DNA of 64,000 nucleotides from Pelagibacteraceae bacterium AG-426-I15 (GTDB lineage Bacteria > Pseudomonadota > Alphaproteobacteria > Pelagibacterales > Pelagibacteraceae). The notes under the pieces are model-generated. The model made no database searches, had not been told where the DNA came from, and saw nothing but the letters and a program-made list of their open reading frames with translations. Of this stretch, positions 1 through 64,000 are shown one piece after another. The stretch lies in assembly GCA_003213135.1 (NCBI GenBank), contig QCNT01000001.1, forward strand, positions 1 to 64,000, given 5' to 3'. Numbering within the stretch: the first letter of the stretch is position 1; each line of letters starts with the position of its first letter. Both the position numbers and the translations under genes were made by a program.

Positions 1-51
1 ACCCAAAACTACAACATCGTATTCATGATCTATAATTTTATATGTACTCAT
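1..51 (-). CDS. sdhA: Succinate dehydrogenase flavoprotein subunit, N-terminal fragment (runs off window start)
   Basis: Minus-strand ATG at 51 translates MSTYKIIDHEYDVVVLG..., a flavoprotein N-terminus directly downstream of sdhC and sdhD. Confidence 0.85.
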   Translation of the reverse strand, partial: MSTYKIIDHEYDVVVLG

Positions 52-56
52 AAAAA

Positions 57-380
57 TTAAATTTTAATTAAAAATATAACTAATACTAATGTGATTATTA
101 TACTAAATAAAACAAGTAATCTGTTTGCGGCATTTTTGATTTTAAAATTGTCAATATAATCCTCAAAAACCTCACTTATAGTTAGCGTATAAAAGGTAAA
201 GGCTATTACAATGAACAAACAGAATATAATTTTAATTGATGTATTTGAGAGAAATGATGTTAGTTGAGAACTGTTAGCACCAAAATAAGATACAAAATTT
301 ATAACAAACCAAATCAAAAAGGGTATTAGCAAACCAGAAGAAATTTTAATTGCTAACCACTTTCTAGTTGCTTTAATCAT
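57..380 (-). CDS. sdhD: Succinate dehydrogenase hydrophobic membrane anchor subunit
   Basis: Three-TM small protein between sdhC and sdhA. Confidence 0.8.
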   Translation of the reverse strand: MIKATRKWLAIKISSGLLIPFLIWFVINFVSYFGANSSQLTSFLSNTSIKIIFCLFIVIAFTFYTLTISEVFEDYIDNFKIKNAANRLLVLFSIIITLVLVIFLIKI

Positions 381-381
381 T

Positions 382-750
382 TTAAATTATATTCCTTCCT
401 AATGTATAAAATAAAATTGCCAATATAAAAGATCCTACTATGGCTATTATGCCAGTTATCTTTGATACTTTTAAATCGAACCCGTAACCTATATCCCATG
501 CTAAATGCCTAATCTCATTTAAAATTTGAAAACTAAATGACCAACATAAAGATATGATTAAGAATTTTCCAAAAAATGACTGGAACAATATTTGGAGAGA
601 TTGAATATTAAAAATTAAAATTGATGAAATTAATATGATAGCAAAAAAATTTATTATGCCAACGATTCGGTGAGTTATAGATAAAAGCGAAGATATGTGC
701 CAACTATAAACTTGGATATGTGGGGACAGAGGTTTATTTTTATTATCCAT
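382..750 (-). CDS. sdhC: Succinate dehydrogenase cytochrome b556 subunit
   Basis: RPLSPHIQVY-like N-terminus (KPLSPHIQVYSWHISSLLSITHRIVG) and H-R motif typical of SdhC. Confidence 0.9.
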   Translation of the reverse strand: MDNKNKPLSPHIQVYSWHISSLLSITHRIVGIINFFAIILISSILIFNIQSLQILFQSFFGKFLIISLCWSFSFQILNEIRHLAWDIGYGFDLKVSKITGIIAIVGSFILAILFYTLGRNII

Positions 751-1747
751 AATATTTTTTTATAAGTTTTTCTGCAATTTGTACTGTATTTAATGCAGCT
801 CCTTTAAGCAAATTATCTGATACGACCCACAAATTAAGTGCTTTATTATTAGAGCTATCTTTTCGGATTCTAGAAATAAAAGTTAAGTAACTATTTTCTG
901 CTTCTAAAGGTGTTATATATCCTCCGTCTTTTCTTTCATCTAAAACCTTACACCCGTTAGCCTTTTCTAAAATATTTTGAACTTCTTTAACATCAAATGG
1001 TTTTTCAAATTCAATATTGATTGACTCTGAATGGGAGACAAGTACAGGTACTCTAACGCAGGTAGCTGTTATTTTAATTTTTGGATCTAAAATCTTTTGA
1101 GTTTCATTTATCATTTTCCACTCTTCTTTTGTATAACCTTCGTCAACAAATTCATCAATATGTGGTATCAAATTAAAAGCTATTGGTTTTGTAAAATTTT
1201 TAGAGTTTATTTTTTTTCCTTCTAAATAATCCTTTGATTGACTTAATAATTCATCCATCGGAGCTTTGCCTGCCCCTGATACAGATTGATAAGTTGAGAC
1301 CACGACTCTTTTAATATTAAAACGATCGTGTAATGGTTTTAAAGCTACAACCATCTGTATAGTAGAACAATTAGGATTGGCGATTATATTTTTCTTTTTA
1401 TACATCTCCAATTGATCCGGGTTAACTTCGGGGACTATTAAAGGAACATCATTGTCCATTCTAAAAAATTTTGAATTATCTATTACAACTGTTTTTTTAC
1501 TTGCTTTAGGTACCCATTGTTCAGCTATTTTACTCCCTGCAGCAAAAAAAGTAATTGGAGCATTTGAAAAATCATATTTTTCAATACTTTGGATTGTTAT
1601 TTCACTATCTTTGAATTTCATTTTTTTTCCTTCGCTTCTAGGAGAAGCAATAAGAAATAGTTTTGAAATTTTAATTTTAGACTTTTCTAAAATCTCAATA
1701 GTTTTTCTTCCGACGTTGCCGGTGGCACCAATTATAGCTAAATTCAT
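743..1747 (-). CDS. asd: Aspartate-semialdehyde dehydrogenase
   Basis: GATGNVG nucleotide motif and NPNCSTIQ active-site cysteine. Confidence 0.95.
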   Translation of the reverse strand: MNLAIIGATGNVGRKTIEILEKSKIKISKLFLIASPRSEGKKMKFKDSEITIQSIEKYDFSNAPITFFAAGSKIAEQWVPKASKKTVVIDNSKFFRMDNDVPLIVPEVNPDQLEMYKKKNIIANPNCSTIQMVVALKPLHDRFNIKRVVVSTYQSVSGAGKAPMDELLSQSKDYLEGKKINSKNFTKPIAFNLIPHIDEFVDEGYTKEEWKMINETQKILDPKIKITATCVRVPVLVSHSESINIEFEKPFDVKEVQNILEKANGCKVLDERKDGGYITPLEAENSYLTFISRIRKDSSNNKALNLWVVSDNLLKGAALNTVQIAEKLIKKYYG

Positions 1748-1759
1748 TTTATGAGTATT

Positions 1760-2863
1760 TTAATTTAAATTTGATATAATTGCATCACCCATCTCAGAGG
1801 TTGATACTTTTTTCATTCCTTTTGACATTATATCTGGTGTTCTTAGACCAGCTTCCAAGGTTTTTTCCACTGCCTTATCTAAAGAAGCGGACTCTTTTTC
1901 AAAACCTAAAGAATACTTTAATGCCATAGAAAAACTCAAAATAGTTGCTATTGGATTAGATATATTTTTCCCTGCTATGTCCGGTGCAGATCCGTGCACT
2001 GGTTCATATAAAGATCGTGTTCTTCCATTTTTATCTTTATCACCTAAAGAGGCGGAAGGTAACAATCCGAGCGATCCAGTCAGCATCGCAGCTTCATCTG
2101 ACAACATGTCTCCAAATAAATTATCAGCAAGAATAACATCAAATTGTTTGGGGTTTCGTAACAACTGCATTGCACAATTATCTGCCAGCATATGATTTAA
2201 TTCGATTTTTTTGTACTCTTTATCTTTTAGAGATTGAACTTCTTCTCTCCATAATACACCTGCCTCCATAACATTGGATTTTTCACAAGATGTTACTTTA
2301 TTTTTTCTTTTTGCTGCCAATTCAAAAGCTACTTTGGCAATTCTTTTAATTTCTTTTGTAGTATAAATATGTGTATTCACTCCTCTTCGTTCACCGTTTT
2401 CTATGGGCTTTATACCCCTTGGTTCTCCAAAGTAAATCCCGCCGGTTAACTCTCTAACTATAAGAATATCAAGTCCTGAAACTATTTCTGGTTTTAAAGT
2501 TGAAGAATTGACAAGCTGTTTAAAACAAATTGCTGGTCTTAAATTTGCAAATAATTTTAATTCTTTTCTTAGTTTTAATAGAGCCCTCTCTGGTTTTTTA
2601 GAAAATTCTAATTTATCATATTGTGGGCCTCCGCAAGCTCCAACTATGACAGCATCACTTTCTAGTGCCCTGTAAAATACCTCGTCTGTTATTGGTACAC
2701 CATGCTTATCAATAGCTGCACCTCCTATTAAATCTTGGTCAATTTTAAAATCTAAAGACTTTTTTTTATTAAACCAATCAATAATTTTTTTTGTTTCACC
2801 AACGACTTCTGGTCCTATACCATCGCCTGGTAGCAGTAATATTTTTTTTTGTTTATTTGGCAT
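1760..2863 (-). CDS. leuB: 3-isopropylmalate dehydrogenase
   Basis: [24 protein letters not shown] and [11 protein letters not shown] motifs. Confidence 0.96.
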
Positions 2864-2866
2864 TCT

Positions 2867-3463
2867 TTAAATCCAAGGTTTGTTTTGATTCATTTTTTTT
2901 TCAAAACTTTCAATTTTTTCTGTTTTTTCAAGAGATAAAGCAATATCATCTAGACCTTCTAATAAACATTTTTTTTTAAATGGATCTAACTCAAATTTAT
3001 ATGATTTGTTTCCATAAGTAATTTCTTGTTCGTCAAGCTTAACTTCGATACTTTCTTTTCTATTTGAGTATTCAGCTAGCTCTTTAATTATATTTTCATT
3101 AACTACGATAGGCAGGATGCCATTCTTAAAACAATTATTATAAAAAATATCAGCAAAACTCTGGCTAATTATTACTTTAATTCCAAAATCAAGAAGTGCC
3201 CAAGGAGCATGTTCTCTTGAAGAACCACATCCAAAGTTTTTACCTGTCACTAATATTTTAGAATTTTTGTATGGCTCGCTATCTAAAATAAATCCTTTAA
3301 TTTGACTGCCTTTTTCGTCAAACCTCATTTCATAAAACAAACTTTTTCCTAGACCAGATCTTTTGATAGTTTTCAAAAATTGTTTAGGAATAATCTTATC
3401 TGTGTCTATATTCATTATTGGAATATAAGCTGGTATACTAATTATATTTTTAAATTTTTCCAT
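2867..3463 (-). CDS. leuD: 3-isopropylmalate dehydratase small subunit
   Basis: NIDTDKIIPKQFLK and GCGSSREHAPWAL motifs; adjacent to leuC. Confidence 0.96.
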   Translation of the reverse strand: MEKFKNIISIPAYIPIMNIDTDKIIPKQFLKTIKRSGLGKSLFYEMRFDEKGSQIKGFILDSEPYKNSKILVTGKNFGCGSSREHAPWALLDFGIKVIISQSFADIFYNNCFKNGILPIVVNENIIKELAEYSNRKESIEVKLDEQEITYGNKSYKFELDPFKKKCLLEGLDDIALSLEKTEKIESFEKKMNQNKPWI

Positions 3464-3465
3464 TT

Positions 3466-4869
3466 TTAATCATCAAACTTTCTGACATCTGACAGATGCC
3501 CATCAATTGCAGCTGCGGCTGCCATGGCTGGACTTAGAAGATGAGTTCTGCCCCCACGCCCCTGTCTGCCTTCAAAATTTCTATTTGATGTAGATGCACA
3601 TCTCTCTTTGGGTTTAAGTTGATCTTCATTCATTCCAAGACACATTGAACAACCTGGTTCTCTCCATTCAAAACCGGATTGTTTAAAAATTTTGTCTAAA
3701 CCTTCCTGTTCAGCTTGATTTTTTACTAAACCAGATCCTGGCACAACCATTGCGTTTACATGTTTTGCAATTTTTTTATCTTTAAGGAGCTTAGCTGCCT
3801 CCCTAAGATCTTGAATTCTACCATTTGTGCAACTTCCAATGAAGACTTTATCAATTTTTATATCGGTCATTTTTGTATTGGCCTTTAAGCCCATATATTC
3901 TAGAGACCTTTTCATTGACATTTGTCTATCTTTATTTTTTTCTTTGCTTGGATCTGGAACTGATCCATTTACTGGCACAACATCTTGGGGTGAGGTCCCC
4001 CAAGTTACTTGTGGGATCACTTCGTTACCATCTATAAAAACTTCTTTGTCAAATTTGCAACCATTATCAGATTTTAATTTAGTCCAACTATCTATCGCTT
4101 TTTTCCAATCATCTTTTTTTGGTGACATGGGCTTATTCTCTAAATATTTGAAAGTTTTTTCATCTGGTTCTATAAGTCCTGCTCTAGCACCTCCTTCAAT
4201 AGTCATGTTACAAATTGTCATTCTTTCTTCCATGCTCAAATTTTTTATAACATTTCCAGAAAATTCTATTACATAACCTGTTCCACCAGCTGTACCTATT
4301 GATCCGATTATTTTTAATATTACATCTTTTGCTGTTACTCCTATTGGAAGTTTTCCATTAACTTTTAAAAGAAAGTTTTTTGATTTTTTTTGTATAAGAG
4401 TTTGGGTAGCCAAAACGTGTTCTACCTCTGAAGTTCCAATACCAAATGCTAGCGCTCCAAAAGCCCCGTGCGTTGCTGTGTGGCTATCTCCGCAAACTAT
4501 AACAGTCCCGGGTTGTGTAAATCCTTGTTCAGGTCCTATTATATGAACTATACCTTGTCTTTTGTCGTTCATATCAAATAGAGGCACTTTAAATTCTTCG
4601 CAGTTTTTTCTTAAAGTATCTACTTGTATTTTTGATTGTTGATCTTCAATTCCTTTAGATCGATCTGTTGTTGGAACATTGTGATCAGCTACAGCTAAAG
4701 TTAAATTCGGTTGTCTAACTTTTCTTGAGTTAATTCTTAATCCTTCAAAAGCTTGGGGACTTGTAACCTCATGAATAAGATGTCTGTCTACATAAAGTAA
4801 AGAAGTACCATCTTCCTGTTGGTGAACAAGGTGATCTTCCCAGATTTTATCGTATAAAGTTTTGGGCAT
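3466..4869 (-). CDS. leuC: 3-isopropylmalate dehydratase large subunit
   Basis: [51 protein letters not shown] and FIGSCTNGR motifs. Confidence 0.97.
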
Positions 4870-4877
4870 TTAAAAAA

Positions 4878-5357
4878 TTACTTTTGTTTATCTGATTTCT
4901 TAACTTCTTCTTTTTCTGTAATTTTTTTTTCAGAAACTTCCTCTTGTGAGGGTGTTTCTGGAATTGAGGTTTTAACATCAACTTCCATTCCAATATTTTT
5001 TTTAATTTTTTCAGCAATTCTAGCAGATTTTCCTTCTCTATCTCTTAAATAATACAGTTTAGCCCTTCTCACTTTTCCTGAACGAATTACTTTTATAGAA
5101 CCTACAACAGGACTATATAATGCAAAAGTTCTCTCGACTCCTTCCCCAAATGAAATTTTTCTTACAGTGAAAGAAGAATTGATATTTCTATTTTTTTTTG
5201 CAATACAAATTCCCTCAAAATTTTGAATTCTTTCTCTCTTGCCTTCCACAATTCTTACACCAACTCTGATAGTATCTCCTGGAAAAAATTCAGGGATTTT
5301 TCTTTTTGAAACGATTTTTTCAAGATTTGCTTTATTAATGTCCTCTATATTTTTCAT
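4878..5357 (-). CDS. rplS: 50S ribosomal protein L19 with charged C-terminal tail
   Basis: [28 protein letters not shown]; order trmD-rplS. Confidence 0.95.
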
Positions 5358-6049
5358 TTTTTATCTTTTTTTAAATATTTTTTCCATAAATCTGGTCTTC
5401 GGCGTCGTGTTATATCCTCTGATTGGGATAAACGCCAGTCCTTAATTTTGGCATGATCGCCAGATAATAGGACCTCTGGAACACTTTTTTTTTCCCATAT
5501 TTGCGGTTTTGTGTATTGAGGGTATTCTAATAATTCGTTTTCAAAACTTTCTTCATTTTTTGACATATCGTTCCCCAGTACTTTTGGCAGCAGTCTTAGG
5601 ACTGCATCTATAACTACAATAGATGCTGTTTCACCTCCAGAAAGAATATAGTCTCCAATACTAATTTCTTCTATTCCTCTTGAATCAATAACACGTTCAT
5701 CAATTCCTTCAAAATGTCCGCAAATTAAGTTTATGGTTTTTTCTTTGGATAATTCTTTCGCCATTCTTTGATCAAACTTTTTTCCTTTTGGAGATAAATA
5801 AAAAATTCTTTCGCCTTTATTTGTATTTTTGTCTATTGATTTTGCCAAAACATCTGGTCTCAACAACATACCGCTTCCACCACCAAAAGTTTTATCATCG
5901 ACTGTTTTGTGTTTATCGTCTGCAAAATCTCTAATGTTTACAGCCTCTAAGCTCCATATTTTTTTTTCTAATGCTTTACCGTATAAACCTTTGCTTAAAG
6001 GTCCTGGAAATATTTCTGGGTATAACGTAAATACTCTTACAGACCACAT
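5354..6049 (-). CDS. trmD: tRNA (guanine37-N1)-methyltransferase
   Basis: [37 protein letters not shown] and GDYILSGGE motifs. Confidence 0.96.
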
Positions 6050-6465
6050 TATTTCTTCTTTTCCTCTTTTTTTGCCTCCTGTTTAGGAGCTTCTTTTTTA
6101 GGTTCCTCTTTTTTTGCCTCCTGTTTAGGAGCTTCTTTTTTAGGTTCCTCTTTTCCATCTTTTTTTCTATCTTTTTTTGGAATAGCCTTTTGAGGGTTGT
6201 TCCCTGGTTTAGGCATTGGCATAATATTTATTTCTCCTAGGATTCTAGAAACTCTTACTGTCGGCCTTGCACCTTTGCTTAACCAATGTTTTACTCTTTC
6301 TGCCTCTAATTTAATTCTCTCTTTTTTATCTTTGGGCAAAAGGGGATTGAATGATCCAAGTTTTTCTATAAATCTCCCGTCTCTTGGAAATCTGCTATCA
6401 GCAACAACTATTTTGTAAATTGGTCTTTTTTTCGCTCCACCCATTGATAATCTTATTTTTAACAT
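6049..6465 (-). CDS. rpsP: 30S ribosomal protein S16 with low-complexity Lys/Glu/Pro C-terminal repeats
   Basis: [41 protein letters not shown]. Confidence 0.96.
6061..6150 (-). repeat. Tandem 42-bp (14-codon) repeat, about 2 copies, in the rpsP 3' end ([14 protein letters not shown] unit)
   Basis: gcctcctgtttaggagcttcttttttaggttcctctttttt begins at 6074 and again at 6116. Confidence 0.9.
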
Positions 6466-6475
6466 TTTGATCCTT

Positions 6476-7825
6476 TCATTTTAGATTGTTTAATAATTCA
6501 TCAGGTATTTGTCCTTTAGGTACTTTACCTTGAGACATTTTCTTCATCATTTTTGACATCATCTTAAACTGCTTGAGCAAACGATTAATAGTTTGAACAT
6601 CAGTTCCAGATCCTAATGAAATTCTTTTTCTTCTTGAACCACTTATAATTTCTGGGTTCTCTCTTTCTTTTTTAGTCATAGATAAAATAATTGCTTCGTT
6701 GGCGGTCAAAAGTTTTTCGTCTACATTTGCATTTTTCATTTGCTCTTTTGCTTTACCTACCCCTGGTAAAAGTGATAGAACGCCTTCCATGCCCCCCATT
6801 TTTTTCATTTGTCTAATCTGCATTAAATAATCTTCGAAAGTAAATTTACCTTTCTTTAGATTTTCCTCAGCTTCTTTGATTTTCTCTTCATCTAGGTCTT
6901 GGGAAGCTTTTTCTACAAGAGAAACCACATCTCCCATACCAAGAATTCTATTCGCTAATCTGTCAGGATAAAATTTTTCAAAATCATCAATTTTTTCTCC
7001 AACACCTATAAATTTAATAGGTTTTCCAGTAGTTTGTTTCATGCTTAAAGCTGCACCACCACGACCATCACCATCGACTCTGGTCAAAATAATACTTGTT
7101 AATTTTACAGATTTATCAAATTCTGATGCGAGATTAACAGCTATTTGTCCTGTCAGTGAGTCTGCGACCAGCATTGTTTCCACAGGATTAACTTCTGCTT
7201 TTAAATTCTTGATCTCAGACATCATGTTTAAGTCAATTTGAGTTCGCCCAGCTGTATCGAAAATTATAATGTCTGAACCGTTAAGGCTTGCAGCATTCTT
7301 GGCTCTTTTTGCTATATCTAATGGAAGCTGGTCTTTAATAATTGGAAGTACGCTTAAATTATTTTTTTCACATAAAATTTTTAATTGTTCCTGTGCTGCT
7401 GGTCTGTATACATCTAAACTTACTAATAATGTTTTTTTCTTAAAGTTTTTTTCTAAATTTTTTGCTAATTTAACTGAAGTTGTTGTTTTTCCAGAACCTT
7501 GTAAACCAAGTAATAATATGGATGCTGGAGGAGTTGCTTTTAGATTTATTGTTTCGCCTTCACCTCCTAATAATAGAACTAGTTGATCATAAACAATCTT
7601 TACTAGCATTTGGCCTGGTGAAGTAGATCTAATAATCTCTTGGCCAATAGCTTTAGGTTTAATATCTTCAATGAATTTCTTAACTACGGGCAGTGCCACA
7701 TCAGCGGCTAATAAAGCCCCTCTAATTTCTTTTAAACCAGTTTCTACCTGGCTTTCATTAAGTGAAGGGGCTTTTTTTAGATTACTAAATATTCCCTCTA
7801 ATTTATTTGTTAAATTTTCAAACAT
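6476..7825 (-). CDS. ffh: Signal recognition particle protein Ffh
   Basis: Start corrected to [16 protein letters not shown] (ATG at 7825). [22 protein letters not shown], and Met-rich M domain [15 protein letters not shown]. The track's extra 47 N-terminal residues lie in the structured leader. Confidence 0.96.
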
Positions 7826-7837
7826 TTTTTTTATTTT

Positions 7838-7945
7838 TCCAACACCTATCGCACTAGTGGGCGAACCATCGCTGACTAGTGTCGATCCCTTTATTTCTAA
7901 AGGCACCGCAAAATCTAATATTTGCGGAAGTGACGAGAAGCTACA
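7838..7945 (-). ncRNA. Structured 5' leader RNA upstream of ffh (candidate cis-regulatory element)
   Basis: Minus-strand hairpins: CCGCAAA/UUUGCGG (7906-7912 with 7921-7927); CCUUUA-GAAA-UAAAGG (7888-7903, GNRA loop); CACUAGU/ACUAGUG (7852-7858 with 7875-7881) with nested GCGA-UGGU-UCGC. The region is visibly more GC-rich than its surroundings. A candidate ffh leader motif has been described in Pelagibacter (from memory). Confidence 0.8.
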
Positions 7946-7989
7946 ATTAAGGGTTTTAAAAGTCAATGAATAAAGATACTAATCAAATT

Positions 7990-8802
7990 ATGGCACTTTT
8001 AAACGCTTACAGAATGAATGGTCTTGGAAATAATTTCTTAATTATTGATAGAAGGAATAATGCAATAGAACTAAGCAAAGACAAAATAGTAAGTATATCA
8101 AACATGAGGATAGTTCCTTTTGACCAATTAATTACTTTAGAAAAAGATGAAAAAAATAAATACCCTATAAAAATTTTCAACCCTGATGGAATTGAAGTAA
8201 CTGCATGTGGGAACGGTGCAAGATGCATTGCATATTTAATTTTCAATGAAAATAAACAAAAAAATATTTCAATAAAAACAAAAGAGAGAATTTTGACAGC
8301 TGAAATAGTTGGAAAACAAAACGTTAAAATAAATATGGGAAAACCAAAATTCGGGTGGGAAGAAGTACCATTAAGTGAAGAAATGAGTACGAAAGAGGTT
8401 ATTATTGATTTTTTAGATAAAAAATATGGGTATGGATTTTGTATAAATGTCGGAAATCCTCATATTGTTTTTTTCGTAAAAGATTGTTCTGGAATTGACA
8501 TAAAAAAATTGGGACCAAAAATTGAAAATTACAAATTTTTTCCAGAAAGAACTAATGTAACCTTTGCTCAGGTTTTGGACAAAAGGAATATTAAAGTCAA
8601 TGTTTGGGAAAGAGGTGCTGGACAAACAAAAGCTTGTGGTACTGCAGCCTGTGCAGTTGCTGTTGCAGCCTCAATAAAAGGTTTGACAGATAAAAATTTA
8701 CAGATTCATTTTAAAGAAGGAAATCTTCAAATTGACTACCAAGAAGAAATATTTATGGCCGGGCCTGTTTCAGAAGTTAAAGAAATTAAAATAGATATCT
8801 GA
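7990..8802 (+). CDS. dapF: Diaminopimelate epimerase
   Basis: YRMNGLGNNFLIID, NPDGIEVTACGNGARCIA and GAGQTKACGTAACA motifs; start could also be 7966. Confidence 0.95.
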   Translation: MALLNAYRMNGLGNNFLIIDRRNNAIELSKDKIVSISNMRIVPFDQLITLEKDEKNKYPIKIFNPDGIEVTACGNGARCIAYLIFNENKQKNISIKTKERILTAEIVGKQNVKINMGKPKFGWEEVPLSEEMSTKEVIIDFLDKKYGYGFCINVGNPHIVFFVKDCSGIDIKKLGPKIENYKFFPERTNVTFAQVLDKRNIKVNVWERGAGQTKACGTAACAVAVAASIKGLTDKNLQIHFKEGNLQIDYQEEIFMAGPVSEVKEIKIDI

Positions 8803-9677
8803 TGAAATTTTTTGAAAATTTTAATTTTAACAATTTGTTTAGTAAAAAAAAGATAGACAAAAATTTACTAGACAAATTTGAAGAACTTCTCATTGAATCC
8901 GATGTTGGTGTACAAATAGCCTCAGATCTAAAAGAAAAATTTAAAAAAGAAAAAATAGGCAAAGAAATTAAAGATGAAAAAGAAATATTTGATTTTCTTG
9001 GAGATCAAATATCTAAAATACTAAGTCCTTATGAAAGAAAACTTAATGATCTTTGTAAAAATTCCCCGTCTATAATAGTTGTAGCTGGAGTAAATGGTGT
9101 AGGTAAAACAACTACTATTGGAAAATTAGGAAAATTATTTACAGATAATGGAAAAAAAATAGTTTTTGGTGCTGCTGATACATTCAGAGCAGCTGCAATA
9201 GATCAGTTAGAGCTTTGGTCTAAAAAAATTGGTGCTGATTTTGTAAAGTCAGATATTGGAACTGATCCCGCATCTGTTGGGTACAAGACAGCAAAATTTG
9301 TCGAGGAAAATAAATCAGATATAGCTTTTATTGATACAGCGGGAAGATTACAAAATAAAAAAAATCTTATGGAAGAGTATAAAAAAATATTTACGGTATT
9401 AAAGAAAATAGATCCAGAATATCCACACGAAACTATCTTGATTTTAGATGCTACAACAGGTCAAAATGCTTTAAATCAAGTAGAAGAATTTAAAAAGGTT
9501 TCTAAAGTGACTGGTTTAATTTTAACAAAATTAGATACTTCGGCAAAAGGAGGAATATTATTGGCTATAACCAAAAAGTATAGTTTACCTATTATTGCGG
9601 TCGGTATGGGAGAAAAAGAAAGTGATTTACATCCATTTGACCCTATACGATTTTCTAAAATGCTAATTAAAAACTAA
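8802..9677 (+). CDS. ftsY: Signal recognition particle receptor FtsY
   Basis: VNGVGKTTTIGKLGKLF, AADTFRAAAIDQLELW, DTAGRLQNKKNLMEEYKKI and LTKLDTSAKGG. Confidence 0.96.
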   Translation: MKFFENFNFNNLFSKKKIDKNLLDKFEELLIESDVGVQIASDLKEKFKKEKIGKEIKDEKEIFDFLGDQISKILSPYERKLNDLCKNSPSIIVVAGVNGVGKTTTIGKLGKLFTDNGKKIVFGAADTFRAAAIDQLELWSKKIGADFVKSDIGTDPASVGYKTAKFVEENKSDIAFIDTAGRLQNKKNLMEEYKKIFTVLKKIDPEYPHETILILDATTGQNALNQVEEFKKVSKVTGLILTKLDTSAKGGILLAITKKYSLPIIAVGMGEKESDLHPFDPIRFSKMLIKN

Positions 9678-9679
9678 AC

Positions 9680-10150
9680 ATGAAGATACCAAAAAATATA
9701 GAACCAATTTTATCTGGAATTTCTGCAGCAATAGTTATCGGTGTTTTAGCTTTTTTAACTCTAAGGACGTCTGCAGGTATATGGTTAATGTTTTCATTTG
9801 GAGCAACAGTTTTTATTGTTTTTGTGCTTTATAATTTAGAAACTGCACAACCAAAAAATATTTTTTTTGGACATCTGGTTTCTTTGCTAGTTGGAATAAT
9901 TTTTAACGAAACAATTGGTTTCTCTTTTTACTCACTAGGTTTGTCTGTAGGTATAGCGGTAACTTTGATGGTATATCTTAATATAATGCATCCTCCAGCA
10001 GCTTCTAATCCTTTAGTAGTTTTGTTTACCGATGTATCTTATAATTACATAGTGTTCCCAGTTATTGTTGGAACAATTGCAATAATTTTAATGTCAGTTT
10101 TTATTAACAAAATTATTCTTAAAAGAAATTACCCAACTAAATGGTTTTGA
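9680..10150 (+). CDS. HPP family integral membrane protein
   Basis: Four-TM protein with MHPPAASNPL motif. Confidence 0.8.
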   Translation: MKIPKNIEPILSGISAAIVIGVLAFLTLRTSAGIWLMFSFGATVFIVFVLYNLETAQPKNIFFGHLVSLLVGIIFNETIGFSFYSLGLSVGIAVTLMVYLNIMHPPAASNPLVVLFTDVSYNYIVFPVIVGTIAIILMSVFINKIILKRNYPTKWF

Positions 10151-10963
10151 TTATAAGCTTTGAAAAAAATTATTTAGTGCCTTTAAAAGATTTTTATTAT
10201 AATCCATCATATGATCATCCTCTTCAGGAAAATATGAAAATTTAGGTTCATTAGCTATTTCAAAAACCTTTTGACCCATATGAAATGGTACTATTTTGTC
10301 TTTTTTACCATGCATTACCAAAATAGGAATCTTTATATTTTTTAATTTTTTGACAGTCTCATATCTGTCTTTTAATAAAAGAGAAACAGGCAAATAAAAA
10401 TAGTAGAATTTTCCGGCATCAACCATAGATGTGAACGGAGATTCTAAAATAATTCCGGCGAATTTTTTATTTTGTGCAACTTCCACAGAAACCCCGGTAC
10501 CTAAGGACTCACCATAAAGTATAATGTTATCCTCCCTTACGCCTTGTTTTTTTAACCAATCCAAAGTGCTTCTAGCATCATCGTAGAGGCCAGTTTCAGA
10601 AGGTTTGCCTTCATTTCCGCTGAAACCTCTGTAGGCAACAATCAAAAAATTAATGTCAAAATCTTTAATTAAATTTAGTTTATAAATTCTATTTCTTAAA
10701 TCTCCGGCATTACCATGAAAAAAAACTAGCGTTTTCTTTTGTTTAAGATCTTTTTTATGAAACCATGCTTTTAAATTATTTTCATTTGAGGTTGGAATAA
10801 AAATTTCTTCATAAGAAAAATTCGCACTATCTTTGTTATAATTATTCTCGAATGGGTGATAAAGAAGATTCCGTTGATTAAAAAAAACAAATGCAACAAC
10901 GATTAAATAACAAGAAATAATTATTATTGTTATAGTGAACATATATTTAATTTTTTTTTGCAA
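10151..10963 (-). CDS. Alpha/beta hydrolase (Bem46-like)
   Basis: FFHGNAGDLRNR, AYRGFSGNEGKPSE, GESLGTGVS, and C-terminal HGKKDKIVP / DDHMM. Confidence 0.85.
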   Translation of the reverse strand: MQKKIKYMFTITIIIISCYLIVVAFVFFNQRNLLYHPFENNYNKDSANFSYEEIFIPTSNENNLKAWFHKKDLKQKKTLVFFHGNAGDLRNRIYKLNLIKDFDINFLIVAYRGFSGNEGKPSETGLYDDARSTLDWLKKQGVREDNIILYGESLGTGVSVEVAQNKKFAGIILESPFTSMVDAGKFYYFYLPVSLLLKDRYETVKKLKNIKIPILVMHGKKDKIVPFHMGQKVFEIANEPKFSYFPEEDDHMMDYNKNLLKALNNFFQSL

Positions 10964-11849
10964 GATAAATGCCTATAAAAACTAAAAAGGCTCCTATTAA
11001 ATGGTAATATTCTAAAGTTTCGTCAAAAAATATTAGGCCATAAAAAGCTCCATAAACTGTAAATAGATATAATGTAAATCCAGTTATTGATGCACCTAAG
11101 TATTTTTGAACCTTAGCATAAAGAGTAAAAGCAATTATTGCAGGAGAAATTGCTGCAAAGATTACCCAAAAAAGAAAATTCAAATCAAAGTTCGTACTTT
11201 GGCTTTGAAATTCCTCTAACAAATAAAAAGGAAACAACGATATTGATCCAAACATTGCAATTAAAACAAATCTTGTTAATAAATCAAATTTTGATTTCCA
11301 GTTTAGCAAATAAACAGAATAAAGAGCCCAGCTAATTGCTGCTCCCAACATCCAAATATCTCCTACTGTAAATTCTAGGCTTGATAATATGGAAGTGTCT
11401 CCCTTAAAAATAATTGAAAAAACCCCAAATAAACAAAGTATTAATCCCAGAGTTTGTATTAAATTTATTTTTTCTTTGTAAATAAAACTTGATAACAAAA
11501 TAATAAATATTGGGGAAGACGTATAAATGACGGCCATGTTAACAACTGTAGTTGTTTGACCGGCTATAAATGGAAATGCTCCACATATTCCACAGCCAGT
11601 AAGTCCTAGGAAAAAAAGTTTTAAAAATTCATCCTTAAAACTTTTAATTTGCTTTAATATTGGTTGATAAAAAAAAGGTATTAGCAATACAAAAACTGTT
11701 GTCCACCTCCAAAAAGCTAAAGAAATTGGGGGAACAAATTCCACGCCACCTCTTGCTACTATTAGATTGCTTGCCATAAATACGGGTTGTAAAAATAATA
11801 AAAAGTAAGGAAAAAAAAGATTTTTACTTTTTTTGGATGAAGGCTTCAT
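10947..11849 (-). CDS. EamA/DMT family transporter
   Basis: About 10 TM segments with internal duplication typical of EamA proteins. Confidence 0.85.
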   Translation of the reverse strand: MKPSSKKSKNLFFPYFLLFLQPVFMASNLIVARGGVEFVPPISLAFWRWTTVFVLLIPFFYQPILKQIKSFKDEFLKLFFLGLTGCGICGAFPFIAGQTTTVVNMAVIYTSSPIFIILLSSFIYKEKINLIQTLGLILCLFGVFSIIFKGDTSILSSLEFTVGDIWMLGAAISWALYSVYLLNWKSKFDLLTRFVLIAMFGSISLFPFYLLEEFQSQSTNFDLNFLFWVIFAAISPAIIAFTLYAKVQKYLGASITGFTLYLFTVYGAFYGLIFFDETLEYYHLIGAFLVFIGIYLAKKN

Positions 11850-12000
11850 AAATCATCATACAAATTACCAAGCCCATAAGAATATAAACAGGCAAAACAT
11901 CTTTAAAACCAATCATCATTGATCTAGTTAATGTAGTGGCCAATCCAACTAAGAAAGCTATGGTTAAAGCACAACCGATTATACTTGTTAGTTTATTCAT
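11824..12000 (-). CDS. Small hypothetical membrane protein, 58 aa (not in supplied ORF track)
   Basis: MNKLTSIIGCALTIAFLVGLATTLTRSMMIGFKDVLPVYILMGLVICMMIYEAFIQKK; start overlaps the amidase stop, end overlaps the EamA start; two predicted TMs. Confidence 0.65.
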   Translation of the reverse strand: MNKLTSIIGCALTIAFLVGLATTLTRSMMIGFKDVLPVYILMGLVICMMIYEAFIQKK

Positions 12001-13327
12001 CATCTTTGCATTTTTTTTCTAACCAATTAGCAACTCCCAAAAATCTTAAGTCATCAAGTTTATTGCCTATTAATTGAACTCCTAATGGTAAATTATTTCC
12101 TCCAGTAAGTAAAGGCAGCGAAATAGATGGTAATCCCATATAAGTCCAAACCGTACAAAATTCTGGACTGCCAGTAAATTTTAATCCTTTATCAGCAACA
12201 CCTGTGGATGCAGGCGTAATTACTCCATGATAATCTTCGAATACTTCGCTGTAAGATCTGTAGCTTTGTTCCATAAAGTCTTTTGCTTCTGTATATTGGT
12301 TTGCAGAATATTTATTTCCACGCTCTATTGCTTCAATGAGTTTTTTTCCTAATTTGCTTTTAGAGTTCTTGTAATATTTTTGAAAACTATTTGCCATATC
12401 TGTTTCATGGACTACCTGCTGATACTTATGAATGTCTTTAAAATATGAAGGCTCATCAAATACTTCGATATATTTTTTTAGTTTTTTCTTTAAAAATTCA
12501 AATGATTTTTGAGATTCTTTATCTATATTTTTCCAATTTGTTGTTTTGTAAAATATAAATTTTGGATCAAAATGTGGACCTTTTTTGCACTCCTCGAGCA
12601 TTTTGTCCGCCGAGTAATGAACGGTATCTTTATCGTATAAATCTTTTTTAATAAGGCACTTTGTTAAAAGAGCAACATCTTCAACATTTTTTCCGAATAC
12701 ACCAACATGATCAAGTTTAGAAGATTGTTTTAAAATTCCATTTCTAGATATTAATCCAAAAGAAGGTTTGTAACCAACCACGCCGCAATAAGACGCTGGA
12801 CGAATGACCGAACCTTTAGTTTGTGTTCCGACCGACAGAGGTGTCATATGCGCAGCTACTGCTGCTGCAGAACCACTTGAAGATCCTCCAGGAGTTCTAG
12901 TTTTATCATGTGGATTTGTAGTTTTTCCTGGATCAAAATAAGCAAGCTCCGTAGTTACTGTCTTGCCCATAATTATTGCACCTGAAATTTTTAAAAGATT
13001 GACTACTTCAGCGTCTGCGCTTTCCGACACACCTTTTCTTAATACAGTGCCGCATTCGGTTGGCATATCTTGAGTTCCAATAATATCCTTTATTCCAATA
13101 GGCAAACCATGTAGAGGTCCTAGGGGTTTACCTGATTTTCTATATTCATCTTTTTCCTGAGCTTTTTCTAATAATAATTTTTTATCAAAAAATGCCCAAG
13201 CTTTAACATCTTTGTCGAATTTATCTATTCTCTTAATATATTCTTTACATACATCAACACATGAAATCTCGCCGCTTTTTAGTTTTTCAACTAATTCAAT
13301 AGCTGAAATTGAAAGTATATTACTCAT
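11993..13327 (-). CDS. Amidase signature family protein
   Basis: PLGPLHGLPIGIKDIIGTQDMPTECG and TPGGSSSGSAAAVAAHMTPLSVGTQTKGSVIRPASYCGVVGYKPS. Confidence 0.93.
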   Translation of the reverse strand: MSNILSISAIELVEKLKSGEISCVDVCKEYIKRIDKFDKDVKAWAFFDKKLLLEKAQEKDEYRKSGKPLGPLHGLPIGIKDIIGTQDMPTECGTVLRKGVSESADAEVVNLLKISGAIIMGKTVTTELAYFDPGKTTNPHDKTRTPGGSSSGSAAAVAAHMTPLSVGTQTKGSVIRPASYCGVVGYKPSFGLISRNGILKQSSKLDHVGVFGKNVEDVALLTKCLIKKDLYDKDTVHYSADKMLEECKKGPHFDPKFIFYKTTNWKNIDKESQKSFEFLKKKLKKYIEVFDEPSYFKDIHKYQQVVHETDMANSFQKYYKNSKSKLGKKLIEAIERGNKYSANQYTEAKDFMEQSYRSYSEVFEDYHGVITPASTGVADKGLKFTGSPEFCTVWTYMGLPSISLPLLTGGNNLPLGVQLIGNKLDDLRFLGVANWLEKKCKDDE

Positions 13328-13337
13328 AATTTATTTA

Positions 13338-14699
13338 TTAATCAGCAAAAAGTAGATCGGGTAACCAGAGAGCTATTCCTGGAAACATGTACATTAAAAA
13401 CATCGCAAAAATTACAATTAACAAAAAAGGCATAATTCCACTGAAAATTTCAAGTAGTTCAACATTTTTAGTTTGTACCCCTTTTAAATAGTATGCTGAC
13501 ATGGCCATTGGTGGTGTTAGAAAAGATGTTTGTAAATTTAATGCTATTAACATAGCAAAGAAATAAGGATTTACTCCAAAAAACTCGACAAGGGGTAAAA
13601 ATATTGGAACAAATATTATTAATATCTCTGTCCATTCTAAAGGCCAGCCAAGAAGAAATATAATTATCTGGGTAATAACTAAAAATTGCCAAGGCTGTAA
13701 ATTCATTGATTTGAAAAAATGTTCAAATACTTCGTGTCCACCTAAATAAGAGAATACAGATGCAAAAGTCCATGACCCTATAAATAACCACATTATCATT
13801 GCAGTTGTTTTTGCTGTAAGAAATACAGATTCTTTAAAATTTTTCCATTTAAGAGTTTTATAAAAATAAGATAAAACTAAAGCGCCGAACGCACCTACAG
13901 CTGCTGCTTCGGCTGGTGTCGCCAATCCTCCTAGAATAGTTCCTAATACTAAAATTATTAATGAGAATAATGGTAAAAATGAAACCAGAACTTCTTTAAG
14001 TATGACTGATCGAGGTGGAATTTCTTCAGCTGGTGGTTTTGGTGCAATTGAAGGATTTAAATAAGCTCTTGTAACTGCATAAAGAATATATAATCCCGCC
14101 AACATAATTCCTGGCAAAATAGCCGCCGCAAATAATCTAAGAGGAGATAATTGAGCAATTACAGAGTAAACTATTAGCATAATGCTCGGTGGTATTAGTA
14201 TTCCTAGACAGCCTCCTGAACATATAACGCCAGATGCAAATTTTTTGTCATAGCCTGCTTTGATCATAGCGGGCCAAGCTAACAATCCCATTAATGTTAC
14301 AACTGCACCTATTATACCTGTTGCTGTTGAGAATAAAGCACAAGTAATTAGTGCTGCAACTGCCATCGAGGCAGGTAGACCATGAGACGCCAAACGAATC
14401 GCAAAAAATAATCTTGAAACTATTCCTGCTCTTTCAACCAAATAACCCATAAATAGAAATAAAGGCACCGCAGTGAGAACAGTATTATCCATAACTGTAT
14501 AAGTATTTTGAACAAATAATTGGAAAATTCTATTATCTAATAAATGCTCCATCCTTGTTGGATCGTAGTAAGCGTAGTACCCAAATCCCACTCCCATTGC
14601 CATTAATGTAAATGCAATTGGAAAACCTAAAAGCACGGTAAAAAGGAATATTGCCATCATAAGAATTGCAATTTCTGGATTTGTTAAACTAAATAACAT
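13338..14699 (-). CDS. dctM: TRAP transporter large permease (DctM-type)
   Basis: Multi-TM; VPLFLFMGYLVERAGI, GGCLGILIPPSIMLIVYSV, AAILPGIMLAGLY, LATPAEAAAVGAFGAL. Confidence 0.95.
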   Translation of the reverse strand: MLFSLTNPEIAILMMAIFLFTVLLGFPIAFTLMAMGVGFGYYAYYDPTRMEHLLDNRIFQLFVQNTYTVMDNTVLTAVPLFLFMGYLVERAGIVSRLFFAIRLASHGLPASMAVAALITCALFSTATGIIGAVVTLMGLLAWPAMIKAGYDKKFASGVICSGGCLGILIPPSIMLIVYSVIAQLSPLRLFAAAILPGIMLAGLYILYAVTRAYLNPSIAPKPPAEEIPPRSVILKEVLVSFLPLFSLIILVLGTILGGLATPAEAAAVGAFGALVLSYFYKTLKWKNFKESVFLTAKTTAMIMWLFIGSWTFASVFSYLGGHEVFEHFFKSMNLQPWQFLVITQIIIFLLGWPLEWTEILIIFVPIFLPLVEFFGVNPYFFAMLIALNLQTSFLTPPMAMSAYYLKGVQTKNVELLEIFSGIMPFLLIVIFAMFLMYMFPGIALWLPDLLFAD

Positions 14700-15273
14700 C
14701 TTTTTGATCCTCGTCTTGTGAAGTTCTCATTAATATTTTTTCCGTTTCCTCAGCAACAACCATTCTTGCTGGCCAGTGGCCAGTCTGAATACAAATAATT
14801 GATCTAAAAACTTCGCTTACACCCTGAATAATTAACAATATTCCTGCGGCTGGGATTAAAGATTTTGCCATATAAATTTGAATTTGTGCAGGACTATTCC
14901 AGCTTGTTTCTTTTATTTTCCATGCTAAAGAAGCGTACTCATATCCATAAAACGCTAAAGCAAATACTCCTGGAAAGAAAAAAATAAAATATAAAACTAG
15001 ATCTATGTATCCTTGAGTCTTAGGTTTAAATAATCTGTAAAGCACATCCCCCCTTACATGAGCCTCTGTCGACAAGGTGTAAGCGCCTGCCATCATAAAT
15101 ATCGCACCATACATTTGTAAACTAAAATCAAAATTCCATAAAGTTGGGGCGTTAAAGGCATATGCCATCACAACCTCATAACAAGTTCCTCCCATAAGAA
15201 TAACTATGCACCATGAAAAAGCTTTTCCAACTGATGTGCTTAGATGGTCCGCAAACTGAATATATCCCCTCAT
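14689..15273 (-). CDS. dctQ: TRAP transporter small permease (DctQ-type)
   Basis: Four-TM protein with GAYTLSTEAHVRGDVLYRLF; adjacent to dctM. Confidence 0.93.
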   Translation of the reverse strand: MRGYIQFADHLSTSVGKAFSWCIVILMGGTCYEVVMAYAFNAPTLWNFDFSLQMYGAIFMMAGAYTLSTEAHVRGDVLYRLFKPKTQGYIDLVLYFIFFFPGVFALAFYGYEYASLAWKIKETSWNSPAQIQIYMAKSLIPAAGILLIIQGVSEVFRSIICIQTGHWPARMVVAEETEKILMRTSQDEDQKDVI

Positions 15274-15313
15274 ATGTATAAACTATTCTAATTTTTTTAC
15301 GATTTCCATAAAA

Positions 15314-15342
15314 AAAAGGGGGCTACAAAAGAGCCCCCTTTT
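15314..15342 (-). terminator. Strong stem-loop terminator/attenuator between dctP and dctQM
   Basis: AAAAGGGGGCT-N7-AGCCCCCTTTT, 11-bp perfect stem flanked by A/T tracts. Confidence 0.85.
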
Positions 15343-15358
15343 AATTTTTATAATGCTA

Positions 15359-16516
15359 TTAAATTTTTACTTTAGCAATGCTACCAAACTCATTTTCATA
15401 AGCCAGTTTGTAATTAGGCTGATTCATGAGTAAGTATTTCATAACTCTTTTAGCGTAAGTTTTCTGCGAGTCTATGATCTTTTTAAAGAATGGATCTTTC
15501 TTATTGAAATCTCCAATTACTTTATCCCAACCTTTTAATTGTTGAGCTAAGATTGCATCAGAAGTTTGATAAACATTTACTTTGTGTTGGTTCATCAACT
15601 TAGATAAGTCAGCAGAATATCTCACTAATGCTTTAAAGTAGTTGTCTGTATTTGCAGCATAAGCAGCATTTTTTAGGATAGCCTGATGTTGTGGGCTTAA
15701 TCCATTAAATGTCTTCTTATTAACTGGAATTTCAAACATTTCTTGAGATTGGTGGAAGCTACCTAAGTGATAGTGCTTAGATACATCTTGCATACCAAAC
15801 TGTGAGTCTGAAGTTGGGTTATTAAACTCCGCGGCTTCAATCAAACCTGTTTTCATAGCAGGTTGAATTTCTCCACCTGGAAGTTGTCTAACAACCATTC
15901 CCATTGCTGTTAAAACGTTAGTCGCAAGACCAACCGTTCTATATTTCATACCTTTAACATCAGACACTTTAGTTACGTTCTTTTTGAACCAACCAAATGG
16001 CTGAGCAGGCATTGGCATATGGAAGAAACCTACATAATCAAAACCAACTTTAGATAAAGTTTCGTTATAAAGTTTTCTACCTCCACCGTACTCCATCCAT
16101 CCCATAACTTCTTGAGATGACATTCCGTACGAAGGACCAGTACCAAACAATGATGCTGCTGGATTTTTTCCGTACCAGTATGCAGTTACCCAGTGTCCCA
16201 TATCTAGAACTCCAGAGCTTACCGCCTGACCGATTTCAGATGTTTTAACAACTGCGCCAACTGGTTGAAGATCAATCTTCAATTGTCCACCTGACATGTC
16301 GCTAACCATTTTTGCATAGTCGCCAGCCATTTCGAAGAATATATTAGCTCCAGAAGGCCAAGCTGCTTGCATCTTTAAAGTTTTAGGAGCACCAAATGCT
16401 ACGTTCGGCATTGCAATAGTTGCTGCCGCTGCTGCACCCGTCGCTGCTGCTGCTTTAAAGAACTTACGTCTCGAAGGAGTTTTAACTCTCTTCAGCGTTT
16501 TTTCTTTTTTAGACAT
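15359..16516 (-). CDS. dctP: TRAP transporter solute-binding protein (TakP/lactate-binding-like subfamily), Tat-type signal
   Basis: SRRKFFKAAAATGAAAAATIAMP twin-arginine-like signal; QAAWPSGANIFFEMA; AAEFNNPTSDSQFGMQDVSKHYHLGSFHQSQEMFEI. Confidence 0.92.
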   Translation of the reverse strand: MSKKEKTLKRVKTPSRRKFFKAAAATGAAAAATIAMPNVAFGAPKTLKMQAAWPSGANIFFEMAGDYAKMVSDMSGGQLKIDLQPVGAVVKTSEIGQAVSSGVLDMGHWVTAYWYGKNPAASLFGTGPSYGMSSQEVMGWMEYGGGRKLYNETLSKVGFDYVGFFHMPMPAQPFGWFKKNVTKVSDVKGMKYRTVGLATNVLTAMGMVVRQLPGGEIQPAMKTGLIEAAEFNNPTSDSQFGMQDVSKHYHLGSFHQSQEMFEIPVNKKTFNGLSPQHQAILKNAAYAANTDNYFKALVRYSADLSKLMNQHKVNVYQTSDAILAQQLKGWDKVIGDFNKKDPFFKKIIDSQKTYAKRVMKYLLMNQPNYKLAYENEFGSIAKVKI

Positions 16517-16531
16517 ATTTTGTCTCCCTAT

Positions 16532-16543
16532 AGTTAATTAACT
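16532..16543. promoter_or_regulatory. Perfect 12-bp palindrome AGTTAATTAACT upstream of dctP
   Basis: Self-complementary sequence just upstream of the dctP ribosome-binding site AGGGAGA; could be an operator, function unknown. Confidence 0.35.
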
Positions 16544-16625
16544 AGTTGAATTATTTAAGCATAAATAGGTTTTAGAGTCTCGTGCTGATTATTGAAATTT
16601 TTAAGAGATTCAATTACAGATTGTA

Positions 16626-17579
16626 CTAATTAACTTTGTTTTTACATGTTCCTGATCTAAAAAACTCATCAATATTATCTATTGCTAAGTCCGCCATTGC
16701 AGTTCGTGTTTTTTTAGTCGCACTACCAAGATGAGGTAAAATAAATGCTGTTGGTTGTTTTAGATACTCGGGATTAATTTTTGGTTCTCCTTTATAAACG
16801 TCAAGGCCAATAGCGTATATTTTTCTATTTATTAATGCCTGCACCATAGCATCATCATCGATCATGTCGCCTCTAGCTACATTTGTAATAATAGCTCCGG
16901 TAGGGAAATATTCTAAAGTTTCTTTATTTATAATGTCTTTAGTTTCTTTTGTTGCAGGACAACATATTGATAAGACGTCTGAGACAGAAAATAAACTTTT
17001 GATGCTTTCATGATACTTGGCTCCATTTTCAATTTCTGGACTTAATCTTGATCTATTTCTGTAATGAATTTCCATTCCAAAGCTTTTAGCTATTTTTGCT
17101 ACAGCTCTTCCAATTCTTCCCATACCTAAAATTCCTAATCTGGAACCTGTGAGTTGTTTTCCAATTAGAAAATCTGAAGACCATTTCCAATTTTCTTTTT
17201 TTACCCAATTAATACCTTCGTTAGCTCTTCTGCATGCGCCAAGAATTAATAAAATTGCAATTTCAGCTGTAGCATCTGTCAAAACGTCTGGTGTGTTTGT
17301 AACCGCTATACCTCTTTTTTTTGCTGCCTCAATATCAATATTTCCAAAACCAACGGCAAAATTTGATATTATCTTGATCGTTTCTGGAAGCTTTTCAATA
17401 GTATTTTTGTCAATTTTATCTGTAAGTGAAGATAAAATCCCATCATAACCTTTGCTCAATTCAATTAATTTTTTTTGAGAATACAATTCATCATTTGAGT
17501 TAAAATGAGAATTAAATAGTTTAGAAGCTTTATCCTCGCAGGACCTCAACAATTTTCTAGTTACAAGAACTTTTTTCAT
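16626..17579 (-). CDS. D-isomer-specific 2-hydroxyacid dehydrogenase (glyoxylate/hydroxypyruvate reductase-like)
   Basis: LGILGMGRIGRAVAKIAKSFGMEIHYRNR, NVARGDMIDDDAMVQAL, LPHLGSAT. Confidence 0.93.
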   Translation of the reverse strand: MKKVLVTRKLLRSCEDKASKLFNSHFNSNDELYSQKKLIELSKGYDGILSSLTDKIDKNTIEKLPETIKIISNFAVGFGNIDIEAAKKRGIAVTNTPDVLTDATAEIAILLILGACRRANEGINWVKKENWKWSSDFLIGKQLTGSRLGILGMGRIGRAVAKIAKSFGMEIHYRNRSRLSPEIENGAKYHESIKSLFSVSDVLSICCPATKETKDIINKETLEYFPTGAIITNVARGDMIDDDAMVQALINRKIYAIGLDVYKGEPKINPEYLKQPTAFILPHLGSATKKTRTAMADLAIDNIDEFFRSGTCKNKVN

Positions 17580-17586
17580 TTGGATT

Positions 17587-18960
17587 TTAATTTAAATCGA
17601 AAATTTTACCAGGATTCATGATATTATTTGGATCGAGAGTTCTTTTTATAGATTTCATTATCGGAATATTGTCTCCATGTTCTTTTATAAGATATTCTTT
17701 TTTGTGAAGTCCTATTCCATGCTCGCCAGTAATTGTACCGTTTAACTCAAGTGTTTTTTTAATTAGTAAATCACTAAACTCTCTTATTTTTTTATATGTT
17801 TCTTTTTTTTGGGGATCATACGGTAAAACGACATGAAAATTTCCATCGCCTAAATGACCAACCATTGGAGCTCTAAGACCAAATTTTTTTGTGACGTCCT
17901 CTGCAAATTTCACGCACTCAACTATTTTAGAAATTGGAAGACATACATCTGTAGAGTAAACTCTGCCGTTTTTAATTAATGCTTTTACAGAATAATATAT
18001 ATCCCAACGAGCTTGCCATAATTTATTTCTTTCTTCTAAATCTTTCGCCCACTTAAAAGCGCTTCCCTTATTCTCTTTAGATATTTCTTCAACTATTTGA
18101 ATATTTTCTTTATTAGATGATTCTGATCCATGAAATTCAAAAAATAATGTAGGTAAAACTTTCATGTCTTTTAACTTTGAATAATTAATACTTATATCCA
18201 TTTGTTCCTTATTGAGCATTTCAATTCGAGCTATCGGTACACCATATTGGATCACTTGTTGTGCTGCTTGTACTGCGTCCTCAAGAGAAGGGAAATGACA
18301 GACTGCGCTCATAATACTTTCTGGAATTGGAGATAATCTCAATTGTATCTCTGTAATTATTCCAAGTGTTCCCTCTGAACCAATAAATAAATTAGTCAGA
18401 TTGTAACCTGCAGAAGTTTTTTTTGTTCTACTTCCAGTTTTTATAATATCACCATTAGGGAGAACTACTGTAAGGCCAGTTATTACAGTCTTCATGGTTC
18501 CATATTTTACAGCCATAGTTCCTGATGCTGATGTTGATGCCATACCACCTATTGCTGCATTTGCTCCAGGATCTATTGGAAAAAAAACTCCGTCCTCTCT
18601 TAAATAATCATTTAATTGTTCTTTGGTAACACAAGCTTGCACTCTGCAATCAAAATCTTCTACATTAACGCTTAAGACCTTGTTCATTTTTTCTAAAGAT
18701 ATCGTTATTCCTTTATCATTACCTACAACGTTGCCCTCCAAAGATGTCCCGGTCCCAAATGGAACAACAGGAACTTTGTGATCATTACAAAGTTTAAGAA
18801 TTTTGGAAACCTCCTCGTTAGTTTCTGGAAAAACTACAGCTTTTGATAATACCGGATCATATGTATCCTCGCCTCTAGCATAGTTTGTTCTAGTAGAAAC
18901 TGAGGTGGAAAATCTACCGTTAAAAATTTTTTTTAATTCTGATTGTATTTGTTCGTTCAT
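17587..18960 (-). CDS. FAD-linked 2-hydroxyacid oxidase (D-lactate dehydrogenase/GlcD family)
   Basis: VPFGTGTSLEGNV, DPGANAAIGGMASTSASGTMAVKYGTMK, GHLGDGNFHVVL, TGEHGIGLHKKEYL. Confidence 0.93.
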   Translation of the reverse strand: MNEQIQSELKKIFNGRFSTSVSTRTNYARGEDTYDPVLSKAVVFPETNEEVSKILKLCNDHKVPVVPFGTGTSLEGNVVGNDKGITISLEKMNKVLSVNVEDFDCRVQACVTKEQLNDYLREDGVFFPIDPGANAAIGGMASTSASGTMAVKYGTMKTVITGLTVVLPNGDIIKTGSRTKKTSAGYNLTNLFIGSEGTLGIITEIQLRLSPIPESIMSAVCHFPSLEDAVQAAQQVIQYGVPIARIEMLNKEQMDISINYSKLKDMKVLPTLFFEFHGSESSNKENIQIVEEISKENKGSAFKWAKDLEERNKLWQARWDIYYSVKALIKNGRVYSTDVCLPISKIVECVKFAEDVTKKFGLRAPMVGHLGDGNFHVVLPYDPQKKETYKKIREFSDLLIKKTLELNGTITGEHGIGLHKKEYLIKEHGDNIPIMKSIKRTLDPNNIMNPGKIFDLN

Positions 18961-19007
18961 TTTTTTTCTATAATGTTATTAAATTATATAGAAAAAATAT
19001 ACCTTAA

Positions 19008-20171
19008 TTAACCAAGCATCTTTTTGATTTTTTCTAAGGCTTGTGAGATATTATCGCTAGAAGCTGCAAAACTAAATCTAACATAATCTTGTGCAGTTTT
19101 CCCAAATGCTGTTCCTGGAACAATGGCTACGCCTGCCTCATGCATACATTTTTTAGCAAATTCAGCACCATTCATTCCTGTTCCTATGACTTTAGGAAAA
19201 GCATAAAATGCTCCTCCGGGTAAACTACATTCTACTCCTGGCAAATTATTTAAACCTTCGTGAATAAGTTTTCTTCTTATGGTAAATTTTCTCATCATTT
19301 CATTTATAGAATCATCCGGACCGTCTAATGCAGCAATACCTGCGAACTGAGCAGCTGCATTTACACATGAAACACTATTTATTACTAATTTATTTACATG
19401 TTCTACAAGATTTTTTGGCCAAAAACTCCAACCCAATCTCCATCCTGTCATTGAATAAGCTTTGCTCCAACCTTCAAGAACAATTAATCTTTCTCTTAAT
19501 TCGGGATAATTAAAAAATGTTGGCATTTCTTTGCCATCAAAGATTTGTCTGCTATAAATTTCATCACTTAAAATTGTTACATGAGGATGTTTTTTTAATC
19601 CCTCTGCTAAAACATCGATATCTGACTTATCAACAAAACTGCCGGTTGGATTATTTGGATTAATTAAAACTAATAATTTTGTTTTATCAGTTATCAAGGA
19701 TAAAATTTTCTCAGGGTTAAATTTTAAATCTTTATCTTCGGTTAAATCGTATGGAACTGGTTTAGCTCCAGTAAAATTGATCATGGACTCATAGATTGGA
19801 AATGCAGGTGTTGGGTGAATTATTTCTACTCCTGGTTCACCAAAACACTGAATGGCATAACTCATTGTAGGTTTTCCACCTGGCATAATAATTATTCTTT
19901 CAGGATCAATTTCTTGATTGTAAAGTTTTTTAATTTTTCTTGTGACTGATTGTCTGCATTCAAGAATTCCATTTGATAAAACATATCCATGATGACCATC
20001 ATCCAAGGCTTTTTTTGCTGCATCAACTATATGTTTTGGTGTTTTGAAATCAGGTTGACCCAATCCTAAATGTATCATTGGTTTTCCTGCTGCCTCAAGT
20101 TTTTTCGCCTCTGCAAGAACACTAAAAGCAGTTTCTGTTCCTAGTCTGTCTAAACTTTTTGCTAACTTCAT
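19008..20171 (-). CDS. Pyridoxal-phosphate-dependent aminotransferase class I/II
   Basis: LGLGQPDFKTPKHI, NPNNPTGS, SDEIYSRQIF, GWSKAYSMTGWRLGW. Confidence 0.93.
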   Translation of the reverse strand: MKLAKSLDRLGTETAFSVLAEAKKLEAAGKPMIHLGLGQPDFKTPKHIVDAAKKALDDGHHGYVLSNGILECRQSVTRKIKKLYNQEIDPERIIIMPGGKPTMSYAIQCFGEPGVEIIHPTPAFPIYESMINFTGAKPVPYDLTEDKDLKFNPEKILSLITDKTKLLVLINPNNPTGSFVDKSDIDVLAEGLKKHPHVTILSDEIYSRQIFDGKEMPTFFNYPELRERLIVLEGWSKAYSMTGWRLGWSFWPKNLVEHVNKLVINSVSCVNAAAQFAGIAALDGPDDSINEMMRKFTIRRKLIHEGLNNLPGVECSLPGGAFYAFPKVIGTGMNGAEFAKKCMHEAGVAIVPGTAFGKTAQDYVRFSFAASSDNISQALEKIKKMLG

Positions 20172-20173
20172 AA

Positions 20174-21322
20174 TTACCTCAAAGTAACTTTCGATTTGTT
20201 TAATTCCTTTATTGATTTACACCCCATTAGTATCATATCTCTTTTAATTTCGTCATGCATTTTTTGCAGAATAGATTCAACTCCTCTTTGACCACCTGCG
20301 CCTAATGCAAATAAAAACCCTTTACCAAAACTACATGCGGTAGCTCCTAAAGATAAGGCTTTCAGCACGTGAGTACCTCTTCTTATGCCGCCGTCTAGGA
20401 TTATTTCTATTTTCCCTCCGACTTCATCTGCGATTAAAGGCAGCTGATCAAATGGTGATCTGGAGCCGTCTAATTGCCTTCCTCCGTGATTAGACAAGAT
20501 TATTGCCGAAGCACCGATATCCACTGCACGTTTTGCATCTTCAACCGACATAACTCCTTTTAACGCAAATGGACCACCCCATCTTTTAATACAATATTCT
20601 GCATCTTTCCAATTCATAGCTGGATCGTATTGTTCATTAATGTATTCCATCACCCCTTTAGCAATGGAAGAGCTTTTTTTTACGAAGTTAGAAACGTTTG
20701 GTAATTGAAATTTTTCATGAGTAAGATAATTCATTGTCCACATCGGATGCATTGCAAAACTCATTAGACTTTTTAATGTTAATCTTGGAGGTGTTGTAAA
20801 TCCCCATTTATGATCTCTTTCACGATTGCCCGCGACTATTGTGTCTACAGTAAGGCACATTGCGTTAAAACCTGAGCTCTTACATCTATCAATTAAATTT
20901 TCTGTTAGACCTTGTGTTTTATGAATATATATTTGAAACATTTTTGGTCCGCCTGCTTTATTTGCTATTTCTTCTATCGAGGAGGTCGCCATTGTTGACA
21001 TACTGTAAAAAGTTCCAAACTTTTCAGCTGCTCTAGCGCTGGCCTTGTCTCCATCGTGATGAAAGAGCCTTTGCATAGCCACAGGTGATAGAAATAAAGG
21101 CATATCAATTTTAGTTCCTAAAACTTTAGTTGATAGATCAGGTTCACCAACACTTGCCAAAATATTAGGTACTAAATCAAACTTGGAAAAGGAGTCCGTA
21201 TTTCTCTTAAGAGTTTCCTCATCATCGGACCCTCCGTCTATATAGTGAAATATTGGTGCTGGAAGTTTTTTTTTTGCTAACTTTCTAAAATCACTAAAAT
21301 TATAGCAATCATTTAAATTCAT
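20174..21322 (-). CDS. FMN-dependent alpha-hydroxy-acid oxidase (LldD family), copy 1
   Basis: IFHYIDGGSDDEETLKRN, LSPVAMQRLFH, LTVDT, LSNHGGRQLDG, ILDGGIRRGTHVLKALSLGA. Confidence 0.93.
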   Translation of the reverse strand: MNLNDCYNFSDFRKLAKKKLPAPIFHYIDGGSDDEETLKRNTDSFSKFDLVPNILASVGEPDLSTKVLGTKIDMPLFLSPVAMQRLFHHDGDKASARAAEKFGTFYSMSTMATSSIEEIANKAGGPKMFQIYIHKTQGLTENLIDRCKSSGFNAMCLTVDTIVAGNRERDHKWGFTTPPRLTLKSLMSFAMHPMWTMNYLTHEKFQLPNVSNFVKKSSSIAKGVMEYINEQYDPAMNWKDAEYCIKRWGGPFALKGVMSVEDAKRAVDIGASAIILSNHGGRQLDGSRSPFDQLPLIADEVGGKIEIILDGGIRRGTHVLKALSLGATACSFGKGFLFALGAGGQRGVESILQKMHDEIKRDMILMGCKSIKELNKSKVTLR

Positions 21323-22473
21323 ACGTTTCTAAATTTCAAATTATTTCTATTTAGTTCGCTAATCTTAGTGCATCCCATAAGTTTCATATCTCTTTCTAAT
21401 TCTGAACGATATTGACCAAGAGCTCTTTCCACTCCTGCCTGACCAGCGGCAGCTAATGCATACAAATAAAGTCTTCCACCAGCGCATGCTTTTGCTCCTA
21501 ATGACAATGCTTTTAGAATATGCGTTCCCCTTTGTATTCCTCCTTCACAAATTACATCTATTTTATCCCCAACAGCATCAACGATTTCTGCAAGTTGGTC
21601 AAATGGGGATCGTGCTCCATCTAATTGTCTGCCACCATGATTTGAAACCATAATCCCGGAACAACCTATATCAACTGCACGTTTTGCATCCTCTACACTC
21701 ATAATACCTTTTAATGCAAAGTGTCCGCCCCACTTGGCGCAAAGATTTTCAGCGTCTTTCCAGCTCATAGATTGATCAAGCATTGTTGAAAAATAATTTC
21801 CAATTGAAGTTGCGGTGCTGGTTCCTTCTTTTATATGATCTTGTAAATGTGGAAGCTCAAATTTTCCCCTGGTAACATAATTTATTCCCCACATTGGTTT
21901 TGTAGCAAAACTAAATAAACTAGACAAAGTTAGTTTTGGCGGGGAAGTAAAGCCGGTCCTTAAATCTCTTTCTCGATTTCCACCCGTTATCGTATCTACT
22001 GTAAGAGCCATTACATCAAATTTAGCGGCCTTTACTCTTTCAACAATTGCATTATTTAAACCCTTGTCCTTATGATAATAAAATTGAAATAATTTAGGAG
22101 TGTTTACTAAAGATGAAATTTCTTCAACACTAACAGTTGCGAGAGAAGAAACTCCAAACATTGTATTAAATTTTTGCGCAGCTTTTCCTACTGCTCTCTC
22201 GCCTTGATAATGAAATAATCTTTGTAATGCTGTAGGCGAACAATAAAAAGGTAAGTCTAGTTTTTTTCCAAAAATAGTTGTTGAAAGATCGACATTTTCT
22301 ACACCTCTGAGAACATTTGGCACTAAATCAACATCATTAAATGCTAAAGTATTTCTTTTATAAGTAACCTCGTCATCTGCTGCACCATCAATATAATGAA
22401 AAATAGGAGATGGTAATTTTTTTTTCGCGAGGGTTCTAAAATCGTTAAAGTTATGACAATCTTTTAGGTTCAT
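21319..22473 (-). CDS. FMN-dependent alpha-hydroxy-acid oxidase (LldD family), copy 2
   Basis: IFHYIDGAADDEVTYKRN, CSPTALQRLFHY, VSNHGGRQLDG, CEGGIQRGTHILKALSLGA; 4-bp overlap with copy 1. Confidence 0.93.
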   Translation of the reverse strand: MNLKDCHNFNDFRTLAKKKLPSPIFHYIDGAADDEVTYKRNTLAFNDVDLVPNVLRGVENVDLSTTIFGKKLDLPFYCSPTALQRLFHYQGERAVGKAAQKFNTMFGVSSLATVSVEEISSLVNTPKLFQFYYHKDKGLNNAIVERVKAAKFDVMALTVDTITGGNRERDLRTGFTSPPKLTLSSLFSFATKPMWGINYVTRGKFELPHLQDHIKEGTSTATSIGNYFSTMLDQSMSWKDAENLCAKWGGHFALKGIMSVEDAKRAVDIGCSGIMVSNHGGRQLDGARSPFDQLAEIVDAVGDKIDVICEGGIQRGTHILKALSLGAKACAGGRLYLYALAAAGQAGVERALGQYRSELERDMKLMGCTKISELNRNNLKFRNV

Positions 22474-22483
22474 TTGACGTATC

Positions 22484-22984
22484 TTAGAACTTTTTAAGGA
22501 AATTAAATGTGTAGCTATTTGCCCCAGGATTTTTATCGCCTAAACTTGCATTTGATACGTGATTGTAAGACATTCCTAGGTTTGTTGTGTCTCCAAGATC
22601 AAAAGATAATTGTACTTCGCTCTTAAATTCCAAGCTGTGACCTAAATCTTTTCCATCGCCTTGGTTGTAATATCCGGGGGCAAAACTCGGTGTAATATTT
22701 AAAAAACCCACTTTATAATTTGCCTCTATCCCAGAATACAAATAAACAGCATTATCGGCTGTTAGCATCGCTCCAGAAACTGGGGACACTTCTCCAAAAA
22801 AAGTATTTCTATAAAGATTATGATTCTGGTGCTGAATACCAAATATTTGTGATTTAGCGCCTTCATCACTAAAATCAAATGTGCCAGTATAAAACTTAAA
22901 ACCTGAAGTTTTATCCTCTGCAAAAGAGCTAATAGAAATAAAAAAAGTTAATAGTAAATTTAAAATTAAAACTTTTATTTTCAT
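22484..22984 (-). CDS. Acyloxyacyl hydrolase / PagL-like lipid A 3-O-deacylase
   Basis: Signal peptide, beta-barrel alternation and C-terminal YNHVSNASLGDKNPGANSYTF (HxSN...NPG) typical of PagL-like proteins. Confidence 0.65.
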   Translation of the reverse strand: MKIKVLILNLLLTFFISISSFAEDKTSGFKFYTGTFDFSDEGAKSQIFGIQHQNHNLYRNTFFGEVSPVSGAMLTADNAVYLYSGIEANYKVGFLNITPSFAPGYYNQGDGKDLGHSLEFKSEVQLSFDLGDTTNLGMSYNHVSNASLGDKNPGANSYTFNFLKKF

Positions 22985-23022
22985 ACAAAAAAATACATTT
23001 AATAGGCTTCAATGTACATACT

Positions 23023-23403
23023 CTAATATTTCTTATGTTTTAACACTTTTTTAAATATAAATAGTATAGCAATTCCTCCAATAACAAAGAATATGTAAGG
23101 TAACGACCATAGTAAATAAGTCTTTTTTTTTACGGGTGGATCAAAAAGGATCCAATCTCCGTATTTCTCAGATAAAAAATGATATACTTCTTTTTCGTTC
23201 ATCCCCTCGCTTAATTTATCATTAACAACACTTTTAATTGTTTGTGCAAAATCAGAATTGGAATCAGCTATACTTTGACCCTGACAAACTATGCATCTCA
23301 GGTTCTTGTAAATTTGATTATTAATTTTTTCTTCGGACAAAAGATCCGAAAAATAGATATTAAATGCCAAAAGAATTGTAATAAATACTTTAATTTTATT
23401 CAT
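23023..23403 (-). CDS. ccmH: Cytochrome c maturation protein CcmH
   Basis: LRCIVCQGQSIADSNSDFA and YGDWILFDPPV. Confidence 0.95.
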   Translation of the reverse strand: MNKIKVFITILLAFNIYFSDLLSEEKINNQIYKNLRCIVCQGQSIADSNSDFAQTIKSVVNDKLSEGMNEKEVYHFLSEKYGDWILFDPPVKKKTYLLWSLPYIFFVIGGIAILFIFKKVLKHKKY

Positions 23404-23405
23404 TA

Positions 23406-23918
23406 TTAATTGTTTATTATTTTTAATATTTTTTTAACATCATTTTCATTAATAGGACCAATATATTTTTTTATAATTTTTAATTCTTTATCCACTAGTA
23501 TTGTTTCTGGAATACCATAAACTCCAAAATAAATAGACTTTTTTCCGTCCTTGTCTGTTGCTATCAAATTATAAGGATTTCCAAGTTTTTTAATAAATTT
23601 ATTTGCTTTTTGTTTGTCATCTTTAAAATTAACCCCAAGAATTTTTAAATCTTTACTTAACTGAATTAAATATTTATGCTCTTTCCTACATGGTGCACAC
23701 CAGGAAGCCCAAAAATTTATAAGGGTAAAATCATTCTTTTTTAAATCACTTGTTTTAAAAGTTTTTTCACTGTTTAAAAGCTTTAAATCTATTAAAGGTA
23801 TAGGTTTGCCAACTAAGTCTTTTGTATCATAAATTTTTTTGGTTTTAAGACCTAAAGAGAAAATAACCACTACAAAACAAATAAATACAATGGTCAAAGA
23901 TAAAATAATTTTTTTCAT
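23406..23918 (-). CDS. ccmG: Thiol:disulfide interchange protein CcmG/DsbE
   Basis: NFWASWCAPCRKEH thioredoxin motif; YGVYGIPET. Confidence 0.95.
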   Translation of the reverse strand: MKKIILSLTIVFICFVVVIFSLGLKTKKIYDTKDLVGKPIPLIDLKLLNSEKTFKTSDLKKNDFTLINFWASWCAPCRKEHKYLIQLSKDLKILGVNFKDDKQKANKFIKKLGNPYNLIATDKDGKKSIYFGVYGIPETILVDKELKIIKKYIGPINENDVKKILKIINN

Positions 23919-25810
23919 TAAATTTTTTTGCTAATTAATCTTAACATTCCACCTAAAACAATTAATATAGTCGAAAACCAAATTAAATTCATAAAAGGTT
24001 TTTTTTGAAATTTGATATTATAAAATTCACTTTTTGATATATTGCTCATAGTAACATAAGTGTCAGAAAAGATATTTGATCTGATCGATGCCTCGTATGT
24101 TATTGTTTCGGGGTTTTTGTAAATTCTTATTTCTGGTTTTAATCTTTCAATGTTATTTGTCTTTTTATTTAACACTACAATATTTCCTACAAATTTTTTA
24201 TAGTTTTTTTCGTTAAAAACTTTTAATTCTTCTAAAGTAATATCAAAATTTTCTAAACTTTTTTTTTCTCCAGCTTTAATATTCAAATCATGTCCAACTG
24301 ATGTGACACTATTAAGAGATATAAAAAATATCAACAATCCAAAACCAACGTGAGAAATAGCACTTGCTAAGTTTGGAGTAGACGGTTTTCCCGAATTTTT
24401 TTTTGTATTTTTATAAATACCAATTATATTTTGTAAAATTAGATAAACTGAAGCAATTAATAAAACATTTATTAAAAAATTTTTTTGATTAATTGTAAGG
24501 ATTATTATTGAGGTTATAACAATTGATAAAAACAAATTATAAATAATTTTTTTAGTCTTAAATTGCCTGGAAATTATCCAACTAGTTGTTGGTCCATATG
24601 CCATTAAAAATAGCAAAGGGATAAGAAAAGGGGCTAAAATAGCGTTATAGTAAGGTGGGCCAATTGAAATTTTCTGACTTGTTAAAACTTCTAAAAAAAT
24701 AGGATAAACCGTTCCAATTAAAACAGTAATTAGAAAAAAACTCATAAACCAATTATTTATAATAATAAAAAATTCTTTACTAAATAAATTAAAACTTCTG
24801 TTTTCAATTGGTGAATATTTATAAAAAATATAAATAGAGGAAAAAATCATAGCAGATAAAAATATTAGTATATACAGGCCCCTTGTTGGATCGTTAGCAA
24901 AAGTATGAACTGAGTTTAATATTCCTGATCTTACCAAGAAAGTCCCTGTAACGCTCATTGTAAAAGTTAAAATACTAAGGACAACTACCCAAAGATAAAT
25001 ACCACTTCTTTTTTCCAAAACTAATATTGAATGTAACAAAGCAGTCATAAGAAACCATGGTATCAAAGATGAATTTTCTACAGGATCCCAGAACCAATAT
25101 CCTCCCCATCCAAGCTCGTAATACGCCCAGATAGATCCAACTAAAATTCCTAGAGTTTGAAATATCCAAGAAACTAATACCCATGGTTTAGAAATAATTG
25201 CGAAATCTTTTCCATTGTATCTAGAGATTAAAGATGCGAGAGCTGCTGAAAAATAAATAGATGAGCCAACAAAACCTAAATAAAGTAATGGCGGATGAAT
25301 AGCCAAAGCAGGGTCCTGCAATATAGGATTTAATCCTAGACCTTCTGAAGGGATTGGAAATATTTTATTAAAAGGATTGGAGGTGGCAAATAAAAAAATA
25401 AAAAAACCTAATATTAATATATTTTGGAAAATTAAAGTGAGAAGTTGAAATTTTTTATTTTTCTTAAAATTTTTTGAAAAAAATAAAAAAGAAAATAAAA
25501 CCAAAACATTGATCCATAAAAGTAAGCTACCTTCATGATTACCCCAAACTCCAGATATTTTATATAATAAGGGTTTTTCCGTATGTGAATTCTCATATAC
25601 ATTTTCTATTGAAAAATCTGAAATTAAATAGCCCATTAATAAAGTCAAAAAACTTAGATTGGTAAAAATGAGTTGTAGTATAGAAAAATTTCTTAATTTT
25701 ATAGAAGGGTAAGAGTTATTATTTTTTAATTCAATTATTGAAAAAATAATTAAAAAAAAACTTGTTAAAATAGAAAGTACTACTGTTAAATTTCCAAACT
25801 CACTTATCAT
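23918..25810 (-). CDS. ccmF: Cytochrome c heme lyase subunit CcmF
   Basis: VWGNHEGSLLLW, HPPLLYLGF, WGGYWFWDPVENSSLIPWF, GTFLVRSG. Confidence 0.97.
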   Translation of the reverse strand: MISEFGNLTVVLSILTSFFLIIFSIIELKNNNSYPSIKLRNFSILQLIFTNLSFLTLLMGYLISDFSIENVYENSHTEKPLLYKISGVWGNHEGSLLLWINVLVLFSFLFFSKNFKKNKKFQLLTLIFQNILILGFFIFLFATSNPFNKIFPIPSEGLGLNPILQDPALAIHPPLLYLGFVGSSIYFSAALASLISRYNGKDFAIISKPWVLVSWIFQTLGILVGSIWAYYELGWGGYWFWDPVENSSLIPWFLMTALLHSILVLEKRSGIYLWVVVLSILTFTMSVTGTFLVRSGILNSVHTFANDPTRGLYILIFLSAMIFSSIYIFYKYSPIENRSFNLFSKEFFIIINNWFMSFFLITVLIGTVYPIFLEVLTSQKISIGPPYYNAILAPFLIPLLFLMAYGPTTSWIISRQFKTKKIIYNLFLSIVITSIIILTINQKNFLINVLLIASVYLILQNIIGIYKNTKKNSGKPSTPNLASAISHVGFGLLIFFISLNSVTSVGHDLNIKAGEKKSLENFDITLEELKVFNEKNYKKFVGNIVVLNKKTNNIERLKPEIRIYKNPETITYEASIRSNIFSDTYVTMSNISKSEFYNIKFQKKPFMNLIWFSTILIVLGGMLRLISKKI

Positions 25811-26222
25811 TTAATTTTTTTTTATTCTTTGGAGGCATATAATTCTCATCATGCTTAGCTAAAATTCTTTTTGCTACAAAATATTTTTTATCTTGCAATT
25901 TTCCTTCGGCTACAACTCCCTTTCCCTCAGCAAACAAATTAGGAACGGTTCCCCTGTATGTTACAATTATTTCATTTTTAAAATCTGTCACTATGAATTT
26001 AATCTCATTGTTATTAACTATAATTGATTGATTTTTAACCATTCCTCCAATCCTAATTTTTTGATTTAGATTTAAATTTGACTTTTCCTTTATTTCTGTT
26101 GGGGAAAAGAAATAAAGAACATTGTCGTCCAGAACCTTTAATGAAGATGCTACTGCAATTATTAAGAGCAGAGAAAATAGAAAAAATATGAATGATTTAT
26201 TTTTTGTTTTTTTATTAAGCAT
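25800..26222 (-). CDS. ccmE: Cytochrome c maturation heme chaperone CcmE
   Basis: VLYFFSPTEI, RIGGMVK, AKHDENYMPP (heme-binding His). Confidence 0.95.
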   Translation of the reverse strand: MLNKKTKNKSFIFFLFSLLLIIAVASSLKVLDDNVLYFFSPTEIKEKSNLNLNQKIRIGGMVKNQSIIVNNNEIKFIVTDFKNEIIVTYRGTVPNLFAEGKGVVAEGKLQDKKYFVAKRILAKHDENYMPPKNKKKLNDK

Positions 26223-26234
26223 TGTTTAAATGCT

Positions 26235-26465
26235 TTACTTTATTTTGACCTGTGGATTAAGAATTTCTTTTGAAATTTTTCTCTTTTTTAAAGTCTTCAC
26301 TTGTTCAGCTGAAAGCTTTTTTACTTCCTCATGAAAATCCTTTTCAACTTTATTGAGTGACTTTTTCGTCTTTAGAAATAGTATTAAACATACTAAAAAT
26401 GTGAATATGAATGCTGACCAAACATATAGTCCGTATCCATTCATTATAAGAATATTTAAGTTCAT
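26235..26465 (-). CDS. ccmD: Heme exporter protein CcmD
   Basis: Single-TM small protein with GYGLYVWSAF between ccmC and ccmE. Confidence 0.85.
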   Translation of the reverse strand: MNLNILIMNGYGLYVWSAFIFTFLVCLILFLKTKKSLNKVEKDFHEEVKKLSAEQVKTLKKRKISKEILNPQVKIK

Positions 26466-27169
26466 AATCTTTTGAGCCCTTTTTTCTTCATTCTAATTAT
26501 TTCTGTTCTATATTTCATTAGAAAAATTAGCGCACAATACAACAAAAAACCCAGTAACATAAAGGATAGGGGCAACAACATTGATTTATGAACGGAAGTT
26601 TCTCCAAAAATATTAACACTAGCAGGTTGGTGTAATGTTGACCAAAAATCAACAGAATACTTTACGATAAATAGATTGATTAAACCAAACACAGATATAA
26701 CAGCACAAATTTTACTTGAAAAATTTTGATCTTTAATAAATTTATAAGAAAATATAATTAGTAAATAAAAGAATAATAGTACAAGCATCGAGGTCAATCT
26801 TGCGTCCCACGCCCAAAAAGTTCCCCAAGTAGGCTGACCCCAGATTGAACCAGTCACTATTGATATTAAACAAAAAGAAAGTCCTATAGGCGCTAAACTC
26901 TTAAAAATAATTAATGCGTTTTTAATTTTAAAAATAAAATTTAATATAATCAGAAAGCTTATGCTCGAAAAACATCCTAAAGCTATCCAAGACGAAGGAA
27001 CATGAACATACATAATTCTTACCGTATCACCTTGAATATAGTCTTTTGGAGACAGGTATAATGCAAATACCAAAGATATAATAATTACTGGAACAAAAAT
27101 TATTTTAATTGACTTGCTGACTTTGTTTAACAAAACAAAAAAGTTACCTATATTTAAAAAATTAAACAT
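26462..27169 (-). CDS. ccmC: Heme exporter protein CcmC
   Basis: MYVHVPSSWIA, GSIWGQPTWGTFWAWDARLTSML, FWSTLHQPAS. Confidence 0.96.
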   Translation of the reverse strand: MFNFLNIGNFFVLLNKVSKSIKIIFVPVIIISLVFALYLSPKDYIQGDTVRIMYVHVPSSWIALGCFSSISFLIILNFIFKIKNALIIFKSLAPIGLSFCLISIVTGSIWGQPTWGTFWAWDARLTSMLVLLFFYLLIIFSYKFIKDQNFSSKICAVISVFGLINLFIVKYSVDFWSTLHQPASVNIFGETSVHKSMLLPLSFMLLGFLLYCALIFLMKYRTEIIRMKKKGLKRL

Positions 27170-27218
27170 TTTGTTTCATATCTTATTTTTCTTAAATTTT
27201 GAATGGGATTTTTTGTAA

Positions 27219-27274
27219 GCCTTATTGAGAAGTCTGAGGGAGATAAGGAAGTATATAAAGACTCCCAACAAGGC
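27219..27274 (-). ncRNA. Candidate structured RNA element (hairpin) between hspQ and ccmC
   Basis: Minus-strand GCCUUGUUG+GGAGUCU pairs with AGACUUC-(U)-CAAUAAGGC: 16 bp with one bulged U. Two G-U pairs on this strand would be A/C mismatches on the plus strand. CU-rich 23-nt loop. Confidence 0.45.
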
Positions 27275-27357
27275 TAAAACAGTTAATTTATATTGAATAT
27301 TTTAGACAGAGTTTTGAGTAAAGTTTGTTTAATTTGTGGCGATTACTTAAAAGTGTT

Positions 27358-27678
27358 TTAATTTGATCTTTTGTAATATACCGATCCTCTTTTTTCCGAA
27401 AAGATTTCGTCAATCATTGGGTGCTTGACGGGTTTTTTTGAGTTATCATTAATAAGATTTTGTTCGGAGACGTATGCCTCATAAGTGACATCACTGTTCT
27501 CTGCTAACAAATGGTAAAAGGGTTGGTCTTTTTTGGGTCTTACTTCTTTTGGGATTGACTGATACCATTCTTCAGAATTATTAAATTCAAAATCTACGTC
27601 GTAGATTACACCCCTAAAGTTAAAATGCCTATGTTTTACAATATCCCCAATTGAAAATTTAGCTATTTTTTTGTCCAT
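27358..27678 (-). CDS. hspQ: Heat shock protein HspQ (hemimethylated-DNA-binding YccV family)
   Basis: FSIGDIVKHRHFNFRGVIYDVDFEF, QPFYHLLAEN, YVSEQNL; start corrected to 27678 (MDKKIAKF). Confidence 0.9.
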   Translation of the reverse strand: MDKKIAKFSIGDIVKHRHFNFRGVIYDVDFEFNNSEEWYQSIPKEVRPKKDQPFYHLLAENSDVTYEAYVSEQNLINDNSKKPVKHPMIDEIFSEKRGSVYYKRSN

Positions 27679-27756
27679 GAGATTAAATGGTATTAAATTA
27701 TATATTAAAATCAACAAAAAAATTTTAATTAAAAAAGTTTTATGTTAGCTTAAATT

Positions 27757-28311
27757 GTGAACAAATCATTTATTAAATTTTTAACTGATTTCGGTCCTTT
27801 GTTAATTTTTTTTGCAGTATACTACAAAAGTAACAAAAATTTAATAACAGCTATCCCGCCATTAGTTGTGGCCACATTAATTGCTGTAATTGTAGTTTAT
27901 ATTATAGAAAAAAAAATACCCTATGTTCCTTTAATAGGAGCTTTTTTGGTCTCTTTATTTGGAGGATTAACAATTGTTTTTAAAAATCCAATCTTTTTAT
28001 ACTTAAAACCCACTATAATTAATATTATCTTTGCAATTACATTATTGTCAGGGAAAATATTTTTTAAAAAAAACTTACTTCAAAAATTTTTTGGGAACTC
28101 TTTAAAGTTAGAAGAAATAGGTTGGGATAAACTTAATTATAGGTGGATTGGTTTTTTTATTTTTTTGGCCTTAATTAACGAATTAATATGGAGAACTCAA
28201 AGTGAGGAATTTTGGGTAAATTTTAAAGTATGGGGAATATTACCTTTAACTTTCATATTCACTCTGTTTCAAGTATCATTAATTCAAAAATATAAGAAAA
28301 ATGATGAATAA
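27757..28311 (+). CDS. Septation protein A / inner membrane YciB family
   Basis: LTDFGPLLIFFAVYY, GWDKLNYRWIGFFIFLALINE, WVNFKVWGILPLTFIFTLFQ. Confidence 0.92.
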   Translation: MNKSFIKFLTDFGPLLIFFAVYYKSNKNLITAIPPLVVATLIAVIVVYIIEKKIPYVPLIGAFLVSLFGGLTIVFKNPIFLYLKPTIINIIFAITLLSGKIFFKKNLLQKFFGNSLKLEEIGWDKLNYRWIGFFIFLALINELIWRTQSEEFWVNFKVWGILPLTFIFTLFQVSLIQKYKKNDE

Positions 28312-28645
28312 ACTTAGACTTGTCATTAATAATAAATTTTATAAAAAAGAAAGTTTTTTTGTTAAAAAAGAACTTAGGTCAATACTTAATCTTTACGCAA
28401 AAAAAGTATCTTCTGGTGACTGGAAAGACTATGGACTATCGGTAAATAAAAAAGAAATAACATTTGATGTATATCAAAGAGCATCTGAAAAACCTATTTA
28501 CAGAATATCAAAAAATTTAGACCCAAAGAATAAATCCGAAAGATTTTATATTTTAGACAGGAATGGAATGATAGTAAAAAAGTCAGAAAGTCTAGACGCT
28601 TTAATTAATAAAATAGAATGGACTAAATTAAAGTTGGTAAAATAA
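28301..28645 (+). CDS. DUF2794-like conserved alphaproteobacterial protein
   Basis: ELRSILNLYAKKVSSGDWKDYGLSV...VYQRASEKPIYRISKNL. Confidence 0.75.
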   Translation: MMNKLRLVINNKFYKKESFFVKKELRSILNLYAKKVSSGDWKDYGLSVNKKEITFDVYQRASEKPIYRISKNLDPKNKSERFYILDRNGMIVKKSESLDALINKIEWTKLKLVK

Positions 28646-28648
28646 AAA

Positions 28649-29413
28649 TTATCTTCTTTGGCCAAAAAGTCTTAGCAGCATTATAAACAAATTGATAAAA
28701 TCAAGATATAAAGTTAAAGCTCCCATCACAGCTTTTTTTCCTGAGATTTCGCTGTCATCACTAGCAAGATACATATTTTTGATTTTTTGTGTATCGTAAG
28801 CAGTTAGTCCTACAAAAATTAAAACGCCTATGATTGATATAACAAAGTACATCATGCTTGATTTCATAAAAATATTAACTATTGATGCTATAATTATTCC
28901 TATAAGACCCATCATTAAAAAGGATCCAAGTTTGGTTAGATCTCTTTTTGTTGTGTAACCATATATGCTCATTGCTCCAAAGGTCCCAGCTGTAATAAAG
29001 AAAACTCGAGTAATACTTGCTCCTGTGTAAACTAAAAATATAGATGCTAATGATGCTCCCATTAAAGCTGCAAATACCCAGAATGTTGTTTGAGCTTTTG
29101 ATGCACTCATTTTACGAATACCAAAGCTCATATAAAAAACTATTCCGAGTGGTGCTAGCATTACTACCCACATTAATGGTGAAGCAAAAAGTGCTTGTCC
29201 AATACCTGTGAGTCCCGTAATTCCGGATGAAGTTATTTGAATATCGTATCCACCTGACAATCTAAATAATAAGAGAGAAACTATTCCGGTAAGAAATACT
29301 CCTGAAGCCATATAGTTATATACTTTCAACATGTAGCTTCTTAAGCCTTGATCGACAATATGTGCTTCAGATGCAGTCGATTTTACGTTAGTATTTTGTC
29401 TATTAAAGTCCAT
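28649..29413 (-). CDS. Bax inhibitor-1/YccA family membrane protein
   Basis: Seven TMs; YDTQKIKNMY and GALTLYLDFINLFIMLLRLFG. Confidence 0.92.
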   Translation of the reverse strand: MDFNRQNTNVKSTASEAHIVDQGLRSYMLKVYNYMASGVFLTGIVSLLLFRLSGGYDIQITSSGITGLTGIGQALFASPLMWVVMLAPLGIVFYMSFGIRKMSASKAQTTFWVFAALMGASLASIFLVYTGASITRVFFITAGTFGAMSIYGYTTKRDLTKLGSFLMMGLIGIIIASIVNIFMKSSMMYFVISIIGVLIFVGLTAYDTQKIKNMYLASDDSEISGKKAVMGALTLYLDFINLFIMLLRLFGQRR

Positions 29414-29482
29414 ATCTATAATATATTGATTTTTTTTTTTATTTTCAATGGGTCATATATCGCCTACAAATATTGAGTTTTT

Positions 29483-30523
29483 ATGAAATATCGAAAATTG
29501 GGAAATACTAATCTAGATGTTAGCCTAATTTGCTTAGGAACCATGACTTATGGAGAGCAAAATACTCAAAACGAAGGCTTTGAGCAAATGGATTATTCGG
29601 TGGAAAAAGGTATCAATTTTTTTGATACTGCGGAACTTTATGCAATACCTCCAAAGTCAAAGACATACGGTAAGACCGAAGAAATTATTGGAAATTGGTT
29701 TGCTCAAAGAAAAAATAGAAAAAAAATTATCCTAGCTACAAAAATCGCGGGGCCCGGACTGAAATGGATTAGAGGTGGTGGGTCACAATTTTCGACTAAA
29801 AGTTTAGAAGAGGCATTGAATAATAGTCTTAAAAGATTAAAAACAGATTATATAGACTTATATCAACTACATTGGCCAGAAAGAAACACCAACTATTTTG
29901 GTGATCTTAATTATGAACATGATGAAAATGAAAAGCAATGGAATAGCTTCCAAAGTATTCTTAAGGTTTTTAAAAAATTTGTTGATCAAGGAAAAATTAG
30001 ATATATAGGTTTATCAAATGAAACCCCGTGGGGCTTTACAAAATTTCTACAAATTGCAGAACAAGAAAAATTACCTAAAGTTGTTTCTGTTCAAAATCCA
30101 TATAGCCTTGTAAATAGAAGCTACGAAATTGGTATGTCAGAAATTTCGTTAAGAGAAAAAGCTGGACTATTAGCTTACTCTCCTTTGGCTGCAGGATATT
30201 TAACTGGAAAATATAGAAATAATCAAATGCCAAAAAATTCTAGGATGGATTTATTTTATCAAAACTATCCAAGATATCATAATGAAAGAACCTATAGCGC
30301 TGTGGATGAGTATTTTAATATAGCAAATAAATACAAAATATCATTAACTCAACTTTCCCAAGCATTTGTGAATTCTAGAGATTTTGTAACAAGTAATATT
30401 ATTGGGGCAACAAAAATGGATCAGCTTAAGGAAAATATTGATAGCATCAATATTTCGCTTGATGAAAAGATAATAGAAGAAATTAACTTAGTTCACGAGA
30501 AAATTCCTAATCCTGCGCCCTAA
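29483..30523 (+). CDS. Aldo/keto reductase (Tas-like)
   Basis: MKYRKLGNTNLDVSLICLGTMTYGEQN, GINFFDTAELY, DLYQLHWPER. Confidence 0.93.
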   Translation: MKYRKLGNTNLDVSLICLGTMTYGEQNTQNEGFEQMDYSVEKGINFFDTAELYAIPPKSKTYGKTEEIIGNWFAQRKNRKKIILATKIAGPGLKWIRGGGSQFSTKSLEEALNNSLKRLKTDYIDLYQLHWPERNTNYFGDLNYEHDENEKQWNSFQSILKVFKKFVDQGKIRYIGLSNETPWGFTKFLQIAEQEKLPKVVSVQNPYSLVNRSYEIGMSEISLREKAGLLAYSPLAAGYLTGKYRNNQMPKNSRMDLFYQNYPRYHNERTYSAVDEYFNIANKYKISLTQLSQAFVNSRDFVTSNIIGATKMDQLKENIDSINISLDEKIIEEINLVHEKIPNPAP

Positions 30524-30585
30524 ATTAAACAACTATTGAAAAGAAAATAAATTTGTATAAATTGATATATTCAATCGGAATAAAA

Positions 30586-31092
30586 ATGAAAAAAACAATT
30601 TTAACTATAATATGTGTTCTGTCTGCTTGTTTTTTTATAAATTCGGCAATAGCAACAGAACCAAAAAGTATCGGAAAATACAAAAGTTGGGAGTCTTTTT
30701 CCTACACTAATGAAAAGGGCAAAGTTTGTTTTGCCCAAACAATACCGATAGAAAGAACGCCAAAAAAAATAAAGAGAGATGAGTCAAGATTATTTGTAAC
30801 TTTTAGAAAAGAAGAAAAAATTAAAAATGAAATTAGCGTAACAAGCGGCCATCTTTATAAGAAATCTTCTGTTGTAGCTATTTCAGGAAAAAATGATTTT
30901 TCTTTTTTTTCCCAAGGAAAATTTGCTTGGATATCCGATGGAGAAGAGGAATTCAATCTAATTAAGGTAATGAAAAAAGCTTCTAAATTATCAATCGCAA
31001 GTTCCGACCTAAATGGTAACAAAACAAAAGATCTATACTCGATGATGGGATTTACTAAAGCTTACAATACCGCAAAAAAAAGTTGTGCCTAA
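30586..31092 (+). CDS. Invasion-associated locus B (IalB)-like secreted protein
   Basis: Signal peptide [45 protein letters not shown]. Confidence 0.65.
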
Positions 31093-32275
31093 AAAAAAAA
31101 ATAAAATTGTTTTAGCTTACTCGGGGGGGCTGGATACCTCTATAATTCTTAAATGGCTTCAGGAAAATTATAATTCTCAAGTTATTGCTTATACAGCTGA
31201 CATTGGTCAAAAAATAGATAAAAGAAAAATTATAAAAAATGCAAAAAGTTTAGGTGTAAGAAACATTATCATCGAAGACTTGAAAGACACTTTTGTAAAA
31301 GAATATGTGTACCCAATGATAAGAGGTCATGCTTTATATGAGGGTGTTTATTTATTGGGCACATCTATAGCGAGACCACTCATCGCAAAAAGACAAATTG
31401 CCATAGCTAAAAAATTTAATGCATTTGCTGTTTCCCACGGCGCAACAGGCAAGGGAAATGACCAAGTAAGATTTGAGCTTGGTTATTACTATTTTGGACC
31501 TAAAATAAAAGTTATAGCACCATGGAGAATTTGGAGTTTAAAATCTAGAACTGATTTAATTAAATATGCAAAAAAACACAATATAAAAATTCCAAAAGAT
31601 AAAAAAGGAGCATCTCCTTTTTCTGTTGATGATAATCTTTACCATACATCAACAGAGGGAAAAATTTTAGAGGATCCTAAAAAACAAGCTCCCGAATATA
31701 TATACCAAAGAACAGTTTCACCTGAAAAAGCGCCTAATAAACCAAGCTATATAAAAATAGGATTCAAAAAAGGAAATCCTATTTCAGTAAATAATAAAAA
31801 ATTATCTCCAGCGAAACTTTTAAAAAAATTAAATGAAGTTGCGGGAAAAAATGGAGTAGGTAGAGTAGATTTAGTTGAAAATAGATTTATTGGAATAAAA
31901 TCCAGAGGAGTTTATGAGACCCCGGGAGGTACTCTTTTAATAATCGCTCACAGAGCAATCGAGTCAGTGACTTTAGATAAAAAAACTATGCACGAAAAAG
32001 ATGAAATAATGCCAAAGTATGCTGAGCTTATATATAACGGTTTTTGGTTTTCAAAAGCTAGATATAAATTACAAAAAATAGTTGATCTTAAAAAAAATCA
32101 AGTTAATGGATCAGTTAAACTAAAAATTTACAAAGGTAATGTTACAATCTTATCTAGAGACAGCAAAAGTAAAGCCTACTCGATAAAGAAAGTGTCTTTT
32201 GAAGAAAATAAATCTTTTAAAAAGTCAAAAGTTAATAGGTTTATAATGGGTGCGGCAAGAAAGCTTAGAGCTTAA
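31085..32275 (+). CDS. argG: Argininosuccinate synthase (GTG start)
   Basis: [56 protein letters not shown]. Confidence 0.97.
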
Positions 32276-32302
32276 AGAAATTTAGCATATATAAAATTTG
32301 AT

Positions 32303-32698
32303 ATGAGTATGAACGCTATAATTAGAAATATACAGCTTGTTGCTGTAATATTTATTCTTGTTGGAACAGTTCTGGCTTTTGGTTTTGAAGTCAATGAAAT
32401 GTATAAAGCTGGAAGAGTTACACTTGCCGATTTGCTTTTGATGTTCATTTATATTGAAGTTATAGGAATGATCGGAGTTTTTTGGGCTAGCAAAACAATC
32501 AGAATTACTTATCCTGTATTAATCGCTATTACTGCGCTGGCTAGATTAATTATTCTGCAAGATAAAGACAGTGCTTCAATAAATCTGATTTATCAAGGTG
32601 CTGCAATACTCTTATTAGCTTTATCAGTATTTTTTCTATCATTGAGATATAGCAAAAAACTTGGAATGGACAAAAAAAATCCAGGTGAGGAAGCATAA
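32303..32698 (+). CDS. PsiE-like phosphate-starvation-inducible family membrane protein
   Basis: Four TMs; ADLLLMFIYIEVIGMIGVFWASKTIRITYPVLIAITALARLIIL. Confidence 0.75.
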   Translation: MSMNAIIRNIQLVAVIFILVGTVLAFGFEVNEMYKAGRVTLADLLLMFIYIEVIGMIGVFWASKTIRITYPVLIAITALARLIILQDKDSASINLIYQGAAILLLALSVFFLSLRYSKKLGMDKKNPGEEA

Positions 32699-32699
32699 A

Positions 32700-33119
32700 A
32701 TGAGACAGCTTGTTTTAATAGTAGCTTACTACATGATCGGGTACCTTATTTTTTGGACTTTTCTTCATGAAACAAATTTATTTCCAAAAGTTTGGGTTGA
32801 GCAAAACTTCGGTATTGCAATTTATATTTGGGTGTTCTTCTTTATTATTCCACTAATGCTCATAGCTTTAGGAAATGATTATATAAAAAATCGTATTTCA
32901 GACTTTAAAACTTTGAAGCAAGAGACTAGGTGGCCACTGTATATTCTCTTGTTTGGAGTATGGGATTTAATGTTTGGGTTTGCATTTTTACTTTTTTCTT
33001 ATTTTGAAATTTCACAAGCTACAATGATAATTGCAAATGCCTTATTTATTACGGGAACATATTTAACATTTTTTAGTTTTTCTGTAGCAAAAAAATTACA
33101 AATCTCGAGAAACAATTAG
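32700..33119 (+). CDS. Hypothetical four-TM membrane protein
   Basis: Start corrected to MRQLVLIVAYYMIGYLIFWTF at 32700, just after the psiE-like stop; no family recognised. Confidence 0.7.
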   Translation: MRQLVLIVAYYMIGYLIFWTFLHETNLFPKVWVEQNFGIAIYIWVFFFIIPLMLIALGNDYIKNRISDFKTLKQETRWPLYILLFGVWDLMFGFAFLLFSYFEISQATMIIANALFITGTYLTFFSFSVAKKLQISRNN

Positions 33120-33123
33120 ACTT

Positions 33124-33840
33124 ATGGCAAACAAAATTTTAATATTTGGGGCAACAGGTTCAGTCGGAAGTTCTTTGGCAAAATTATTGAGCAAAGACCC
33201 AAGTGAGATACATTTGATTGGAAAAAACGAAGCAGAAGTATCAAAACTTTCAAATGAAGTTGGGTCTTCCTATAGTGTAGTTGATGTAACCGATCCAGTT
33301 TTTATAGACAAGATTGATGGAGATTTAAAAGATATAGATATTACGGGTATAGCATATTGCGTAGGTTCGATTGATCTTAAACCGATTAATTTGATTACAA
33401 AAAAAGATTACCTGAAAAGCTTAGAATTAAATTTATTTCCCATAGTTGAAATTATTAAAAAATATAAAGAAAATTTAAAAAAAAATAAATCTTCAGTAGT
33501 TGTATTTTCAACTGTTGCTGTAAGACAAGGGTTTCCAAATCATAGTATAATTTCACCTGTTAAAGCTTCTTTAGAAGGTCTGACGGTTTCGTTGGCTGCA
33601 GAGCTTGCGCCTGACGTTAGAGTCAATTGTATAGCTCCAAGTTTAAGTAAATCTAAGATGGCAGGAAGAATACTTGGTAACGCAAAAATTGCTGAAGGAA
33701 TAGCAAAACAACATCCTTTGAAAAGAGTGGGAGAAGGAATAGATAGTGCAGCTTTAGCCAAATTTTTACTTTCAAAAGATAGCTCCTGGATTACTGGCCA
33801 GATAATTGGTGTGGATGGCGGAAGATCAAACGTCGGTTAA
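33124..33840 (+). CDS. Short-chain dehydrogenase/reductase (SDR)
   Basis: ILIFGATGSVGSSLA, SLAAELAPDVRVNCIAPS, SSWITGQIIGVDGGRS; catalytic Tyr position appears to read H (NHSIISPVKA). Confidence 0.9.
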   Translation: MANKILIFGATGSVGSSLAKLLSKDPSEIHLIGKNEAEVSKLSNEVGSSYSVVDVTDPVFIDKIDGDLKDIDITGIAYCVGSIDLKPINLITKKDYLKSLELNLFPIVEIIKKYKENLKKNKSSVVVFSTVAVRQGFPNHSIISPVKASLEGLTVSLAAELAPDVRVNCIAPSLSKSKMAGRILGNAKIAEGIAKQHPLKRVGEGIDSAALAKFLLSKDSSWITGQIIGVDGGRSNVG

Positions 33841-33850
33841 TTTTTTATTC

Positions 33851-34240
33851 TCAAAAAATTATAATAATTAAAAGAAAGATCTGAACAAAGTTTATGATGA
33901 CCGAGGTTGTATGGGCAATTTTAAATTTTTTTTTATTTTTTTTATCTCTAAATTTATTTATTAATGGCATTAAAATAAAAAGAGAAATAGCAAATAAAGC
34001 ACAACAAATATAAATTAAAATTAATATAAAATTTATTCCGTGATACGTATAAATTGGGATAGATACGAAAGTTAATATTATTAAATTAATAGAATAGTAA
34101 AATGGAAATATTTTTCTTATAAAATTTCTGTAACTTTTTTCACTTAAAGATTTAAATCCAACTGGGGCAACAACAAATGAGAAGAATAACATTATTCCTA
34201 ATACTGCAGCAATTGATACAAATACTAAATTAGCAATCAT
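33851..34240 (-). CDS. DUF4149-like membrane protein
   Basis: Four TMs; LGIMLFFSFVVAPVGFKSLSEKSYRNFIRKIFPFYY. Confidence 0.6.
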   Translation of the reverse strand: MIANLVFVSIAAVLGIMLFFSFVVAPVGFKSLSEKSYRNFIRKIFPFYYSINLIILTFVSIPIYTYHGINFILILIYICCALFAISLFILMPLINKFRDKKNKKKFKIAHTTSVIINFVQIFLLIIIIF

Positions 34241-34245
34241 AATTA

Positions 34246-34572
34246 TTAATGTTCATGTTTTTCAATTCCATGTTTTTCTAATAGATCATGCATTCTCTCA
34301 TGTTCTTTATAGGTAAGACTGTAAAAGACGATTACTGTTACAACAGATCCAACTAATACTCCTTGGATAAATCTAAATATTGTTTTTCTATTTGCTTCTC
34401 TAGTTTTGTTAGTCATTTTATTTCCTCTTCTTTTGGCTTCGTAAAACTTATAAACAGCGTAAGTTATTAATAATCCACTTAGTATCCAGGATATTGGGTG
34501 ATTAACAACTGCTAATAAAGATCCGCCAAAAATAGCCGCGATGAAACCAGAAATCCAACAAATTGGGCACAT
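34246..34572 (-). CDS. Hypothetical membrane protein with N-terminal CPIC and His-rich C-terminus
   Basis: MCPICWISGFIAAIFGG ... HERMHDLLEKHGIEKHEH. Confidence 0.65.
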   Translation of the reverse strand: MCPICWISGFIAAIFGGSLLAVVNHPISWILSGLLITYAVYKFYEAKRRGNKMTNKTREANRKTIFRFIQGVLVGSVVTVIVFYSLTYKEHERMHDLLEKHGIEKHEH

Positions 34573-34620
34573 AACTTATTTATATATTAAAAATTGACAA
34601 TATATCTGTGACAAACCAAC

Positions 34621-35181
34621 TTAATAATCATTTACTCTTCCGATAAAATTAAGGTTTTTATCTAAAATTACTATTTCTCCTGATGAAACGGATTCATTTA
34701 TAGTTTCTAAAATTACAACATAGTGAGTTATTAATACTAAATTTCCCTCATCATTCCAATTTCTTAAAAAGTTATTTAAATCTTCCATCTGCTTTTCTTT
34801 ATTTTTTTTAAAGTTTTCAGAAAAAAAAGAATTTAAAGCACCAAATTTTTTAAAATCTTTAAATGCATATTTTGCAGTATCTACGCACCTACACCACTCG
34901 CTTGTAAGAACTTGGTTAATAGGAATTTTATTTTTATAAAAAAAGGATCCAATTTTTTTAGATTGTTTTACACCCTCATCATTTAAATTACGTTGAGTAC
35001 TACAATCATTTATATCAAAATTATCTGGGTCTCCTGTTCCGGGGGCAAGCGCATGTCTGATAAAAACAATTTTATTTCCTTTTTTTAAATGATCTATTAA
35101 TTCTTCATTCGAATATGCATTTGTAAAAGATATTGTGACTAATAAGATAAAAATAAGATTTTTTTTTATAATCTTGAACAT
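34621..35181 (-). CDS. Histidine phosphatase family protein with signal peptide
   Basis: IVFIRHALAPGTGDPDNF (RH motif), TSEWCRCVDTAKYAF, LVLITHYV. Confidence 0.85.
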   Translation of the reverse strand: MFKIIKKNLIFILLVTISFTNAYSNEELIDHLKKGNKIVFIRHALAPGTGDPDNFDINDCSTQRNLNDEGVKQSKKIGSFFYKNKIPINQVLTSEWCRCVDTAKYAFKDFKKFGALNSFFSENFKKNKEKQMEDLNNFLRNWNDEGNLVLITHYVVILETINESVSSGEIVILDKNLNFIGRVNDY

Positions 35182-35294
35182 TTTTTTGAGCAGTACTTTA
35201 CCTTATCCCAATTAAGTCTCCATTTTTTTCGCCACAAAAAGGATCTTTTGCAAACAGGGCAAATTTTTGATGGAAGATTTTGTTTTTTAAACAT
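35166..35294 (-). CDS. DUF2256 zinc-ribbon microprotein, 42 aa (not in supplied ORF track)
   Basis: MFKKQNLPSKICPVCKRSFLWRKKWRLNWDKVKYCSKKCSRL: CxxC...CxxxC, characteristic FxWRKKW and W(D/E)xVKYCSxxC. Confidence 0.88.
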   Translation of the reverse strand: MFKKQNLPSKICPVCKRSFLWRKKWRLNWDKVKYCSKKCSRL

Positions 35295-35295
35295 T

Positions 35296-36774
35296 TTAAA
35301 TTGTATTTTGTTTGATAAATTGTTGGGCAGATTTAAGAATTAATTTTTTCCTCTCAATTTTCATTTTATCAAAAATTCTTACCATCATAGATAGCCTTGG
35401 GTTTTTTAAAAAAAAATTTCTATTTTTACTTATAAAATTCCAGTAAAGACCATCCATTGTATTGCACCAATCTCCTCTTTTAAAATCCATCATTTTTAGA
35501 AAGTAGCTTGATCCACAAATATATGGCTTAGTTGCAAAAATTCCCCCATCGCTAAAGAGACCCATGCCGTAAACATTTGGCGCCATGACCCAGTCTGATG
35601 AGTCAACAAACATTTCCATAAACCATTTATAAGCTTGTTTGGGATGTATCTGGCAGAGATTCATTACATTTGCTAAAATCATTAATCTTTCAATATGATG
35701 TGACCATCCAAAATCGAGTGCATTTTTTATTGAAAAGTCTAGCGGATCTAAACCAGTAGTACCATTATACCAAGACGATTTCATTTTATTTTTGTGATTA
35801 AAAAAATTTGTATTCTCAAGACGTTTGTCGTAGTTTTGATATATCCCTCTCATAAATTCCCTCCAACCAATAATTTGCCTTACATAACCTTCTAGAGAAT
35901 TTATTCTCACTTTTTTTTCTACTTTTTTTATTTTTTCTAAAATTTCACTTGGCGTAATTAAACCTAAATTTATTATAGGGCTTAGTGCGCTATGAAATAA
36001 AATATTTGACTTTTTACTAACTGCATCTTCATAATCTCCGAACAAATTAAGTTTGTCTTTTAAAAATTGATCTAAAAGTTTTTGACTTTGTTCTCTGGTA
36101 GTTGGGAACCAAAAATTTTTTGTTGACCCAGGATGATTTTTAAAATTCACTTCAATAAATTTTTTAAGTTCCTCAGTATGTGGGGTGAGTTTAAATTTTA
36201 GATGTTTAGGTATTTCGACTTTGTCGGGTAATTTTTTTCTATTCTCTTCATCAAAACTCCATTTACCTCCTTGGGGCGTTCCGTCCTTATTCATTAAAAT
36301 ATCAAATTTTGATCTATTAATTTTATAAAAATTTGCCATAAATGGCTTTTTGGTACTGAGGAGGTACTTCTTAAATTCGTCTCTACTTGTGAGAAACATA
36401 GGAGATCTAATTTCATTAAAGTTTATATTTTGCTTTTTTAAAAATGACTTTAATCTTTTTTCAAAAAAAATATCCTCTATCTCAAAAAAATTAACTTCTT
36501 TTATTTTCTTTTCCTTAATTATTCTTTCAAGTTTTTTTTCGTAGGAAACTTTAAAATCTTTATAACAATCATTATAAACGACTTTAAATTTTTTATTTTT
36601 TAGCTCGTCTCGATACGACCGCATCGATGACAGAAAAAGTAAAATTTTTAGTTTGTGATGTTTTTGAAAAGTACATAACCCAAGATCCTCGGACATATAA
36701 AAAATATGATCTGTAAATTCTTTTAGATATCTCGGGCTAAACAATTGATTTCCAAGAATTAAAAATAATTTCAT
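35296..36774 (-). CDS. Cryptochrome/photolyase-related protein, prokaryotic (6-4) photolyase PhrB-like lineage
   Basis: Start corrected to MKLFLILGNQLF. SLEGYVRQIIGWREFMRGIY, LDFGWSHHIERLMILANVMNL, DWVMAPNVYGMGLFSDGG. Confidence 0.92.
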   Translation of the reverse strand: MKLFLILGNQLFSPRYLKEFTDHIFYMSEDLGLCTFQKHHKLKILLFLSSMRSYRDELKNKKFKVVYNDCYKDFKVSYEKKLERIIKEKKIKEVNFFEIEDIFFEKRLKSFLKKQNINFNEIRSPMFLTSRDEFKKYLLSTKKPFMANFYKINRSKFDILMNKDGTPQGGKWSFDEENRKKLPDKVEIPKHLKFKLTPHTEELKKFIEVNFKNHPGSTKNFWFPTTREQSQKLLDQFLKDKLNLFGDYEDAVSKKSNILFHSALSPIINLGLITPSEILEKIKKVEKKVRINSLEGYVRQIIGWREFMRGIYQNYDKRLENTNFFNHKNKMKSSWYNGTTGLDPLDFSIKNALDFGWSHHIERLMILANVMNLCQIHPKQAYKWFMEMFVDSSDWVMAPNVYGMGLFSDGGIFATKPYICGSSYFLKMMDFKRGDWCNTMDGLYWNFISKNRNFFLKNPRLSMMVRIFDKMKIERKKLILKSAQQFIKQNTI

Positions 36775-36802
36775 TGAAACAAAGTATATAATTTGTTTCT
36801 TT

Positions 36803-37645
36803 TTAAGAATTAGCTCTTTTGAAGCACTCAACCGTATTATTAAGAAGACACGCGATTGTCATAGGACCTACTCCTCCGGGAACGGGAGTTATTGCCCGTG
36901 CTACTTTTGAAACCTCATCAAAATCAACATCTCCAACTATTCCTGATTCAGTTTTGTTAATTCCAACATCAATCACAATTGCATTTTTTTTAACCCAGTC
37001 CCCTTTTACAAGTTTAGGTTTGCCTACAGCGGCAACAATGATGTCAGCTTTAAGACATTCTTCTTTTAAATCTTTAGTCTTAGAATGAGTAATTGTTACT
37101 GTGCAATTTTCTTTAAGTAAAAGCTGAGCCATTGGTTTTCCATTTAAGTTTGATCTGCCAATAATAACTGCATGTTTGCCGCTTAAATTTTTTTCTACTT
37201 TTTTAAGTAAAAGAAAACAGCCCAGAGGAGTACACGGTATACTACTATCATAACCAGAGGATAAATTTCCAACATTTACTGGATGAAAACCATCAACATC
37301 TTTAGCTGGAAGAATGGTTTCAATAACTTTTTTTTTACTTATATGTTTAGGCAGAGGTAACTGAACAAGAATACCTGAAATTTTTTTATCTTTATTTAGC
37401 TCCATGATTTTATCTAAAATCACACTTTCCTCTACATTTTTAGGGTATCTTATGACTTCAGAATTCATTCCAACTTCTTTAGAAAATTTCTCTTTATTTT
37501 TTACATAAATTTTACTTGCCGGATCATCGCCAACTAAAATTACGGTTAAACCAGGTACAGAATTAAAAGTAGATTTAAGATCAATTATTTTTTTTTTTAA
37601 GTCTTCTCTTAATTTTTCAGCTGTTTTTTTTCCATCAATAATCAT
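36803..37645 (-). CDS. folD: Bifunctional methylenetetrahydrofolate dehydrogenase/cyclohydrolase
   Basis: VGDDPASKIYVKNKEK, GILVQLPLPKHI, PCTPLGCFLLL, VIIGRSNLNGKPMAQLLL, TPVPGGVGPMTIACLLNNT. Confidence 0.96.
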   Translation of the reverse strand: MIIDGKKTAEKLREDLKKKIIDLKSTFNSVPGLTVILVGDDPASKIYVKNKEKFSKEVGMNSEVIRYPKNVEESVILDKIMELNKDKKISGILVQLPLPKHISKKKVIETILPAKDVDGFHPVNVGNLSSGYDSSIPCTPLGCFLLLKKVEKNLSGKHAVIIGRSNLNGKPMAQLLLKENCTVTITHSKTKDLKEECLKADIIVAAVGKPKLVKGDWVKKNAIVIDVGINKTESGIVGDVDFDEVSKVARAITPVPGGVGPMTIACLLNNTVECFKRANS

Positions 37646-37647
37646 AT

Positions 37648-37938
37648 TTAAAACATCGAGGGAGCAAAAAACTCAAAAATTAAGTTTCGTGCAAACATTA
37701 AAAGTAAAATTAGAACTACTGGAGAAATATCTACACTTCCAAGATTTGGTAAAAAATTTCTTATAGGTCTTAGAAGTGGATCTGTCATTTTATAACTGAT
37801 GTCTAGTATAGAGTATACTAGTCTATTTGAAGTATTTAAAACATTGAAAGCTATCAACCAGCTTAAAATAGCATTTATAATTAAAATCCAAATATAAATA
37901 CTAACTACACTATCTAATAAAATTAAAATAGATTTCAT
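37648..37938 (-). CDS. YggT family membrane protein
   Basis: ILIINAILSWLIAF...YKMTDPLLRPIRNFLPNLGSVDISPVVLILLL. Confidence 0.88.
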   Translation of the reverse strand: MKSILILLDSVVSIYIWILIINAILSWLIAFNVLNTSNRLVYSILDISYKMTDPLLRPIRNFLPNLGSVDISPVVLILLLMFARNLIFEFFAPSMF

Positions 37939-39029
37939 TATTTTTTCTCCACATAAATTGATTGGCTAGGAAAAGCAAATGAGGCTTTGTTTTTTTCAAC
38001 TATTTCTTTAATTGCAATAGCCAATCTCTCTTTGACTTTCAACCACTCCGACCATCTATCAGTATTTGTGAAGCATCTTACATACATATCAATAGAACTA
38101 TCAGAAAATTTATCAATTCTAACAGCATGCATTGTATTGTCACTTTTTTTGTAATCCTTAGAGGAAATAATATAATTATCTATTTCATCACGAATTTTTT
38201 TAAGCTGATCAACAGTGGTGTCGTACTGTAAAGTTATGATCCAGCTTATCCTCCAATTAGTTGTTTCGCTAATATTTATAACGGCATTTTCTGCGAACTG
38301 AAAATTTGGGATTATTGCTACTGACTTGTCAAATTTTCTAACAACAGTTGACCTAAAACCTATACGCTCAACAATTCCCTCGATAATATTTTCAACAAGA
38401 ATCCAGTCGCCAACTTTAAATCTCTTTTCTACTAAAACTAAAATTCCTGATATTAAATTCTTAAATAGATCTTGAGCTCCTAGAGCTACTGCTACACCGA
38501 ACAAACCTAAACCAGCAATTATTGGTCCAATTTTAATTCCCCAAAGTTCTAGAACAGCTGCGGCACCAAGAATTAATACTAAAACCTTAAATGCCTTTAT
38601 AATCCAATTAAGCAAATCTCTAGAAAGTAAATCTTCCACTGTTTTTATTAAAACAGAAATAGGACCAATTATTTGATGAAGGGACCAAAAGATTAATATA
38701 GTGATTAGGGTTCTATTTGCATTATCAATAAAATTCTCAGTACTTTCTCCGAAGGATACATAGCTTGTGGCTATGAAAAAGCCTATCACTATTGGAAAAA
38801 ACTTTGTGGGACCTTTTAAAGATTCGACCAAAGAATTATCAAATCGATTTGTTGTTTTAGAAACATATTTTTCAAGCCTTTTAATAACAAATTTTGAAAA
38901 TAAACCACGCAGTAAAAGAAATATTAAAAAAATTAAAAGAGCTATTATTATCTCAGAGATGTTAATACCTGATATTCCATTCTTCCAAACATCAACAAAT
39001 AAATTTATAAATTGTTCTAATTTATCCAT
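37938..39029 (-). CDS. Mechanosensitive ion channel (MscS family)
   Basis: GPIIAGLGLFGVAVALGAQDLFKNLISGILVLVEKRFKVGDWILVENIIEGIVERIGFRST. Confidence 0.94.
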   Translation of the reverse strand: MDKLEQFINLFVDVWKNGISGINISEIIIALLIFLIFLLLRGLFSKFVIKRLEKYVSKTTNRFDNSLVESLKGPTKFFPIVIGFFIATSYVSFGESTENFIDNANRTLITILIFWSLHQIIGPISVLIKTVEDLLSRDLLNWIIKAFKVLVLILGAAAVLELWGIKIGPIIAGLGLFGVAVALGAQDLFKNLISGILVLVEKRFKVGDWILVENIIEGIVERIGFRSTVVRKFDKSVAIIPNFQFAENAVINISETTNWRISWIITLQYDTTVDQLKKIRDEIDNYIISSKDYKKSDNTMHAVRIDKFSDSSIDMYVRCFTNTDRWSEWLKVKERLAIAIKEIVEKNKASFAFPSQSIYVEKK

Positions 39030-39726
39030 TTTTAATTTGATCTATTTTGATCAATTCCTCTCCAGGGTTAAAAAGTTCTGTTTTATTCCAGCCTTTAGAT
39101 TTTAAAAAATCTTCAATTTTTTTACTTATACACATAACTGTGCATTGTGTCATCAATTCAGAAAAAGAGTATTTTCTTACAATTTCATCAAAACTTTCAG
39201 CACTTCTTTTTGAATAAATAAGGGCAATATTGGCTGGATATCTTTTAATTAAGTCTTCACTTTCTTTGTTTAAATCTAAAATTTTAGAGGAAGTGTAATT
39301 GATAATTTTACTTATTTTAAAACCGCTTTGGATTAATTCTTTATCAAGTTCATATGAAATTACATCTCCACATAAGTATGCTAAATTTTTAATATTCTTT
39401 TCAGAGTTGGTAATAATATTTTTAAGAGCATTTACAGTGCCTGACGCCGCAACCGTATTATTAAAACCTTTAAGTCTTAAAGATCTCTCTGTAAGATTAC
39501 CAACGCAAAAACATTTAATGTTTTTGTCATGATTTTTCATCTTTAAAAATCTAACTGCATTAGCGCTAGTAAATATTAATCCATCATATTCTTTGGTATT
39601 TATTGGTTCCATATTGGCCGAGGTAATGCTCAATGTTGGCATATGAACAACTTTGTAACCCAATTTAAAGAAATTCATCATAAGATCTTCTGAATCAATT
39701 AAAGGCCTGGTAAATATTATATTCAT
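39022..39726 (-). CDS. hemD: Uroporphyrinogen-III synthase
   Basis: DGLIFTSANAVRFL, CVGNLTERSLRLKGF; overlaps hemC. Confidence 0.85.
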   Translation of the reverse strand: MNIIFTRPLIDSEDLMMNFFKLGYKVVHMPTLSITSANMEPINTKEYDGLIFTSANAVRFLKMKNHDKNIKCFCVGNLTERSLRLKGFNNTVAASGTVNALKNIITNSEKNIKNLAYLCGDVISYELDKELIQSGFKISKIINYTSSKILDLNKESEDLIKRYPANIALIYSKRSAESFDEIVRKYSFSELMTQCTVMCISKKIEDFLKSKGWNKTELFNPGEELIKIDQIKNG

Positions 39727-40643
39727 CTTTTTTTTGTAAAACTTTTGGCGGATTTTTTTAAAATTTCTTCACCAGCTAATTTTCCTAATAATTCTGGTTC
39801 ATTAGATTTCCCTGATTTAAAAACATTAAAAACTTTTTTACCATCGTCAGAAAAAAGTTGTGCTTTAAGATCAATTTTATCTTTATTTAGATTTGCGGTG
39901 CAACCTACTGCCGTATCACAATCTCCACCGATAGTTTTTAAAAAGTTTCTTTCTGCTAAAGCGCATATTTCAGTTTCAGAATGATTTATTTTTTTTAAAA
40001 TATTTTTTATTCTTTCATCGTTATCCCTACATTGTACAGCAATTATTCCTTGACCTGCTGTTGGTATAAAATCTTCTACTGAAAATACTTGTTTAGCATA
40101 ATTTTCTAAATTTAATGTTTTTAAACCAGCTAAAGCTAATATTGCTCCATCGTATTCACCATTTTCAATTTTACTAATTCTTGTATCAACATTTCCTCTA
40201 ATAGTTTTAATTTTTAAATTCTTATTCATTAATTTTAATTGTAGCTCTCTTCTTCTGGAACTTGATCCGATTTTACCGTTGTTTAAATCTGATAATTTTT
40301 CAAATTTTTTTGAAACAAAGGACTCTCTTGGATCGTTACGCTTTATATAGGCTTGAATTATAAGACCATTAGTTTCAATTGAGTCCATATCTTTTAAGGA
40401 GTGAACTGCAATATCGATTTCTTTTTTGATCAATTTATCTTCGATCTCTTTGCAAAATAAATTTTTTCCTCCTATTTCAGAAATTTTTTTATTCCCAAAT
40501 AAATCTCCTGAGGTTTTAATTGTTTCTATAGCAATTTCTTCACTGTTTAGTATTTGTTGATTGCATATTAAATCTTTTACTTTGTTAACATATGCCAATG
40601 ATAGCTTGCTACCTCTTGAGCCTATTGTAATTTTATTATTCAT
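39723..40643 (-). CDS. hemC: Porphobilinogen deaminase
   Basis: IGSRGSKLSLAYV, DIAVHSLKDM, IGSSSRRRELQL, IRGNVDTRISKI, GGDCDTAVG. Confidence 0.96.
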   Translation of the reverse strand: MNNKITIGSRGSKLSLAYVNKVKDLICNQQILNSEEIAIETIKTSGDLFGNKKISEIGGKNLFCKEIEDKLIKKEIDIAVHSLKDMDSIETNGLIIQAYIKRNDPRESFVSKKFEKLSDLNNGKIGSSSRRRELQLKLMNKNLKIKTIRGNVDTRISKIENGEYDGAILALAGLKTLNLENYAKQVFSVEDFIPTAGQGIIAVQCRDNDERIKNILKKINHSETEICALAERNFLKTIGGDCDTAVGCTANLNKDKIDLKAQLFSDDGKKVFNVFKSGKSNEPELLGKLAGEEILKKSAKSFTKKR

Positions 40644-40680
40644 TTATCTATAAAAATATATATTTTATAATAACTAATTA

Positions 40681-41757
40681 ATGAAAAAAAAACTTACTTT
40701 TTTAGGAATTGAGACAAGCTGTGACGAAACTGCAGCATCTGTTGTTCAAGAAAATAGCAATGGAACTGCGAAAGTTTTATCAAATGTAGTTTCTAGCCAA
40801 ATAAGGGAACATAAAAAATTCGGAGGTGTTGTTCCTGAAATTGCAGCAAGAGCACATGTTGAAAATGTCGACTTTATAATTAAGGAAGCACTAAAAAAAA
40901 GTAAGAAAAAAATTAAAGACCTGGATGGAATAGCAGCAACCGCTGGTCCTGGATTAGTTGTTTGTTTGCATGTTGGTTATAATATAGGAAAAAGTATATC
41001 AGAGTTTGGGGAAAAAAAATTTTTTCCAATTAATCACTTAGAAGGTCATGCATTAAGCCCTAGTATTGAAAATAAAATATCTTTTCCATATTTGCTGCTT
41101 TTAGTTTCTGGTGGTCATTCTCAATATTTAATTGTAAAGGGTTTAAATAATTATAAGCGGATAGGTACTACAATTGACGATGCTGTGGGTGAAGCTTTTG
41201 ATAAAACTGCTAGGATTCTAAATTTAGGTTATCCTGGCGGTCCAAATGTAGAGAAGTTTTCTAAATTGGGTAACAAAAACAGTTATGATCTTCCACAACC
41301 AATTATAAATAGAGCCGGATGCAATTTGTCTCTAGCTGGTCTTAAAACAGATGTATTAAGAAAATCAAAAAATATCAAATCAGATCAAGATAGATATAAT
41401 CTAGCAGCATCTTTTCAAGATACTATAAATAAGATTTTGAGAAAAAAAACTGAAGTGGCAATGAAAATGTTTTTGGACGAAGTAACAAACAAACACGATA
41501 ATTCATTTGTTGTAGCAGGTGGTGTTGCCGCAAATGAGACTATTAGAAAAAGTTTGAAAGAAATTTGTGAAAAAAGGAACTTTAAAGCTGTTTTTCCGTC
41601 TAAAGAATTTTGTGGTGATAATGGAGCGATGATAGCCTGGGCTGGAATTCAAAGATATAAAAAAAAATTATTTAGTAAAAAAGATGAGATAGTAAGATCA
41701 AGATGGCCTTTAGATAAGTATGCTCCTTTTCTAAAAGGTCCGGGTTTGAAAATTTAA
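40681..41757 (+). CDS. tsaD: tRNA N6-adenosine threonylcarbamoyltransferase
   Basis: GIETSCDETAASVV, VVPEIAARAHVE, LLVSGGHSQYLIV, DDAVGEAFDKTARIL, GYPGGP. Confidence 0.96.
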   Translation: MKKKLTFLGIETSCDETAASVVQENSNGTAKVLSNVVSSQIREHKKFGGVVPEIAARAHVENVDFIIKEALKKSKKKIKDLDGIAATAGPGLVVCLHVGYNIGKSISEFGEKKFFPINHLEGHALSPSIENKISFPYLLLLVSGGHSQYLIVKGLNNYKRIGTTIDDAVGEAFDKTARILNLGYPGGPNVEKFSKLGNKNSYDLPQPIINRAGCNLSLAGLKTDVLRKSKNIKSDQDRYNLAASFQDTINKILRKKTEVAMKMFLDEVTNKHDNSFVVAGGVAANETIRKSLKEICEKRNFKAVFPSKEFCGDNGAMIAWAGIQRYKKKLFSKKDEIVRSRWPLDKYAPFLKGPGLKI

Positions 41758-42176
41758 TGCAGTATTGGTTAATAAAATCAGAACCTGATGTTTGGTCAAT
41801 AGAGAAACAAAAGAAAGCTGGTAAAAAAGGCGTTGCTTGGGATGGTGTAAGAAATTATCAAGCATCAAACAATTTGAAAAAAATGAAACTTGGTGATCTG
41901 TGTTTCTTTTATCACTCCAATATAGGCAAAGAGATAGTTGGTATTGTCAAAGTTATAAAGGAGTCCTTTAGTGATAAAACAGACAAAGAAAAAAAATTTG
42001 TAGCTGTTCAAGTCAGGTTTGCAGGTCAATTTAAATTTCCCATTTCTCTTAAAAAAATTAAAGAAACTAGGGCTATTTCACATCTTCCTCTTATTAAACA
42101 AAGTAGATTATCAGTGATGTCAATAGACTATAAAAGCTGGAAAATTATATGTAAGATGGGTAAAATAAAATCTTAA
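41757..42176 (+). CDS. EVE domain-containing protein
   Basis: YWLIKSEPDVWSIEKQ, WDGVRNYQASNNLKKMKLGDLCFFYHSNIGKEIVGI. Confidence 0.93.
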   Translation: MQYWLIKSEPDVWSIEKQKKAGKKGVAWDGVRNYQASNNLKKMKLGDLCFFYHSNIGKEIVGIVKVIKESFSDKTDKEKKFVAVQVRFAGQFKFPISLKKIKETRAISHLPLIKQSRLSVMSIDYKSWKIICKMGKIKS

Positions 42177-42194
42177 ATTTAAACTAGGTATAAA

Positions 42195-44291
42195 ATGGCA
42201 AAAAGAAAAAAAAAGAAAAAAAAAGTAACAAAAAAAAGAAGATTCAAGATAAGAAAGAAGAGAACTATTAAAAAGAGGAGAAAAAAATCCTCTAAAAAAA
42301 TAAAATTATTTAAGATCAAACCTTCAAAAGAAACAAGAGATGTTGATGGTAATATTGTTTTTAAGGTACCAAAACATTGGTCAAAACAAGCTTATGTAAA
42401 TAAAAATCAATATGAAAAAAAATATAAATTATCAATAAAAAATAATGATGATTTTTGGAGAAAAGAAGGTAAAAGAATTAATTGGATAAAACCATACTCA
42501 AAAATAAAAGATGTTAAATATAGTAAGAACGAAGTGAGTATAAAATGGTACTATGATGGTACTTTAAATGCATCAGCAAACTGTATTGACAGACATCTAG
42601 AAAAAAAAGGAAATAAAACTGCAATTATTTGGGTAGGCGATGATCCAAGTGACTCGAAAAAAATAAGCTATAAAGAACTCCACAAAAATGTTTGCAAAGC
42701 AGCTAATGGATTAAAGAGTATTGGGGTCCAAAAAGGAGATCGCGTTACAATATACCTGACGATGATTCCAGAATTAGCTTATATAATGTTGGCTTGTGCA
42801 AGAATAGGCGCGGTACATTCTATAATTTTTGGTGGTTTCTCACCAGATTCCATAGCTACAAGAATTAATGATTGTGAATCCGACTACGTAATTACTGCTG
42901 ATGAAGGTTTAAGAGGTGGAAAAATAATTCCCCTAAAAAAGATAGCTGATGAAGCGATGATGCAATGTCCTAATGTGAAAAAATGTGTTGTTGTTAAAAG
43001 AACTGGAAATACTGTTAACTGGGATAATGAAAGAGACGTTGCTTATGAGGAAATAACTAAAAATGTTTCTGATAAATGTGTTCCAGAAGAAATGGGTGCT
43101 GAAGATCCACTGTTTATTCTTTATACTTCTGGCTCAACTGGCAAACCTAAAGGTGTGTTGCATACTACAGGAGGATATATGGTTTACGCTTCAATGACAC
43201 ATCAATATATTTTTGATTATAAAAATAAAGATATTTATTGGTGCACAGCAGATATAGGTTGGGTTACTGGGCATAGCTACATAATCTATGGTCCGCTATC
43301 AAATGGAGCTACAACTATTATGTTTGAGGGAGTTCCAAATTATCCTGATAGTTCTAGATGGTGGCAAATAGTTGATAAATATAAAGTTAATATTTTTTAT
43401 ACTGCTCCAACTGCTATTAGAGCTTTGATGAGAGAGGGAGATGGTCCTGTCAAAAAGACAAGCCGTAAATCACTTAAGCTTCTTGGGACTGTGGGTGAGC
43501 CAATAAATCCTGAGGCTTGGATGTGGTATTATAAAACAGTTGGTGGAGGAAAATGTCCAATAGTTGATACCTGGTGGCAAACTGAAACTGGAGGTATTTT
43601 AATCTCACCACAACCTGGAGCTATAAACTTAAAACCTGGTTCTGCAACAAAACCATTTTATGGAATTAAACCTGCTATTGTTGATGAGGCAGGAAAAATT
43701 TTAAAAGGTCCGTGTAAAGGCAGACTATGTATGCTTCAATCTTGGCCTGGACAAATGAGAACTGTTTACGGTGATCATCAAAGATTTATAGATACTTATT
43801 TTTCTCAATTTGATGGCAAATATTTTACAGGAGATGGATGCAGAAGGGACAAGGATGGTTATTATTGGATTACTGGAAGGGTAGATGATGTAATAATCGT
43901 TTCTGGGCACAATTTAGGAACTGCTGAAATAGAAAGTGCATTTGTTGCTCATTCAAAAGTTGCTGAAGCAGCGGTTGTTGGTTTTCCGCATGATATAAAA
44001 GGTAATGGACTATATTGTTATGTAACACTTAATGCGGGTGAAAAATCTGACGGAGATTTAGAAAGAGAATTAAAACTTTGGGTAAGAAAACAGATTGGAC
44101 CTATTGCAACTCCGGATCATATTCAATTCTCCCCAGGATTACCAAAAACAAGATCTGGGAAAATTATGAGACGTATTTTAAGAAAAATTGCTGCAAATGA
44201 ACATCATGATCTTGGAGATACTACGACTTTGGCAGATCCCTCGGTTGTTGACTCCTTAATCAAAGACAGAAAAAACCAAGCATCATCTTAA
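42195..44291 (+). CDS. acs: Acetyl-CoA synthetase with polybasic N-terminal extension
   Basis: [83 protein letters not shown]. Confidence 0.96.
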
Positions 44292-44899
44292 TTAGAATTA
44301 AATTTTTCAGTCAATCTTTTGAAATCAATTTGAACATTATTCCATTTCAAAAGCATGGAATTTAAAACAATTTTTTTATCTAATTTTTTTAATTCATCGG
44401 CAATAGGGGCCCAGTTGTATAAAGCATTACTACTTTTCTCAAAAGGATTTGAATTATAATAATTTGTCCAATTCACATTTTGATATCTTGAATTAAATTC
44501 TTTTGTAGCAGCTTCATATGCGTCGATGTTCATACCGTTTACTTTTTCATTATTTAATATTTCAAAGAATATTTTATTTGCTTGGCTTGGATTAGAAAGA
44601 TTCTTTTCCTTATATAGGTAAGAAAAGCAAAAAAAAGTGCAGTCTATTAAAGAGGCTGAATACACATGCCATTTAGCAATATTAATAGAATTTAAAAATT
44701 CTTTATCTTCAAACATTAATACATGCTTAGCTCCCATTCTTGTTTTTAAGTAACCATATAGAGTCATTTGACTTACTTGTGCTGATTGTTCTTGAATAAA
44801 ATTTTTAACTTGGTCCAAAGATCTGATTTTTCTATATTTCGAAAAAATCCGTTTTAAGGGAAACAGATATTTCTGAATGTCTTTTAGATTCAATTTCAC
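44288..44899 (-). CDS. Conserved alphaproteobacterial hypothetical protein
   Basis: [45 protein letters not shown], which resembles an alphaproteobacterial family sometimes labelled esterase. Confidence 0.6.
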
Positions 44900-45039
44900 G
44901 TTGTATTTATAAAAGTATCAAACTATTTTCCTTATTAAAAGGGTATCATAATGGAATTTTTAGGCCTTTTTTGACTTTTCATTGACGTTATTTTGGGTAT
45001 GCTTCCCCCAATTAACTCTTAACAAAAAGGGAGGAAGAC

Positions 45040-45300
45040 ATGTCAAACAAAGAATCACATTGGGTTAAGACTAAAAACCATATGTTCGTAACATTGGTTA
45101 TTTGGTTCTTTTTCTCAATAGTTATATTTATGTTCGGCGAGTCGATTAATAACGCTTCTTTTCTAGGCTATCCATTAGCTTATTATATGTCAGCGCAAGG
45201 ATCTCTTGCAGCTTTTGTAATACTAATCTTTTGGTTTGCTAACAAACAGGAGAAAATCGACGACGAACACGGATATGGTGGCGAAAGGGAGGACAGCTAA
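45040..45300 (+). CDS. DUF4212-like small subunit of sodium/solute symporter
   Basis: Two-TM protein with FGESINNASFLGYPLAYYMSAQGSLAAFVILIFWFA; ribosome-binding site GGGAGGA; overlaps symporter start. Confidence 0.88.
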   Translation: MSNKESHWVKTKNHMFVTLVIWFFFSIVIFMFGESINNASFLGYPLAYYMSAQGSLAAFVILIFWFANKQEKIDDEHGYGGEREDS

Positions 45301-47135
45301 TGTTTAAAGGTGGTTTTATACAAAACCTTCCCAAGATCTACGGTTTATACACTGGGGGATTCGTAGTTTTCATCTTATTGATGGCAATTTTAGAATCTGC
45401 AGGTGTTAGCGCAGCAAATATAGGAATTATGTTTGTAGCCTTTACAGTCGTTATATACGCACTGATCGGTTACTTATCTAGAACTGTACAAGTTGACGCT
45501 TACTACGTAGCGGGAAGACAAGTGCCAACGGTATTTAATGGAATGGCGACAGCAGCAGACTGGATGTCTGGTGCATCGTTCGTTGCAATGGCCGGTGGTA
45601 TTTATTTTGGTGGCTATACTTACATGGCGTTCTTAGTTGGATGGACTGGTGGATACGTATTAGTATCGACTCTTCTAGCACCATATTTAAGAAAATTTGG
45701 TTGTTATACTGTGCCAGACTTTATTGGAACTAGATACGGCGGAAATCTTCCAAGATTTTGCGCAACTTTAGTTTTAGTATTGGCTTCATTCACTTACGTG
45801 ACTGCACAAATTAATGCTACTGGAACAATTGCTTCAAGAGCTTTACAAATTCCATTTGAACTTGGAGTTTGGGTTGGTCTAATAAGTATTTTAATGTGCT
45901 CAATGCTAGGTGGTATGAGAGCAGTAACTTGGACACAGGTAGCACAATATATCGTGTTAATTATAGCGTACTTAATACCAGTATTCTGGATGGGAAGTAA
46001 ATTAGGTAATCCTTTCCCACACTTTATGCTTGGTGATGAAGTACAACGTTTAGCGGAGCTTGAAGCTTCGTCTGGCCTAATAAAAAATAGCGCTGCAGAC
46101 ATTAAAGCTGCTGGTGTACCAGGTGGATTAAAATATATTTCTAATCCTCACTCTGCTGTACCTGCGGGTGGAATGGCTGTATGGAAATACTTGTCGCTTG
46201 CGATCTGTATGATGGTTGGAACTGCATCGTTACCTCATATTTTAATGAGATACTTTACAACTCCTTCTGTTAAAGCAGCAAGAAAATCAGTGGCTTGGTC
46301 ACTGTTCTTTATCTTCTTGCTTTATTTCTCTGCGCCTATGCTAGCAACACTATCTAAACTACAGTTAATGGATCCAAACTTACCTACTGCAATTATTGGT
46401 AAATCAATTGCGGAAGTGAAAAGTATTCCATGGGTTCAAAACTGGGCGTCAGTAAAACAAGTATTTATTGCTGACTTCAACGGTGATGGAATATTACAGT
46501 TGAACGAATGGTTTATGAGAGGTGACGTAGTAGTATTAGCGACTCCTGAAGTTGCTGGTTTACCTTACGTTATTTCTGGATTAGTTGCTGCAGGTGGTAT
46601 GGCTGCTGCCATGTCAACTGCTGATGGATTAGTTTTAGCGATATCAAACTGTTTATCACATGATATCTACTACAAAATAATTGATCCAAAAGCTGACGTT
46701 AGAAAACGGCTAATCGTAGCTCGTGTTCTTCTAGTAGTGATTGGTGCCGCTGGTGCTTACATAGCATCAATGAGATTAACCAGCATTCTAGGAGCTGTGG
46801 CTTGGGCATTCGACTTCGCAATGTCAGGCTTATTCTTCCCACTTGTACTTGGTGTATGGTGGAAGAGAGCTACTAAAGAAGGTGCGGTTGCAGGAATACT
46901 TGGAGGTCTAATCTCTGGTACAGCATATCTAATTTATGTTGGACCTAAGTTTATGGCACAAACTCCATGGCTTGGAATTGACCACTTAAGATTTGGTATC
47001 ATAGGAGCTTCAGTAAGCTTAGTTGCAATGGTTTTAGTAAGCTTAATGACAAAAGCACCAGATGCTGCCACTCAAAAGATGGTTGATGACGTTAGGGTTC
47101 CAAGTGGAAGATCTGTTCTTGGAAAACAACACTAA
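45300..47135 (+). CDS. Sodium:solute symporter, ActP-like VC_2705 subfamily
   Basis: YYVAGRQVPTVFNGMATAADWMSGASFVAMAGGIYFGGY, GLVAAGGMAAAMSTADGLVLAISNCLSHDIYY. Confidence 0.93.
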   Translation: MFKGGFIQNLPKIYGLYTGGFVVFILLMAILESAGVSAANIGIMFVAFTVVIYALIGYLSRTVQVDAYYVAGRQVPTVFNGMATAADWMSGASFVAMAGGIYFGGYTYMAFLVGWTGGYVLVSTLLAPYLRKFGCYTVPDFIGTRYGGNLPRFCATLVLVLASFTYVTAQINATGTIASRALQIPFELGVWVGLISILMCSMLGGMRAVTWTQVAQYIVLIIAYLIPVFWMGSKLGNPFPHFMLGDEVQRLAELEASSGLIKNSAADIKAAGVPGGLKYISNPHSAVPAGGMAVWKYLSLAICMMVGTASLPHILMRYFTTPSVKAARKSVAWSLFFIFLLYFSAPMLATLSKLQLMDPNLPTAIIGKSIAEVKSIPWVQNWASVKQVFIADFNGDGILQLNEWFMRGDVVVLATPEVAGLPYVISGLVAAGGMAAAMSTADGLVLAISNCLSHDIYYKIIDPKADVRKRLIVARVLLVVIGAAGAYIASMRLTSILGAVAWAFDFAMSGLFFPLVLGVWWKRATKEGAVAGILGGLISGTAYLIYVGPKFMAQTPWLGIDHLRFGIIGASVSLVAMVLVSLMTKAPDAATQKMVDDVRVPSGRSVLGKQH

Positions 47136-47154
47136 ATAAAATTTATTTTATTAC

Positions 47155-47183
47155 AAAAAGGGGCGATTTATTCGCCCCTTTTT
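47155..47183 (+). terminator. Rho-independent terminator after the symporter
   Basis: AAAAAGGGGCGA-TTTAT-TCGCCCCTTTTT followed by T-run. Confidence 0.92.
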
Positions 47184-47221
47184 TTTGTTTTAAGAGTAAA
47201 ATTCTCATGTTAATTTAAATA

Positions 47222-47554
47222 ATGCCGATATGGGTTTTAATTCTCGATTACATTCTAGGTATAATCATGTGGACGCTTATAGGAAGATCTGCAATGAATA
47301 TATTTCAAAGGGAAGATTCAAACTTTTTTTTCATGAAAGCTTTTGTAAAATTAACAAATCCTATTTTGAGAATATTTAGATTTATCACCCCGAGTTTTAT
47401 AATACCGCTTTTTATTCCATTGTACGTTGCATGGTTTTTCTACATGTTTAGGTTTTATGCTATGCCCTATTTACTAGGTTACGACGTAATGGGAATGTTA
47501 TCTTTTCCATTAGAAAGTGATATAGCAAAAGAAATTTATCGTTTATTTAATTAA
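47222..47554 (+). CDS. Hypothetical small membrane protein immediately upstream of second symporter
   Basis: Multi-TM, 110 aa; FVKLTNPILRIFRFITPSFIIPLFIPLYVAWFFYMFRFY. Confidence 0.7.
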   Translation: MPIWVLILDYILGIIMWTLIGRSAMNIFQREDSNFFFMKAFVKLTNPILRIFRFITPSFIIPLFIPLYVAWFFYMFRFYAMPYLLGYDVMGMLSFPLESDIAKEIYRLFN

Positions 47555-47559
47555 AAAAA

Positions 47560-49482
47560 ATGCAAACTAAAATTTATTTTTTACTGTTCTTCTTATTTTT
47601 ATTTTGGGCATATTGTCTATATTGGCCTTTAAAAAAACAAAAGAAAATTGATACTCCTGTTGATTTTTTTATTTATGGCCGACAGATGCCTGGTTGGGTA
47701 TTTGCTTTAGTTGCTACTGGTACGATTTTCTCTGGTTGGTTCTTTATAGCGCATCCATCATTAATTTTTCTAAATGGTTTCCCATTTGCAATGACATCTT
47801 TATCTGTAATAACTATTCCATTAGTTGGTGTCTTTGTAATGAAAAGGCAGTGGATGCTTTCAAAAAGATTTGGTTTTGTAACACCAAGTGAGATGCTGTC
47901 TACATATTTTAAAAGTGACATGATTAGAATTTTAATTGTTATAGTTACATTGCTTTTTGCTATTCCTTTTCTAGCAATGCAACTAGCTTTTGCTGGCAAA
48001 CTAATAAGTATAGTAACTGATGATGTTATTGGTGCGGGTTCTGGATCCTTGTTAATGGGAACTGTTATTATTATTTCGGTAGGTTTAATAGGTTTAAGAT
48101 CAACATTATACATAGATACTTTGCAATTTTTTCTTTTTATATTTGGTATAATTTCACTTGGATTTATTGCTTATGATCTGGTTGGTGGTTGGGATTTGCT
48201 AAACGAAAGTTTATCTAGAGTTTCAGCGATTAAAGAAAGGATGTTTAATTTAAATTTAAATTATTCAAATTATTTAGAATTACCCGGGACTATAAGACAA
48301 ACTAAACTGCTAGACGAGACTATTTTTTACAGTGGAACTTGGACAGCTTCTATGGTTTTAACTTTTTCCTTTGCGCTAACTGGAATTATTCTATCACCAA
48401 ATTTTTCAATGTTAACATTTTCTAGTAGTGATATTAATCCTTTTAGTGCACAACAAGCTTGGTTTTCAGGTTTATTAATTGGTTTTGTTTTAATTTTCTT
48501 TACTCTCGCTATAGGTGTTAGTTCCATTTTTCTTGGTGCAAATAATGTAGTGAACAGTACTGGTAATAATATTTCAAATATTCTTCCGCCTGATATTTTT
48601 CCAGAAAAATTTGATACTATAATTCCACACTTAATCAATTTAATTGGGGACTATTCACCACTTTTTTTTTCAGTTTTGGTCATTTGTGCAATTGCTTCTT
48701 TTCAATCTACTGGTAATTTTTATTTAAGTTCGGCAAGTATAGTTACTAGAGACATAATAAAAAAATTCTTTTTCAAAGATATGAAGTCTAATCAGCAAAT
48801 CTTTGCATCCAGAATAATTATAATGTTAATCTTTCTAGTTTCTTTAACAATTGCTCTAAATTCACCTGATAAAATTTTAAGTCTTGGTAGCTTTTCGTTA
48901 AGTATAGGATGTCAAATGTTAATACCTATTTTGGCTTTGTGTTATTTTTCATGGTTTACTAAGTATGGTATAACCTTTGGTTTGATATTAGGAATAATAG
49001 TTGTATTTCTAACGGAGGATCCTGGACAAATTATTCTTAAAAATACTGTACCTTGGAATAAATGGCCTCTCACAATTCATTCTTCTGTTTGGGGAATATT
49101 TTTTAATCTTTTAGGCGCTTCTGTTATTTCTTTTATAACTCAAGATACAAAAGAGACTAGTCATAGACGAAAATTTCACGATTTTATTAACGACTATAAA
49201 GCTTATTCATTGTTTAGAAGAAGCTTAAAACCAAGTGCTTGGATTGTTACTGTTGTGTGGATTTTTTTTGCGGTCGGCCCTGGCCTAGTTTTGGGTAATA
49301 GTTTCTTTGGCAAAGCACAAACGATTGAGAGTTGGTCTTTTGGGATGCCTTCTTTGTGGGTATGGCAAATTATTTTTTGGATTATCGGTGTTTTTATCGT
49401 ATGGTTTCTTGCATCAAAAATGGAAATGTCTACTTCGCCAAATAAAAACATAATTTCTCAAACAAATGATATAGTGAATTAG
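47560..49482 (+). CDS. Sodium:solute symporter family protein (second, divergent)
   Basis: DFFIYGRQMPGWVFALVATGTIFSGWFFIAHPSLIF; SSS-type multi-TM; about 640 aa. Confidence 0.85.
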   Translation: MQTKIYFLLFFLFLFWAYCLYWPLKKQKKIDTPVDFFIYGRQMPGWVFALVATGTIFSGWFFIAHPSLIFLNGFPFAMTSLSVITIPLVGVFVMKRQWMLSKRFGFVTPSEMLSTYFKSDMIRILIVIVTLLFAIPFLAMQLAFAGKLISIVTDDVIGAGSGSLLMGTVIIISVGLIGLRSTLYIDTLQFFLFIFGIISLGFIAYDLVGGWDLLNESLSRVSAIKERMFNLNLNYSNYLELPGTIRQTKLLDETIFYSGTWTASMVLTFSFALTGIILSPNFSMLTFSSSDINPFSAQQAWFSGLLIGFVLIFFTLAIGVSSIFLGANNVVNSTGNNISNILPPDIFPEKFDTIIPHLINLIGDYSPLFFSVLVICAIASFQSTGNFYLSSASIVTRDIIKKFFFKDMKSNQQIFASRIIIMLIFLVSLTIALNSPDKILSLGSFSLSIGCQMLIPILALCYFSWFTKYGITFGLILGIIVVFLTEDPGQIILKNTVPWNKWPLTIHSSVWGIFFNLLGASVISFITQDTKETSHRRKFHDFINDYKAYSLFRRSLKPSAWIVTVVWIFFAVGPGLVLGNSFFGKAQTIESWSFGMPSLWVWQIIFWIIGVFIVWFLASKMEMSTSPNKNIISQTNDIVN

Positions 49483-50145
49483 ATGACAGATTTAATTAAA
49501 ATTTCTCCTTCTATATTGTCAGCAAATTTTAGTAAATTAGGTGAAGAGATAATATCATTAGATAAAGCAGGGGCAGATTATATTCATGTTGATGTAATGG
49601 ATGGTCACTTTGTTCCTAACATTACGATTGGTCCAGAAGTAATAAAAAAATTGAGGCCACTAACAAAAAAAATTTTTGATGTGCATTTAATGATATCACC
49701 TGTTGATAAATACATAGAAGCATTTTCCAAAGCCGGAGCGGATATAATAACTTTTCATCCTGAGGCAACTGAAAATACATCTAAAACTATTGATTTAATA
49801 AAAAAACAGCAGAAAAAAGTTGGAGTATCTTTAAAACCTAAATCAAGCATTAATTTGATAAAAGATCATTTAAATGACATTGACTTAATTCTCATTATGA
49901 GTGTTGAGCCAGGATTTGGTGGTCAAAAATTCATGCCTGAGGTATTAGAAAAATTAAAAGATATAAAAAAGATTTTATCAGAAAAAAAACTCAAGATGGA
50001 TTTAGAAATTGATGGTGGTATAAATTTTGAAAATTGTAAGTTGGCTAAAGATGCTGGTGCAAACGTTTTAGTATCAGGCTCAACGATTTTTAAAGAAAAT
50101 AGTGGAAATTTAAAAAAAAATATAAGCTTACTTCGTTCAAATTAA
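49483..50145 (+). CDS. rpe: Ribulose-phosphate 3-epimerase
   Basis: SPSILSANFSKLGEEI, HVDVMDGHFVPNITIGP, MSVEPGFGGQKFMPEVLEKL. Confidence 0.96.
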   Translation: MTDLIKISPSILSANFSKLGEEIISLDKAGADYIHVDVMDGHFVPNITIGPEVIKKLRPLTKKIFDVHLMISPVDKYIEAFSKAGADIITFHPEATENTSKTIDLIKKQQKKVGVSLKPKSSINLIKDHLNDIDLILIMSVEPGFGGQKFMPEVLEKLKDIKKILSEKKLKMDLEIDGGINFENCKLAKDAGANVLVSGSTIFKENSGNLKKNISLLRSN

Positions 50146-50147
50146 TA

Positions 50148-51794
50148 ATGGTTTTAAAAGATACTTATCTTTATTTTTTTTCCATAAAAAAAATTTTTTT
50201 TAGATCCCTCAAAGAATTTTTTTTTTTAACAAGTTTTTATAACAAAACACTTAATTCAGAAATACCATCAAGACTATTCTTTCAACCTAACCCCTACCTT
50301 CTTTCGTCATTGTTTAATCATGAGAGTTTTATATTTAAAATTTCTAAGGAGAGTATTTATAATTTTTGGAGTAAAAATATTTCCGAAAAAGAAAAAAATA
50401 GTTTACACAATTTTTTATGGTTAAATCTTGTTGACAGAAAAAACGAAAAAGTAATTATACAAAAAATTATAAAAGATTGGATTAATAAATTTAATAGTTA
50501 TAGAAAAGATATTTGGAAGGAAAGTATTGTTCCAAAAAGAATTATAGCATGGTTATCTAATTCAGATATAATTTTAAGCAATACCAATAAAGATTTTGAA
50601 AAAATATTTTTAAACTCCTTAATCAGGCAGATTAATTTCGTTAAGAAAAATCTTAGTACAAATAGATATGAAACAAATAAGATATCTTCTTTGAGTGCTA
50701 TTATTCTTTCTGGTTTAGTATTCAAAGAATATTATTCAAATTACATAAGCGGCTTGAAGGAATTGAGGAAAATGATAGAGAATTTGTTTGATGAAGATGG
50801 GTTTCCAAAAAATAGAAATTTGGAAAATTTGGTAATTTTTTTACAATATTTTATCCTGATGAAAGAATGGATTAAAGATGCGCAAGAGCCCGTACCTGAA
50901 TATCTTGAAGAAATAATTAGAAAAAATTTAATTTGCTTAAACTCATTCGGTAGTTCAAATAATAGGATTCCGTTATTTAATGGATCCACTGAGAGAGAAC
51001 TTAATAGCTTTTTAGAGTATTTGGAAAAATTAAACTATAAAACCGAGAAAAAAATCGATTGTGTTGGAAAAATTCAAATAATTAAAAATAAAAAAAATTC
51101 TTTATACTTTGATTGTGGTGGGACTCCAGAGTACAAATTATCTGAAGATTATCAATCAGGTCCTTTATCGTTTGAGTTCTATAGTGATTATAATAAAATT
51201 ATAACAAACTGTGGTTATGGAAGAAAAATTTCAAAAAAAATTCGTTTTTTAAGTAAACTAACATCTGCTCAATCCACTTTATGCATTAATAACGTTTCTG
51301 TAGTTAAATTTAAAAAGAACAACCTAATCAACAAAGCTTTTGGGTCTACAATTGATGAAAGTTTCAGTGTTACTAATGTAAAAAGAGAAGAGGATAAAGT
51401 TAAAATAAAAATTTCTGCAACTCATAATGCTTATTTAGAAAAATTTGGCTATCTTCATCAAAGAGAAATAAATTTTATTAAAAAGGATGGTATTGTTCAG
51501 GGAATTGATACTTTATTAAAAAAAAACGAAAATAACAAAATTATTAATTTCAGTATAAGATTTCATATCTACCCTGGAATAGAAACATTTCAAACAGTGG
51601 GTGGAAATGATATACTCTTACAAATAAGTAAAAATAATTCACTAGTTTTTTCATCTAAAAATAAAAATGTGCAAGTGGAAAAAAGTTTATTTATGGGAAG
51701 AAATAAAATACTTAATAATAGCTGTATAGTCATTTATGGTAACACAAATAATCAGGATATAAATATAAGATGGGAGTTGAAAAAAAATAACTAG
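50148..51794 (+). CDS. Heparinase II/III family protein
   Basis: Length, KNISEKEKNSLHNFLWL region, NRYETNKISSLSAIILSGL; conserved neighbour of purH in alphaproteobacteria. Confidence 0.75.
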   Translation: MVLKDTYLYFFSIKKIFFRSLKEFFFLTSFYNKTLNSEIPSRLFFQPNPYLLSSLFNHESFIFKISKESIYNFWSKNISEKEKNSLHNFLWLNLVDRKNEKVIIQKIIKDWINKFNSYRKDIWKESIVPKRIIAWLSNSDIILSNTNKDFEKIFLNSLIRQINFVKKNLSTNRYETNKISSLSAIILSGLVFKEYYSNYISGLKELRKMIENLFDEDGFPKNRNLENLVIFLQYFILMKEWIKDAQEPVPEYLEEIIRKNLICLNSFGSSNNRIPLFNGSTERELNSFLEYLEKLNYKTEKKIDCVGKIQIIKNKKNSLYFDCGGTPEYKLSEDYQSGPLSFEFYSDYNKIITNCGYGRKISKKIRFLSKLTSAQSTLCINNVSVVKFKKNNLINKAFGSTIDESFSVTNVKREEDKVKIKISATHNAYLEKFGYLHQREINFIKKDGIVQGIDTLLKKNENNKIINFSIRFHIYPGIETFQTVGGNDILLQISKNNSLVFSSKNKNVQVEKSLFMGRNKILNNSCIVIYGNTNNQDINIRWELKKNN

Positions 51795-53336
51795 ATGAAA
51801 ATTACAAAAATCAATAATGCCCTGATATCTGTTAGTGACAAATCCGAACTTGAAAAGTTAGTTAAGATTTTAAGCAGTTACAAAATTAATATTATTAGCT
51901 CTGGTGGAACTTTTAAACAAATAAAACAGCTGGGCTATAAATGCTCAGAGGTCTCAAATTATACCAAATTTAATGAAATGTTGGACGGTAGAGTAAAAAC
52001 CTTACATCCAAAAATTCATGCAGGAATACTAAATGAAAGATCAAATAAAAAACATAAAAGGGAGATGAATAAAAGAAAATTTAAAAATATAGATTTAATT
52101 ATTGTTAATTTCTACCCTTTCCAAAAAAATATTGAACAAAATAAAAATTTAAAAAAAATTATTGAAAATATAGATATAGGTGGACCGGCTATGGTTAGGG
52201 CTGCTGCAAAAAATTTTAAGGATGTAACAATAGTTACAGATAGGAGTGATTATAACCCATTAATTAAACAAATTAAAAAATTTAATGGAGGTACAAGTTT
52301 AGAATTTAGAGAAATAATGGCAAGTAAAGCCTTTAATCTAACCGCATATTACGACTCTATAATTTCAGATTGGTTCAATAAAAAATTAAATATTAAGTTT
52401 CCAAATACAAAAACAATTTTTGGAAAAAAACTTTCACAACTTAGATATGGGGAGAATCCACATCAAGAGGGTAGCATTTATTTTTCTGCAAATAATATTG
52501 GTTTAAAAAAAGTTAAAGGAAAAACTTTAAGTTACAATAATTATAATGACATATTTGCTGGTTTAGAAATTTTAGGATCTTTTAAAAAAACAGGAACAGT
52601 AATAATTAAGCATGCAAATCCATCAGGTGCATCTATTAATAGTTCTCCTATAAAATCTTTTGAAGAATCTTTTAATTGTGATCCGATTAGCGCTTTTGGT
52701 GGTGTAGTAGCATGCAATTTTAAATTAGATGAAAAAATTGCAAAAAAAATGTCTTCATCTTTTTTTGAGGTAATACTTGCAAAAGGTTTTAACAAAAATG
52801 CAATCAAAATATTTTCAAGAAGAAAAAACTTAACATTGATTGATATTTCGAGCTTTAAGAACAATGTAAATCAGCAAATAAGGTATTTTGGTAATTCTTT
52901 TTTACTACAAGACAGAAATAGAAAAATTTTTGATAATAAAAAACTTAAATTTGTTACAAAACTTAAACCTACTAGGAAAGAATTAAAAGGTGCTGAATTT
53001 GCACTAAATATATGTAAATTTGTAAAATCAAACTCAATAGTGATTACAAATAACTTTTCGACGATAGGGATTGGAGCCGGCCAACCAAGTAGATTAGATA
53101 GTTGTAGAATCGCGACACAAAAAGCCAAGAAATTTCAACCCAAGAGACTTAGAGGGGCGATTGCGGCCTCCGACGCTTTTTTCCCATTCGCAGATGGAAT
53201 AAAAAAATTGATTAATGCTGGAGCAAAAATAATTATTCAACCTGGTGGGTCTATTAGAGATAAAGATTCAATTAAAGTTGCCAATAATGCTAAAGTTAAA
53301 ATGATTTTTACTGGAGTAAGACATTTTAATCACTAA
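51795..53336 (+). CDS. purH: Bifunctional AICAR formyltransferase/IMP cyclohydrolase
   Basis: [82 protein letters not shown]. Confidence 0.96.
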
Positions 53337-54604
53337 CTTGGTTTATTCATAGAAACAAAAAAGTCTGCATTATTTTTAGTGTTTTTAAGTTTAGACATTA
53401 AAAATTCTATTCCATCCATTGTTCCCATTGGACTTATAATTCTTCTTAACACATTAACTTTTGTTAGATCTTCCTTTTTAAATAACAATTCTTCTCTTCT
53501 TGTTCCAGAGCGAGTGATGTCGATAGCCGGATAAATTCTCTTATCAGCGATTTTTCTATCTAGAATTAATTCGGAATTACCCGTACCTTTAAATTCCTCG
53601 AAAATAACCTCGTCCATTCTACTTCCTGTATCTATTAAAGCTGTCGATATTATTGTTAAAGAGCCTCCCTGCTCTACATTTCTCGCAGCTCCAAAAAATC
53701 TTTTTGGACGTTGAAGTGCATTTGCGTCTACACCGCCAGTTAAAACTTTACCAGAACTTGGGACAACAGCATTATACGCTCTGCCTAGTCTAGTTATAGA
53801 ATCCAAAAGTATCACAACATCTTTTTTATGTTCAACTAGTCTCTTCGCTTTTTCTATTACCATCTCAGCTACTGCTACGTGTCTTGCAGCAGGTTCGTCA
53901 AAAGTTGAACTAATAACTTCACCTTTAACAGTTCTTTGCATATCTGTTACTTCTTCGGGCCTTTCATCTATAAGTAAAACCATTAGATAACACTCGGGAT
54001 GATTAATAGCTAAAGAGTTGGCAATATTTTGTAAAATAATCGTTTTGCCTGCTTTGGGTGGTGATATAATTAGTGATCTCTGGCCTTTCCCTATAGGGCT
54101 TACTAGGTCGATTAGTCTAGGAGTTTGATCTGGTTTCTTTTCGGTAGTATTTTTGTCAATTTCCATTTTTAATTGTTTGTCAGGATAAAGTGGTGTCAGG
54201 TTATCAAAAGCTATTTTATTTCTTCCTTTTTCCGGGTTTTCAAAATTAATTTGATTTACCTTAAGCAATGCGAAATATCTTTCTGCATCTTTTGGGGCTC
54301 TTATTTCTCCTTCGACTGAGTCACCTGTTCTCAATCCAAATCTTCTAATTTGGCTCGGGCTTACGTAAATATCATCAGGTCCTGGTAAATAGTTTGACTC
54401 TATAGCTCTTAGAAAGCCAAAACCGTCTTGTAAAACTTCTAAAACTCCACCCCCGGTAATTTGTTCATTTTTTTCAGCCAATTTCTTTAAAATAGAAAAT
54501 AGTATTTCTTGTTTTCTAAGTGTGCTAGGATTTTCAATTCCAAGCTTTTCGGCTTGCGAAATTAGTTCTGACGGTGATTGTTTCTTTAGTTCTTGTAGGT
54601 TCAT
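53333..54604 (-). CDS. rho: Transcription termination factor Rho
   Basis: [67 protein letters not shown]. Confidence 0.97.
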
Positions 54605-54665
54605 AATGAATTTTAATATTAAGGAAAGTAGTCTTAATATAGTTAATTAAAATTAATATTCAAGT

Positions 54666-55097
54666 CTAAATAGGCTTAAAAACAACTAAAAATATTACAA
54701 TAATTAGAAAAACTGTTGGAACTTCATTGATAATCCTAAAAAATCTAGAAGAATGTTGATTTTCGCCCATACTAAATCTTTTCAAACAGTTAAATAAAAA
54801 AAAGTGATAAAATGTTAAAGACAACACTAATAACATTTTTGATATTAACCAAAACTCTTTTAAAGAATTTATTCCAATTTCATGTATTAAAAGGAAACCA
54901 AAAAGCCATGATAAAATCATTGCTGGATTCATAATATATAGGAACAACCTTTTTTCCATTATCTTAAAAACTTCGTGTACATCATTTTTTTTAGTATCTG
55001 CATGGTAAACAAAAATTCTAGGCAAATATAATAAACCTGCCATCCACGATATTACAGCGATTAGATGTAAAGCCTTAAAAATTAAATATGAGTTCAT
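54666..55097 (-). CDS. hemJ: Protoporphyrinogen oxidase HemJ
   Basis: FKALHLIAVISWMAGLLYLPRIFVYH, NPAMILSWLFGFLL, NEVPTVFLIIVIFLVV; next to hemH and hemE. Confidence 0.88.
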   Translation of the reverse strand: MNSYLIFKALHLIAVISWMAGLLYLPRIFVYHADTKKNDVHEVFKIMEKRLFLYIMNPAMILSWLFGFLLIHEIGINSLKEFWLISKMLLVLSLTFYHFFLFNCLKRFSMGENQHSSRFFRIINEVPTVFLIIVIFLVVFKPI

Positions 55098-56092
55098 TTA
55101 ACTAGATATTTTTTTGTTAGATGCTCAAGTAAATTAATATGATCATCTCCGTCATTTAAACATGGAACCAAATCAAAGTTTTTGCCACCGCTTTTAAGGA
55201 AGCTTTCTTTTCCTTGGATAAAAATTTCTTCTAAAGTTTCTACACAGTCTGAAGAAAAACCAGGGCAAATAACTAAAATATTTTTCTTTCCATCCCTGGG
55301 TAAACTTTCTAGAGTTTTGTCTGTGTATGGTTGCAGCCACTCTTGGGGCCCAAACCTTGATTGGAATGTTGTTAATATCGGTATTTTTTTAAAACTTTCG
55401 GATAAGAGCCTTGATGTCTTTTGACAATAGCAATGATATGGGTCTCCTTTGTTAAAATATTTTTTAGGTATACCGTGATAGGAAGCTATGACTAGATCGG
55501 GTTTCCAATCTAATTCGGAAATTTTCTTATCAAGACTATTAACTAAAGCAGAAATATATAATGGTTCCGATTCATAGTGAGGTATAATTTGTAAACTAGG
55601 CTGCCATCTCATTTTAATAAGGGTCCTATAAACTTCATCGCAAACTGTTGCCGTTGTTGCGGCTGCATACTGAGGATACAATGGCAAAACTATAATATTT
55701 TCACATCCTTGGTCTTTAAGTTTCATTATTTTACTTTTTATACCAGGGTTTCCATACCTCATAGCAAAATCCACGACTATATTTTCATTTTTTATTTTAT
55801 CGTTTAGTTTTTTAGTCTGCATAATTGTATAATATCTTAGAGGTGACATATTTTCTTTTTTAAACCAAATTTCCTTATAAGCTTTTGCTGTTTTAGATGG
55901 TCGTAAATTAAGAATAAATAAATTTAAAATTATTTTCCATAAAATGGGATTTACTTCTATAACCCTGTTATCTGACAAAAATTCTTTAAGATATTTCCTT
56001 ATATCCCACCAGCTTGTTGAGTCTGGTGTTCCTAAGTTTACTAGGAGCAATCCAGTTTTTCCGTATTTGACCTTGGGATGATCTTGCTTCAT
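55094..56092 (-). CDS. hemH: Ferrochelatase
   Basis: GLLLVNLGTPDSTSWWDIRKYLKEFLSD, MRYGNPGI, LPLYPQYAAATTATV, SYHGIPKKYFNKGDPYHCYC, QSRFGPQEWLQPYTD. Confidence 0.96.
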   Translation of the reverse strand: MKQDHPKVKYGKTGLLLVNLGTPDSTSWWDIRKYLKEFLSDNRVIEVNPILWKIILNLFILNLRPSKTAKAYKEIWFKKENMSPLRYYTIMQTKKLNDKIKNENIVVDFAMRYGNPGIKSKIMKLKDQGCENIIVLPLYPQYAAATTATVCDEVYRTLIKMRWQPSLQIIPHYESEPLYISALVNSLDKKISELDWKPDLVIASYHGIPKKYFNKGDPYHCYCQKTSRLLSESFKKIPILTTFQSRFGPQEWLQPYTDKTLESLPRDGKKNILVICPGFSSDCVETLEEIFIQGKESFLKSGGKNFDLVPCLNDGDDHINLLEHLTKKYLVK

Positions 56093-57096
56093 CTTTTTTT
56101 TCTTACTAGATTTGTAATATATCTAATTGTTTCTGGTTTTGTATCTGGTAAAACTCCGTGGCCTAAATTGAAAATATACGGATATCCTGAAAATATTTTA
56201 AGATATTTTTCTACCTCTTTTTTAATCGCATTTTCATCTTTCAAAAGAATCTTGGGATCCATACCACCCTGTATTGGTATTCCTTTTAAGTTATTTTTAG
56301 CCCATTGTGGATCTACATCGTAATCTATACTAATACAATGCGGAGAAACTTTTTCGCAATATTCTGCATATTCTTTTCCAAGACCTCTGGGAAAACATAT
56401 TATAGGTTTTTTTTTATTATTTACTTTATTAATTATATTTTTTGATGGGTTGTAACAAAAATTAAACAATTGATTTTTAGGTAACAATCCGGCCCAAGAG
56501 TCAAAGATTTGTATTACATCTGCGCCAGCCTTTATTTGTTCGTTAATATGCAAAGAAATCATATCCTCTAATTTTGCTAATAGTTTTTGGGTTAATTTTT
56601 CGTTTTTAATTACTTTAAAAAAATCAAAATCTTTTTTTGGTGACTTTTGGTTTAACATATAAACAAGCAATGTCCAAGGGGCTCCGGCAAAACCTATTAC
56701 GCTTTTTTGTGGCAGCTTTTCTTTAACTTTGCTTATTGCTTTGTAGACTGGTGATACTTTTTCTAAGAAATTTTGAGCTGTGGTTTTTAAAATTTCTTCT
56801 ATCTTTAAGTCTCCTAAAACTGGGCCCTCTCCCTTTTTAAATTCTACTTTTTGACCAAGTCCATAGGGTATTAGCAAAATATCAGAAAAAATAATTGCTG
56901 CGTCTAGGTCAAATCTTTTTATAGGTTGTATTGTAATTTCGGCTGCTAGTTCACTATTTAAGCACAAATTAATAAAATTAGGATTCTTTATTCTTATCTC
57001 TTTAAACTCAGGCAAATATCTACCTGCCTGTCTCATAAACCATATAGGCAAATATGATGAGTCTCTATTGGAAATGCATTCGACTAGTTTGTTCAT
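56089..57096 (-). CDS. hemE: Uroporphyrinogen decarboxylase
   Basis: PIWFMRQAGRYLPEFKEIR, AAIIFSDILLIP, GFAGAPWTLLVYML, QIFDSWAG, FNLGHGVLPDTKPE. Confidence 0.97.
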   Translation of the reverse strand: MNKLVECISNRDSSYLPIWFMRQAGRYLPEFKEIRIKNPNFINLCLNSELAAEITIQPIKRFDLDAAIIFSDILLIPYGLGQKVEFKKGEGPVLGDLKIEEILKTTAQNFLEKVSPVYKAISKVKEKLPQKSVIGFAGAPWTLLVYMLNQKSPKKDFDFFKVIKNEKLTQKLLAKLEDMISLHINEQIKAGADVIQIFDSWAGLLPKNQLFNFCYNPSKNIINKVNNKKKPIICFPRGLGKEYAEYCEKVSPHCISIDYDVDPQWAKNNLKGIPIQGGMDPKILLKDENAIKKEVEKYLKIFSGYPYIFNLGHGVLPDTKPETIRYITNLVRKKR

Positions 57097-57369
57097 TAAT
57101 TAATATAGTATAAGTATAATTCTATTTGTTGTAATAGGTCATGTTAGTTAGTGAAAATGGGATAATATTCATATTATCTACATATTGCATGGATTAAAAA
57201 TGTAAATAAAACGGGCTTTTTCTATATTATTAACAATGTTAATTATAAAATATTAAATTATAAACATTATTTTAATTGTTAAATAATTGTTGATTAAGGT
57301 GAATAAAAAACTCTTTCTATGAATATAGCTTTATATCTATGAATTATACTAAAATAACTCACAGTTTTA
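57097..57369. other. oriC: Candidate chromosomal replication origin region (hemE-ppsR intergenic gap)
   Basis: Largest protein-free gap in the window, very AT-rich, between divergent hemE and ppsR. Synteny with Caulobacter Cori (hemE side) and the predicted Rickettsia origin. DnaA-box-like TTATCTACA at 57174-57182 and reverse TAATCAACA at 57288-57296. Confidence 0.6.
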
Positions 57370-58191
57370 ATGACAAATAAATATAAAATATTCCTTATCT
57401 CAGATTCTACCGGGGAAACTCTGGATAGAATATTTTTAGCTTTACAATCTCAATTTGCAAATTTCCATTATGACAAGAAAGAATTTGTTTTTATAAGAAC
57501 ACAACAACAGATTGATAAAATAATTAATGAGTGCAAATCACAACAAAGCTCAATAATACTTTACACAATAGTTGATACTAAACTAGCTAAGTTCTTAGGT
57601 ACAGAATGTGAGAAAAATAACATTCCCTGTTTTGGCGTCTTAGGTAATTTAATATTAAGCTTCTCTAAGCTATTAAATCAAAAAGCAACGCACAAACCTA
57701 GCGCTCAACACGTGCTAGATGAAGATTATTACAAGAGAATAGAGGCCATCCAATTTACAATGTCACATGATGATGGAAAAAAGAACGAAGATATAAACCA
57801 AGCAGATATTATTTTATTGGGTGTCAGCAGAACCAGCAAAACACCAACATCAATCTATTTGGCTAACAGAGGTTACAAAACATTAAATATACCACTGGTT
57901 TTAGATCAGGCCATTCCCTCAATTTTAGAAAAAGATAACAAAAAAATCTGTGTAATTGGTTTATTCGCTGACGCTGAAAGATTAGCAGAAGTTAGAAAAA
58001 CCAGAATTAGTGTAAATACATCAATTGATTTAAAAACTTATACCGATGTTGAAAAAATCAGAATAGAAGTAGAAAATTCAAAAAAAATGTTCAAAAGGTT
58101 TAATTGGCCTGCAATAGATGTTACTAGACGATCAGTCGAAGAAACAGCAGCGTCAATAATTAAAATATACGAAATAAAAAAAAATAAATGA
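57370..58191 (+). CDS. ppsR: Pyruvate, phosphate/water dikinase regulatory protein (DUF299 family)
   Basis: IFLISDSTGETLDRI, FGVLGNLI, ADIILLGVSRTSKTPTSIYLANRGYKTLNIPLV, WPAIDVTRRSVEETAASII. Confidence 0.95.
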   Translation: MTNKYKIFLISDSTGETLDRIFLALQSQFANFHYDKKEFVFIRTQQQIDKIINECKSQQSSIILYTIVDTKLAKFLGTECEKNNIPCFGVLGNLILSFSKLLNQKATHKPSAQHVLDEDYYKRIEAIQFTMSHDDGKKNEDINQADIILLGVSRTSKTPTSIYLANRGYKTLNIPLVLDQAIPSILEKDNKKICVIGLFADAERLAEVRKTRISVNTSIDLKTYTDVEKIRIEVENSKKMFKRFNWPAIDVTRRSVEETAASIIKIYEIKKNK

Positions 58192-58766
58192 AAATAATCT
58201 TAGCGTCGAAAAGTGGAGTAAGAAAAAAAATATTAAACGAGAATCAGATTACCTGTGAAGTCTTTCCGTCAAATATTGATGAAGACGAAGTCAAAAATTC
58301 ATTACTCTCCTCAGGCGCAAGTCCATTATTAATTTCGAAAAATTTGGCAGAATTAAAAGCTAATAAAATAAGTTTAAAATCGCCAGACAAAATAGTTCTA
58401 GGCGCAGACAGTGTTATTGATTTAAACGGCGAACTTATCTCCAAACCCAACGATAGAAAGGAAGCCTTAAATATAATGAAAAAATTAAATGGAAAAAAAC
58501 ACAGGTTAATTAGCTCTGTATGCATATCAAAAAATGGATCAATGATTTGGAACCATACAGATGCCGCCTCATTAACTATGAAAGAACTTAATTTAGACCA
58601 AATTAAATCGTATTTACAAAAAGTAGATGATAAAAAATTATATGCTTATGGAGTTTATCAAATCGAAGCTAGCGGAAAAGATTTATTTTCAAAAATTGAA
58701 GGAGATGAAGATACGATTATGGGCCTCCCCATTAAAAAAATAAAGGAGTATTTAAATAATCTGTAA
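58188..58766 (+). CDS. maf: Maf/YceF family nucleotide pyrophosphatase
   Basis: IILASKSGVRKKIL, LGADSVIDLNGELISKP, YGVYQIEASGKDLFSKIEGDEDTIMGLP. Confidence 0.93.
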   Translation: MKIILASKSGVRKKILNENQITCEVFPSNIDEDEVKNSLLSSGASPLLISKNLAELKANKISLKSPDKIVLGADSVIDLNGELISKPNDRKEALNIMKKLNGKKHRLISSVCISKNGSMIWNHTDAASLTMKELNLDQIKSYLQKVDDKKLYAYGVYQIEASGKDLFSKIEGDEDTIMGLPIKKIKEYLNNL

Positions 58767-58918
58767 TGCTAATTTTGATTTGGATCATAGTTTGTGCTAT
58801 TTTTTATTTAGTCCAAAAAACCCTCGGTAATTCTGGACATGCACTAGAGTTATTTGCTTTATTAACAGCATTAGCATTATTTTTTATTGATAGATTAAGC
58901 AGAAAAGCAAAAAAATGA
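58766..58918 (+). CDS. Small hypothetical membrane protein, 50 aa (not in supplied ORF track)
   Basis: MLILIWIIVCAIFYLVQKTLGNSGHALELFALLTALALFFIDRLSRKAKK; start overlaps maf stop, stop overlaps aroE start (ATGA). Confidence 0.65.
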   Translation: MLILIWIIVCAIFYLVQKTLGNSGHALELFALLTALALFFIDRLSRKAKK

Positions 58919-59703
58919 AAAAATATTTAGTAATAGGAAATCCAATAGAGCATTCATTATCACCATTACTACACAATTTTTGGATTAAAAAGCACGGGGT
59001 AAATGCTATCTATGAAAAAAAGTTGTTAGAGAAAAATGATATTGAAAAAACTCTAAATGATATGAGAGAAAGCGAGACAGAAGGAATAAATGTTACAGTG
59101 CCTTTCAAAAAATACGTAATTCCGTTTTTAGACCAGTTGTCAGATACTGCTAAAAAGACCCAATCAGTAAATACAATTTTCAAAAGACAAAATAAGTTGA
59201 TCGGTGATAACACTGATGTTTACGGTTTTTCGGAAGCAATCAAACTAACCAATTTAAATCTAAAAAATAAAAAGGCACTAATTTTAGGTGCTGGTGGTGT
59301 GACTCCTTCAATCATATTGGCATTAAAAAATATGGGAATTTTAGAAATAGTTTTATCAAATAGAACAAAAGCAAAAGCAGAGGATCTTAAAAAAAGTTTC
59401 CCTTTTCTAAAAGTGATAAATTGGGGAGAAACAACAAAATCCGATTTAATAATTAATGCAACAAGTATAGGCATAAAGGAAAAAGAGGAAATTAAATTGG
59501 ATAATTCCAAATTAGATGGTCAATTATTTTATGATGTAATTTATAATCCATCTGAAACAAAATTTTTAGAAAATGCTAAAAAACTCGGAAAAAAAACAGA
59601 GAATGGTAAAAATATGTTTATCTATCAAGCATTGAAAGCATTTGAAATATGGCATGGTATTAGACCAGAAATTAATACAGAGGTTAATGATTTAATCAAA
59701 TGA
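58915..59703 (+). CDS. aroE: Shikimate dehydrogenase
   Basis: VIGNPIEHSLSPLLHN, GINVTVPFKKYV, GDNTDVYGF, ALILGAGGVTPSI. Confidence 0.95.
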   Translation: MKKYLVIGNPIEHSLSPLLHNFWIKKHGVNAIYEKKLLEKNDIEKTLNDMRESETEGINVTVPFKKYVIPFLDQLSDTAKKTQSVNTIFKRQNKLIGDNTDVYGFSEAIKLTNLNLKNKKALILGAGGVTPSIILALKNMGILEIVLSNRTKAKAEDLKKSFPFLKVINWGETTKSDLIINATSIGIKEKEEIKLDNSKLDGQLFYDVIYNPSETKFLENAKKLGKKTENGKNMFIYQALKAFEIWHGIRPEINTEVNDLIK

Positions 59704-60263
59704 TTAAAATAGGAATTACCGGATCATTGGCATCTGGAAAGTCTACAGTTGCTAAAATAATTGCATCTAAGAAATATCCACTTTTTGACGCTGATAAAGC
59801 CGTAAAGAAAATTTACCAAACAAATATTTTTAAAGCAAAAATTTTTAAAAAATTTAAACTTAAAAATAAAAAAAACATAAAAAATAATATAAAAAAAATT
59901 ATATCAAAGAATAAAAAGTCTCTCAAAGATCTTGAAAAAATTATTCACCCTATTGTAAGAAAGCAAATAAGAATTTTTTTAAAAAGAAATAAGAAAAAAA
60001 AATTCGTAATCTTTGAAATACCACTTCTTATTGAAAGTAACTTAATGAAACATTATGATAAGATTATACTTGTTAACTCAAGGAGAGATTTAAGGCTTAA
60101 AAGATATCTTAAAAGAGGTAATAATAAGAAGATATTTAACCTTTTAAATAAAAGACAACTTTCACCTGCGAAAAAAATTAAATTTTGTGATTATGTTATC
60201 AACAACAATAGTTCTTTAAAAAAACTGAAAAAGAATGTTAAATTAATTGAAAGCAAAATATGA
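59700..60263 (+). CDS. coaE: Dephospho-CoA kinase
   Basis: IGITGSLASGKSTVAKII, FDADKAVKKIY, EIPLLIES. Confidence 0.94.
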   Translation: MIKIGITGSLASGKSTVAKIIASKKYPLFDADKAVKKIYQTNIFKAKIFKKFKLKNKKNIKNNIKKIISKNKKSLKDLEKIIHPIVRKQIRIFLKRNKKKKFVIFEIPLLIESNLMKHYDKIILVNSRRDLRLKRYLKRGNNKKIFNLLNKRQLSPAKKIKFCDYVINNNSSLKKLKKNVKLIESKI

Positions 60264-60931
60264 ATGAAATCATTTTAGATACCGAAACAACAGGATTATC
60301 AGTTGAGCAAGGTGATCGTATAATTGAAATTGCCTGTATAGAAACGAAAGATTTAATCCCAACAAAAAATGTATTTTATAAGTTAATAAATCCTGAAAGA
60401 GAAGTATCAGAAGATGCTTTTAAAATTCATGGATACTCGTATGATAAATTAAAAAAAGAAAAAAAATTTAAAGATATTGCTAATGATTTACTGGAATTTA
60501 TTAAAGGAAAAAAATTGATAATTCATAATGCACCTTTTGATGTTTCTTTTATTAACAATGAGCTAAAAAAAATTAATGAAAATGTCATCGAAATGAAAAA
60601 TGTTGTCGACACACTTGAGATAGCAAGGGGAAAATTTCCTGGTGTTTCAAACAGTTTAGATAGTCTATGTAAAAGGTTTAATATAGATAACTCCAAAAGG
60701 ACAAAACACAATGCTCTTTTGGACTGTGAACTTTTAAGAGAAGTTTATATAAATCTTGTTGATCAAAAAGAACCAACTCTTTCTTTAGTTGAAAATGAAG
60801 AGGCAAAATATAATGTCAAGAAATCTATAAGTAAAAAACAAAACTCTAGTATTATTTTAAAACCAAGTGAAAAAGAGTATTCTAGTCATAAAGAATTTTT
60901 AAAAAAAGAACTTAAAAAAAATTATTTTTAA
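60260..60931 (+). CDS. dnaQ: DNA polymerase III epsilon subunit
   Basis: IILDTETTGLSVEQGDRIIEIACIE, HNAPFDVSFIN, HNALLDCELLREVYI. Confidence 0.95.
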   Translation: MNEIILDTETTGLSVEQGDRIIEIACIETKDLIPTKNVFYKLINPEREVSEDAFKIHGYSYDKLKKEKKFKDIANDLLEFIKGKKLIIHNAPFDVSFINNELKKINENVIEMKNVVDTLEIARGKFPGVSNSLDSLCKRFNIDNSKRTKHNALLDCELLREVYINLVDQKEPTLSLVENEEAKYNVKKSISKKQNSSIILKPSEKEYSSHKEFLKKELKKNYF

Positions 60932-61338
60932 TTTTTTTCATACAATCTTTGAAAGTCAATAGATTTCTCGAGACTTATTTGTTTAAATCCAGATTTTTCA
61001 AAAATATATATAAGTAAATTTCTAATATCTGGATAGACAGCACCTGGTATGTTTACTAAAATAATCTTTTCTAATTCTTTCTTATCTTCTATTTTATCTT
61101 CAACATTTATAAGCGTAGAATAAACCACAGAAACATTGATACTATTTTCATCTAGTTTTTCAGAAATTAATTTTAGATTCACGTCAATCTCAAAAATGTT
61201 TGCTTTTATATTTTTGCTTTTTATATCAAAATTAATTTTATAATTTTTTATATTTTTCTCTAATAGAAAATATGATTTAGAGTTTGGAATTTTAAAATCG
61301 ATGTTTTTAACGTATTTACCAACTATATTATACTTCAT
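60928..61338 (-). CDS. secB: Protein-export chaperone SecB
   Basis: YVKNIDFKIPNSKSYF, LVNIPGAVYPDIRNLLIYIFEKSGFKQISLEKSIDFQRLY. Confidence 0.85.
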   Translation of the reverse strand: MKYNIVGKYVKNIDFKIPNSKSYFLLEKNIKNYKINFDIKSKNIKANIFEIDVNLKLISEKLDENSINVSVVYSTLINVEDKIEDKKELEKIILVNIPGAVYPDIRNLLIYIFEKSGFKQISLEKSIDFQRLYEKN

Positions 61339-61753
61339 TATCTTTATCTTTATTCTTTTCTAAAATTTCACCTTCTATAAAATCATCCTTACTTGTTTTT
61401 ATAGGAATATTTTTCTTTAAAAAAAAATTAATTATTATTTTACGCGTTGGTGGAAATAATAATATAAAACCTATGGTATCAGTAATAAATCCTGGCGTTA
61501 TTAATAACATAGCGGCCAAAGCTATTGACGCACCCGAAATTAGCTCGAAGAGAGGTATTTTATTTTTATATAGATTGTAAATACCAGATCTCAAGGTATT
61601 CAAACCCTCAATTTTTGCTAAATATATTCCAATGAAAGCTGTGGCAAAAATTAGCGAAACAGTTGTTAAAGCACCTATATTTTGACCAATTTTGATCATA
61701 ACATATATTTCAATGGCAGGTACTGCTACCAAAAACAACAATATTGTGTTCAT
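61328..61753 (-). CDS. fxsA: FxsA family membrane protein
   Basis: PAIEIYVMIKIGQNIGALTTVSLIFATAFIGIYLAKIEGL, LLITPGFITDTIGFILLFPPTR. Confidence 0.93.
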   Translation of the reverse strand: MNTILLFLVAVPAIEIYVMIKIGQNIGALTTVSLIFATAFIGIYLAKIEGLNTLRSGIYNLYKNKIPLFELISGASIALAAMLLITPGFITDTIGFILLFPPTRKIIINFFLKKNIPIKTSKDDFIEGEILEKNKDKDNEV

Positions 61754-61797
61754 TTGTCATTTTGAAAGTTATATTAATAATATATATTTAGCAAATA

Positions 61798-62403
61798 ATG
61801 AGTAATAGTTTTGGATATTTAGATATTATACTTTTAGCAATGATCGCTGGATTCATCATTCTAAGATTAAGAAACATTCTTGGAAGAAGAACCGGAAATC
61901 AAGATAAAGTACTTACAGAATATGATGAAAAAAAATTTGAAAAATTTAAAGAAGGTTTAACAAAGAAACAAAATAACAAGTCAACAGAATTTGATCCCTC
62001 AGAAAGAAAACAATTTTTAAAAGGTGCAGAAATAGCTTACGAAACTATCATTACAGCTTTTTCAAAAGGCGATAAAAAAAGTTTAAAAACTTTATTAACA
62101 AAAAATATGACCGATAACTTTAACTCTGCCATTGAAGAGAGAGATTCCAAAAAAATCAAATCCGAAATAACTTTTGTAGGCATTAAATCATCTACTATAG
62201 AAAAATTTGATAAAACAGCAGAAGCACTTTTTTTTACAGTTAAATTTGTAAGCGAAATTATCTCAGTGAAAAAAAATGCAGATAATAAGATTATAGAGGG
62301 AGATCCAGATAAAGTTAAAACTGTAATCGACCACTGGAAGTTTACAAAAAAAATATCGAGTGCAAACCCCAATTGGTACCTAGCAGAAATTAAAAGTAGT
62401 TGA
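61798..62403 (+). CDS. Tim44/TimA domain-containing protein
   Basis: N-terminal TM, ILRLRNILGRRTGNQD, FLKGAEIAYETIITAFSKGDKKSLKTLLT. Confidence 0.9.
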   Translation: MSNSFGYLDIILLAMIAGFIILRLRNILGRRTGNQDKVLTEYDEKKFEKFKEGLTKKQNNKSTEFDPSERKQFLKGAEIAYETIITAFSKGDKKSLKTLLTKNMTDNFNSAIEERDSKKIKSEITFVGIKSSTIEKFDKTAEALFFTVKFVSEIISVKKNADNKIIEGDPDKVKTVIDHWKFTKKISSANPNWYLAEIKSS

Positions 62404-62822
62404 TTAAAAAAGATTTATCAAAACAAGATAAAGAAGACTGGCAAGATTTTATAGATAATCACTCCCCAATCCCAAATAAAGATGGTCTTCGTGATCAAAA
62501 AAATAATGCAGTAAGGAAATTTAAATTTGATTTTCACGGGTATACAATTGCTGGGGCAAATAAAAAAATTAATGAAATAATCAATTCTTGTTATGAAAAA
62601 GGTGTTTCGGAAATCTTAATTATAACTGGGAAAGGAATTCATTCTAAATCCAAAATGAATGTTTATGCTTCAAAAGAATTAAGCACGTTAAAAAATACTA
62701 TACCTGATTTTTTAAAAACAAATCCTGATTTAAATTCAAAAATAGATAAAATTAAACAAGCTGATAAAGACTTAGGCGGATCAGGCGCAATATTAATTAA
62801 GCTTAAGAAATCTATAAAATAA
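62400..62822 (+). CDS. Smr domain-containing protein (TTG start)
   Basis: [41 protein letters not shown]. Confidence 0.9.
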
Positions 62823-64000
62823 ACTTAGATAAATCAGTATCTTTTACAAGATCACCGAGATTTTTTACAACATAATCTTTATCGATTTTAATTTTTTGTC
62901 CAGCTTTATCAGAAGCCGTAAAACTAATTTCATCTAGAACTTTTTCTATTATTGTGTGCAATCTTCTTGCACCAATATTTTCAACTGTTGAATTTATTTC
63001 TGTCGAAAGTTTTGCCAACATATCTATTCCATCATCGGAGAACTCTAAATCAACGTCTTCAGTTTTTAACAAAGCTTTATACTGCTTAATTAAACTATTA
63101 TCTGGCTCTTTTAAAATTCTTTTAAAATCTTCTTCGGTCAGTGCATTTAATTCAACTCTTATAGGCAGACGACCTTGTAATTCAGGAAGAAGATCAGACG
63201 GCTTAGCTAACTGAAATGCTCCAGAAGCAATAAATAAAACGTGGTCAGTTTTTACAGGTCCATATTTTGTATTAACAGTAGTACCTTCGATCAGAGGTAG
63301 AAGATCCCTTTGGACACCTTCCCTTGAAACATCTCCGCCAACTCTATCACTTCGAGCAGACACTTTGTCTATCTCATCTAAGAATACAATTCCATTATTT
63401 TCGGTAGAGTCCTTGGCTTCTTTAATGATTTTATCTTGTTCAATCATTTTATCCGACTCTTGTGCTATTAAGATTTCATGTGACTCCTTAACAGTCATTT
63501 TCTTTTTTTTCCCTTTAGGACCCATAGATTTTCCGAGCATCTCTCCTAAATTTACCATCCCAATATTTGCACCAGGCATCCCAGGAATTTCAAAAGATGG
63601 CATACCACCAGATGTTTCATTAACCTCAATTTCTATTTCATTTTTGTCCAAATCGCCTGATCTTAGTCTTTTTCTAAAACTCTCTCTTGTAGCTAGGCTT
63701 GCTTTTTTACCAACCAAAGAATCCAAAACCTTCTCCTCAGCTGATAGTTGAGCTTTTGCATGAACCTCTTTCCTCTTCTTTTCTCTTTCCATGGCAATAG
63801 CTATTTCAATTAAATCTCTGATAATCTGTTCAACATCCCTTCCAACGTACCCTACTTCTGTAAACCTAGTGGCCTCTACTTTTATGAAGGGAGCCTGGGC
63901 TAATTTTGAAAGTCTTCTTGAAATTTCTGTTTTACCAACTCCAGTTGGCCCAATCATTAAAATATTCTTTGGAAGAACTTCATCTTTCATCTCATCAGAC
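62812..64000 (-). CDS. hslU: ATP-dependent protease ATPase subunit HslU, N-terminus truncated by window end
   Basis: [81 protein letters not shown]; frame stays open upstream of the track's Met. Confidence 0.97.

Follow-up and report, generated by a model that had tools for sequence, protein, structure and literature searches.

What kind of RNA is encoded in the spacer between dapF and ffh of Pelagibacteraceae bacterium AG-426-I15, and to what does it respond? We addressed this question in a stretch of 64,000 nucleotides of genomic DNA, which as a whole is called the window below. A sequence-only reading of the same DNA had placed three consecutive perfect hairpins upstream of the ffh ATG (7825), in the minus strand of the spacer that separates this gene from dapF. 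All three are present at the positions claimed and all three stems pair, but the term perfect does not apply to the last one, where one C-C mismatch and one A-C pair break the stem. The GC excess noticed there was also found, the value being 0.45 in 7850-7949 as compared to 0.19-0.42 in the remaining 100-nt segments of the 7000-9000 region. For the 151-nt stretch the folding energy is -40.2 kcal/mol, compared with -28.3 +/- 3.7 in its dinucleotide shuffles (z -3.2), and none of 200 shuffles was as low.

In the predicted fold the first hairpin, P1 (7906-7927, minus strand), pairs CCGCAAA at 7927-7921 with UUUGCGG at 7912-7906. The second, P2 (7883-7908, minus strand), which is supported by covariation, consists of an inner stem of CCUUUA (7903-7898) and UAAAGG (7893-7888) closed by a GAAA tetraloop and, beyond a G-G mismatch, of an outer extension of CGGU (7908-7905) with AUCG (7886-7883), added by RNAalifold when run unguided. 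Since the CGG at 7906-7908 is common to P1 and to the outer part of P2, these hairpins compete for three base pairs. The third one, P3 (7852-7881, minus strand), has seven base pairs, CACUAGU (7881-7875) with ACUAGUG (7858-7852), starting from C7881-G7852, then the mismatch C7874/C7859, the A-C pair and four base pairs of GCGA with UCGC. It is followed at 7839-7851 (minus strand) by a conserved single-stranded element, CGAUAGGUGUUGG, with the consensus CR(A/U)U...G(U/C)U(U)GG obtained from position counts in three lineages. This element, U-rich in GC-rich alphaproteobacteria, may be the output of the leader. Pairing of AUCG with a CGAU located after P3, seen in the window, is lost in relatives and was rejected.

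Comparison with Rfam, as proposed in the sequence-only reading, gave a full-length match to RF01793 'ffh' at 7844-7896 of the minus strand, inside which P3 lies (cmscan, 49.4 bits at a gathering threshold of 35, model positions 1-52 of 52). It is the sole Rfam family in the 64-kb window, occurs once in the genome and ends 19 nt from the ffh ATG. The survey of Pelagibacter intergenic regions mentioned in the sequence-only reading is that of Meyer et al. 2009. It described the ffh motif as one bulged hairpin lying between ffh and dapF in 'Candidatus Pelagibacter ubique' and reported it missing from Rhodospirillales and Caulobacterales; the authors offered no mechanism and denied any likeness to the Ffh site on 4.5S RNA (PMC2704228). 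No later study of the motif was found in the open-access papers searched. The folded RNA before ffh is real and already catalogued, so the object is not new. Judged from the alignments, the RNA is larger than its catalogued form: P2 belongs to it too, while Rfam and the 2009 paper cover the last hairpin alone.

Compensatory changes had been proposed as a check for all three stems, and they were found in P2 and P3, while in P1 the signal was weak. In 38 diverse Pelagibacterales sequences six of the nine P2 pairs (all five inner and one of the four outer) and two pairs of P3 have changed in a compensatory manner, with covariation scores never attained by shuffles; across Alphaproteobacteria this applies to eight of the nine P2 pairs. 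Realignment of 46 sequences from Pelagibacterales, other alphaproteobacteria and the MED-G09-type order described below by a covariance model gave 17 of 20 P2 and P3 pairs changed on both sides and a score of 0.534, compared with 0.195 for shuffles and at most 0.100 for slid controls; these values are biased in favour of the model, to which the alignment was fitted. In a separate parse of 115 unique leaders, for which the best-pairing placement of P3 was chosen, all 1265 cells of the P3 stem were free of mismatches, and as many as five types of pair occur at one position. The C-C mismatch is kept in 114 of these leaders and the first C-G pair in all 115. The position of the A-C pair is occupied in other alphaproteobacteria by G-U, C-G, G-C or U-A, and by A-A in further families. 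As for P1, 98.7% of its cells are paired in the 38 Pelagibacterales sequences, with one pair changed on both sides, and the median folding z of its segment is -2.0 in Pelagibacterales and about -1 elsewhere. P1 is common, yet by covariation it is the least supported of the three hairpins. Stem cells of the 115 leaders contain 28 G-U and no A-C combinations, on which basis the RNA was assigned to the ffh strand.

The supplied open reading frame track extends Ffh by 47 N-terminal amino acids, from a TTG at 7966, located 141 nt upstream of the ATG at 7825. This extension had been regarded as an error of the track, and we agree. A conserved in-frame extension would have spoken for coding, and the frame proved to be open and in register solely in the window's own sequence, i.e. 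in 1 of 65 relatives. Moreover, the TTG is part of a conserved -35 box, TTGACT (7961-7966, minus strand), the TTGAC of which precedes the motif in all 65 unique Pelagibacterales leaders; on both grounds the extension was rejected. A predicted -10 box, TAGCTT (7938-7943, minus strand), follows at 17 nt, and a hexamer of the TAGNTT/TAANTT type with spacing of 16-17 nt is found in most relatives. Transcription would then start near 7932, just upstream of P1. A generic sigma-70 scan did not call this putative promoter because of its weak -10 box, and it is conservation that suggests it. On the opposite strand, the dapF start assigned to the ATG at 7966 probably lies too far upstream. The initial codons of this frame directly adjoin the -35 box of ffh, and DapF proteins are matched better by a start at the in-frame ATG 7990 (MALLNAYRMNGLGNNF).

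Matches to RF01793 are present in 267 of 297 Pelagibacterales genomes and in 106 of the 385 genomes of a class sample. Most of the genomes compared are metagenome-assembled. With a model of two hairpins (matches at E <=0.03, E-values of purpose-built models being rough) the leader was detected in 13 of 20 alphaproteobacteria which have ffh but lack the Rfam match, counted at class level only, and one further Rfam-negative leader (L282) was recognised by eye. Thus the RNA family is wider than recorded.

Behind the leader the window carries, all on the minus strand, ffh (6476-7825; Pfam SRP54_N, SRP54 and SRP_SPB) as the first gene of the operon, rpsP for ribosomal protein S16 (6049-6465; Pfam Ribosomal_S16), trmD (5354-6049; Pfam) and rplS (4878-5357, by similarity to RplS of locus L129, Pfam Ribosomal_L19), in the order ffh-rpsP-trmD-rplS-leuC-leuD. 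The next gene after the leader is ffh in nearly all genomes, and loci reaching far enough have rpsP downstream, usually with rimM, trmD and rplS. The exception is L285 of genome G470 (141-1559, minus strand), in which a gene for a GNAT acetyltransferase follows ffh and no rpsP occurs within 1.7 kb; extra genes separate ffh from rpsP in L178, L181 and L182 as well. No rimM reading frame is present between rpsP and trmD (5354-6465) in the window or in some of the MED-G09-type genomes, which leaves rpsP-trmD-rplS as the constant cargo of the leader. P3 is clear of the ribosome binding site, its distance from the start codon being 9-285 nt. According to a review from 2024, regulation of the trmD operon is wholly unknown, which is rare among ribosomal-protein operons (PMC10931766). 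We also observed that the C-terminus of rpsP (6049-6200) is a K/E/P/Q repeat and that contigs of many relatives start about 1.66 kb downstream of the motif, inside rpsP, where the repeat probably breaks assemblies.

The evidence that separates the leader from ffh comes from a MED-G09-type order, comprising 18 metagenome-assembled genomes (G345, G469, G564, G640, G683, G677 and 12 relatives; loci L128-L131, L152-L165 and L176), six of which are at least 90% complete. The dapF of G345 is identical to that of 'alpha proteobacterium MED-G09' (CAJIZT010000008.1). Neither Ffh nor FtsY was found in this order with a protein query detecting both in SAR11. The SRP54 GTPase domain exceeded the cut-off in 0 of the 18 genomes and in 14 of 14 controls, and the RNA of the signal recognition particle (SRP; RF00169) was likewise detected in none of the 18 as compared to 11 of 14 controls, an absence that is weak by itself because RF00169 also misses the divergent SRP RNA of the window's own genome. 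Nevertheless, the leader is kept in 14 of the 18 genomes, in each of the 14 directly before rpsP, and contigs that are long enough show dapF beyond it, transcribed divergently. The operon of L129 reads rpsP-rimM-trmD-rplS-leuC, and ftsY is not among the dapF neighbours. Within the order P2 and P3 have undergone compensated changes (G-C to A-U, C-G to U-A, and CGGU/AUCG to CAGU/AUUG), which indicates an RNA under selection and no relic. We found no report of SRP loss in related clades in the open-access papers searched; in E. coli such a loss is tolerated only when translation is slowed (PMC7844537). Full-length matches to Ffh and FtsY are missing from more genomes of the class sample, namely G371, G580, G657 (family f77), G425 (f131), G364 (f70), G634 (f41), G350 (f56) and G313, G444 and G621 (f19), and some of the class-sample absences may be assembly or search gaps.

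Retention in genomes without detectable ffh, together with a place on the ribosomal operon in each lineage, fits the leader of a translation operon better than it fits a switch for ffh. Our reading, somewhat likelier to be right than wrong, is that it acts in cis for the (ffh)-rpsP-(rimM)-trmD-rplS operon and that its trigger is a component of translation, not Ffh. The leader would be transcribed from just upstream of P1 on the ffh strand, P2 and P3 would form the conserved core binding a factor whose level reports on the condition of the translation apparatus, and this binding would set expression of the operon; the regulatory role and the output step are inferred. The likeliest factor would be ribosomal protein S16 in the role of a feedback repressor, followed by L19 and TrmD. 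By analogy with other ribosomal protein operons S16 feedback is the most economical trigger, but S16 in particular is named only tentatively, as a choice less likely to be right than wrong. In a crude scan of E. coli 16S and 23S rRNA loops no convincing mimic of the S16 or L19 site was noticed in the P3 loop, the matches being weak or long-range. This speaks against the proposal, as do the gene order in L285, the variable distance between P3 and the start codon, and the dependence of the SRP absence on metagenome-assembled genomes. The boldest form of the proposal, in which RF01793 is the autoregulatory S16-operon leader of nearly all Alphaproteobacteria and a whole marine order of that class has dropped SRP while keeping the leader, we regard as plausible, yet more readily wrong than right. 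The usual view of RF01793 as a control element of ffh is probably wrong.

Among other explanations, a leader which serves as a 5' stabiliser or a translation-enhancing untranslated region and has no specific ligand would account for hairpins that start where the mRNA is predicted to begin and for a P3 that stays upstream of the start site, leaving it uncovered. We consider it unlikely, as the C-C mismatch of 114 out of 115 leaders, the invariant first C-G pair, CGGU/AUCG and the 3' element represent more specificity than stabilising requires.

The family name implies, and the sequence-only reading had offered as an example, that ffh is repressed when Ffh or 4.5S RNA attaches to the leader. The position of ffh as the next gene nearly everywhere speaks for such SRP autoregulation, and the UCAG beside the A-C pair of P3 faintly recalls the symmetric loop of SRP RNA. 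That pair, however, varies in other alphaproteobacteria, so there is no conserved SRP-like loop, in line with the lack of likeness to the 4.5S site stated in 2009 (PMC2704228). Co-occurrence with Ffh, expected of an Ffh-responsive leader, fails in the MED-G09-type order, where Ffh, FtsY and SRP RNA are all undetectable and the leader, always before rpsP, persists with compensated stems. This makes autoregulation by SRP quite unlikely. A role as a substitute for SRP RNA was also considered, as suggested by the absence of RF00169 from the window's genus; the window's genome then proved to carry, between pheA and dnaX, a divergent SRP RNA (L256:14414-14507, plus strand, 25.1 bits at an RF00169 gathering threshold of 40), and the idea was abandoned. 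RF00169 misses other Pelagibacterales genomes in the same way. It has no match in the 64-kb window, so that the leader itself does not qualify as an SRP RNA.

We find it improbable that the RNA is a riboswitch of the operon sensing a metabolite or an alarmone. The mutual limitation of P1 and the outer P2 through the CGG would suit a switch, as would column 54 of the alignment, which in five sequences changes jointly with its two partners, 33 and 79. This triple change is perhaps a single evolutionary event, though, and the core consists of two simple hairpins, with neither a junction nor a long conserved unpaired pocket; no terminator-like site is present in the window.

Rfam lists the family as 'sRNA', and a stand-alone, trans-acting RNA would agree with sm5 of S. 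meliloti, a transcript of about 120 nt between dapF and ffh on the ffh strand (PMC2573895), and with small spacer transcripts in marine metatranscriptomes, as cited by PMC2704228. UUUU follows P3 in 41% of GC-rich alphaproteobacteria versus 3% of control windows and could end some transcripts. Such a role is very improbable in view of the class-wide strict linkage to one operon and of the window, which has neither a U-run nor a terminator; a short RNA could equally be a processed or paused leader. Finally, a dapF leader on the opposite strand or a coding Ffh extension, to which the divergent dapF of SAR11 and the open frame of the window might point, can practically be dismissed given the G-U cells of the ffh strand, the lack of dapF in the retrieved flanks of many class-level loci and a frame that only one of 65 relatives keeps open as far as the TTG.

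We return to the proposed translation-operon leader. What is new about it is P2 as a part of the RNA, the wider range obtained with the two-hairpin model and the persistence before rpsP where SRP is not detectable. If the leader belongs to the S16/L19 (trmD) operon, the question of the RF01793 trigger, which dates from 2009, and that of the operon's regulation merge into one which can be tested.

Three known systems may be compared with this RNA. Helix 8 of bacterial SRP RNA has the form GUCAGG...AGCAGC with a two-sided symmetric loop. The leader shares with SRP RNA (RF00169) a UCAG beside non-canonical pairs and the Ffh context, whereas the conserved two-sided loop is a feature of SRP RNA that the leader lacks. 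With RF01793 it has in common the ffh/dapF spacer and the final, C-C-bulged hairpin. GGGAUCG is left unpaired in the one-hairpin drawings of Rfam and the 2009 paper, while here these nucleotides are the 3' strand of the covarying P2. Other ribosomal proteins repress their operons via their own leaders. Compared with such leaders, here ffh is usually the first gene, S16 is a candidate ligand and the crude scan gave no rRNA mimic. In three respects the RNA resembles the autoregulatory leaders of ribosomal proteins, such as the rpsB and rpsL motifs (PMC2704228): it is likewise structured, promoter-proximal and placed 5' of a ribosomal protein operon, in this case that of rpsP and rplS.

Follow-up and report, generated by a model that had tools for sequence, protein, structure and literature searches.

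A putative chromosomal replication origin in the hemE-ppsR intergenic gap of a SAR11 genome

Results

The hemE-ppsR gap and its conservation

The window, the 64-kb stretch of DNA analysed here, lies at the beginning of a 336,766-base contig from a draft SAR11 genome of 976,624 bases (88% complete). In a greedy ORF map it is 97.5% coding and its spacers have a median length of about 12 bp; its largest protein-free gap measures 273 bp (57097..57369, no strand assigned), the runner-up being 188 bp. The gap is flanked on the left by hemE, encoding uroporphyrinogen decarboxylase on the minus strand (56089..57096; TIGR01464, 351 bits, cut-off 303), and on the right by ppsR, a COG1806 gene of the PEP synthase regulatory kinase-phosphorylase family on the plus strand (57370..58191; NF003742, 309.7 bits, cut-off 225; PF03618). 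The two genes diverge, and they are the flanks expected of an oriC of the hemE/COG1806 type. The original prediction, which proposed a replication origin between them, had both the rank of this gap and its coordinates exactly right. Its description of the gap as extremely AT-rich holds insofar as A+T content is 81.3% compared to 69.3% for the window, an elevation expected of hemE/COG1806 origins, but three other places equal or exceed it. Across 119 distinct SAR11 gaps the mean G+C content is 18%. Nearest-neighbour duplex energies place the second least stable 50-bp stretch of the window inside the gap (57223..57272, no strand assigned), making it a possible candidate for a melting region. The least stable 50-bp stretch of the window lies at 40628-40677, at the boundary of a leftward and a rightward gene and close to position 40,697, where the raw GC skew of the contig has its minimum. 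A tRNA search of the window returned none, and Rfam returned no match near the gap, its sole match in the window being a distant ffh sRNA at 7844-7896 on the minus strand (RF01793, 49.4 bits, gathering 35).

The gap was compared across 131 SAR11 loci, from which the 119 distinct gaps served for pattern counts. In 129 of these loci it measures 255-289 bp; the other two, which belong to genomes G061 and G062, have a gap of 353 bp. In these two genomes (loci L214, L215 and L287) the gap is adjoined by rho instead of hemE, and a divergent hemE is found at 412 and 718 kb, respectively, about 570-650 kb from the gap. Despite the displacement of hemE, the conserved block of the gap described below is still found beside ppsR. 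In the wider Alphaproteobacteria, hemE adjoins ppsR in all 30 loci sampled. The PpsR of the window, used as a query, had no match in any of the 24 genomes from the second family of the order (G037-G060), in which the origin may occupy another context or PpsR may be too divergent for the search used.

The dnaA gene lies on the same contig as the window, 71 kb from the gap, and the distance between dnaA and ppsR is 61-72 kb in all genomes where it was located. It is found on the ppsR side in the genome of the window (G000), G034, G061 and G062; the remaining genomes have it on the hemE side. In a comparison with the complete genome G032, the genes between about -4 and +14 kb of the gap lie on the same side in both, and those farther out, up to about 77 kb, are mirrored. 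An origin at this place would be compatible with such a small inversion and with dnaA lying on different sides, but we gave this rearrangement low weight because an inversion of 17 kb is hardly informative on symmetry.

DnaA-box-like sites in the gap

The gap contains six sites with at most two mismatches to TTATCCACA. The two sites named in the original prediction, TTATCTACA at 57174-57182 and TGTTGATTA at 57288-57296 (TAATCAACA on the minus strand), are both present, although they make up an incomplete list. Site A (TTATCTACA; 57174..57182, plus strand) has one mismatch to TTATCCACA and a mean column conservation of 0.93 in the genus. Site B (TTATTAACA, or TTATACACA and TTATCAACA in relatives; 57227..57235, plus strand; conservation 0.88) is paired, in inverted orientation, with site B' (TAATTAACA; 57237..57245, minus strand; conservation 0.84), which was recognized from sequence and alignment. 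They are followed by site C (TTATAAACA, with TTATTAACA in relatives; 57258..57266, plus strand; conservation 0.89), by site D (TAATCAACA; 57288..57296, minus strand; two mismatches, conservation 0.85) and by the weak site D2 (TTATTCACC; 57298..57306, minus strand; two mismatches, conservation 0.82). Site E (TAACTCACA; 57355..57363, plus strand), identified by alignment directly before ppsR, is weak here (conservation 0.79, measured one base leftward) and is a perfect TTATCCACA in relatives L011, L012, L018 and L022.

An alignment of 21 congeneric gaps shows that all of these sites, together with the block at 57132-57150, align column by column. Conservation of the box columns averages 0.87 compared to 0.71 for the rest of the gap, a value that none of 272 circular shifts attained. 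Several sites therefore hold their position in homologous gaps, a conservation that the original prediction had named as a check. The SAR11 boxes diverge loosely to TTATNNACA. Furthermore, the 119 distinct gaps contain on average 3.5 matches to TTWTNNACA and 0.71 sites within one mismatch of TTATCCACA, compared to 0.70 and 0.078, respectively, in dinucleotide shuffles. The related pattern TTATHHACA, shaped after inspection of the gaps, peaks at the gap in each of three sequences scanned, namely the whole of the complete genome G032, 300 kb from G034 and 144 kb from the window's contig; in G065, which was not used to choose the pattern, the matches listed include at least three forward sites inside the gap. 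The cluster of six sites within two mismatches of TTATCCACA is unique to the gap within 144 kb of the window's contig, dnaA included, whereas by this measure the gap is not distinctive in G032 or G034. The gap hence shows the excess of DnaA boxes over other places expected of a hemE/COG1806 oriC, the unmodified E. coli consensus being unique in 144 kb only.

A conserved block adjoining hemE

The most conserved block of the gap (57132..57150, minus strand) adjoins hemE. It reads TAATAGGTCATGTTAGTTA on the plus strand and TAACTAACA-TGAC-CTATTA on the minus strand, and is composed of a weak DnaA-box-like TAACTAACA (57150-57142), a TGAC spacer (57141-57138) and the trio-like CTA TTA (57137-57132), with column conservation of 1.00, 0.85 and 0.92 in the 21 congeneric gaps; TAATAG / TGTTAGTTA is contained within it. 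At the same place, 220-243 bp before ppsR, Pelagibacter-like relatives present a DnaA box, a short spacer and trios, as in TTATTCACA-TTCC-CTAATAATACTA. The BUS rule, which calls for a DnaA box with at most two mismatches, a spacer of at most 16 bp and at least three trios (PMC8287927), is satisfied at the hemE-proximal site in 15 of 18 Pelagibacter-like gaps, with a shuffle expectation of 2.1 anywhere in the gap, and in none of 16 gaps of the window's genus. Like a BUS, the block of the window has a box-like sequence, a 4-bp spacer and CTA TTA at the homologous place; unlike it, the box in the window's genus is poor, with four mismatches, and only two consecutive trios follow, and we rejected the block as a strict BUS. 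The TAG trinucleotide on the plus strand peaks 220-280 bp before ppsR (1.31, 0.85 and 0.48 per 20-bp bin, compared to 0.06-0.36 elsewhere), and in several loci of the class CTACTAC-like runs come after TTATCCACA on that side. Its position suggests that the block of the window is a divergent unwinding element.

Strand composition switches at the gap

The minimum of the raw GC skew, which the original prediction expected at the gap, falls at 40.7 kb within the 144 kb examined; the direction-corrected switch, in contrast, does fall at 57 kb. Raw minima were likewise located at 97.9 kb in G032, 1,072 kb in G034 and 159.8 kb in G062, so that they are off the gap by 16-31 kb in the four genomes, and in G032 and G034 the raw maxima are found close to the position opposite the gap. 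Because the raw minima miss the gap and appear to follow gene direction, we dropped raw cumulative GC skew as a locator and as a main argument, and used corrected fits instead. In fits that include gene direction as a covariate, the switch in third-position skew falls at 57 kb for the window's contig (gap at 57.2 kb), 65 kb for G032 (67.0 kb), 1,091 kb for G034 (1,090.2 kb) and 140 kb for G062 (141.5 kb). In G062, the one of the two genomes with displaced hemE in which this was tested, the switch likewise stays beside ppsR. Fourfold sites place the switch of the window's contig at 57,000-57,500 (log-likelihood gain 36.6, compared to a maximum of 14.2 in 60 permutations) and the best origin of G032 at 55 kb (range 30-70); in G034 and G062 they carried too little signal to locate a switch. 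In nine congeneric loci, GC skew is +0.37 over the kilobase immediately left of ppsR and -0.22 over the one immediately to the right.

A strand-composition switch at the site is expected of a hemE/COG1806 oriC, and here it presents inverted polarity at silent sites. Fourfold sites on the right-hand side of the gap are enriched in C and A, with a GC skew of -0.134 (t -6.9) and an AT skew of +0.058 (t 5.9), and this sign persists in samples out to the end of the contig. Restricting the analysis to the five strictly fourfold amino acids yields -0.149 and +0.073, and the same script applied to 50 kb around E. coli oriC returns the usual sign (+0.06 and -0.14). The silent-site composition flips at the gap in the direction opposite to E. 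coli, at the place known for the class. The inverted switch, seen at 57000-57500 of the window and along the whole contig as well as in loci L030-L038, is strong in the genus and weak in G032, where the skews are -0.023 (t -2.8) and +0.023 (t 6.9).

Regulatory sites and cell-cycle regulators

As originally noted, the gap of the window has no TTAA-N7-TTAA CtrA site; such sites are typical of hemE/COG1806 origins and scarce in their reduced members. Across the 119 gaps, N7 is not favoured over other TTAA-TTAA spacings. The IHF consensus WATCAANNNNTTR, also typical of these origins, is absent from the gap of the window and occurs at 0.17 per gap in the 119 gaps. None of the four proteins of the window's genome with a Trans_reg_C (OmpR-type DNA-binding) domain meets the curated CtrA model, which is the Rhodobacter one: the first is PhoB, the second most resembles other response regulators, the third gave no recognisable match to a receiver, and for the fourth the assessment was made on its apparent counterpart in G032. 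With no favoured TTAA spacing and no recognised CtrA, we rejected regulation by CtrA. GcrA, in turn, was recovered from each of the seven genomes searched. Six of them give a strong match to a CcrM-type methylase domain; the 88%-complete draft of the window yields a broken, weak match with five in-frame stops (G000:C1:231471-232016), which may reflect a pseudogene, a chance match or a missing contig. Since GcrA is present and the CcrM-type domain is intact in relatives, the cell-cycle circuit is reduced rather than absent. The suggestion of a simplified or differently regulated origin is therefore half supported: neither a CtrA site nor CtrA was recognised, but GcrA and, in relatives, an intact CcrM-type domain are in place.

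Discussion

The gap and its conservation, the cluster of boxes with their conserved positions and the composition switch are observed features of this locus. The conservation of the gap, the conserved box positions and the switch support an origin between hemE and ppsR, as originally predicted, although that prediction had overlooked the most conserved block (57132-57150) and the inverted silent-site skew. On this sequence evidence, we consider the gap to be very probably (probability about 0.92) the oriC from which the chromosome of this SAR11 genome is replicated, occupying the alphaproteobacterial hemE/COG1806 position. At such an origin, DnaA would bind the divergent box cluster (sites A-E) and oligomerise toward the hemE-proximal block (57150-57132), and the A+T-rich DNA beside this block would be the likely place of opening. 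The helicase would then load, and two forks would leave, one through hemE and the other through ppsR.

Judged by E. coli polarity, silent sites right of the gap, being C- and A-rich, have the composition of a lagging strand, as they would if the gap were a replication terminus or another meeting point of forks and the origin lay elsewhere. We consider this highly improbable. A cluster of DnaA boxes would be unexpected at a terminus, and replication would be opposed by the 61-65% of coding bases that run away from the gap, by the 16S gene of G032 and by dnaA, which is directed away from the gap in every genome with positions compared. Termination zones are usually diffuse, whereas the composition switch is sharp to about one gene. 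Across the class, furthermore, this position is an origin (PMC1914354). Given that gene direction, 16S, dnaA and the box cluster all argue against a terminus, we maintained the origin reading at the probability stated above.

An equally slim chance attaches to the gap being a mere divergent promoter region of hemE and ppsR, with the blocks as promoter elements and the origin near dnaA, where it has been placed by rule in Pelagibacter (PMC2031905), or elsewhere. Promoter-like hexamers do occur on both strands of the gap, but they are no more frequent than in shuffles (7 compared to 4.8, sd 2.1). The block at 57132-57150 overlaps the -35-like hexamers of two candidate hemE promoters; it persists, however, in G061 and G062, where hemE is not adjacent, which disfavours a role as hemE promoter, though it could then serve rho. 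In addition, no comparable box cluster is found elsewhere in the 144 kb, dnaA included, and composition switches at the gap and not at 129 kb.

Taking the gap as the origin, we lean, with some reserve, toward the interpretation that replication in this SAR11 genus leaves an inverted mutational imprint, in which silent sites of the leading strand are C- and A-rich rather than G- and T-rich and the composition changes sharply at oriC. If so, skew-based origin finders would take the origin for the terminus, and an asymmetry of deamination or repair would be reversed in this streamlined lineage. Confirmation would make the sign of skew unsafe as an indicator of replication direction and raise a question about mutation asymmetry. 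Our open-access literature search, which was not exhaustive, found no report of skew inversion in SAR11. SAR11 are among the most abundant marine bacteria, and growth estimates from metagenomes depend on the positions of origin and terminus; a fixed, conserved gap about 60-70 kb from dnaA would provide a usable origin anchor for them. Besides the placement by rule cited above, the excerpt of a further publication describes a manual call of Pelagibacter oriC, its location not being stated in that excerpt (PMC4033161), and a fourfold-site survey of 352 chromosomes reported unequal arms for Pelagibacter ubique with oriC fitted from skew (PMC2099444).

The hemE/COG1806 context is the published position of the Caulobacter and Rickettsia origins (PMC1914354). 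The gap of the window resembles Caulobacter Cori and the Rickettsia origin in its flanking genes, their divergent orientation, its A+T-richness and its several DnaA-box-like sites. It differs from them in its length (273 bp, compared to table entries of 383-404 bp; PMC1914354), in boxes that have diverged to TTATNNACA, and in lacking both a CtrA site and the IHF consensus. The origins of Wolbachia, Ehrlichia and Anaplasma, in which hemE is paired with COG1253 (PMC1914354), share with SAR11 a reduced genome, a location beside hemE and few CtrA sites. These genera lost the COG1806 partner, whereas G061 and G062 lost the hemE partner and kept ppsR. In G062, the hemE copy at 718 kb lies roughly opposite the gap (141.5 kb) on the chromosome.
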